Part shown: one piece after another, positions 1 to 34,736 of the stretch
Position numbering within the stretch: the first letter of the stretch is position 1
Layout of the letters: each line of letters starts with the position of its first letter
Source: Paucilactobacillus suebicus DSM 5007 = KCTC 3549
GTDB lineage: Bacteria; Bacillota; Bacilli; Lactobacillales; Lactobacillaceae
Direction: 5' to 3'
Length of the DNA stretch: 34,736 bases
Assembly (NCBI RefSeq): GCF_001434475.1
Contig: NZ_AZGF01000024.1
Span: forward strand, 1 to 34,736
Notes under the pieces: generated by a model
Told to the model about the DNA's origin: nothing
The model's database searches: none
The model's input: the letters and a program-made list of their open reading frames with translations, nothing else
Program-made: the position numbers and the translations under genes

Positions 1-129
1 AAATCTATCAGTACCAAATATTGTAGAACCGTTATTTTCGACCTCTCTTTGTGTATTTTATTTGATAATCGAAGATCAATATTTAGTAGGGTGCGATACT
101 TAATTTTATTAAGAATTGTGAATGTTAAG

Positions 130-159
130 TTGATCACACTATCCGATATATGCTAATAT
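130..159 (+). promoter_or_regulatory. metK promoter (predicted)
   Basis: The -35 is TTGATC (130-135) and the -10 is TAATAT (154-159), with an 18-nt spacer and a TG one base before the -10. Transcription would start near 166, just before the first paired base of the SAM-III riboswitch at 167, so promoter and riboswitch fit together. Bases 1-129 show no gene or other element that I can support. Confidence 0.6.
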
Positions 160-166
160 TACTCTC

Positions 167-272
167 GTTATGAGTATTCCCGATAGGATTCACTACCTGT
201 GAAGAAGCCTTGTAACCGATAATATTAATTGCCGAATCAAATAGGATGACGCAAAATGGGGGAATTATTTTG
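167..272 (+). promoter_or_regulatory. SAM-III (SMK box) riboswitch of metK
   Basis: This translational riboswitch senses S-adenosylmethionine and hides the metK ribosome binding site. The conserved core GCCTTGTAACCGA (207-219) is present. GTTATGAG (167-174) pairs with CTTGTAAC (209-216) with two wobble pairs. ATTCCC (176-181) pairs with GGGAAT (260-265), which lies within the Shine-Dalgarno run GGGGGAA (258-264). A small hairpin CAC/GTG (191-201) sits between the arms. The stretch between the core and the anti-SD partner (about 220-257) is unusually long and A/T-rich, but that loop is variable in this class. The family is known upstream of metK in Lactobacillales. SAM binding would close the SD helix and shut off MetK synthesis. 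Confidence 0.93.
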
Positions 273-1457
273 TCAGAAAGACATTTATTTACATCGGAAT
301 CTGTTTCCGAAGGACATCCAGATAAAATTGCTGATCAAATTAGTGACGCAATTCTTGACGCAATGCTTGCACAAGATCCAGATGCCCGTGTCGCTTGTGA
401 AACATCAGTTACAACTGGTTTAGTTTTGGTCTTTGGTGAAATCTCGACTAATGCCTATGTTGATATTCAACACGTTGTTCGTGAGACTATCAAGAGCATT
501 GGCTACACTGACGCAAAATTTGGTTTTGATGGTGACACATGTGCTGTTATCGTTGCACTTGATGAACAATCAGCAGATATTGCACAAGGTGTTGATGATG
601 CACTGGAACGCCGCGAAGGCGATGAAGATCCATTAGATCAGATTGGTGCTGGTGACCAAGGATTAATGTTTGGCTATGCTATTGATGAGACACCAGAACT
701 AATGCCATTACCAATTTCATTAAGCCACAAGTTAATGCGCCGTATTGCATGGTTACGTAAGAATGGCACTATCAGCTATCTTCGTCCAGATGCAAAGGCA
801 GAAGTTACAGTTGAATACGATGATAACGACAAGCCACAACGTGTTGATACGGTTGTTTTGAGTACTCAACATGATCCAGATGTAACGCTTGACCAGATTC
901 GTCAAGACGTTATCGAAGAGGTTATTAAGCACGAAATCCCTGCAGAATATTTAGATGATGATACTAAATATTTGATTAATCCAACTGGTCGCTTTGTTAT
1001 TGGTGGACCTCAAGGGGATGCTGGCTTAACCGGACGTAAGGTTATCGTTGATACTTACGGTGGTGCTGCTCACCATGGTGGCGGAGCATTTTCTGGTAAG
1101 GATGCTACCAAGGTTGATCGGTCAGCCAGCTATGCTGCTCGGTATATTGCAAAGAATATTGTGGCTGCAGGTTATGCCCACAAAGTTGAAATTCAACTAG
1201 CATATGCCATTGGTGTTGCGCAACCTGTATCAATTGCTATTGATACATTCGGTACTGGCACGGTATCTGAGGGTAAGTTGACGGAAGCAGTACGCAAGAT
1301 CTTTGATCTGCGTCCCGCTGGTATCATTGAAATGTTAGATTTAAAACGCCCAATCTACAAGCAAACGGCGGCGTATGGTCATTTCGGCCGTACGGACATT
1401 GATTTACCTTGGGAGCATACCGATAAGGTCGATGCTTTGAAGGAAGAATTGGGTTAA
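270..1457 (+). CDS. metK: S-adenosylmethionine synthetase
   Basis: The enzyme makes S-adenosylmethionine from methionine and ATP in the cytoplasm. It is 395 aa from the TTG at 270, the usual length for MetK. Visible signatures are the N-terminal GHPDK (about residues 15-19), GAGDQG (126-131) and the glycine-rich GGGAFSGKD (270-278). The start is set by the strong SD GGGGGAA (258-264) five bases before TTG and by the family N-terminus [11 protein letters not shown]. An in-frame ATG at 246 would add eight residues, but it lies inside the riboswitch and has no SD. The gene is monocistronic; a long palindrome follows its stop codon and may end or protect the transcript. It is regulated by the SAM-III riboswitch in its leader. 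Confidence 0.98.
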
Positions 1458-1467
1458 AAATAAAGAG

Positions 1468-1581
1468 TGCTGACCAACTCGGTTAGCTCGTGTATTATAA
1501 GCAATAACGCCCCAATGGACCCGAACTTAGGTCCATTGGGGCGTTATTGCTTATAATATGTCGAGCTGAGTTGGTCAGCAC
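1468..1581. repeat. Long near-perfect intergenic palindrome
   Basis: The arms GTGCTGACCAACTC (1468-1481) and GAGTTGGTCAGCAC (1568-1581) close the structure. AGCTCG (1486-1491) pairs with CGAGCT (1562-1567). TATTATA pairs with TATAATA, and a perfect 21-bp stem (1501-1521 with 1530-1550) ends in the 8-nt loop CGAACTTA. The left arm has small bulges at 1482-1485 and near 1500. The stem is far longer than a Rho-independent terminator and has no T tract. It resembles a MITE or REP-like folded repeat; no transposase is present. Confidence 0.85.
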
Positions 1582-1608
1582 GTTTCGGCAAGTAAACAGA
1601 TCATTTTT

Positions 1609-1666
1609 GAACTTAGGTCCATTGGGGCACTATTGTTTATAATAGTTCGAGCTGAGTTAGTCAGCA
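1609..1666 (+). repeat. Diverged second copy of the right half of the palindrome
   Basis: The segment from GAACTTAGGTCC to GTTAGTCAGCA repeats positions 1523-1580 with several substitutions (for example GCGTTATTGCTT has become GCACTATTGTTT). It has no matching left arm of its own, so it is a half element. It could pair with the left arm at 1468-1521 as an alternative. The rest of 1582-1825 shows no gene. Confidence 0.75.
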
Positions 1667-1825
1667 AGGAAGCAAAATTACCTCTCAACACAAGTTATTT
1701 GAATTGGCATTTCATAATACGGTGAGGTACCAACATATTTCATCACTGATTTAAGAGTAGATTAAGCAGATTAACAGAAATCTAGTACCGCCAAGCCTAG
1801 CATATATTACTTTATCCGATCCAAT

Positions 1826-1856
1826 AAAAAATGCCTGATAAATTAATTATCAGACA
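1826..1856 (-). terminator. Terminator of the PAP2 gene
   Basis: On the minus strand a stem (plus-strand arms TGCCTGATAA at 1832-1841 and TTATCAGACA at 1847-1856) is followed by a T run (plus-strand A run at 1826-1831). It lies just past the PAP2 stop codon. Confidence 0.75.
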
Positions 1857-1878
1857 CAAAAAACTGGAACATTAACGA

Positions 1879-2547
1879 CTAACTATTAAGACTATATCGA
1901 GTTTTAACACTAGCAAAGTGGTGAAAACCAAATATCGTCTGGCTAACAAATAAGATAATATATCCTAGACAAAATCCGGCAAGGACGTCACTAGGGTAAT
2001 GGACACCAACATATATCCGCGAAAAGCCAACAAGAAAAATCATGACCATCAAAATAATATTAATCGTTCTTCGATACCACTTACTGGTGACAAATCCGCA
2101 AATCATGACGATAATGCATCCCAGTATGAGTGTTGACGCAATAGCATGACCACTGGGAAAACTATATCCACCGTAATGCATTAGTTGGTCAAATTGTGGC
2201 CGTGGTCGTTGAACAATTGCTTTAATGATTTTGTTAATTCCGAATCCAAGTTCGGGTGTCAGAAAAAAGAATAATGCTGCTTTATAATAGCGCTCGATGA
2301 AAAAGATTGATGCGCCAATTATTACCATAATTTGTGTTGGTACAGTATTAAAAAAGGTTGTATACCAAGTGATGATTAACGTTTCCGATGGATTTTGTGG
2401 GAAACGAACCAACTTAACAATAGATTGATCGAATGATTTAATCCATGATGCATCTGTGACAACCCCAATTGTCACAGCAACGAATATAACTAATGCAAGT
2501 AAAAACGTAGCCCACTGCCAACTGTTTGGCCGACGCCCGTTTTGCAT
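1879..2547 (-). CDS. PAP2-family membrane phosphatase
   Basis: This is an integral membrane phosphatase of the type-2 phosphatidic acid phosphatase superfamily, 222 aa. It carries all three catalytic motifs: K109-x6-R116-P117, P131-S-G-H134, and S176-R177-x5-H183-x3-D187. The N-terminus is short and basic and is followed by about five to six hydrophobic segments; the active site faces outward in this family. Likely substrates are undecaprenyl pyrophosphate, phosphatidylglycerophosphate or phosphatidic acid; the sequence alone does not decide. The SD GGGGAGG precedes the ATG by about seven bases. It is transcribed alone, convergent with metK, and has its own terminator. Confidence 0.9.
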   Translation of the reverse strand: MQNGRRPNSWQWATFLLALVIFVAVTIGVVTDASWIKSFDQSIVKLVRFPQNPSETLIITWYTTFFNTVPTQIMVIIGASIFFIERYYKAALFFFLTPELGFGINKIIKAIVQRPRPQFDQLMHYGGYSFPSGHAIASTLILGCIIVMICGFVTSKWYRRTINIILMVMIFLVGFSRIYVGVHYPSDVLAGFCLGYIILFVSQTIFGFHHFASVKTRYSLNS

Positions 2548-2654
2548 ACCAATTCCTCCCCAAAATTATTAATAGTTCAATTGTATCACACAGTACAAGG
2601 CCTAAATCGGCTTGCATTATACTTAAGGCTTTGTTAATATGGTTTCAATATTTA

Positions 2655-2890
2655 ATCGTTGAGAGGGATTAGTAGGGGATTGATTTTTTTAGAGACCGTA
2701 TGGTGCTGGGAATGCGGAAAATCGGTCGTTGAACTCGCCTTTGAGAGTGCTTTGCTGAATGTTTAGTAGGTTAAAGCCGTGGGGTTCGCGTTATGAACAT
2801 TAAGAGCTACATTTTGTAGAACATGGGTGGTACCGCGGATTCATTCGTCCTGTAGGATTTTTTCCTATGGGCTTTTTTTATTTCATCGAT
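2655..2890 (+). promoter_or_regulatory. T-box leader of leuS (leucine specifier CTC)
   Basis: The T-box senses uncharged tRNA-Leu and controls antitermination before leuS. The antiterminator sequence GGGTGGTACCGCGG is at 2825-2838. The specifier loop reads GAACTCG at 2731-2737, giving the Leu codon CTC at 2734-2736. The stem I segments AGTAGG, GGTGCTGGGAATGCGG and GAGAGTGC lie where expected. The leader terminator is a stem around 2848-2871 (GTCCTGTAGGA with TCCTATGGGC) followed by a T run at 2872-2878. When uncharged tRNA-Leu accumulates, the T-box sequence pairs with the acceptor end and transcription proceeds into leuS. Confidence 0.93.
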
Positions 2891-2928
2891 TATACATAAT
2901 TTAACAAACTTTGAGGAGACGATATTTC

Positions 2929-5349
2929 ATGGCTTACGATCATGACACAATTGAGCGTAAATGGCAGCGATACTGGCAAAAAAACAAAACTTTTAAAGCC
3001 GATATTGATAACGATAAGGAAAAGTACTATGCACTTGATATGTTCCCTTATCCATCAGGACAGGGACTTCACGTGGGACATCCCGAGGGATACACGGCGA
3101 CTGATGCAATTTCGCGGATGAAACGCATGCAGGGATTCAATGTGTTGCATCCAATGGGCTGGGATGCTTTTGGCTTACCTGCTGAACAGTACGCTTTAAA
3201 AACTGGACACAATCCAAAGAGCTTTACCGATCAAAATATTGGCGTGTTTAAAAATCAAATTCAATCACTTGGATTTTCTTATGATTGGGATCGCGAAGTT
3301 AATACAACTGATCCTAAGTACTACAAGTGGACCCAATGGATCTTTGAGCAGCTTTATAAAAAAGGCTTAGCTTACGAAGATAAAATTATGGTTAACTGGG
3401 CTCCCGATTTCATGGGTGGGACAGTTGTTGCTAACGAAGAAGTTGTTGATGGTAAAACTGAACGTGGTGGCTATCCAGTTTACCGCGTACCAATGCGTCA
3501 ATGGGTTCTACGGATTACTGCATACGCAGATCGACTAATTGATGATTTGGACGATTTAGATTGGCCAGAAAGCATCAAAGAACAGCAACGTAATTGGATT
3601 GGCCGTTCTGAAGGTGCAAGTGTCTTCTTCAATGTTGATGGTCATGACGATGATAAGATTGAAGTATTCACGACTCGTCCCGACACATTGTATGGTGCTT
3701 CATACATGGTATTGGCACCGGAGCATGAACTAGTTGATCAAATTACAACTCCAGCACAAGCCGAGGCAGTTAAAGCATATCAGGAAGAAACGTCACGCCG
3801 TTCAGATTTGGAACGAACAGATTTGAACAAGGATAAGACTGGTGTCTTCACTGGTGCCTATGGCATTAATCCCGTTAATGGTGAAAAATTACCAATTTGG
3901 ATTGGTGACTACGTTTTGGCATCATATGGTACAGGTGCAATCATGGCCGTTCCTGCCCATGATGATCGTGACTGGGATTTTGCCAAGAAGTTTGGTTTGC
4001 AAATTAAACCGGTGATCGAAGGCGGCAACGTTGACGAAGAAGCTTATACCGGTGATGGCATTCATATTAACTCAGGGTTTGTTGATGGCATGGATAAAAA
4101 GACCGCCATTACTAAGATGATCGACTGGTTGGAAGAAAACCATGCTGGTGACAAGAAGGTTAACTATCGTCTTCGTGATTGGATTTTCTCTCGCCAACGT
4201 TATTGGGGTGAACCAATTCCTGTTATTCACTGGGAAGACGGAGAAACAACTCTTGTTCCAGAAGATGAATTACCATTACGTTTGCCAGATACAGATCAGT
4301 TGGAACCATCAGGAACTGGCGAAAGTCCACTAGCTAACATTGATGATTGGGTTAACGTTGTTGATGAAAATGGCCGTAAGGGTAAGCGCGAAACCAACAC
4401 AATGCCTCAATGGGCTGGTTCTTCATGGTACTGGTTGCGCTACACTGATCCTCATAATGATAATGAATTTGCCAGTCAAGAAGCATTAAACTATTGGTCT
4501 CCTGTTGATTTGTACGTTGGTGGTGCCGAACATGCTGTTTTGCACTTGCTGTATGCACGTTTCTGGCATAAAGTTCTTTATGATCTTGGATTAGTGCCAA
4601 GCAAAGAACCATTCCAGAAGTTGGTTAACCAAGGCATGATTCTTGGTAATAATCACGAAAAAATGTCTAAATCAAAGGGGAATGTTGTCAATCCTGATGA
4701 CATCGTCAACCAATATGGTGCAGATACTTTGCGTCTTTATGAAATGTTCATGGGACCTCTTGAAGATTCAGTTCCGTGGGACGAAAAAGGACTACACGGA
4801 AGTTACAAGTGGATTCAACGTGTATGGCGTTTATTGATGGACGATAACAACCATCTGCGTGATCGGGTAACAACTTTTAATGACGGTAAACTAACTAAGA
4901 TTTACAATCAAACTGTTAAAAAAGTTACTGAGGACTTTGGCCGGATGCACTTTAACACCGGAATTTCGCAATTAATGGTCTTTGTTAACGATGCATACAA
5001 GGTTGATGATTTGCCTGTTGAATATATGGAAGGCTTCATTAAGATGCTGGCACCTATCATGCCACACGTTGCTGAAGAATTGTGGAGTCAATTTAACGAA
5101 AGCAAAACAATTACCTATCAAGCATGGCCAACGTTTGACGCATCTCAATTGGTTGAAGATGAAGTTGAAATTGCCGTTCAAGTTAATGGTAAGGTCAAAA
5201 CTCACTTAAAAATTGCCAAGGATGCTACAAAAGACGATGTTGAGAAGCAATCTCTAGCTGACGAACACATTAAGGCCAATTTGACCGACAAAACTGTTCG
5301 TAAGGTCATTGTGGTTCCTAACAAAATTGTTAACATCGTTGCTAACTAA
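2929..5349 (+). CDS. leuS: Leucyl-tRNA synthetase
   Basis: This class I aminoacyl-tRNA synthetase charges tRNA-Leu. It is 806 aa, normal for bacterial LeuRS. The ATP-binding signature is HVGH (48-51) and the second is KMSKS (578-582). The CP1 editing domain lies between them; [15 protein letters not shown] (around residues 330-345) is the editing-site threonine/aspartate region. The anticodon-binding and C-terminal domains follow KMSKS. The start at 2929 has the SD GAGGAG and matches the family N-terminus MAYDH; a TTG at 2911 would overlap that SD. The gene is monocistronic, controlled by its T-box, and ends at a terminator. Confidence 0.98.
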
Positions 5350-5363
5350 CTATCGATATAATT

Positions 5364-5390
5364 AAGATCGGAATTTGTCCGGTCTTTTTT
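5364..5390 (+). terminator. leuS terminator
   Basis: The stem AAGATCGGA (5364-5372) pairs with TCCGGTCTT (5378-5386) with one wobble and is followed by a T run. Bases 5391-5557 hold no feature that I can support. Confidence 0.85.
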
Positions 5391-5557
5391 TATTTGTAAG
5401 TCATTAAATTATGTTGAACTGCATTCAGTGGTATCGGATGTCTCTGTTTTATTCAAAAAAACATTCAGTTATTTACCGAATTATATTGGTAATCGTTGCG
5501 GTGGTGGACTGTTGCACACACTAAAATCTTAAAAACTTCTAAAACTTCTAAAAAAAA

Positions 5558-5586
5558 TTGATTAGAACATTCATAAAGGCTAAAAT
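5558..5586 (+). promoter_or_regulatory. Promoter of the flippase/pseudouridine synthase pair
   Basis: TTGATT (5558-5563), a 17-nt spacer and TAAAAT (5581-5586). The untranslated leader would be about 27 nt. Confidence 0.55.
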
Positions 5587-5619
5587 GATTAAGACTGATT
5601 ATTAGAAAGTAGGCAAATA

Positions 5620-7269
5620 ATGGCTAAGGAACAATCTTCAACGCCTAAGACCGTCAGCAAGAAAGATGCTGAAAATAAAATGTTAAGCGGCTCCGCTTGG
5701 ATGACCGCGGGAAGTATTTTTTCACGGATTTTAGGGGCAATATACATTATCCCATGGGTAACTTGGATAGGTACCTACAGTAACCAAGCGAATGCCTTGT
5801 TTGCAAAAGGTTACAATATATACAGTTTCTTTTTGATGGCTGCAACTGCCGGGGTGCCATCGGCAATATCTAAACTGGTTGCTCACTACAATGCTCTTAA
5901 TGAGTACGGTGTAGGGAAAAAGCTGTATCAGCATGGTGTTTATGTATCCGCATTTACTGGATTGGTTTGTGCAACTATCCTGTATTTTGGTGCGGGATTC
6001 TTTGCTGCAGGAGATCCTGATGTGGTGCCGGTCCTTAAATCATTGACATTGGCCGTACTGGTTATCCCAACTATGAGTTTGACTAGAGGATTTTTTCAAG
6101 GCTATCAGAATATGGCGCCGTCAGCCATTTCTCAGTTTGTTGAACAATTATTTCGTGTAATTTATATGCTTGCTTCGACTTTCTTTATTATGAAAGTAAT
6201 GCACGGCAGATGGCAAGCAGCTGTGACACAATCAACGTTTGCGGCATTTATCGGTGCAATTGGCAGTATTCTGATTTTAGGCTACTATTACACTCGGACC
6301 AGTCGCAAAAGACGAGAGTTGGTTGCAAATAGTAATAATGAAATTGAAGTATCGTCATGGACACTGATATCAAATATCATCAAACAGGCGATCCCATTCA
6401 TTATTATTGGTGCAGCAACAAGCATCCTCCAATTGATTGACCAATACACATTTTTCCCAGCAATGGGTCAAGTTACCAAGTTGAGTAGTTCTGAATTAAA
6501 CACTCTTTATGCGTTGTTCTCTTTTAATGCTAATAAATTGATTATGATTGTTATTTCGCTAGCATCTGCCTTAGCAGTAACGGTCATTCCATTGCTGTCT
6601 GGTGCACGTGCAAGAAATGATAAGGCTGGAATTCGTGCTCAGATTGCGAACGTTTTGATGTTGTTTTATTTTGTGATGATGCCGGCTTCACTAGGGTTAG
6701 CTGCCGTATCGCAACCGATCTATACTATTTTTTATCGTTACAGTGCTGCAGGCACAAATATTCTGGTATTTAATGCATTTATTGGCATCTTCTTGGGCCT
6801 ATTAACAGTTGTATCAGCTGTTATGCAAGGAATTTCCGAAAACGGTAAAACGTTAAAATATCTTGGTATTGGGTTGGCAGTCAAAATGATTATCCAGTTT
6901 CCAGCCATTTGGGTTTTCCAGACAATGGGGCCGCTAATTGCTACTGGTATATCTATGACTATTACCAATTATTTGATTATTCATTCACTCAATGTAGAGT
7001 TTCAATTGCCATTTAAGCAGATGTCTAAATCAACTAATCAAATATTATTGTATTCAATTTTAACTTACATTGTTGCTAAGCTTGTTGTAAGTGGACTGTA
7101 TCTGTTCTTAAGCCCATACGGCCGCATCGCAGCATTTGTTGTCATTATTCCTGCGGTTGTTTTGGGCGCAGGCGTGTACGTCTATCTGATGCTAAAATCG
7201 CATCTTGCAGATGCATTACTCGGCTCGAGGGTTGACGGCATTCGCCGTCGCCTCCATATGAAAGGCTAA
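5620..7269 (+). CDS. murJ: MurJ/YtgP-type lipid II flippase (MVF family)
   Basis: This is a polytopic membrane protein of the MOP/MVF flippase superfamily, 549 aa with about 14 hydrophobic segments. It probably moves the peptidoglycan precursor lipid II across the membrane. After a short charged N-terminus comes the typical first helix (GSAWMTAGSIFSRILGAIY), then 'GVPSAISKLVAHYNA', a usual MVF/polysaccharide-export signature. The length and the following pseudouridine synthase gene match the ytgP-ytzG arrangement of Bacillus; YtgP is the Bacillus MurJ. The SD is weak (GTAGG). The stop codon overlaps the next start codon by one base (TAATG), so the two genes are translationally coupled. An exporter of another polysaccharide is possible but less likely given this context. 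Confidence 0.85.
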   Translation: MAKEQSSTPKTVSKKDAENKMLSGSAWMTAGSIFSRILGAIYIIPWVTWIGTYSNQANALFAKGYNIYSFFLMAATAGVPSAISKLVAHYNALNEYGVGKKLYQHGVYVSAFTGLVCATILYFGAGFFAAGDPDVVPVLKSLTLAVLVIPTMSLTRGFFQGYQNMAPSAISQFVEQLFRVIYMLASTFFIMKVMHGRWQAAVTQSTFAAFIGAIGSILILGYYYTRTSRKRRELVANSNNEIEVSSWTLISNIIKQAIPFIIIGAATSILQLIDQYTFFPAMGQVTKLSSSELNTLYALFSFNANKLIMIVISLASALAVTVIPLLSGARARNDKAGIRAQIANVLMLFYFVMMPASLGLAAVSQPIYTIFYRYSAAGTNILVFNAFIGIFLGLLTVVSAVMQGISENGKTLKYLGIGLAVKMIIQFPAIWVFQTMGPLIATGISMTITNYLIIHSLNVEFQLPFKQMSKSTNQILLYSILTYIVAKLVVSGLYLFLSPYGRIAAFVVIIPAVVLGAGVYVYLMLKSHLADALLGSRVDGIRRRLHMKG

Positions 7270-7973
7270 TGAAAATGATAATCGACAAGTTTCTTCATGA
7301 CCAACAGGTTGGTAGTCGTAGTGAGATTCATGATTTGATTAAACAGCGACGAATCCAAATGGATGGGCAGAAGGTTAAATCATTTAAGCTATCGGTTAAT
7401 CCTCAGGTCAATCATGTCACAGTTGATGGTCAACTCATTTCGGGACAACAAGATTATTACTACGTGTTAAATAAACCTGCGGGGGTTATTACGGCTACCA
7501 AAGATACTCACAATAAAACGGTCATGGATTTAATTAATGAACCCGATCGTAGGGATGACTTGTTTCCAGTTGGCCGTCTTGATAAGGATACAACCGGCGT
7601 CTTGCTAATTATGAATGATGGCAAACTTAGCCACCAACTGGTGAGTCCCAAACAACATGCAGAAAAAATTTACCATGCAGAACTGACTGCCAATCTTAGT
7701 GAAGATGATTTAAGACAGTTGATTGATGGAGTAACATTGAAAGATGGAACTTTTGTTCAGGCGGATGGTGCAGACATGATTAGTTCACAACCACCAGTTG
7801 TTGAATTAGCAATTCATGAAGGTAAGTATCATCAGATTAAGCGCATGATAGGCTATCTTGGCCAAAAGGTAGTTAGACTTAATCGTGTGTCATTTGCCGG
7901 TATTAACGTTTCTGGATTGAATCCAGGGGAGTATCGTGAACTGACAGAACAAGAATTAAGTTCGATTAAATAA
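7269..7973 (+). CDS. 16S rRNA pseudouridine synthase, RsuA family
   Basis: The enzyme converts a uridine in 16S rRNA to pseudouridine. It is 234 aa: an N-terminal S4 RNA-binding domain (about residues 1-48) and a catalytic domain with the motif GRLDKDTTG (102-110), where D105 is the catalytic aspartate. YVLNKPAGVITA (65-76) is the family core strand. Translation is coupled to the flippase gene by a one-base overlap; an ATG two codons downstream (7275) could also serve. It corresponds to YtzG of Bacillus. A strong bidirectional hairpin follows. Confidence 0.92.
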   Translation: MKMIIDKFLHDQQVGSRSEIHDLIKQRRIQMDGQKVKSFKLSVNPQVNHVTVDGQLISGQQDYYYVLNKPAGVITATKDTHNKTVMDLINEPDRRDDLFPVGRLDKDTTGVLLIMNDGKLSHQLVSPKQHAEKIYHAELTANLSEDDLRQLIDGVTLKDGTFVQADGADMISSQPPVVELAIHEGKYHQIKRMIGYLGQKVVRLNRVSFAGINVSGLNPGEYRELTEQELSSIK

Positions 7974-7998
7974 CAAAAGTGGTAAAAGACTTTTAATA

Positions 7999-8044
7999 AA
8001 CTGAACCCCTTGATTTGGATTTCTCCATTTCAAGGGGTTCAGTT
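7999..8044. terminator. Bidirectional terminator between rsuA-like gene and nnrD
   Basis: AACTGAACCCCTTGA (7999-8013) pairs perfectly with TCAAGGGGTTCAGTT (8030-8044) around a 16-nt loop. The stem lies between two convergent genes; CATTTT follows on the plus strand and TTATTAAAA on the minus strand. Confidence 0.8.
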
Positions 8045-8063
8045 CATTTTAAATTAGTCTTTA

Positions 8064-8891
8064 TTAGTTTGCATATTTGTTCATGAATTGCGGTAGAGAT
8101 TCAGTAATTTGATGCGGTAAAACTACGTAATGATTTTGAGCGATTTGTTCGGCAATTGCACTGTGTGCGTACACTGCAGCCAAGACAGCGTCTGTTTTAT
8201 TGGTAAACTGTGCGGTAAAACCGCCAACAATTCCAGCCAGCGTGTCACCCATACCACCCGTGGCTTGCGCAGGTGTTCCAATTGGTAATTGGTAAACTTT
8301 GTTGTCGACAGTATAGATTTCAGTATGATGTTTTTTAACAACCACCGTTGCATTCATTTGTCGTGCTACCTGTGAATTATTTTCAATAGTTTGATCAGAG
8401 ATGGTAATACCAGACAAACGCTGCCACTCCATTTGATGAGGTGTATAAATCACATGACCGGCCGGTTGGTCAATTTTGTATTTTGACATCATTGTGATGG
8501 CAGACCCATCGATGATTACTGTTTGTTGATCGCTTAGATTAGCAAAAACCGTTAACAAGACTTCCTGACTACGGACATCATCACCTAAACCTGGGCCAAC
8601 TACGACTGTGTCAACACTACTGGCACTATTACTTAGTTGAACTTTATCGTGATAATTGATAAACATAGTTTCTGGTAGTCTGTCATGCAAACTGTCCAGG
8701 TTAACTGAATCAGTTGCGGTTGTTACTAGTCCAGCACCAGCATATACGGCTGCACTCGCTGCCATGATGATTGCACCACCAAAATTCTGATTACCACCCA
8801 CAAGCAGAATTTTACCAAACGTACCTTTGTGACTATTTGCAGGGCGATTTTTAATTACTTTAGTTAAAATTGAATCCGTTAATTGTTCCAA
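8064..8891 (-). CDS. nnrD: ADP-dependent NAD(P)H-hydrate dehydratase
   Basis: The enzyme repairs hydrated NADH/NADPH (NADHX) by ADP-dependent dehydration in the cytosol. It is a ribokinase-fold (YjeF C-domain, CARKD) protein of 275 aa. Visible motifs are HKGTFGKILLVGG (21-33), VGPGLG (98-103), TPHQMEW (150-156) and the catalytic GGMGD (212-216) with D216 as general base. The epimerase domain fused in some species (NnrE) is absent. The start is TTG at 8891, read from the SD AAGGTG about seven bases upstream. Confidence 0.93.
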   Translation of the reverse strand: MEQLTDSILTKVIKNRPANSHKGTFGKILLVGGNQNFGGAIIMAASAAVYAGAGLVTTATDSVNLDSLHDRLPETMFINYHDKVQLSNSASSVDTVVVGPGLGDDVRSQEVLLTVFANLSDQQTVIIDGSAITMMSKYKIDQPAGHVIYTPHQMEWQRLSGITISDQTIENNSQVARQMNATVVVKKHHTEIYTVDNKVYQLPIGTPAQATGGMGDTLAGIVGGFTAQFTNKTDAVLAAVYAHSAIAEQIAQNHYVVLPHQITESLPQFMNKYAN

Positions 8892-9028
8892 TTGTTTTCA
8901 CCTTTCACAATCTATTAATAGTGCTATTGTAGCGCATTTACTACGATGTAACCATGAATTGGAATTCTGAAACGGATAATCAACTATGTTACAATTAGAT
9001 CCTAAGATTTTACTATGGAGGAATAATG

Positions 9029-10432
9029 ATGATCGATTGGCAATCTAAAGCTAATGAACAAAAGGATGAATACTTAAATGATTTGACATCACTAATAAAA
9101 ATTCCTAGTGTTCGGGACGATTCACAGGCGACTGATGAATTTCCTTTAGGGCCCAAGCCAGCACAGGCGCTCAATGCTTTTTTGGAAATGGCACAACAAG
9201 ATGGTTTTAAAACAAAAAATATCGATAATTTAGTTGGTTATGCGGAATGCGGTGACGGTGATGAAACGCTGGCAATTTTAGCGCATGTTGACGTTATGCC
9301 TGCGGGCGAAGGTTGGGACACAGATCCATTTGATCCAGTTATCAAAGATGGTAACATTTATGGACGTGGCGCCTCTGATGATAAAGGGCCTGGGTTAGCA
9401 GCCTATTATGCGCTAAAAACGCTGAAGGCAATGGGTGTAAAGTTCAACAAAAAAATTAGAATGATTTTTGGAACCGACGAAGAAAGCAATTGGACAGGCA
9501 TGAAACGTTATTTTGAAGTAGAGCCTGAACCAACGTACGGATTCTCACCAGATGCAAGCTTCCCATTAATTAATGGTGAAAAGGGTAATGTGTCATTGCA
9601 GGTTAATTTCGGTGGTAATACAAAAGGAGATTATATATTACGAAGCTTTGATGCTGGAATACGTCCTAACATGGTTCCGTTTAAGGCAGTTGCGAAAATT
9701 GAGACTGCTGAAGGTAAACAGTTAGCCAGAGATTTTGGCGAGTACTTACTAAGCCAGCCCGTTAGTGGCACGGCAACACTTCAGGATGATGGTGTTGAAC
9801 TTGAATTAATTGGCAAAGCTGCCCATGGAATGGAACCAGAAAAAGGTCTCAACGCGGGGACGTTTCTGGCAGCGTTTTTAAGTCAGTACGAATTTACAGA
9901 GTCTGCTCATGACTTCTTAACTCTGTTAGGTACAAAATTACATCTCGATACACGGCTGAATAATTTAAACATGAATTTCAAAGATGATGTGATGGGTGAA
10001 CTGACAGTGAATGTTGGTATGATGAACTTTAATGCTGATGATGGAGGTACGATTGATCTTAATTTCCGTTATCCTAAGGGATTAAATGCTGATAAGTTAA
10101 CCAGCGAATTAAGTGAAGCTATCTCACCAATGTCAGCGACTGTTACTCATGGGGATGCGATGGAACCACATTATGTATCACCAGATGATCCAATTGTGAC
10201 AACGTTAATGAATGCTTACCAGGAACAAACAGGTGATTCTGATAGCAAGCCTGAAGTTGTTGGTGGTGGAACTTATGGGCGGATGATGAAGCGTGGTGTG
10301 GCATTTGGCGCATTATTCCCGGATACACCAAACACAATGCATCAAGTTAACGAGTATCAACCTGTGGATCAATTGATTCTATCAATTGCTATATATATGC
10401 AAGCAATTTACGATCTTACCGTTACTGAATAA
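9029..10432 (+). CDS. pepV: Dipeptidase PepV (M20 metallopeptidase)
   Basis: This cytosolic di-zinc dipeptidase releases amino acids from dipeptides taken up from protein digestion. It is 467 aa, as expected for PepV. Metal and catalytic motifs are HVD (H86, D88), GRGASDDKG (112-120), and DEES (150-153), with a C-terminal GGGTYGRMM signature. The long lid domain typical of PepV lies between. The SD GGAGG (9017-9021) is four bases from the ATG at 9026 and seven from the ATG at 9029; the second is preferred, and the difference is one residue. It is transcribed alone, divergent from nnrD. Confidence 0.96.
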   Translation: MIDWQSKANEQKDEYLNDLTSLIKIPSVRDDSQATDEFPLGPKPAQALNAFLEMAQQDGFKTKNIDNLVGYAECGDGDETLAILAHVDVMPAGEGWDTDPFDPVIKDGNIYGRGASDDKGPGLAAYYALKTLKAMGVKFNKKIRMIFGTDEESNWTGMKRYFEVEPEPTYGFSPDASFPLINGEKGNVSLQVNFGGNTKGDYILRSFDAGIRPNMVPFKAVAKIETAEGKQLARDFGEYLLSQPVSGTATLQDDGVELELIGKAAHGMEPEKGLNAGTFLAAFLSQYEFTESAHDFLTLLGTKLHLDTRLNNLNMNFKDDVMGELTVNVGMMNFNADDGGTIDLNFRYPKGLNADKLTSELSEAISPMSATVTHGDAMEPHYVSPDDPIVTTLMNAYQEQTGDSDSKPEVVGGGTYGRMMKRGVAFGALFPDTPNTMHQVNEYQPVDQLILSIAIYMQAIYDLTVTE

Positions 10433-10445
10433 AAAACTGTCAATT

Positions 10446-10488
10446 AGTAAACGTTTTACTACTCATTTATAGCATTGTTTGTTAAAAT
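10446..10488 (+). promoter_or_regulatory. Probable usp promoter with palindrome at -35
   Basis: A -10-like TAAAAT lies at 10483-10488. The palindrome AGTAAA-CGT-TTTACT (10446-10460) ends where the -35 would lie, and no good -35 hexamer is visible, as at activated or repressed promoters. The palindrome looks cre-like at its CG centre but its spacing does not fit the cre consensus. Confidence 0.4.
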
Positions 10489-10546
10489 GATCGTAAGGAG
10501 ATGTTTCAATCAACTTACGAACCTATTCTTATCGGGGGTGCTATTT

Positions 10547-11047
10547 ATGAGTAGCTACAAGAATATTTTGGTCGGTATTGACGGATCTAAACAATCCGAG
10601 ATGGCGCTTGATAAAGGTATCATTGCAGCAATGCAAAATGATGCGAAGTTAATTTTGTTAAGTGTTGTAAACGGTGAACGTTATCCCAATACGAGTACCG
10701 TTGGTTACGGCTTTATTGACCGTAGCGTTTATGATACAGCTGTGAATGAGATGAAAAAGAAACTTGTTGAGTTCAAAGAAAAAGCTGAGAGCGCTGGGGT
10801 TAAAGATGTCGAGACCGAGGTTAAGATCGGCAATGCCAAATTGGAACTAGGGACGGATTATCCTAAAGCACATGACGTTGATTTAATCGTTGTGGGAGCC
10901 ACTGGACTTAACGTAATTGGCAGGATGATTGTTGGATCTACTTCGACATATATCATTCGTGAGGCGCCGTGTGACGTTATGGTGGTTAAGACGGATAGTG
11001 ATAATAAGGAAGTTGATCTGCAAAGGACGACCTATCCTGAAATTTAA
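10547..11047 (+). CDS. Universal stress protein, UspA family
   Basis: This is a cytosolic Rossmann-like stress protein of 166 aa. It starts with the family strand 'YKNILVGIDGSKQSE' and carries the ATP-binding signature G-x2-G-x9-G-S in VVGATGLNVIGRMIVGS, so it belongs to the nucleotide-binding branch. The ATG at 10547 follows the SD GGGGGTG; an upstream in-frame ATG at 10475 would precede the likely transcription start. The untranslated leader is about 50 nt. The exact role of Usp proteins in lactobacilli is not settled; general stress survival is an inference from the family. Confidence 0.93.
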   Translation: MSSYKNILVGIDGSKQSEMALDKGIIAAMQNDAKLILLSVVNGERYPNTSTVGYGFIDRSVYDTAVNEMKKKLVEFKEKAESAGVKDVETEVKIGNAKLELGTDYPKAHDVDLIVVGATGLNVIGRMIVGSTSTYIIREAPCDVMVVKTDSDNKEVDLQRTTYPEI

Positions 11048-11074
11048 ATGTGGGTCTAAACACTGACATTTATA

Positions 11075-11110
11075 AAAACAGAGCTAAGGAATTTTCCTTA
11101 GCTCTGTTTT
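11075..11110. terminator. usp terminator
   Basis: AAAACAGAGCTAAGGA (11075-11090) pairs with TCCTTAGCTCTGTTTT (11095-11110): 16 bp, a 4-nt loop, and a T run on the plus strand. Confidence 0.9.
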
Positions 11111-11175
11111 AGTGTCTCATTAAATTACTGACGTATTTAATATATTGAGAACCCAAAAATATGGAGCGTAGTTTA

Positions 11176-12501
11176 ATGAAAAGATTAATAGCAACAACCT
11201 TAATATTGGTTGGATTAATGAATGGTATATTTACAAATTCAGTGGTAATTGCTGATGAAGTGAAGTCTGAAGAGGACACTACTGTCATGAAAGAGGATAT
11301 CGAAAAACAATTGCTGAACGCATCAGATGTATCAAAGGTGAAGCCACAAGAGGAGGATAATGAACAATACATTTTAATTTTTAATGAGATAGTTGACCTC
11401 TACTGGAAGTATTTTAATCAAGGAAAGACTGCAGGTGTTGAAGATGACCCAGTTCCAACATCTGTATGTGAAGATACTGATGTTGCTGAAAGTGATGGTG
11501 AAATATCAATAAAAGATTTTGAAGAACAAGTAATTAAAATTGGGTACCAGTACGGTCAAAAAAATCGTGAGGCAAATATTGATGATAAAGCAATTGTAGA
11601 GGATGACAGTAAAAGTGAAGAATTGAAAGATGGTGATTGTGGTGATCAACGAATAATTAGCCCTACGACAAAGCCGTTCTCATTACAGGAAAGCCATGGA
11701 AATGTCCAGCCTTATAGACCATTTTCACGTAAAATCCAAGATAGCATGAATAGTATTCCGTCTGCGGGTCAGACTAAAACTGCAATAAATTTGTTTAACG
11801 GTCAGGTTACAAATAGCTCAGATTCTAGTAGCATGGTAATTACGTTATCTCCAAACCAGAAAAAATTTGTCTCAAAAATTGCTCGTCCAGCTCAGTTAAT
11901 AGCTTCTAGCAATGACTTATACGCATCCGTGATGATTGCCCAGGCTGCACTCGAAAGTTCGTGGGGGACCAGTGATTTAAGCCAGTCACCAAACTATAAC
12001 TTGTTTGGAATTAAAGGTGGGTTCAGGGGTCAGTCGGTGCAATTCAATACGCGCGAAGACAATGGGCTAGGAGTTACTAGAACAATATTGGCAGATTTTA
12101 GGTCATATCCATCATATGATGAATCATTGATGGATTACGCTAAAATAATGCATCAACCGTTATTTTTAGATGTTAGTAAATCAAAGACCAACAGTTATCA
12201 GGATGTCACGGACTACTTGCAGGGACGTTACGCGACAGATTCTCACTATGCAGCAAAGTTAAATCAAATTATTAAAACTTACGATTTAGAAAAGTATGAT
12301 CATGACGTGAAACCAAACGATAATCATAAAACTCGTGACTATCATGTTAGTGATACAGCTAATTATGGTCGTTCGACTAAGAAGAATGTTAAAAAAAGTG
12401 ATTCAAAGCGATCTACGCAGGGATTTTTATTTGCCAAGACGGGTGTTAGCAGTATGGCTATCGTGATTTGCTTATTCTTGAAAAAATTATTAGTTTGGTA
12501 A
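11176..12501 (+). CDS. Secreted GH73 endo-beta-N-acetylglucosaminidase
   Basis: This is a predicted peptidoglycan hydrolase, 441 aa. Residues 1-26 form a signal peptide (MKR, then a hydrophobic core, probable cleavage after VVIA). Residues 27-200 are acidic and low-complexity with no domain that I recognise. The glucosaminidase domain spans about 225-370 and contains AQAALESSWG with E260 as the likely catalytic acid and the family signature NYNLFGIKG. The C-terminus reads FAKTG (419-423), a hydrophobic stretch, KK, and LLVW, like a degenerate LPxTG sorting signal. The SD ATGGAG precedes the ATG at 11176; an earlier ATG at 11161 has no SD and contains that one. It has its own terminator, shared with the next gene. 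Confidence 0.88.
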   Translation: MKRLIATTLILVGLMNGIFTNSVVIADEVKSEEDTTVMKEDIEKQLLNASDVSKVKPQEEDNEQYILIFNEIVDLYWKYFNQGKTAGVEDDPVPTSVCEDTDVAESDGEISIKDFEEQVIKIGYQYGQKNREANIDDKAIVEDDSKSEELKDGDCGDQRIISPTTKPFSLQESHGNVQPYRPFSRKIQDSMNSIPSAGQTKTAINLFNGQVTNSSDSSSMVITLSPNQKKFVSKIARPAQLIASSNDLYASVMIAQAALESSWGTSDLSQSPNYNLFGIKGGFRGQSVQFNTREDNGLGVTRTILADFRSYPSYDESLMDYAKIMHQPLFLDVSKSKTNSYQDVTDYLQGRYATDSHYAAKLNQIIKTYDLEKYDHDVKPNDNHKTRDYHVSDTANYGRSTKKNVKKSDSKRSTQGFLFAKTGVSSMAIVICLFLKKLLVW

Positions 12502-12503
12502 CA

Positions 12504-12540
12504 AAAAAAGCAATCGAGAAATTAATCTTGATTACTTTTT
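12504..12540. terminator. Bidirectional terminator
   Basis: An A-rich left arm ending AGCAATCGAGA and a right arm TCTTGATTACT with wobble pairs, flanked by A and T runs, serve the convergent GH73 and deoxynucleoside kinase genes. Confidence 0.75.
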
Positions 12541-12544
12541 AAAG

Positions 12545-13198
12545 TTACAGCGCCTTTAGTTTAGGCTGTCGAATTTTTGCCAGCTCGGCATCAATTTGAC
12601 CTAATACTGCATCCACATTGTGGGGATCTTCAAGATCATACTTTTGAAGATCAATTTTCATTTTTGGACTAACGTCGTATTCTTCAAACCATTGATGATA
12701 AGCCGACCACATTTTGTAGTAATAGCTTTCTAGATCTGGATTATTTTCGAATTGTTCGTAATCGCGTCCACGTTTTTTAATTCGGTAAAGAATTGTGTTG
12801 AAGTCAGTTTCAGCATAGACCAGTAAATCTGGTGCCTTTTTTGGTAACTGATTAAGATCATTCATCATGTTATCAAGCAACTTTAGATAAACGCCAAGCT
12901 CAGTGTCAGTAATATTGCCCTCTGCATTGTTCTCTTTGGTGAATAATGCATCCTCATAAATTGAACGATCCAAAACATTGTTATCATCGGCCAATGCTTT
13001 TTTGATCATTGAGAATCGTTTGTTTAAGAAATAGATTTGTAGTAAAAATCCGTATTGTTTAGGATCCTTATAATATAACGGTAGGACAGGATTATCGCCA
13101 ACCGGTTCGAAAAAAGCCTGTGTTCCTAAATGATCGGCAATCTTACCAGTTAGGGTCGTTTTGCCTACACCAATCATTCCTGCAGTAATTATCACCAT
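12545..13198 (-). CDS. Deoxynucleoside kinase (dAK/dGK type)
   Basis: The enzyme phosphorylates deoxynucleosides in purine/pyrimidine salvage. It is 217 aa, typical for the family. The P-loop is GMIGVGKT (7-14), E31 of 'FEPVGDNP' is the usual substrate-site glutamate, and DRS (77-79) is the family ERS/DRS motif. The lid arginines are in RIKKRGRDYE. Lactobacilli often have tandem dAK/dGK genes; only one copy is here, and substrate preference cannot be read from the sequence. The SD GAGGGG precedes the ATG. The gene is downstream of and codirectional with mscL, 127 bp away; I see no feature in that gap. Confidence 0.9.
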   Translation of the reverse strand: MVIITAGMIGVGKTTLTGKIADHLGTQAFFEPVGDNPVLPLYYKDPKQYGFLLQIYFLNKRFSMIKKALADDNNVLDRSIYEDALFTKENNAEGNITDTELGVYLKLLDNMMNDLNQLPKKAPDLLVYAETDFNTILYRIKKRGRDYEQFENNPDLESYYYKMWSAYHQWFEEYDVSPKMKIDLQKYDLEDPHNVDAVLGQIDAELAKIRQPKLKAL

Positions 13199-13325
13199 AA
13201 TGGCCCCTCTTTACACAATTTTTTAACGCAATGCATACATGTTACTACAAATCTCTAATTATTCATACTACACTTTTAGTTATTAAAAAGAAATTAATCA
13301 AGCTGTATGGCTATTTTCACAAACG

Positions 13326-13727
13326 TTACAAATTAGTTTCATTTTTATCACTTTGAATTTGCTGTTCTGATAATAAATCACGAATCTCTTTCAAATACAG
13401 TTCTTCATTTGAAGGAGTGGTTGGTTCTTCTTCTTTTTCCGTTCGTAGAAATTTATTAATGATTTTTACCATAATAAAAATCACAAATGCGATGATTAAG
13501 AAGTTGATAATAGCATTGATGAACAGACCAACTTTAAACTCAGCGCCAGCGACGGAAAAAACAACTTGGGAAAAATCAATTTTACCCAGAAAAATACCAA
13601 GCATTGGACTAATTAAATTATCTGTAAGTGACTTAACGATGGCCGTAAACGCTGACCCAATAATGACACCGACTGCTAGATCAACCACATTTCCTCGTAA
13701 AATAAACTCTTTAAATTCCTTGATCAT
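13326..13727 (-). CDS. mscL: Large-conductance mechanosensitive channel
   Basis: MscL forms a pentameric channel that releases solutes on hypo-osmotic shock. It is 133 aa with the two expected transmembrane helices. The N-terminal amphipathic stretch and TM1 are highly typical (MIKEFKEFILRGNVVDLAVG, then VIIGSAF). A charged cytoplasmic C-terminal helix begins around residue 90. The SD AGGGGGA precedes the ATG by about seven bases. Confidence 0.97.
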   Translation of the reverse strand: MIKEFKEFILRGNVVDLAVGVIIGSAFTAIVKSLTDNLISPMLGIFLGKIDFSQVVFSVAGAEFKVGLFINAIINFLIIAFVIFIMVKIINKFLRTEKEEEPTTPSNEELYLKEIRDLLSEQQIQSDKNETNL

Positions 13728-13848
13728 AATGATTCCCCCTCAAAAGATTATATTAAAAATATAACATAATCTAAACGACGCTAGTTAGTAATAGAGTTGA
13801 TCGTATAGTATTATGGAAGACGGTAGTACAAAACCAAGGGGGCAAATA

Positions 13849-14448
13849 ATGGAATCAGTTGAAGAAATCAAACAAGAACTAGTTATTGCCCAACAACAAC
13901 ACGAACTAGTGGCGATATATAACTTTAATGACGATGGAACTTTCTCAGTCGGCTATGTGATCGATATGGATGGTGTGTTCGTTTTAACGTTAGGTATCGA
14001 TATGGAAGGCAAAATTAATGGAATAACGGCCATTAGGTTAGCTAGTATTCATCGAGTTGATAAAAATACCGACTATTTGACAACGGTATCAATCAGGCAA
14101 GATGTTGCTAAGCAGTATAATTTTTACGATATCTGGCATGTCCAAAATTATTTAAAAAAATCTGAGTTTCGCAAGAATGGCATTCTGGCCACAATTTTGC
14201 AAGAATGTTATGAAACAAAAGAAGCACTGGTCATTGGAACTAAAAAATATAAAGATCGAGATGATTTTGAGGGATATATTCATGAATTAACTCCGATTAA
14301 GTTAACAATGCATTATCTTAAATTTGAAGATCTGAGTTCGTTGTGGGAATATGAAATACTCTGGGCGGAAGTTGATTATTTGAGAATTAAAGGAACCCAG
14401 GCACATATGAGTCAAGCGATTTTGGATCGGATTTTCAGATCTGAATAA
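13849..14448 (+). CDS. Protein of unknown function
   Basis: I do not recognise this 199-aa protein. There is no signal peptide or membrane segment, so it is probably cytosolic. The first third is predicted to be beta-rich (FNDDGTFSVGYVIDMDGVFVLTLGIDMEGK); it could be an LSm/SH3-like small barrel, but that is only an impression. The rest is mixed helix and strand. The SD GGGGG (13838-13842) is six bases before the ATG at 13849; an ATG at 13813 has no SD. It is divergent from mscL and is followed by a long hairpin repeat rather than another gene. Confidence 0.75.
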   Translation: MESVEEIKQELVIAQQQHELVAIYNFNDDGTFSVGYVIDMDGVFVLTLGIDMEGKINGITAIRLASIHRVDKNTDYLTTVSIRQDVAKQYNFYDIWHVQNYLKKSEFRKNGILATILQECYETKEALVIGTKKYKDRDDFEGYIHELTPIKLTMHYLKFEDLSSLWEYEILWAEVDYLRIKGTQAHMSQAILDRIFRSE

Positions 14449-14466
14449 ACTAGATAAAAAAGAAGA

Positions 14467-14578
14467 GAGTGGGAAATAAGGCGCTTTGCTTCCATAACAT
14501 AAGCCCCCAAAGACTAAAATTCAAATTTTGAATTTTGTCTTTGGGGGCTTATGTGGCCGGAAACAGCCTTTTTTGCTC
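14467..14578. repeat. Long intergenic hairpin element with GAGTG end
   Basis: ACATAAGCCCCCAAAGAC (14497-14514) pairs with GTCTTTGGGGGCTTATGT (14537-14554). After one bulged T, AAAATTCAAA (14516-14525) pairs with TTTGAATTTT (14527-14536), giving about 28 bp. The left flank GAGTGGGAAATAAGGCG (14467-14483) matches the end of the hairpin element at 19615 in 15 of 17 bases. The outer arms are imperfect. It lies between two convergent genes and may also terminate them. Confidence 0.8.
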
Positions 14579-14652
14579 GTTTAGACTAGCCAAATTAAAT
14601 AATTAAATTAGTATTTTTATAGATCAATTGGAACTTTTGTCCAAATCTTTTT

Positions 14653-15519
14653 CTAATTTACGGTTATAGAACCATTTTCGTTGCTAATGATTACTTTGTT
14701 CGCAGCACTGTCATTTTGATTAGCGCTGGTTGAATAGTGGGTGTTGAATAAATCAATACTGCCATTCTGAGTGCTTAACTGGTACCCCTGGGTATTGGGC
14801 GAAGTTAATTTGACATGACCATTCTGATTATTAACGGTGACAGACTGATTGAAAGTTACGTTGGTAAAAGTTTGACTGCCATTTTCATTGGTAAATTTGC
14901 CACCGTTCAGAGTTGAACCGGTTGTATCTTGAGAACCATTGCTTTGGTTAACGTTGATGTTAGTCAAATTGGCACTATTAAAATTAATACTACCGTCTTG
15001 AACAGACAATTGACCGCCCTTGTTTACAGTCAGTCCGTGAGAAGTAACACTACCGTTATCTAACTGTAAATCAATATTGTTAACGTTAAGATGGTCTTTT
15101 GTAATCAGATCTGCCGCCTCAATTTCACCATTAACCGAAGATAATTGATTTTTTTCCGGAACAGTTATCACAATTTTAGAATTGCTCATTGAAGAAAGAG
15201 AAATTCCGCTAAAGTCCGACTCGTGTTGACTGATTCTTAATGTGCCATTACTTTGCTCAATTGACGGTTTATTAACACTATAGCCATCGAAACTAACTTG
15301 GTAATGATCACCATTTTTAAAATACACATTGCTATCATTAACATCTAACTGAATGTTTTTGATTTTACTTAATTTTTGAGTGTTGTGGTAGGGGTGAACT
15401 ACTTTAAAACCGTGGTTCCAAGTAATATTCATTGATGCGCCCATTGAAAAGCCAATCACGGCGATGACCGCACCGATAATGGTGATGATGAGCCCCACAA
15501 TTAGTGATTTTTTAACCAT
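14653..15519 (-). CDS. DUF4097-type repeat surface protein
   Basis: This is a 288-aa protein with one N-terminal membrane anchor (residues 5-28, MVKK then hydrophobic) and a long Asn/Ser/Gln-rich outer part. An NG(S) or DGS motif recurs at about residues 155, 175, 194, 213, 233, 252 and 282, mostly 19-20 residues apart, which fits the rungs of a right-handed parallel beta-helix as in DUF4097. Its function is unknown; family members accompany membrane-stress regulators. The SD AAGGAGGTG lies inside the end of the upstream gene, two bases away, so it is the last gene of the padR operon. Confidence 0.8.
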   Translation of the reverse strand: MVKKSLIVGLIITIIGAVIAVIGFSMGASMNITWNHGFKVVHPYHNTQKLSKIKNIQLDVNDSNVYFKNGDHYQVSFDGYSVNKPSIEQSNGTLRISQHESDFSGISLSSMSNSKIVITVPEKNQLSSVNGEIEAADLITKDHLNVNNIDLQLDNGSVTSHGLTVNKGGQLSVQDGSINFNSANLTNINVNQSNGSQDTTGSTLNGGKFTNENGSQTFTNVTFNQSVTVNNQNGHVKLTSPNTQGYQLSTQNGSIDLFNTHYSTSANQNDSAANKVIISNENGSITVN

Positions 15520-15521
15520 GG

Positions 15522-16154
15522 TTACACCTCCTTAGATTGACGACGTGATTTGAAGAATCGGTTGTAAATCCACTTAGAAAAGTTGGCTGCCATTTCAATT
15601 AGTACTTTAATGATCAGAAATCCAATGGGGGCTGCAATCAAAGTCAGTCCTACGGCACCCAATCCAATGCCTATGAAGAATATGCTGGTTGGAATGGAAG
15701 AGGAAATCACTGCAAGACCGCCGACAATCGACACAACACCACCAAATGCCACGGCAACAATAACAATAATCGTCATCACAATTACCATGACAATCACAAG
15801 TAAAATCATAAATAACCCTAGTGCCAGAACGATCAAAATTGGAATTGCAATTGGTGAGGCTAGTAGGGCAAGAATAATCAGCCAAATCATCCGAATGTTC
15901 CTTTGTGGACGTGCAGTTGAACCTGATGCCGTTGATCCTTGTTCACTGTTTACGGCTTTAATTGAGTAGTCTGCTAGAATTTTCCTAGATAATTGCTTAG
16001 GTGTACCTAGTTTTTGAATTATCTCCTGATCCGTCTTTAAGTCGGCGTCCATCACGTATTCGCTATAAAATTCTAGTACATCTTGTTTTTCGTCGTTTGT
16101 TAATTGGTTTAAGTAGCTTGCTAGTTCGTCCATGTAAGAACTATTTTTCATCAT
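15522..16154 (-). CDS. DUF1700 (HAAS-type) membrane protein
   Basis: This is a 210-aa membrane protein. The first 60 residues (MDELASYLNQL, FYSEYVMDA, LGTPKQLSRKIL) match the DUF1700/HAAS signalling domain. Then come hydrophobic segments from about residue 90 to 190 and a basic C-terminus. HAAS proteins usually pair with PadR regulators as a sensor of the membrane state. The start is ATG at 16154 (SD GGGAGG, five bases away), inside the padR coding end (14-base overlap), so the two are translationally coupled. An earlier start at 16196 would lie deeper in padR and has no SD. Confidence 0.85.
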   Translation of the reverse strand: MMKNSSYMDELASYLNQLTNDEKQDVLEFYSEYVMDADLKTDQEIIQKLGTPKQLSRKILADYSIKAVNSEQGSTASGSTARPQRNIRMIWLIILALLASPIAIPILIVLALGLFMILLVIVMVIVMTIIVIVAVAFGGVVSIVGGLAVISSSIPTSIFFIGIGLGAVGLTLIAAPIGFLIIKVLIEMAANFSKWIYNRFFKSRRQSKEV

Positions 16155-16461
16155 TAACACCTCCCAGAACCTGATCAATAGTTGTCTTGTAATCAAGCCA
16201 ATCTGATCTGATAGTAGTCAACCGTTTTTTACCGTCATCAGTAATTTTGTAATATCGTCGATTCCGGCCTTGATACGGTTGATCGTACGTTGTTACCCAG
16301 TTTTCTTTTTTTAGTCGTCTTAAAACTGGATAAAGGGTCGATTCAGAAACAGGAGTGAATTCTTGCACTCGCTGCGTTATAGCGTATCCATAGTAATCTT
16401 CATGAGTTAGCAAAGATAATACACAGCCATCTAGCAGTTCAGTTGTGATTGCAATTGCCAT
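16141..16461 (-). CDS. PadR-family transcriptional regulator
   Basis: This is a 106-aa winged-helix repressor. The N-terminal half carries the PadR signature (LLDGCVLSLLTHEDYYGYAI, then TLYPVLRRLKKENW and the wing GRNRRYYKIT). The start is the ATG at 16461 behind the SD AGGAGA; a start at 16479 would lie before the predicted transcription start. It is the first gene of an operon with the DUF1700 and DUF4097 genes, an arrangement in which PadR represses its own operon and responds to a membrane or envelope signal. Confidence 0.92.
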   Translation of the reverse strand: MAIAITTELLDGCVLSLLTHEDYYGYAITQRVQEFTPVSESTLYPVLRRLKKENWVTTYDQPYQGRNRRYYKITDDGKKRLTTIRSDWLDYKTTIDQVLGGVNDEK

Positions 16462-16479
16462 AACTATTTCTCCTATCAT

Positions 16480-16507
16480 ATTATATTTCGTATAGTATTA
16501 GATCCAA
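16480..16507 (-). promoter_or_regulatory. padR operon promoter
   Basis: On the minus strand, TTGGAT (plus 16502-16507), a 16-nt spacer and TATAAT (plus 16480-16485). The start would be near 16473, giving a leader of about 12 nt that contains the SD and excludes the ATG at 16479. Confidence 0.65.
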
Positions 16508-16538
16508 CATAAATATACCAAGTAGTCCTAACATTGTC

Positions 16539-16555
16539 AACAATTTAAAATTGTT
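16539..16555. promoter_or_regulatory. Perfect 17-nt palindrome in a divergent promoter region
   Basis: AACAATTT-A-AAATTGTT is perfectly symmetric. It lies about 30 bp upstream of the padR -35 and about 43 bp upstream of the -10 of the opposite small membrane protein gene. It is a candidate operator for PadR or another regulator of both units. Confidence 0.5.
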
Positions 16556-16631
16556 TATCGAATAGTTATCGAACGCATGGCTAACCGAGTATTGTGTTAT
16601 ACTGCTAACAGGATTTTTAAAGGAGAAACAA

Positions 16632-16841
16632 ATGAGTAAATCATTAATTGCACTGGTTTTGATTGTACCAATCCTGGTGTTTGCCATCATTGTTTGGATG
16701 ACGATGGCACATATTATTACAGGTTGGTTATTAATAGTTGTTTGGATAGTCGGATTTATCATGGCAACTGCTGCAACAACCGCAGTTATGACAATCGCAA
16801 AGTTGCAAAAATACGAAGATGATAAGGAAGACGAGGATTAA
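16632..16841 (+). CDS. Small two-helix membrane protein
   Basis: This is a 69-aa protein with two hydrophobic segments (about residues 5-26 and 32-54) and a charged acidic tail ending DDKEDED. I recognise no family. The SD AAAGGAG precedes the ATG by five to six bases. An extended -10 (TG-T-TATACT, -10 hexamer 16598-16603) lies just upstream. The gene sits four bases before the CPBP protease gene, and the two form an operon divergent from padR. Confidence 0.75.
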   Translation: MSKSLIALVLIVPILVFAIIVWMTMAHIITGWLLIVVWIVGFIMATAATTAVMTIAKLQKYEDDKEDED

Positions 16842-16845
16842 CACT

Positions 16846-17589
16846 ATGAGGCAACCAACGGATGCATGGGATCAGTTCAGTCGTCAAAAATCATTTTCAA
16901 ACTTTATTGGTTGGCTATCAAGTCTGCTGACACGAGCGGCGATCGTTGCTGGGCTATTTATTTTAATTCAAGTACCACCAACAGCGATGGAAATCTTGAG
17001 AGAACAGTCAAGTTTAAACCTCACTGCTATCATTACGATTGCGTGCTTTATCCTGGTGTTTATTGGCATCATTTGGCTCGCCAATCGCACTTTCCAAAGA
17101 TATAATCGGACACCAAAAGTTAAAATGCGTCTTCGAAAGAGTATTGGCTATGTTCTCTGGGGTTATATTGCTATATATGCGGGCCAAATTATCTTAGGCA
17201 TGCTTAACTTAATGGTCTATGATCAGAAGCAAACTGCAAATAATAGTGCTGTGTCTCAAATGATGGCTAATAACAATATGGTTATGATTGTTTTTGGCCT
17301 TTCAACGGTAATATTTACACCTATTGCTGAGGAATTAATTTTCCGTGGTGTGGTAACTAATTTGTTTTTTAAACCACAACAAATGTGGCCTAAGTTGATA
17401 CTGTCGGGCATTATTTTTTCTCTGGGTCATATGAGCACAAATATTATTAGTTTCCTGATCTATTTTTATATGGGGATGGTATTGGCCTTTGTTTATCAAA
17501 AGACTGGTAATATCAAGGTTTCAATGAGCCTGCATGCTTTAAATAATGTGATTGCCATTGGGCAAATGATTATGTTATTAACACATTAA
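16846..17589 (+). CDS. CPBP-family intramembrane glutamic protease
   Basis: This is a 247-aa polytopic membrane protein of the CAAX protease/bacteriocin-processing (Abi) family. It has the motif EELIFR (EExxxR), FSLGH (FxxxH), and HALNN (HxxxN-like) in the last third, with about six to seven hydrophobic segments. The ATG at 16846 follows GAGG inside the preceding gene; an earlier ATG at 16819 would overlap that gene heavily. Members process bacteriocin-like peptides, give self-immunity, or cut membrane proteins; nothing nearby names a substrate. Confidence 0.87.
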   Translation: MRQPTDAWDQFSRQKSFSNFIGWLSSLLTRAAIVAGLFILIQVPPTAMEILREQSSLNLTAIITIACFILVFIGIIWLANRTFQRYNRTPKVKMRLRKSIGYVLWGYIAIYAGQIILGMLNLMVYDQKQTANNSAVSQMMANNNMVMIVFGLSTVIFTPIAEELIFRGVVTNLFFKPQQMWPKLILSGIIFSLGHMSTNIISFLIYFYMGMVLAFVYQKTGNIKVSMSLHALNNVIAIGQMIMLLTH

Positions 17590-17597
17590 ATGGATAT

Positions 17598-17647
17598 AAA
17601 AAAAGTACCAAACGATGCTCGAAAGGAGTGTCATTTGGTACTTTTTT
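17598..17647. terminator. Bidirectional terminator
   Basis: AAAAAAGTACCAAA and TTTGGTACTTTTTT (right arm 17634-17647) form a 14-bp stem flanked by A/T runs between the convergent CPBP and MarR genes. Confidence 0.88.
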
Positions 17648-17652
17648 CTCAT

Positions 17653-18111
17653 CTAAATATCTGCAATGATATTGTCAAGCCTGTCGGAAATATCATTGAT
17701 GTCATTCAATCTTTCAAGATATTCATTTTTTTGCATGTTTAAATGATTTAAGCAGCTGCTAACTTTATTGACGATTGCGCCTTTATTTTGGATAGCTTTA
17801 TCTGTCAGTTCAACCAATACATGCCGTTCATCAGATGGGTCTTTTTTTCGAACAATCCATCCGCGAGATTCTAACCGTTTTAACAACGGTGTTAACGTTC
17901 CACTGTCTAAGGCTAGTTCCTTACCTAATTCACGCATAGTTACGGAATGATCCTTTTCCCATAGGTTAAGTAGAACTAAATATTGTGGGTATGTGAGGTT
18001 GAACGGGTCGAGTACTTCTGCATAAAAGCGATTGAATTTCTTGTTAGCCTCATATAGCGCAAAGCACATTTGTTGATTAAGCTTTGTCGGCTCATTCATA
18101 TCAATGTTCAT
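17653..18111 (-). CDS. MarR-family regulator, OhrR-like
   Basis: This is a 152-aa winged-helix regulator. The N-terminus QQMCFALYEANKK resembles OhrR, whose redox-sensing cysteine sits in LCFALY; here it is C16. The recognition region is LALDSGTLTPLLKRLESRGW and the wing is DPSDERHVLVELT. OhrR proteins sense organic peroxide and normally repress ohrA, but no ohr gene is in the window. The SD GGAGG precedes the ATG by about eight bases. A palindrome exactly in its promoter spacer suggests autoregulation. A generic MarR drug-responsive role is the alternative. Confidence 0.88.
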   Translation of the reverse strand: MNIDMNEPTKLNQQMCFALYEANKKFNRFYAEVLDPFNLTYPQYLVLLNLWEKDHSVTMRELGKELALDSGTLTPLLKRLESRGWIVRKKDPSDERHVLVELTDKAIQNKGAIVNKVSSCLNHLNMQKNEYLERLNDINDISDRLDNIIADI

Positions 18112-18139
18112 GATTGATTCCTCCTATAATTCATAACGT

Positions 18140-18168
18140 ATTTTAACCTAAATTAGTTAGTTTAACAA
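18140..18168 (-). promoter_or_regulatory. marR promoter with an operator-like palindrome
   Basis: On the minus strand, TTGTTA (plus 18163-18168), a 17-nt spacer and TAAAAT (plus 18140-18145). TAAATTAGTTAGTTTA (18149-18164) is an imperfect palindrome that fills the spacer, so a bound MarR dimer would block polymerase. Confidence 0.65.
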
Positions 18169-18208
18169 ACAAATCGATTCAAAGACATATAGCTAAAATG
18201 GTTGCAAT

Positions 18209-18315
18209 TTGTGAATTCACAATGTTCAATAATTATTTATTAACATAAGAGTTAATGTGCGACACAATAGGATCATTGATAAATCAATGTTTGTGATTTT
18301 TTAATTTTTTCACAA
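18209..18315. promoter_or_regulatory. Cluster of TGTGA/TCACA palindromes upstream of budA
   Basis: Three inverted repeats lie here: TTGTGAATTCACAA (18209-18222, perfect 14 nt), TGTG-CGA-CACA (18256-18266), and TTGTGA-N13-TCACAA (18291-18296 and 18310-18315). They are 14 to 120 bp upstream of the budA -35. Rex and Crp-like proteins bind TTGTGA/TCACAA-type sites, but the spacers differ from both consensus forms. Confidence 0.4.
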
Positions 18316-18329
18316 GCAATAAACAATGA

Positions 18330-18359
18330 TTGATCTTTACTACCATAATTGACTATAAT
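18330..18359 (+). promoter_or_regulatory. budA promoter
   Basis: TTGATC (18330-18335), an 18-nt spacer, and a perfect -10 TATAAT (18354-18359). Confidence 0.65.
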
Positions 18360-18387
18360 AGCAATATTGATCTAAAGAATGGAGATA

Positions 18388-19110
18388 ATGACAGTGAAAG
18401 ATAAGACCACAGTATACCAGCATGGTACATTAGCAATGCTGGTGGCGGGGTTGTTTGAAGGAACGATGCCGCTATCAGAGTTGTTATCACATGGTGATAA
18501 CGGTATTGGTACTGCTGACAGTCTCGATGGTGAGTTAGTCATTGTTGATGGTAAAGCGTACCAAGTGAAGGAGTCTGGGGCAGTTGTCGAAGTTGCACCA
18601 GACACTAAAATTCCATTTGCATCAGTTCATTATAATGATACTGATGCGCCAACAACCCGGATTGAAAACATCAATGATCGTAAGTTACAAGAAAAACTAA
18701 TTAAGGATAACGACATGTTTAATGTGTTCTATGGTATCCGCATTACGGGAACTTTTAGTCACATGCACACCAGAGTAGTTCCACGACAGGAAAAACCGTA
18801 TCCTAAGTTAACGGTGGCTACAAGGGTTCAGCCTGAGTTTGAACAAGACAATGTTCATGGAACAATCGTTGGCTATTTCATGCCATACCTATTTTTAGGA
18901 GCTGCAGTAGGTGGAATTCACTGGCACTTTATCAATGATAATCGTGATTTTGGTGGACACATATTGGACTTCCAATTAGAGAAGGGTGATGTAAGCGTCC
19001 AAGTGTTAGAAAACCTGAACCAACATCTACCCGTCAATAACAAAGCTTTCCGCCAGGCCCAGATTAATCTCCAACAAGTTGGGGATGATATTAATGAGGC
19101 GGAACACTAA
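18388..19110 (+). CDS. budA: Alpha-acetolactate decarboxylase
   Basis: The enzyme decarboxylates acetolactate to acetoin, draining pyruvate without acid formation and limiting diacetyl. It is 240 aa. The Zn ligands H178, H180 (GGIHWHF) and H191 (GGHILD) have the known 2- and 11-residue spacing, and the family motifs YQHGTL (10-15) and GIGTADSLDGEL (39-50) are clear. The start is uncertain: ATG 18379 has no SD, ATG 18388 is three bases from GGAG (18381-18384), and GTG 18394 is nine bases from it; I chose 18388. No acetolactate synthase gene is adjacent, so it stands alone. Confidence 0.95.
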   Translation: MTVKDKTTVYQHGTLAMLVAGLFEGTMPLSELLSHGDNGIGTADSLDGELVIVDGKAYQVKESGAVVEVAPDTKIPFASVHYNDTDAPTTRIENINDRKLQEKLIKDNDMFNVFYGIRITGTFSHMHTRVVPRQEKPYPKLTVATRVQPEFEQDNVHGTIVGYFMPYLFLGAAVGGIHWHFINDNRDFGGHILDFQLEKGDVSVQVLENLNQHLPVNNKAFRQAQINLQQVGDDINEAEH

Positions 19111-19286
19111 AAAGTGAGTGATCGAATAAAAAGTAAACCTGAAGGGCGGTCTTGTGGTTTATATTATGTGCATCAGCTTTTGTTTGCACGTTAAGACAGA
19201 AGACTATTCCCTCAAGAACTGACAAATACTTTAAAAACCATTAAATATTATTCATTGTGCAAAAGAATAAATTTTAAGTCAAAAGG

Positions 19287-19315
19287 TTGCAAGCACTTAC
19301 AATATATGCTAATAT
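19287..19315 (+). promoter_or_regulatory. Promoter of the unidentified RNA, overlapping a cre-like site
   Basis: TTGCAA (19287-19292), a 17-nt spacer, and an extended -10 TGC-TAATAT (hexamer 19310-19315). The 16-mer at 19287-19302 (TTGCAAGCACTTACAA) matches the cre consensus WTGNAARCGNWWWCAW at all positions except one (CA for CG) and covers the -35. Confidence 0.6.
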
Positions 19316-19321
19316 AATAGA

Positions 19322-19602
19322 CGAGGAAGGACAAATAAAGCTTTGAATGAACATAGATGAGTACAGTCGTAGAGGATTGGTACTTGGTTCAAAGCTCGTT
19401 CCTAGACGCCGAAGAAGAAGTAGGCGAGAAGCAGCGTAAGTGTGACCCTTAATATCGAATAAATTAATGGATGATTTTGGTTACCGGAGTGCGCTAGGAA
19501 TGATTTAAATAGTAACTTTGCGGAAGATATAGGTTACGAGTGATGCAAAGTCGCTACGTTCTTCCGAAAAAACCGCCAATGTTAATGATTGGTGGTTTTT
19601 TT
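19322..19602 (+). ncRNA. Unidentified structured RNA of about 280 nt
   Basis: A transcript from the promoter at 19287-19315 would end at the terminator at 19569-19602 without crossing a convincing gene. The 5' GGAAGGAC (19325-19332) pairs with 3' GTTCTTCC (19558-19565), closing the molecule. GCTTTGAA (19340-19347) pairs with TTCAAAGC (19388-19395) within a hairpin. CTTTGC (19516-19521) pairs with GCAAAG (19545-19550), interleaved with CGGAAGA (19521-19527) to TCTTCCG (19560-19566), so a pseudoknot or a switch is possible. It lacks the tmRNA, RNase P and SRP signatures. 6S RNA is a possibility because of the closed ends, but I cannot confirm it. Bases 19111-19286 hold no gene; TAAACC/GGTTTA (about 19133-19162) may end the budA transcript. 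Confidence 0.5.
19569..19602 (+). terminator. Terminator of the unidentified RNA
   Basis: AACCGCCAAT (19571-19580) pairs with ATTGGTGGTT (with one wobble) around GTTAATG, followed by an uninterrupted T run. Confidence 0.9.
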
Positions 19603-19614
19603 GTGACCAAATTA

Positions 19615-19730
19615 GAGTGTGAAATAAAGCGGTTAGATGCCAGAATGTAAGTGTGAAATTTTGTATATTCCGGGCTTGAATATGCGAAATTTTATCCTTA
19701 CATGGCAGGCATTTGCCTTATTTCACACGT
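19615..19730. repeat. Long intergenic hairpin element with GAGTG end
   Basis: GTGTGAAATAA (19617-19627) pairs with TTATTTCACAC (19718-19728). Inside, ATGCCA pairs with TGGCA/GGCAT, ATGTAAG (19645-19651) with CTTACAT (19697-19703), and GTATATTC (19663-19670) with GAATATGC (19678-19685) around the loop CGGGCTT. It spans about 112 nt between the RNA and the phosphatase gene. Its end GAGTGTGAAATAAAGCG recurs at 14467. Confidence 0.8.
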
Positions 19731-19791
19731 TTCAGCCAACAAAAAAAGCCAGACTCTAACCTCACAAAGCATCCAGCCAATTAAACATCAT

Positions 19792-20439
19792 TCAATCCTT
19801 AACATTGTAACTAGTAAATTCTTCTTCACCATTATGAATGGTTAATATCGAAACACTACCATTTTCGGGATAGTTGCCAATTGTATTAACTCCAAGGTAA
19901 TCGGCAAATGTTCGCAGAGCAGTTCCGTGTGTGACGACAAGAATGTTGGCATCTTTCGGACAAGCTTCTTTGATATGATTAATACCGACTTGCCAACGCT
20001 TAACGACATCATCGTACGTTTCGGCCAAATTACTAGAGTCTTCGGCTTTCATTAATTCACGAGCACCTCGTAAACCCTTATCATGAATTATCTCGTCTTG
20101 AGTATGGTATCCGTAGGGAGTACCGATTTCATTCCAAATTTCATCAGAATCACGACCTTCATATTCACCAAAAAGGACCTCACGAAAGTCTTTTGTTTTT
20201 TCAATAATATTTGGCTGCACAGTTAGCTGTTTCAGAATTAAATCACGGGTGGCAATTGCCCGTCCTGTGTTGGATGAAATTGCGGCATCGAAATGAGTTG
20301 TTGCCAACCGTTTGCCAACATTAACTGCATCAGCCTTGCCTTCGCTTGTTAAATCGGAATCGATCCAGCCTTGCATTCTATTAAACATGTTCAGCAGTGT
20401 TTTACCATGGCGCACGAAGTAGATGGTTTGTTGTGACAT
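19792..20439 (-). CDS. Histidine phosphatase (phosphoglycerate-mutase-like)
   Basis: This is a 215-aa cytosolic protein of the histidine phosphatase superfamily. The phosphohistidine motif is RHG (R10-H11-G12), with EVLFGEYEG as the acid-bearing segment and VVTHGTALR as the second catalytic histidine. It resembles 'phosphoglycerate mutase family' proteins of lactobacilli; whether it acts as a true mutase or as a small-molecule phosphatase cannot be told. The SD GGGAGG is five bases before the ATG at 20439; an ATG at 20469 lacks one. It is codirectional with and downstream of the LysR gene. Confidence 0.9.
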   Translation of the reverse strand: MSQQTIYFVRHGKTLLNMFNRMQGWIDSDLTSEGKADAVNVGKRLATTHFDAAISSNTGRAIATRDLILKQLTVQPNIIEKTKDFREVLFGEYEGRDSDEIWNEIGTPYGYHTQDEIIHDKGLRGARELMKAEDSSNLAETYDDVVKRWQVGINHIKEACPKDANILVVTHGTALRTFADYLGVNTIGNYPENGSVSILTIHNGEEEFTSYNVKD

Positions 20440-20492
20440 TAAATCCTCCCGTGGATAATTATTCCACAACCAGTATAGCAGAGTTTTTGATA

Positions 20493-21398
20493 CTAAGCCT
20501 CGTTGCTTTTTCGTTGTTGGTTATATTTGAAGATTGATGAACGAAGCTGCAAAATCAATCGGTCAATCGACGCTTGACGAAGATGACGATCTTTTTTCTT
20601 CAGTGCGTATAGAGTGAGTGCAGGAGGAGCTTCTAACAACTTCAATTCACGATACGGTTGATCAAGGCGTTTCATTACATGAACAGCAGAATCGGGAACG
20701 ATTGTCCATGACTTATCAAATCTAAGGTATCTGGGGATATTAGTAGCACTATCAGACTGAATTAGTGGCTTAATATTGTCATCCCAGCACATTAAATGCC
20801 AATTTGTGTACTCTTCACTCCAAGGAACATATAGCTCATTGGTTCTTTTAAGCATGCTGGTGGTAACGAAGTCTGGGAAGTCACTGTCGACACCGGTAAT
20901 TAATCTCATTGGTTCTTCGCCAATTTTGCGACTTTCAATGTGGTATCGATTAATTTTATTAAATGAAATGCCTATATCAGCATTATCGTTTTCAACTGCT
21001 GAATAAATCTGTTGCGTGTCGCCGGTGTGTAATGAGTATCTAAGAATTGGATTATCTTCCATTAAGTCTGGCAAAATGGTGGCAAGAATGGTTGTGTTAA
21101 TGTCCACTGAACTGATGATATTTAATAGATCAAAGCTAGCCATATCTTTCAGATTAGCTGTTTCTTGGACTAGTTGCATCCATTCATTTGCGATCGGGAC
21201 CAGTCTTTGACCATATTTGGTTAGTGTAACGTTAGCTTGTCCTTTAACGCGATTAATTAATTTTACTCCGAGTTGGCTTTCCAATCGATTTAGTCGATTA
21301 CTGACGGCAGCTTGAGTAATATATAACGAATCAGCAGCTTGAGATATCTGTTTATATTTCACTATTTTTAAAAAAGTTTGTAAAAGTTCTGGATTCAT
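20493..21398 (-). CDS. LysR-family transcriptional regulator
   Basis: This is a 301-aa regulator. The N-terminal winged helix-turn-helix is typical (LLQTFLKIVKYKQISQAADS, then ITQAAVSNRLNRLESQLGVKLI), followed by a periplasmic-binding-like effector domain from about residue 90. The SD GGAGG precedes the ATG. It is divergent from the mannose-family PTS operon, so it probably regulates that operon; the ligand is unknown. The downstream phosphatase gene may be cotranscribed (54-bp gap). Confidence 0.93.
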   Translation of the reverse strand: MNPELLQTFLKIVKYKQISQAADSLYITQAAVSNRLNRLESQLGVKLINRVKGQANVTLTKYGQRLVPIANEWMQLVQETANLKDMASFDLLNIISSVDINTTILATILPDLMEDNPILRYSLHTGDTQQIYSAVENDNADIGISFNKINRYHIESRKIGEEPMRLITGVDSDFPDFVTTSMLKRTNELYVPWSEEYTNWHLMCWDDNIKPLIQSDSATNIPRYLRFDKSWTIVPDSAVHVMKRLDQPYRELKLLEAPPALTLYALKKKDRHLRQASIDRLILQLRSSIFKYNQQRKSNEA

Positions 21399-21495
21399 AC
21401 TCTCGCCTCCTTGATATAACAGCGTTTATGACATGTATGGACATCCAAAATGATATATAAATCTATTTTATATTAAAAAAATGTAATATTCAAGG

Positions 21496-21523
21496 TTGTA
21501 ATGAAAGCGCATTCATATATAAT
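21496..21523 (+). promoter_or_regulatory. PTS operon promoter with perfect cre site
   Basis: TTGTAA (21496-21501), a 16-nt spacer, and TATAAT (21518-21523). The spacer contains ATGAAAGCGCATTCAT (21501-21516), which matches the cre consensus WTGNAARCGNWWWCAW at every position. CcpA bound here would block polymerase, so the PTS is probably repressed by glucose-type sugars. Confidence 0.85.
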
Positions 21524-21601
21524 GGAGACAGACATAAATGCTGTTGTCTAAATTTGTAGTTGCAATTATCACTAGGATTTATAATTAGGGAGGTATTACA
21601 A

Positions 21602-22375
21602 ATGCACGTGACATTATCGGTCTGGCAAGCACTGCTGATTGCCATCTGGGTTGCTCTGATTGAATCTCGTATCTTAGGATTTGCTACGTTGACGATGCGG
21701 TTTAGTCCTTTGATGACAGGGATGATGGTTGGATTTATCATGGGTGACATCAAACAGGCAATGATTGTTACTGCCGCTATTCAGTTGGTTTATATGGGAT
21801 TTGTTGCACCAGGTGGAGCACTACCCGCTGAACCAAGTATTGGGGCTGCGATCGCGGTACCAGTTGCCATTTTAGGGCATATGAGTCCGCAAGGGGCGAT
21901 TGCAATCGCCGTGCCAGTTGCATTGCTTGGAAGTTATCTATATCAATTCAGGTTCTTCCTCAACACGTTTGCATTGAAATCGATGGATAGGTTTGCCGCG
22001 GCGGGGAACGCGCGCGGACTTGGGTTTTCAATCATGGTAATCCCAGCATGTATCTCATTTGCATTATTTATTCCACTGATCTTTATTGCACTTTACTTTG
22101 GTGCACCGGTTATTTCTAGTGTTGTTTCTAACATTGGCCATGGAACGATTATCCATGTTCTTAACAGTGTTGGTGGTGGTTTGGCAGCCTTGGGGATTGC
22201 AATCATCATGCAAGTAATTGGTAAGAAGACATTATTACCATTCTTCTTCCTGGCATACTTCATGAGTGTTGCCTTTGCTAAGCTTGACATTAACATGACG
22301 ATTTACGCAGTATTTGGTGCAATCTTTGCCATCATCTACGTAATGTTGACCCAAAGAAATACCGATAAAGGCTAA
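21602..22375 (+). CDS. Mannose-family PTS, component IIC
   Basis: This is the membrane-embedded sugar channel of a mannose/fructose/sorbose-type phosphotransferase system, 257 aa with about six to seven hydrophobic segments. The PTS_EIIC type-2 signature is visible (VAPGGALPAEPSIGAAIAVP). The ATG at 21602 has the SD GGGAGG eight bases upstream; an ATG at 21560 lies near the transcription start and lacks an SD. It is the first gene of a four-gene operon. Its sugar is not determinable; N-acetylgalactosamine, sorbose, fructose and mannose are all handled by this family. Confidence 0.93.
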   Translation: MHVTLSVWQALLIAIWVALIESRILGFATLTMRFSPLMTGMMVGFIMGDIKQAMIVTAAIQLVYMGFVAPGGALPAEPSIGAAIAVPVAILGHMSPQGAIAIAVPVALLGSYLYQFRFFLNTFALKSMDRFAAAGNARGLGFSIMVIPACISFALFIPLIFIALYFGAPVISSVVSNIGHGTIIHVLNSVGGGLAALGIAIIMQVIGKKTLLPFFFLAYFMSVAFAKLDINMTIYAVFGAIFAIIYVMLTQRNTDKG

Positions 22376-22389
22376 AGGAGGGCTTTATA

Positions 22390-23289
22390 ATGAGTGAAAC
22401 TGCAGATATTCAAGCAACTAATGATGAAGCGGTCCAAGAAGATACACCAAAACGCATCCCGCAACCTGACAAGATCACCAATAAGGACCTCATGAAGTCC
22501 TGGTTTGGTTGGTGGTGGGCTAACGAAGTCCCGCATACATTTGATAGAATGTTAGCACCATCATTTTGTTTCGGGTTAATTCCGAGTTTAAAGAAGCTGT
22601 ACAAAGATCATGATGAACTAGCAAAAGCCTTTCAACGCCACCTGCTGTTCTTTAACACGCAAGCAACGTGGGGTGGTGGAACACTGACTGGTGTGACCAT
22701 TTCACTGGAAGAAGCTCGTGCTAAGGCCATGGCTAACGGTGAAGAAGCAATTTCAGAAGACATGATCAACAACACAAAGGTCGGTTTGATGGGACCTTTG
22801 GCCGGTATCGGTGATTCAATTGACTCTGGGACTGTTCAGTATATTTTCATCGCCATTTTCTTACCATTTGCACAAAAAGGTAATTTCTTGGGAGCATTGC
22901 TACCATTCCTATGTTTCAGTATTGCAACATTTATTTACGGTTACTATCTGACAAAGATGGGCTATACCCTTGGTCGGAATGCTGCTAAGGAAATCATGAC
23001 TGGTGGAAGAATGGCAGGTATTATCGATGGTCTGGGGGTCATGGGACTCTACATGATGGGGATTCTGGCTGGCCAGTACATCACCGTGAAGAGTTACCTA
23101 AAATTCGATATTAACCAAAAGACATTTGATGTTCAGAAAATTTTGGACACAATCATGCCCGGTATGCTGCCACTATTAACTGTTGTGCTGTTATACCTCT
23201 ACTTCCAGAAACAAGGACTTAAGATCACTCGTGGTTTATTGTACTTGACTGGAGCGCTGATCGTTCTAAGTATTTTCTACATTATCTAA
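22390..23289 (+). CDS. Mannose-family PTS, component IID
   Basis: This is the second membrane component, 299 aa. The N-terminus is cytosolic (PDKITNKDLMKSWFGWWWANEV), followed by the family segments (AFQRHLLFFNTQATWGGGT, GLMGPLAGIGDSID) and C-terminal helices. Together with IIC it forms the transport channel. The SD AAAGGAGGG precedes the ATG, 14 bp after the IIC stop. Confidence 0.95.
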   Translation: MSETADIQATNDEAVQEDTPKRIPQPDKITNKDLMKSWFGWWWANEVPHTFDRMLAPSFCFGLIPSLKKLYKDHDELAKAFQRHLLFFNTQATWGGGTLTGVTISLEEARAKAMANGEEAISEDMINNTKVGLMGPLAGIGDSIDSGTVQYIFIAIFLPFAQKGNFLGALLPFLCFSIATFIYGYYLTKMGYTLGRNAAKEIMTGGRMAGIIDGLGVMGLYMMGILAGQYITVKSYLKFDINQKTFDVQKILDTIMPGMLPLLTVVLLYLYFQKQGLKITRGLLYLTGALIVLSIFYII

Positions 23290-23310
23290 TAAATTCAATG
23301 AGGTGGAACA

Positions 23311-23727
23311 ATGAAAAGAGCATTTCTCGTTATTACACACGGTGACATGGGAATTGAAACCGTCAAAAGTGTAGAATTACTGATGGGACCACAAGAAAAT
23401 GTGACTGGTTTGGGGCTTCATCCTGGTGAATCCGTGGACTCGTTAAGGGAACAAGCATATAAAGTATTAGATGATAACGAAGGTAAGTATGATGAAACAG
23501 TAGTCATTGTTGATCTACTGGGAGGAAGCCCATCAAACGTATCGTTATCAATGTTAGCTAAGTATCGGGAGTTAAAGATTATTACTGGTCTTAGTTTACC
23601 GTTACTAGTTAACTTGCTGAACTTCTCTGACGCAACAGAAGATACGGATCAATTAATCAATGACTCTATCGAAGTTGCCAGCGATGGCATGAAACTAATT
23701 GACAAAAACTTTTTGAAACATGACTAA
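23311..23727 (+). CDS. Mannose-family PTS, component IIA
   Basis: This is a 138-aa cytosolic phosphocarrier that takes phosphate from HPr on H10 (VITHGDMG). LLGGSPSNV is the family 'GGTP'-like turn, with GGSPSN around residue 70. It is separate from IIB rather than fused as in ManX. The SD GAGGTGG precedes the ATG by five to six bases. Confidence 0.94.
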   Translation: MKRAFLVITHGDMGIETVKSVELLMGPQENVTGLGLHPGESVDSLREQAYKVLDDNEGKYDETVVIVDLLGGSPSNVSLSMLAKYRELKIITGLSLPLLVNLLNFSDATEDTDQLINDSIEVASDGMKLIDKNFLKHD

Positions 23728-23752
23728 ATAAAGAAATTCGGAGGACAATCTT

Positions 23753-24220
23753 ATGGGACAAATTAATTTAGCACGGGTTGATGATCGTTTAATTCATGGT
23801 CAAGTTATGACTAAGTGGACAAAGGGTAAGGGCACAAACACGGTGTACGTTGTTGATAATGCCACTGCTGCCGATGATTTTATGAAGGATATTTACATTA
23901 GTACCAACTCAACCGGTGGATTGAAAATTAAAGTGTACAGTGATCAAGAGGTTGCCGATGAGTGGAAGAAAGATCAATTCGGCAGCGATAAAGTTGTTAT
24001 CATCTTCAAGTACATTAAAGAAGCCAAGGCGGCGATCGATGCAGGTCTTGAATTGGAAGAACTAAATGTTGGTGGTGTTTCTAAAAAGCCAAATACTGAG
24101 TTTGTAATTCCTACAGTTGCACTTGGAGACGATGATAAAGCGATTCTTGATGAACTGAAGGGTGATGGCATTAAGATCTATTTCCAGACAGTGCCTGATT
24201 CTAAGCGTGTAGATTACTAG
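23753..24220 (+). CDS. Mannose-family PTS, component IIB
   Basis: This is a 155-aa cytosolic component that accepts phosphate on H15 (RVDDRLIHGQV) and phosphorylates the incoming sugar. NVGGVSKKPNT is the conserved second loop. It is the last PTS gene and is followed by a terminator. No sugar-metabolising gene is in the operon, so the pathway for the imported sugar is elsewhere. Confidence 0.95.
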   Translation: MGQINLARVDDRLIHGQVMTKWTKGKGTNTVYVVDNATAADDFMKDIYISTNSTGGLKIKVYSDQEVADEWKKDQFGSDKVVIIFKYIKEAKAAIDAGLELEELNVGGVSKKPNTEFVIPTVALGDDDKAILDELKGDGIKIYFQTVPDSKRVDY

Positions 24221-24230
24221 TTGATTTAAT

Positions 24231-24267
24231 CGGGCTGTGCTGACGTTTAATTGGTACAACCCGTTTT
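24231..24267 (+). terminator. PTS operon terminator
   Basis: CGGGCTGTGC (24231-24240) pairs with GTACAACCCG (24254-24263) with wobble pairs and is followed by TTTT. Confidence 0.7.
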
Positions 24268-24304
24268 ATTACATAAATCAATGATGGTAAAGGAGAGAAA
24301 TGCC

Positions 24305-24955
24305 ATGTTCGAATCTTACAAAGTTTTTCCTGACAAAGTGCGAGTTTACACAACTGGGTTAATTTTCACAGTGTTTGCTGTTGCGTTTTTAGCAGTCTTA
24401 CTTGCTAAAACTTGGTTCGTTTTAAAGGCCTTCGCGGTGCTATTTGCTTTGATGTTTGGTTATTTGGCATTTAGAACATTTAAAAAAGCATTTCAAAAGG
24501 AACCAGAATATGTGATTGATAGCCAAGGAGTAACCGATTATACGCGTGAAGATACCATCACGTTGCCATGGAACGATATCATGAAAATTGAAATGGTTCC
24601 CAATAACGCGGTAATGGAAATTGGCATTTTGGCAAACAATGCGATGTCTGATAAAGACCAACAAGGGGATGCTTTGAAAGATAACCTTAAAAACAACGGT
24701 AACATCGCTTTTTATACCATTATGATTGACGGATTTAACTTCAGGCGTAAGCAATTTACGGGTATTTTCAAGGAACTTGAGCGTCAAGGAGCACATTACA
24801 ATCCACAAATTTTGATTAGTGAATACATTGATCCAGAAACGAAGCGTAAGATGGCGGATAAACGTGAAGCTATCCAAAGGGCACAAAGGCGTCAGAGAAA
24901 AATGGAAAGAAGACAACTGGCTGGCAAACAACCCAGTCGGTGGAAATTCTGGTAA
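24305..24955 (+). CDS. Membrane protein with PH-like domain, unknown role
   Basis: This is a 216-aa protein. Two adjacent hydrophobic segments (about residues 13-55) precede a beta-rich domain starting 'EYVIDSQGVTDYTREDTITLPWNDI', which resembles bacterial PH-like domains that follow a two-helix hairpin (STM3941/YcxB-like). The C-terminal 40 residues are strongly basic (KRKMADKREA, RAQRRQRKMERR), suggesting contact with phospholipid or nucleic acid. The SD AGGAG (24291-24295) is nine bases before the ATG at 24305. It follows the PTS terminator and may be read through from it. No function is assigned. Confidence 0.75.
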   Translation: MFESYKVFPDKVRVYTTGLIFTVFAVAFLAVLLAKTWFVLKAFAVLFALMFGYLAFRTFKKAFQKEPEYVIDSQGVTDYTREDTITLPWNDIMKIEMVPNNAVMEIGILANNAMSDKDQQGDALKDNLKNNGNIAFYTIMIDGFNFRRKQFTGIFKELERQGAHYNPQILISEYIDPETKRKMADKREAIQRAQRRQRKMERRQLAGKQPSRWKFW

Positions 24956-24982
24956 ATAATTTTAGTTGAATTAGGCTAAAAG

Positions 24983-25070
24983 TGTAATAAAAGGATGCTC
25001 ATAACCACATAAAGCCCCCAATACTAAAACCTTTAATTTGGGTTTTAGTATTGGAGGCTTTATGTTTTGG
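24983..25070. repeat. Long intergenic hairpin element
   Basis: The 25-nt arms 25007-25031 and 25041-25065 pair with one mismatch around a 9-nt A/T loop (ACATAAAGCC at the start, GGCTTTATGT at the end). The arms share the theme ACATAA(A)GCCCCCAA with the hairpin at 14497, and AGTGTAATAAAAGG upstream loosely recalls the GAGTG end. The rest of 25071-25275 shows no gene. Confidence 0.75.
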
Positions 25071-25275
25071 AGATGATTCGTATTTGTTTTCGTTCTCAAT
25101 TTTTACTGAGCTAGCAAGAATCGGACTTGCTTCAAATATCTCACGTATAAACACAATGTGTAAATACTGATATTTAGTTGCCAAGTTTCTATAACTCAAT
25201 TGTATGTGATAATTATACCGCAACGATATTCACCGTCAGCTAATTTATCAGGTCTTTTGAGAATGTTAATATACT

Positions 25276-25575
25276 TTAATCAAATATAAGCGGGTTAATT
25301 CCCGTGTAATTGAGGATATACAAAAATAGTACTAAAACATTTACAATAAAAGAAATGATAATGATTGTATAACGAATGGTTAAATATCTAACAAAAATAG
25401 CATGATATCGAGTAAATCTAGGCCCATTGTACTGAAAGCAAAATAGCAATAGTACAATGGATATGATCGCTTGCCCAATAATTCCTACCAGCAAAATAGA
25501 ATGGGTTAAACTGAGTGCTTGAACATGAAATAGTCCAACTGCTAAAGCGTCAATAATGATTGCTAAAAATGGCAT
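25276..25575 (-). CDS. Small membrane protein of unknown function
   Basis: This is a 99-aa, strongly hydrophobic protein with three predicted helices (about residues 2-20, 25-47 and 66-92) separated by a basic loop (RFTRYHAIFVRYLTIR). I recognise no family. GGAG lies about nine bases before the ATG. It stands alone between a hairpin repeat and the tRNA gene. Confidence 0.55.
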   Translation of the reverse strand: MPFLAIIIDALAVGLFHVQALSLTHSILLVGIIGQAIISIVLLLFCFQYNGPRFTRYHAIFVRYLTIRYTIIIISFIVNVLVLFLYILNYTGINPLIFD

Positions 25576-25694
25576 ATGTCAGAGCTCCTATCGGAAGTTG
25601 TTAAGCACATTATAGCAACAAATAATTATTGACGACAACTATTCAAAATTCTTTACTAAATCTGATTACTAGCGACATTATATAAAAATTGACT

Positions 25695-25722
25695 TTGCAA
25701 ATTGGTATGTTTAGTGTAAAAT
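25695..25722 (+). promoter_or_regulatory. tRNA-Leu promoter
   Basis: TTGCAA (25695-25700), a 16-nt spacer, TAAAAT (25717-25722). The -10 ends 13 bases before the mature tRNA 5' end. Confidence 0.55.
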
Positions 25723-25735
25723 AATATTGTTGCTT

Positions 25736-25819
25736 GCCCGAGTGGCGGAACTGGCAGACGCGCAGCGTTCAGGTCGCTGTATGGGTAACCATGTACAGGT
25801 TCGAATCCTGCCTCGGGCA
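25736..25819 (+). tRNA. tRNA-Leu (anticodon CAG)
   Basis: GCCCGAG (25736-25742) pairs with CTCGGGC (25812-25818), and the discriminator base is A (25819). The anticodon stem is CAGCG/CGCTG with the loop TTCAGGT, so the anticodon is CAG (25770-25772), reading CUG. The long variable arm (TATGGGTAACCATG) and the T arm AGGTTCGAATCCT are those of a class II tRNA. CCA is not encoded. A strong terminator follows, so this is a single tRNA unit. Confidence 0.97.
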
Positions 25820-25845
25820 TCAAGTAGCTATTTACCATTAACGAT

Positions 25846-25885
25846 AGAACGGTGGATATCATTATGATATCCACCGTTCTTTTTA
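25846..25885 (+). terminator. tRNA-Leu terminator
   Basis: AGAACGGTGGATATCA (25846-25861) pairs perfectly with TGATATCCACCGTTCT (25865-25880) across the loop TTA, followed by TTTTT. Confidence 0.92.
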
Positions 25886-25918
25886 TAAACAAAATAATTA
25901 ATTAGTATGGCAACATTG

Positions 25919-26206
25919 TTAGTCTTCAAACTTAATCATAGTGCCATACCCAGTAATCACTAAGAATTTTGGTGCCACCTGCATCTCAACCACCTGAGTA
26001 TTGAAACGCACGTCGGAGATGCCATCAGCACCCGCATCGGTTGCGCGTTCCTTTAGTTTTTCCTGGACCTCAGAGAAGAGTTGATCCATAGATTCAAATG
26101 CATCAATGGTGGCGGAATCGAGCATTAAATGGCTTGTTGCGTTGACGATTCCTTGAATCGTATGACGGCGATGAATTGTACCCGTTGTTAAAAACATATA
26201 TTTCAC
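25919..26206 (-). CDS. YbjQ (UPF0145)-family protein
   Basis: This is a 95-aa cytosolic protein. The N-terminus MKYMFLTTGTIHRRHTIQGIV and the segment AGADGISDVRF, with a C-terminal GYGTMIKF, resemble YbjQ/UPF0145 proteins, annotated as heavy-metal-binding domain proteins; that function is not established. The SD GAGGTG precedes the ATG. It lies downstream of the MMPL gene but behind a strong terminator, so it probably has its own promoter. Confidence 0.8.
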   Translation of the reverse strand: MKYMFLTTGTIHRRHTIQGIVNATSHLMLDSATIDAFESMDQLFSEVQEKLKERATDAGADGISDVRFNTQVVEMQVAPKFLVITGYGTMIKFED

Positions 26207-26245
26207 CTCGTAGATTATTTCTTTAATTATAACCTTTTAGATGAC

Positions 26246-26281
26246 AAAAATGGCAATCTCGTAAGCGAGATTGCCATTTTT
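26246..26281 (-). terminator. MMPL gene terminator
   Basis: AAAAATGGCAATCTCG (26246-26261) pairs perfectly with CGAGATTGCCATTTTT (26266-26281) across TAAG. The T run on the minus strand fits the end of the MMPL gene. Confidence 0.9.
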
Positions 26282-26293
26282 ATTACTAGATGA

Positions 26294-29200
26294 TTATTGA
26301 TCGTCAGAATTATTTTTATCTTCTTGTTGCTCAGCGTCCTGGAATCCTGATTTAACAGGGTAGGTGAGACGAACAGTACTTGGAATGATTACTGGAATAA
26401 TAAATACGAGAATTATTAAACCGATAATCACAACCATCGCGACTTCAATCAAAGTCGGAACACCGGACGGCATTAGTGCTGCGAAGGTACCACTTAAGAT
26501 TATTGCCGCAGATATAACAACCGTACCAATAATTCCGGCCGATTTGACCATTCTGTCTGCAGGCATCATATTATCTCGACCAAATTCCCGATACTTCATC
26601 ATCAGGAAGATACTGTAATCGACACCCAATGCAATTAGCATGATGAATGAGAAGAACGGTGTGTTCCAGGTTAACATGCTCTTGCCCATGATTAAGTGAA
26701 CGAGACCACGTGACAGGCTCAATGATGTGAAGTATGCCAGCATCAAAGTACCAATGATGTAGAGTGGTTGTAGTAATGAACGAGTAACAAAAATCAATGC
26801 CAATGAAATACCAACGAGCATGATGGCTGCCGTTCGAACAAAGTCCGCACTGGCTGTCTTCTTAGTGTCCGCTAATTTCGATGATTGGCCACCCATTGCA
26901 ACGGTTGCGTTCTTCAAGTCAGTACCCTTAAGGCTCTTGCTTGCAATACTTGAGATACGACCAACAGCATTCGTTGCCTTTGTGCCACTAGGGTCAGTAT
27001 TCAAGACAACCGTAATCTTAGCTGACTTTTTATCTTCTGACAGATAAGTCTTGATTGCCGGCTTGTAAGATTTACTATGCAAGATATTCTTTGGAACGTA
27101 GTAGGTGTCAGCGGCGGCTGAGTTTTTCAATCCCTTAAGATAGCTACCACCACTGCTAAGACCAGTATTAACCTTGTTGATGCCAGTTGTTAATTGTGGA
27201 GATTCCTGTGCCAATTGATTAATTCCTGTGTTAATTTGAATTACACCAGATTGACTCGATCCAAGTGCTGACTGAACCTTTGTTAAACCAGTATTTAGCT
27301 GATTAAGGGCAGTTGCAGCACCTGGCAACGCAGTGTTAGATGCGGTAGCTAACTGACTTACTTCAGATTTCAATGTCGAAACTTGGCTCATCATGCTTTG
27401 TAGAGATGATGCCGAGCCACTAACGCTTTGCATTGAGTTTCCTAGGCTTTGATCAGCACTACCAGCAGCTTTAATATTATTCTCTACAGAGGTCAAACTA
27501 GACGCTAGTGATGAAGTTTGTTGAGCCATTGCGGAATCAATTACCTTAGTTAAAATAGCCTGTTGTTGGGCATTTAAGTTAGCTCCGTTACTATTGGCTA
27601 CGGAGATGACTTGTGATCCAACGTTTGATGAGCTGCTTTGAGTTTTGATACTGTTCAAAGTATTTCCGGCTTGAGTTAAGTTAGAACCAATTACTTTGGC
27701 TTGGTTACCAACGTTAGTTAGTTCTGAAGTTAACGAGCTGGTATCAATTGATGTACCAGAGCTTTGCAGTGAAGAATTCAATTCTTGAATTCCGTTATTG
27801 ATTTGAGGGAGGGCACTTTCCAGTTGTGAAATCTGACCTTCATTACTGCTTGATAACTGGCTATTAAGCTGGCTTGTCAATTCTGACATACCATCCACCA
27901 GCTGCTGACTACCAGTTGATAACTGGTTCAAACCGGTTGTCATTTGTGAGCTACCCGTCGATAATTTTCCAAGCCCAGTTTGTGCTGACTTTAAGCCCGA
28001 ATTAACAGTACCCAACTGACTAGAAACGTAAAGTTTCTTTTCCTTGGTACCACCTGGTTGAGTTACTGAAGCCACTGTCTTAACATCGGGGTCTTGTTGC
28101 AGTTTGCGAGTTAATTCGTCAATCAACTTAAGATCTTTTTCGTTATCTAACTTGTGGTTGGAACGAATGTAAATTGTTGAAGGTTCTGCTGTACCCTTTG
28201 AAAAGTGATCTTCAACCGTGAGTAATCCCTTCTTAGATGGTACAGAATTACTAATTTCATCGGTGTCATTGTAATTTAGTTTGTTGTTGTACATAAAGTA
28301 GAATGGCAGTGTCAAAACCAACACGATAGCAAGAGAGATAATTGGATGAAGTACCGAACTGGATGAAAGTCGGTTCCAAAGTTTACTTCGTCCCTCACCA
28401 TTAAAGTTTTTAGACGGCCAGAACATTCTTTTACCAAGAACAGCCATAAAGAATGGGTTGAGAGTTAATAATACAAATAACAGGACCGCAACACCAACGG
28501 CAACGCCGATAGCTGACTGATAAATTGAAAATTTGGCTAACCCAAGTGCTGAAAATCCAATTAGGACTGACGAACCAGAGTAAAGAATGGTCTTACCCGC
28601 CACACGTCTGGCTCGCCTTGTCGCTTCCCAATTAGATATTCCTCGACTAAGCTCATCTTTAAACTGATTGTAGAGTAGGATGTTGTAATCAGTTCCGATC
28701 CCAAACAGTACTATAACCATAAAGACTTGCGTGAAATTAGAAAATGGAAAATTAAATTTGTTAACCAAATTAGCAACAATACTTAGTGAAGTTATGAATG
28801 AAACACCAACTGACAGTAGTGAAATCAATGGAACAATTGGTGAACGGAAAACTAAAATTAACACGATAAAGATAAAAATGACTGAGATAACTTCGGTTTT
28901 CTTAATACCTTCTTGAATCGATTCAGAAAAATCATCATTCAAAATGTCTGAACCAGTCACATATGTTTTAACGCCGCTAGTTTTAATTGCTTTAGTTAAT
29001 TGTTGATTAATTTCCTTAACTTGACCATGCTTTTTGCTGACCATGATTTGGACTAGTTGTGTAGTTTTATCTTTCGAAATTAGTTGCGCTTTGGTGGCTG
29101 AATTATCATTCGGCGCGGTGATACTTTTGATACCGTATCGGCTCTTATGATTTTTTAGCTTATTAATTGTGGCAGCAACGTTTTGTTTGTCGGTTGTGCT

Positions 29201-29434
29201 CATCTTACTGTTGCCATTATTAAAAACTGCAACTACCTGATAAGTATTTCCCTGATGATAGCCCCATTTTTTCTGGATTGTGTCAGCAATCTGGCTTTGA
29301 GAATCCTTGGGTAGCGTGATGTTTGAGTGTTGTCGCGTTAATGAATTAATGTTTGGCAGCATAAAAATGGCAATAATGACAATTACAATCCATGCAATCA
29401 ATGCGCCAAGATGATTTTTGAAAATTTTTCTCAC
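26294..29434 (-). CDS. MMPL-family RND-type membrane exporter
   Basis: This is a large integral membrane protein of 1046 aa. An N-terminal helix (about 12-30), a loop, then a first bundle of six helices with the signature GTDYNILLYNQF is followed by a very long extracytoplasmic stretch (about residues 400-810) rich in Ser/Gln/Asn with repeated 'LSTGSQQL'-type units. A second helix bundle has GVDYSIFLMMKYRE. This is the layout of Gram-positive YdgH-type MMPL proteins that export lipids or drugs. The start is GTG at 29434 with the SD GGAGAG. It is 26 bp downstream of a TetR gene, which probably represses it. Confidence 0.9.
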   Translation of the reverse strand: MRKIFKNHLGALIAWIVIVIIAIFMLPNINSLTRQHSNITLPKDSQSQIADTIQKKWGYHQGNTYQVVAVFNNGNSKMSTTDKQNVAATINKLKNHKSRYGIKSITAPNDNSATKAQLISKDKTTQLVQIMVSKKHGQVKEINQQLTKAIKTSGVKTYVTGSDILNDDFSESIQEGIKKTEVISVIFIFIVLILVFRSPIVPLISLLSVGVSFITSLSIVANLVNKFNFPFSNFTQVFMVIVLFGIGTDYNILLYNQFKDELSRGISNWEATRRARRVAGKTILYSGSSVLIGFSALGLAKFSIYQSAIGVAVGVAVLLFVLLTLNPFFMAVLGKRMFWPSKNFNGEGRSKLWNRLSSSSVLHPIISLAIVLVLTLPFYFMYNNKLNYNDTDEISNSVPSKKGLLTVEDHFSKGTAEPSTIYIRSNHKLDNEKDLKLIDELTRKLQQDPDVKTVASVTQPGGTKEKKLYVSSQLGTVNSGLKSAQTGLGKLSTGSSQMTTGLNQLSTGSQQLVDGMSELTSQLNSQLSSSNEGQISQLESALPQINNGIQELNSSLQSSGTSIDTSSLTSELTNVGNQAKVIGSNLTQAGNTLNSIKTQSSSSNVGSQVISVANSNGANLNAQQQAILTKVIDSAMAQQTSSLASSLTSVENNIKAAGSADQSLGNSMQSVSGSASSLQSMMSQVSTLKSEVSQLATASNTALPGAATALNQLNTGLTKVQSALGSSQSGVIQINTGINQLAQESPQLTTGINKVNTGLSSGGSYLKGLKNSAAADTYYVPKNILHSKSYKPAIKTYLSEDKKSAKITVVLNTDPSGTKATNAVGRISSIASKSLKGTDLKNATVAMGGQSSKLADTKKTASADFVRTAAIMLVGISLALIFVTRSLLQPLYIIGTLMLAYFTSLSLSRGLVHLIMGKSMLTWNTPFFSFIMLIALGVDYSIFLMMKYREFGRDNMMPADRMVKSAGIIGTVVISAAIILSGTFAALMPSGVPTLIEVAMVVIIGLIILVFIIPVIIPSTVRLTYPVKSGFQDAEQQEDKNNSDDQ

Positions 29435-29460
29435 TGTTTCTCTCCTTTATATGTATGCCA

Positions 29461-30030
29461 TTAATTCTCGATTGGACCAATTATTCGTTTTAGCATTTGA
29501 CGGTAGTTGCTTTCAATTTCTTCAGGCGTTTCTTCAACGTAAAAGTTAGACGTTTCAATAAAAACGTACCCCAATACGGAACTAATCAAAGTTTGAGATA
29601 GTGCTGTTTGTGCTGATTTATCAAAATGAGATGCTGCAATCACTTGGTCCAATAAATCAACTAACTTGTGTGCTGAAATTCCAAACTGTGAATCCTCTGG
29701 AAATGAATGAAGAGCGAAAAAAACTAGTGCCAAATTTCCCTTGCTAATTAAATATTGTCTGGCCAAAATTGCAAACTTATAAAGTGCCCTTTTGTCTGAC
29801 ATTCCTACTAATCCATCTTTTACCTTTTGACACATTTCATCGATCAACTTTGCACCAATTAAAGATGTTAATTCGTCTAAGTTAGCAATGTAGTTGTAGA
29901 GTGATTGTGTGCGAATATCCAGTGCTTGAGCGAGTCGCGGTAGGGTTAATGACTTCATGCCATCGGATTGAATGATTTCCATCGCTTTATTAACCACTTT
30001 GTCTAAATCTAGTGTTCTTTTTTTAGTCAA
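29461..30030 (-). CDS. TetR-family transcriptional regulator
   Basis: This is a 189-aa regulator. The N-terminal helix-turn-helix (LTLPRLAQALDIRTQSLYNYIANLDEL, residues 23-49) is typical, followed by a helical ligand-binding domain. The start is TTG at 30030 behind the strong SD AGGAGGTG. It is the first gene of a two-gene operon with the MMPL exporter, so autorepression relieved by an exported compound is the likely mode. Confidence 0.92.
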   Translation of the reverse strand: MTKKRTLDLDKVVNKAMEIIQSDGMKSLTLPRLAQALDIRTQSLYNYIANLDELTSLIGAKLIDEMCQKVKDGLVGMSDKRALYKFAILARQYLISKGNLALVFFALHSFPEDSQFGISAHKLVDLLDQVIAASHFDKSAQTALSQTLISSVLGYVFIETSNFYVEETPEEIESNYRQMLKRIIGPIEN

Positions 30031-30067
30031 ACTTTCACCTCCTAATCTTCATAAAATAACAATAAAT

Positions 30068-30110
30068 AATATAACACTACATTTAACAGATTACAATCTA
30101 CAAGTTGTAG
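30068..30110 (-). promoter_or_regulatory. tetR-MMPL promoter and operator candidate
   Basis: On the minus strand, TTGTAA (plus 30091-30096), a 17-nt spacer and TATATT (plus 30068-30073). The perfect palindrome CTACAA-G-TTGTAG (30098-30110) abuts the -35, as expected for a TetR operator. Confidence 0.65.
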
Positions 30111-30166
30111 TTTATTTAATTTGCCTTTTAAAAACGAAAATAGGGTATTGATTAGAAAAAAATGCT

Positions 30167-30565
30167 ATGATATTACTGAAATTGATGAAGGGCGTGAGAG
30201 CAATCGGGAAGATTAGAATAAATAACATGAGCTTCCATACATATAATGGAGTGTTTGCTGAAGAAAAAAAATTGGGACAGCGATTGGAAGTCGATGCAGA
30301 GCTGACTTACCCGATTGAACAGAAAGTGAAGCATGACGATTTACACGAGACGGTTAGTTATGCTGATGTGTACCAAACAATTGAAAAATTTATTCTTAAT
30401 AATAATTACAATTTAATCGAGAGTGTTGCAAATCATTGCTTGGATCTGTTGCTTAAATCATACCCAACGATTGATTCAATCACTTTGAAGGTACGCAAAT
30501 ATAGCGTACCGATCGCAGGTATTTTTGATAATATTGAAATTGAAGTGTCAGGAAGTAATAAGTGA
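30167..30565 (+). CDS. folB: Dihydroneopterin aldolase
   Basis: The enzyme cleaves 7,8-dihydroneopterin to 6-hydroxymethyl-dihydropterin in folate synthesis. The reading frame is 132 codons long, and the family core starts at codon 13 (IGKIRINNMSFHTYNGVFAEE), with the catalytic-site segments GVFAEEKKLGQ and VSYADVYQ. The start is unclear: ATG 30167, ATG 30185 and GTG 30194 are in frame and none has a good SD; a -10-like TATTAC (30171-30176) with TTGATT 17 bp upstream would put transcription start after ATG 30167. It is the first gene of the folate operon. Confidence 0.9.
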   Translation: MILLKLMKGVRAIGKIRINNMSFHTYNGVFAEEKKLGQRLEVDAELTYPIEQKVKHDDLHETVSYADVYQTIEKFILNNNYNLIESVANHCLDLLLKSYPTIDSITLKVRKYSVPIAGIFDNIEIEVSGSNK

Positions 30566-31065
30566 TGGCTAAGGCGTATTTAAGTATTGGTTCAAATATT
30601 GGTGATCGTGAGACTCAATTAAGTCTGGCAGTTAAATCGCTTAAAAATAATCGAATGATTAATGTTGATCGAGTTTCTAGTATTTATGAAACAGAGCCGG
30701 TTGGTGGAGTTGTTCAAGACGATTTTTTGAACATCGCTGTAGCGATTACGACACCATTAGCGCCAGTTGAACTGTTATCTGTTCTACATGAGGTTGAGCA
30801 GACACTACATCGTCAGCGATTAATTCACTGGGGACCACGCACCATTGATTTAGACATTATTTTTTATGACCAGATGGTTAGTGATAATCCGGTAGTGACA
30901 CTGCCACATCCTGAAGCGCATAATCGTTTATTTGTTCTAGTACCAATCAAAGAAATTTCTCGTCAGAATCAAGTCATACATGAGCAAGTTAATCAGATGA
31001 TTGAAGCTACATCTGATCAAAATTGGGTTAGAAAGTATAAGGATAGTGGAGAGATAAATGGATAA
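30565..31065 (+). CDS. folK: HPPK (hydroxymethyl-dihydropterin pyrophosphokinase)
   Basis: The enzyme transfers pyrophosphate from ATP to 6-hydroxymethyl-dihydropterin. It is 166 aa. The signature WGPRTIDLDIIFY (89-101) carries the Mg ligands D95 and D97, and PHPEAHNRLFVL follows. The SD AGGAAG is about nine bases before the ATG at 30565, whose A is the last base of the folB stop (TGATG); a GTG at 30562 is an alternative. It is translationally coupled to folB. Confidence 0.96.
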   Translation: MAKAYLSIGSNIGDRETQLSLAVKSLKNNRMINVDRVSSIYETEPVGGVVQDDFLNIAVAITTPLAPVELLSVLHEVEQTLHRQRLIHWGPRTIDLDIIFYDQMVSDNPVVTLPHPEAHNRLFVLVPIKEISRQNQVIHEQVNQMIEATSDQNWVRKYKDSGEING

Positions 31066-31618
31066 TAAGAGAATTGAAGATGCCGTTTCAGATATACTTA
31101 CAGGGATTGGCGATGACACTAACCGTGAAGGTGTTGTGGAGACGCCGGCTCGTGTTGCCAAAATGTACGAAGAGATCTTTTCATCAATGGGGCAAAAACA
31201 TTTTGAAGACTATAAATTATTTCATGTTGATGATGACCCAGAAATGGTCTTAGTGCAGCAGATACCATTTTATTCAATGTGTGAACATCATTTGCTACCG
31301 TTTTTTGGAGTCGCCAACGTGGCGTATGTTCCTAAGGATGGGGTAGTGATTGGATTAAGTAAAATTCCACGGCTGGTAGATTTTACCGCTAAGAAGCCGG
31401 GAATGCAGGAAAGAATTACTACAGATATTATGAAAGAAATGGAACGAATGTTACATCCTCAGGGTGTAGCAGTGACCTTATCCGCACGACATATGTGTAT
31501 GGAAATGCGTGGGATTAACAAGTCTAATCTTTACACATATACATCTAAATTTAGTGGCATTTTTAAAACTGATAAAGATTTAAAACAAGAATTTTTACAA
31601 CAAACGGAGAAAAAGTAA
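31058..31618 (+). CDS. folE: GTP cyclohydrolase I
   Basis: The enzyme converts GTP to dihydroneopterin triphosphate, the first step of folate synthesis. It is 186 aa. Zn ligands are C75 and H78 (SMCEHHLL) and C147 (RHMCMEMRG). QERIT (117-121) and VGL-type strand segments are conserved. The SD GGAGAG precedes the ATG, which overlaps the folK end by eight bases. It is the classic (type IA) enzyme. Confidence 0.97.
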   Translation: MDNKRIEDAVSDILTGIGDDTNREGVVETPARVAKMYEEIFSSMGQKHFEDYKLFHVDDDPEMVLVQQIPFYSMCEHHLLPFFGVANVAYVPKDGVVIGLSKIPRLVDFTAKKPGMQERITTDIMKEMERMLHPQGVAVTLSARHMCMEMRGINKSNLYTYTSKFSGIFKTDKDLKQEFLQQTEKK

Positions 31619-32899
31619 GTGACCTACGAAGACTTAGTCAACCAGATGAATAGCTCAATGCTTGCGGGACATGATGACCGGGTGACATTGTTAAAAGAAG
31701 TCTTGGCAACTATTGGTCATCCCGATTTGAAGTATAAGATCATTCATTTGGCGGGAACGAATGGTAAGGGCTCCACTGGTACAATGACAGCAGACTTACT
31801 GAACCAGCAGGGTTATCAAGTTGGACATTTTGCTAGCCCGGCAATGGTTGATTTACGTGAACAAATTCAGATTAACGGACGGATGATTAGTAAAAATGAA
31901 TTTGTTAAAGTATATGAATTCATTAATAGAAAGTTGCCTCAAGATATTAAGTCAAACGATTTGACAGTATTTGAGTGGTTTACGTTGATCATGTTGCAAT
32001 ATTTTGCGGATCAACATGTAGATTGGGCAGTCATTGAGGCAGGACTTGGTGGATTAACTGATTCAACTAATGCGATTGAGCCACCGTTGCTGACGATTTT
32101 TACTCATATTGATCTTGATCATACCAACATCTTGGGCAATACAATTAAATTAATTGCATATAACAAGTCACAAATTATTAAGAAAGGTACTACCGTATTT
32201 GTTGCTCCCCATCAGGATGATGCAGCGATGACGATTTTGAAAAACACGTCAGTGGAAAATGGTGCTGCAGAGCTAGATTTGCCAGATAGCATTAAAATCG
32301 ACGTTAATCATGAGAATCTGTCGGGATTTGATCTGACGGTTAACAGTAAAACATTGAACGAGCATCTATTTCACTTTAATCTTTTGGGTGATTTCCAGTT
32401 AGACAATTTGACAACGGTCATTATGGTTTACGATTGGTTGATTGACCACCAGATGATTGAGGATTGGCACCCCTTGGCTAAGATGATGAATACTATCAGC
32501 ATACCTGGTAGAATGCAGCAGTTAACTAAGCGGCCTCCGGTTTTCTTGGATGGAGCTCATAATCCTGATGGTACAAGGCAATTGATGCGGAGTATGGGTC
32601 ATTTATTTTTCGACTATCACTGGATTTTCGTGGTTGGGTTTCTAAAGGATAAAAATTATTTGGAAATGGCAAGGCTGTATCGCAAGTACGGTGCTAAGAT
32701 TTTTCTTACAAAGCCGGACAATCCAGAACGAGCACTCCCTGAAGAGGAACTTCATAACCTTTTACCAGATGCAGCGATGGTATATGATGCACGCGATGGA
32801 TTACAACAGGCGTTGGTGGCAAGTGATGATCACTCTGTGATTGTTGTGACTGGATCTTTTTATTTAATTAAGGAGTTGGAGCAGTCAAATGAATCCTAA
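31619..32899 (+). CDS. folC: Folylpolyglutamate/dihydrofolate synthase
   Basis: The enzyme adds glutamate to dihydropteroate and to folates. It is 426 aa, the usual length. The P-loop is HLAGTNGKGST (43-53); AGLGGLTDSTN and the C-terminal FLDGAHNPDG are family signatures. The start is GTG at 31619, adjacent to the folE stop with no gap, with GGAG about nine bases upstream inside folE. The activity split between dihydrofolate synthase and polyglutamylation cannot be read from the sequence. Confidence 0.95.
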   Translation: MTYEDLVNQMNSSMLAGHDDRVTLLKEVLATIGHPDLKYKIIHLAGTNGKGSTGTMTADLLNQQGYQVGHFASPAMVDLREQIQINGRMISKNEFVKVYEFINRKLPQDIKSNDLTVFEWFTLIMLQYFADQHVDWAVIEAGLGGLTDSTNAIEPPLLTIFTHIDLDHTNILGNTIKLIAYNKSQIIKKGTTVFVAPHQDDAAMTILKNTSVENGAAELDLPDSIKIDVNHENLSGFDLTVNSKTLNEHLFHFNLLGDFQLDNLTTVIMVYDWLIDHQMIEDWHPLAKMMNTISIPGRMQQLTKRPPVFLDGAHNPDGTRQLMRSMGHLFFDYHWIFVVGFLKDKNYLEMARLYRKYGAKIFLTKPDNPERALPEEELHNLLPDAAMVYDARDGLQQALVASDDHSVIVVTGSFYLIKELEQSNES

Positions 32900-33482
32900 A
32901 GAGCCCTTTGTGATTGCATCAAATAATCGAGCTAAAACGAATGAATTAATTAACTGTTTTGCGTACGAAGGAATTACTGCAATTTCATACTTGGATTTAA
33001 TTGATAAGCAAACTTTTCCAAATGAGGGAACCAATAGTTATTTGGAAAATGCTAGTGGTAAAGCGCGTTTTGTTTCAAAGTTATTGCCTGCAAACACAAT
33101 AGTTGCGGACGACTCAGGAATGATTCTGGATGCGTTACCTGGAAAATTAGGCGATCAGACCGCACGCCAACTCAAAGATTACTCTAATGAGGAACATCAG
33201 CTAAACCAGCGAATCCTAGATTTAGTGGGTCAAAAGTCACGTGCTGTGACTATGACTACCACGCTGGTGTTGATTGACGGGACAGGACTGTTTCATGCTA
33301 CTGGAGAGTTTCATGGCGAAATTGCGATGAAAGAATCCGGTTCAAATGGCAGCAGTTTTGACTTAATTTTGGTACCGAAAGGGATGCACAAGACGCTTGC
33401 ACAGCTTGATGATGAGCAAAAAATTCCATTGCTCCATCGTACTAAAGCGATTGTGAATCTCATGAGGCACCCGCAGGAGTGA
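32889..33482 (+). CDS. HAM1/RdgB-like NTP pyrophosphatase of the folate cluster
   Basis: This is a 197-aa protein of the HAM1 (XTP/dITP pyrophosphatase) fold, overlapping folC by 11 bases. ASNNRAKTNEL (10-20) and ADDSGM (73-78) are the conserved nucleotide and metal segments. The usual GFGYDP and SHR motifs are altered to SNGSSFD (152-158) and LLHR (181-184). A gene of this family occurs at the same place in other lactobacillus folate clusters. Removal of pyrophosphate from dihydroneopterin triphosphate is an attractive but unproven job; general purine-nucleotide clean-up is the alternative. Confidence 0.85.
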   Translation: MNPKEPFVIASNNRAKTNELINCFAYEGITAISYLDLIDKQTFPNEGTNSYLENASGKARFVSKLLPANTIVADDSGMILDALPGKLGDQTARQLKDYSNEEHQLNQRILDLVGQKSRAVTMTTTLVLIDGTGLFHATGEFHGEIAMKESGSNGSSFDLILVPKGMHKTLAQLDDEQKIPLLHRTKAIVNLMRHPQE

Positions 33483-33487
33483 TAGAG

Positions 33488-34624
33488 ATGAAGATCCAAG
33501 AAATGATTTTCAAAGAGCCACGCAATTTTAGTGATGAAGTGCTTGCAAAACAGCGCAGTCGGCGAGAAAGACTTTTTTTTGAAGTTAGCGGATTTAATGA
33601 TTTACAACGCTCACAGCTCATTCATCTAATTGGACAATTTGACGATGAATTTAAACTTGTTGAAGCAGTTATTCAATTTACGATCCCATTTGCTGCATTA
33701 AGTACGTTTATATTAAGAGCTAGACAGGTATTTGATGACTCTGCTCTTAGTAACGACCTTCAAGCGATCAGTGATCATTATGAAGTACATTGGCGTGCTG
33801 GTAAATTTGATTTTAATGTATCTAAGGAGCCGGTAATTTATGGCATTTTAAATATTACCCCGGATTCTTTTTATGACGGGGGACGTTTTCAAGACCCTGT
33901 GGCTATTCAAAATCAAATTGATAAGATGGTAACTGCTGGTACGGATGTGATTGAAATTAATGGTCAGACGACGAGGCCAGGATTCACGGAAGTTACACCT
34001 ACCGAAGAACTACGTCGGATTTCAAGTACGGCCGATTTAATCAAAGAAAAATACCCGCAAATCGCTTTGGCAGTTGATACATACAAATTGCCAGTGATGC
34101 GCGAAATGGTGGGTATGGATGTAGATATTATTAACGACGTGAACGCTTTTGTTGATGACCGAGCAAAGCTGGAACTGCTGAAGGATCAGCAAACTGGATT
34201 GTTAACAATGCATAGCAGTCGTGAAACAGAATACGATAATTTAACTGTTGAAATGAAGAGATTCTTTGAACATAATTTAGCTGAATTATCTGATGCAGGT
34301 ATTAATCGTGAACGGATCGCAATCGATCAGGGAATTGGTTATTCAAAGGTCGCTGATGGCTATCAAGATTACGCAATGATGCGAAACATAGACCAATTTA
34401 ACTATCTGAGTCGGCCCATTATGGTGGCGATTTCTAGAAAAGGATTTGGCGCTAAGCTATTTGGTCTTGATAAAGATGATCGTTTGCCAGTGACATTAAT
34501 TGCTGAGGCATATATGTATTTACATGGTGGCCGAATATTGAGGGTTCATGATGTTGAGGAAACCATGCAGTTAGTAAAAATGCTTGATACCATCACTGCG
34601 GGATACTGGCATCGCCAAGCTTAA
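33488..34624 (+). CDS. folP: Dihydropteroate synthase with N-terminal extension
   Basis: The enzyme condenses hydroxymethyl-dihydropterin pyrophosphate with p-aminobenzoate. It is 378 aa. The TIM-barrel core begins near residue 115; NITPDSF (122-128), NGQTTRPG (158-165, usually GGESTRPG), DTYK, IINDVNAF, and SRKGF are visible. The first 110 residues are an extension (NFSDEVLAKQRSRRERLFFEV) of unknown role, without a domain I recognise. The SD AGGAG is eight bases before the ATG at 33488, which is preferred over the GTG at 33479. It is the last gene of the operon. Confidence 0.95.
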   Translation: MKIQEMIFKEPRNFSDEVLAKQRSRRERLFFEVSGFNDLQRSQLIHLIGQFDDEFKLVEAVIQFTIPFAALSTFILRARQVFDDSALSNDLQAISDHYEVHWRAGKFDFNVSKEPVIYGILNITPDSFYDGGRFQDPVAIQNQIDKMVTAGTDVIEINGQTTRPGFTEVTPTEELRRISSTADLIKEKYPQIALAVDTYKLPVMREMVGMDVDIINDVNAFVDDRAKLELLKDQQTGLLTMHSSRETEYDNLTVEMKRFFEHNLAELSDAGINRERIAIDQGIGYSKVADGYQDYAMMRNIDQFNYLSRPIMVAISRKGFGAKLFGLDKDDRLPVTLIAEAYMYLHGGRILRVHDVEETMQLVKMLDTITAGYWHRQA

Positions 34625-34654
34625 TAGTAATAATTAGTAATTAAGTTGAGGATA

Positions 34655-34711
34655 AAGAGTAGCACAAGACAGCACCCAATTAGGACTGTAACGTGCTGCT
34701 CTTGTTTTTTT
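34655..34711 (+). terminator. Folate operon terminator
   Basis: AAGAGTAGCAC (34655-34665) pairs with GTGCTGCTCTT (34693-34703) with one wobble; AGACAG pairs with CTGT inside. A T run follows. Confidence 0.85.
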
Positions 34712-34736
34712 GGGTTCTTCGTCAAGAAGTACTGAT

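Follow-up and report, generated by a model that had tools for sequence, protein, structure and literature searches.

What is encoded between budA and the convergent gene that follows it in Paucilactobacillus suebicus DSM 5007 = KCTC 3549? The question is raised by positions 19287-19602 of the window (the whole stretch of DNA analysed here, 34,736 nucleotides of contig NZ_AZGF01000024.1). Read from the sequence, these positions form a compact unit with a cre box over the -35 element, an extended -10 element, a folded RNA of ∼245 nt and a terminator. The unit and the genes on either side are as follows.

18379-19110, plus strand: α-acetolactate decarboxylase gene budA (PF03306), on one side of the RNA unit
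19287-19302, plus strand: cre box (candidate CcpA operator), sequence TTGCAAGCACTTACAA, overlapping the -35 element TTGCAA
19307-19315, plus strand: extended -10 element TG-C-TAATAT, read from the sequence; a similar box is present in aligned homologues
19568-19602, plus strand: intrinsic terminator of the RNA (stem 19568-19600 plus T tail)
19792-20469, minus strand: histidine-phosphatase-family gene (PF00300), convergent to the RNA and the next gene downstream

The -35 and -10 elements are separated by 17 nt, and transcription would start at approximately 19321-19323. The terminator stem with its T tail folds at -15.5 kcal/mol (z = -5.95) and carries compensatory changes across seven Paucilactobacillus sequences. 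A simple consensus scanner listed neither the promoter nor the terminator of the RNA; its promoter cut-off was 9 consensus matches of 12, and by hand count the RNA promoter reaches 8 of 12. The initial annotation had described a complete unit with an extended -10 promoter and a strong terminator, and both the direct reading and the terminator z-score agree with it; the RNA looks like a stand-alone transcription unit.

The window holds other structured elements. A 121-nt near-perfect palindrome at 19616-19736 (z = -7.64; ends GTGTGAAATAA and TTATTTCACAC) has 18 matches in its own genome, counting itself and its own reverse complement, and is a dispersed palindromic, MITE-like repeat. A SAM-III riboswitch (163-272) lies ahead of the S-adenosylmethionine synthetase gene and a T-box (2650-2855) ahead of the leucyl-tRNA synthetase gene.

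Of 60 genomes searched at the DNA level, the seven of the genus Paucilactobacillus, among them the window's own, all have the RNA; the remaining 53 gave no match. Covariance model R1, built from the seven Paucilactobacillus sequences, matched 18 further genomes among 397 of the family, all from one other genus. The core model R2 gave strong matches in the same two genera only (397 family and 395 order genomes) and the longer model R3 agreed with it over the 397 family genomes; over 269 class genomes the sole R3 match at E ≤0.01 was the window's own genome, so that the class sample seems to contain no further genome with the RNA, all of these scans having been run with Infernal's stricter filters, under which weak relatives could be missed. 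Among 50 Limosilactobacillus genomes, 40 match at E ≤0.01 (39 at E ≤1.1e-12 and G311 at 0.0068) and 10 have no model match. The copy in G311 (locus L058, positions 1401-1700; 4.1e-13 with R3) has the same core as L098 from Limosilactobacillus fastidiosus; by eye it has lost the cre promoter and part of helix P4 (see below), while the rest is recognizable, and it is a decaying copy of the RNA gene. Since 10 of 50 genomes are unmatched and one copy has decayed, some Limosilactobacillus species do without the RNA.

A pattern scan placed the RNA locus in Paucilactobacillus nenjiangensis, vaccinostercus, kaifaensis, oligofermentans and wasatchensis and in Limosilactobacillus oris, pontis, mucosae, vaginalis, panis, coleohominis, frumenti and others; 10 of the 40 Limosilactobacillus model matches yielded no locus in the model search itself, some of them being represented from other searches. 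A Lentilactobacillus record in the pattern scan was judged by eye to be a chance coding match. Weak model matches outside the two genera (E 0.007-0.09) were read by eye at L059-L064 and L152-L154 (a second weak match in G154 lies outside this reading), and none had such a promoter or RNA. A protein-guided search using budA found no relative of the RNA. Removal of the decayed L058 and the chance coding match L088 from 41 distinct cores gave the 39 sequences, window included, that are compared below; L112, which escaped the regular expression, is not among the rows. The homologues that the initial annotation had envisaged in Lactobacillaceae are thus present in two genera (7 of 7 genomes and 39 strong matches of 50).

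Do these loci descend from one ancestral gene, and does the RNA belong to a neighbor? Three further features of the window were followed across the loci.

16819-17589: Rce1/CPBP-like gene (PF02517)
25735-25821: tRNA-Leu(CAG)
25919-26206: YbjQ relative (PF01906, 23.2 bits vs. a cut-off of 23)

A relative of the Rce1/CPBP-like gene lies upstream in 31 of 33 Limosilactobacillus loci (a set that includes the decayed L058), and tRNA-Leu(CAG) is present in all nine Limosilactobacillus loci scanned, which were chosen since cmscan showed a tRNA of that size. Within the fetched flanks, a YbjQ gene lies downstream on the same strand in 20 of the 33 (L058 included); the other 13 have none in a fetched flank that is in some cases short. 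budA is upstream in five of seven Paucilactobacillus loci, and L006 and L007 have none of the window's tested neighbors. Because the Rce1-like, tRNA-Leu and YbjQ neighbors recur, the RNA is very probably orthologous between Paucilactobacillus and Limosilactobacillus, with a promoter of its own rather than a tie to one gene. The frequent YbjQ gene, a conserved internal core and a helix (P1) that closes directly 5′ of the terminator would also suit a cis-acting leader or riboswitch with the terminator as its expression platform. We consider this unlikely: the next gene in the window is convergent, whereas 20 of 33 Limosilactobacillus loci have YbjQ in the same orientation as the RNA, which makes the RNA unlikely to be the leader of one gene; YbjQ was not seen in the other 13; and in some loci a TATAAT-like box, noted by eye, precedes the downstream gene.

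A small mRNA is a second reading of a short transcription unit. Two sense open reading frames, of 30 and 31 amino acids, lie wholly inside the RNA, a third of 36 starts inside and overruns its end, and some copies share short similar peptides, up to 27 amino acids between close relatives. However, the one similar-looking frame crosses the conserved core and is interrupted by an in-frame TAG in 18 of 39 sequences, 10 of 39 have no closed sense frame of 20 amino acids, and compensatory changes explain the conservation. No reading frame is conserved across the 39 sequences, the initial annotation having seen no convincing frame in the window, and a coding role is highly improbable.

The fold is organized around five helices and a short internal hairpin (P3a), listed here in order of position.

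19325-19332, plus strand: P1 5′ strand GGAAGGAC, pairing with 19558-19565
19340-19395, plus strand: P2 hairpin, GCTTTGAA (19340-19347) with TTCAAAGC (19388-19395), variable in sequence and length
19396-19405, plus strand: P3 5′ strand (duplex with its own partner, -14.8 kcal/mol)
19408-19425, plus strand: P3a hairpin GCC ... GGC, with standard pairs in 34, 39 and 39 of 39 sequences at its three positions
19419-19440, plus strand: conserved core AGTAGGCnAGAAGCARCRTAAG, with many invariant columns, overlapping the 3′ side of P3a
19442-19447, plus strand: P4 5′ strand GTGACC, pairing with 19479-19484
19479-19484, plus strand: P4 3′ strand GGTTAC
19494-19503, plus strand: P3 3′ strand
19515-19551, plus strand: P5 hairpin ACTTTGC/GCAAAGT (19515-19521/19545-19551) with the conserved loop CGGAAGA, common to 37 of 39 sequences
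19558-19565, plus strand: P1 3′ strand GTTCTTCC, and candidate pairing partner for the P5 loop

The pairings of the initial annotation, GGAAGGAC with GTTCTTCC, GCTTTGAA with TTCAAAGC and the interleaved CTTTGC/GCAAAG (in full ACTTTGC/GCAAAGT) and CGGAAGA/TCTTCCG, can be read directly in the sequence. Positions 19320-19602, terminator included, fold at -87.2 kcal/mol (z = -5.68; none of 200 shuffles as good); the window RNA minus its terminator has a z-score of -3.92, and over the 39 sequences the mean is -2.2, with values below -2 in 22. As these whole-RNA scores are modest, it is covariation and not stability that carries the case. Whole-RNA alignment with MAFFT misplaced P1 in some rows, and alignment fitted to R1 misplaced P3 in several; helices were therefore counted by landmarks and on subalignments of 24 sequences (24 of 25, the duplicate core L025 being omitted) and 33 sequences (33 of the 37 with the usual P5).

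Of all the helices P3 stands out most clearly: its sequence turns over almost wholly while pairing with its own strand is kept. Across the 39 sequences the own-partner duplex averages -11.2 kcal/mol, vs. -5.8 kcal/mol with the strands of others (0 of 5,000 permutations); no foreign strand beats the own partner in 13 sequences and at most seven do in 36, the poor exceptions being L015, L017 and L019. P4 has changes on both sides at four of six positions in the 24 and the 39 sequences and at three of six in the 33; on the tree, position 6 has at least eight changes on each side and position 3 has three and six. In the 24-sequence alignment, 97.9% of the cells for P4 and the GCA/TGC pairs are standard pairs, and both partners have changed in 4 of 10 pairs, vs. 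0 to 2 in slid controls. Including P5, the 33-sequence alignment has 97.4% standard pairs and 6 of 19 pairs changed on both sides (slid controls, again 0 to 2). Shuffles of the 24 sequences reached the both-side count in 12 of 500 and the pair-type count in 480 of 500, with the other three measures at 0 of 500; for the 33 sequences, four of five measures stood at 0 of 500 and the fifth at 6 of 500, all these tests being inflated by the relatedness of the sequences.

P1 has standard pairs at positions 1 through 6 in all 39 sequences; at position 8 only 25 of them have a pair. At position 5, 31 sequences have GC and eight have AT, both strands having changed together in what is a single event on the tree. 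The P2 stem is predicted in 37 of 39, weakly in several, and is absent in L028 and L069. L006 and L007, which share their cores with L065 (P. nenjiangensis) and L089 (P. oligofermentans), respectively, have the P5 stem replaced in place by TGCAA/TTGCA. Judged by slid controls, shuffles, permutations and the tree, the covariation check proposed in the initial annotation thus finds several helices with compensatory change, which exceeds controls clearly in P3 and P4 and more weakly in P1 and P5.

The P5 stem interleaves with the pairing of its loop, CGGAAGA/TCTTCCG, and the initial annotation had noted that the T-rich 3′ strand could pair either with the 5′ end or with this loop. The comparison supports that ambiguity: in 36 of the 37 RNAs with an ordinary P5 (all but L032), the loop pentamer GGRAG is able to pair with the P1 3′ strand, at its last five bases. 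A comparison of the bare duplexes, which ignores loop-closing costs and takes up to 18 nt of the loop, ranks P1 as the more stable in 30 of 37 sequences and the loop pairing in seven; in 27 the two energies lie within 2 kcal/mol. Six of those seven fall among the eight sequences with the A-U change in P1. The loop kept CGGAAG in seven of these eight although both P1 strands had changed together, and the covariation therefore speaks for P1. In Limosilactobacillus the loop makes an extra contact (GAATC with GATTC, or variants of these) with the nucleotides that directly precede the final five of P1, with at least five contiguous pairs in 29 of 32 sequences (L030, L032 and L104 fall short); its own pairing was reached by 5 of 5,000 permutations, from which sequence relatedness was not removed. 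Five Paucilactobacillus sequences have the usual P5, and in these the complementarity of the loop, 7 to 12 nt long, falls on the P1 strand itself. A contact between the P5 loop and the strand at or beside P1 is thus moderately supported by the sequences, and a switch between P1 and the loop pairing is, on the duplex energies, a live possibility.

When would such an RNA be made? The box TTGCAAGCACTTACAA has one mismatch to the cre consensus WTGNAANCGNWNNCAW, which we take from the CcpA literature to be the CcpA binding consensus, and two to the stricter TGWAANCGNTNWCA; the window's own box has CA in place of the central CG. The 39 upstream regions, the window's included, match WTGNAANCGNWNNCAW with no mismatch in 24 and one in 15, at a position fixed 35 or 36 nt 5′ of the RNA's first conserved G; mononucleotide-shuffled upstream regions reach one mismatch or fewer in 0.35%. 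The cre-like sequence that the initial annotation saw over the -35 element, one base from consensus, is therefore kept in 39 of 39. A single gene of the genome exceeds the curated cut-off for CcpA (521.8 vs. 442.35 bits), so that both marks of a CcpA-regulated promoter, a cre consensus at the promoter and a CcpA gene in the genome, were found. On this basis, sugar control of the RNA is very probable. From the operator position over the -35 element and the presence of CcpA we infer that CcpA represses the promoter, although CcpA is also able to activate. According to passages of PMC8414754, about a third of lactic acid bacterial (LAB) species have cre boxes at the promoter of the 6S RNA gene, their position over the -35 element is interpreted as inhibitory, and 6S RNA is ∼3-fold up in a ccpA-deficient mutant of L. 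lactis. By analogy with LAB 6S genes and with RsaI (discussed below), the present RNA should rise, and is probably made, once the preferred sugar runs out. Elsewhere in the window a perfect cre match at 21501-21516 (chance expectation, 0.27 per window) lies just ahead of a four-gene sorbose/mannose-class PTS cluster (21560-24220).

Promoters of this kind raise the question of whether the RNA is itself a 6S RNA variant, an idea put forward in the initial annotation and encouraged by the cre boxes of LAB 6S genes. Over 19100-19800 the 6S model (RF00013) gave no row at E ≤10; the genome has a separate 6S gene above cut-off (G000:C1:63978-64165, L117; 58.3 bits vs. 46.4); and the predicted fold is multibranched, not a rod with a central bubble. 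The 6S reading is accordingly very improbable, and what stands of the earlier interpretation is that a structured RNA is encoded here, behind a cre promoter that is conserved. A cmscan with 4,227 models of Rfam 15, covering the window, 19 homologue loci and the 6S locus, returned nothing that reached gathering score over the RNA, either in the window or at the 19 homologue loci; up to E = 10, 19100-19800 yielded seven rows, all far below cut-off, the best over the RNA being Spd-sr07 (E = 2.2). The Rfam comparison suggested at the outset thus matched no known family. RsaI/RsaOG, whose model is presumably among the 4,227, gave no row in the window or in the 19 homologue loci. The RNA is undescribed in the literature searched, supplements and preprints aside, and the main texts of PMC8632094 and PMC11109978 contain no lactobacillus terms. 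Judged by comparative sequence analysis, it is a genuine structured RNA family of two genera without a match in Rfam 15.

How such an RNA might act is suggested by what varies in it. What stays constant lies in the core and the P5 loop and is mostly unpaired and rich in purines; what varies is the helices. Because the helices drift while the core stays fixed, we propose, with moderate confidence, that the RNA is a CcpA-repressed, stand-alone structured noncoding RNA (ncRNA), made on sugar exhaustion and working in trans through its fold, as a scaffold. In cells well supplied with preferred sugars, CcpA would sit on the cre box that covers the -35 element and block the promoter; when these sugars are exhausted, the RNA would be transcribed and end at its own terminator. 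It would fold into a closed multibranch form: the two ends meet in P1, a variable hairpin (P2) follows, and P3-P3a-P4 displays a core that hardly varies. The P5 loop would contact the strand at or beside P1, and this contact may replace P1 in a second state. In trans, it could then offer a binding scaffold to a protein or to another RNA and so tune metabolism when sugar is limiting. By sequence comparison, P3 and P4 are well shown in this scheme and P1 is supported.

A base-pairing small RNA resembling Staphylococcus aureus RsaI is possible, if doubtful. Here the pyrimidine-rich strand UUCUUCC/UUCCUUCC, freed from P1, would pair with the Shine-Dalgarno sequence of an mRNA, for example for sugar uptake, and block its translation, with the P5 loop setting the state. 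Passages of PMC9266662 describe RsaI as repressed by CcpA under glucose and as repressing translation of glcU_2 and fn3K by Shine-Dalgarno pairing; in the present RNA, the P1 3′ strand is complementary to GGAAGGA-type Shine-Dalgarno sequences, and the P5 loop competes for it at the nearly equal energy noted above. However, the pyrimidine strand is paired in both states, P1 covaries, and conservation among the unpaired nucleotides is highest in purine-rich parts, which do not resemble a C-rich seed. A surface presented to a protein or another RNA appears to fit better than a short C-rich seed, and the trans-acting scaffold remains our preferred reading.

More tentatively, the family may represent a new structured RNA class, wired to CcpA, whose core binds a protein, a metabolite or part of the ribosome and whose P1 and P5-loop pairings form a two-state switch. 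If so, heterofermentative lactobacilli would possess a dedicated sugar-starvation RNA with a reversible switch poised at nearly equal energy. CcpA control has been studied mostly via protein genes; here the CcpA pathway appears to have a conserved RNA, unmatched in Rfam 15, among its outputs, in two genera with named species such as L. mucosae, L. oris, L. pontis and L. vaginalis, and alignments, covariance models and a candidate operator are in hand for the design of experiments.

Three groups of known RNAs offer points of comparison. The 6S RNAs of LAB (RF00013) are likewise products of stand-alone ncRNA genes with a cre box over the -35 element in many species, and are probably CcpA-repressed (passages of PMC8414754); the present RNA has no match to their covariance model and a different fold, and both RNAs occur in the window's genome. 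RsaI (RsaOG) is pseudoknotted, as the present RNA may be. It too is a CcpA-repressed ncRNA gene, of 111 nt, in the account of PMC9266662 available to us, whereas the present RNA has ∼245 nt and comes from another bacterial group. Like RsaI, the present RNA has, by sequence, a candidate CcpA operator at its promoter; RsaI exposes C-rich motifs that pair with Shine-Dalgarno sequences, and here the UUCUUCC strand would be paired in P1 or with the P5 loop, a free state being conceivable. OLE, GOLLD and raiA are structured ncRNAs of bacteria that act as scaffolds or have no known role. They resemble the present RNA in having their own gene and a conserved core held by drifting helices, and differ in that the present RNA, which has no Rfam match, is found in two genera only.
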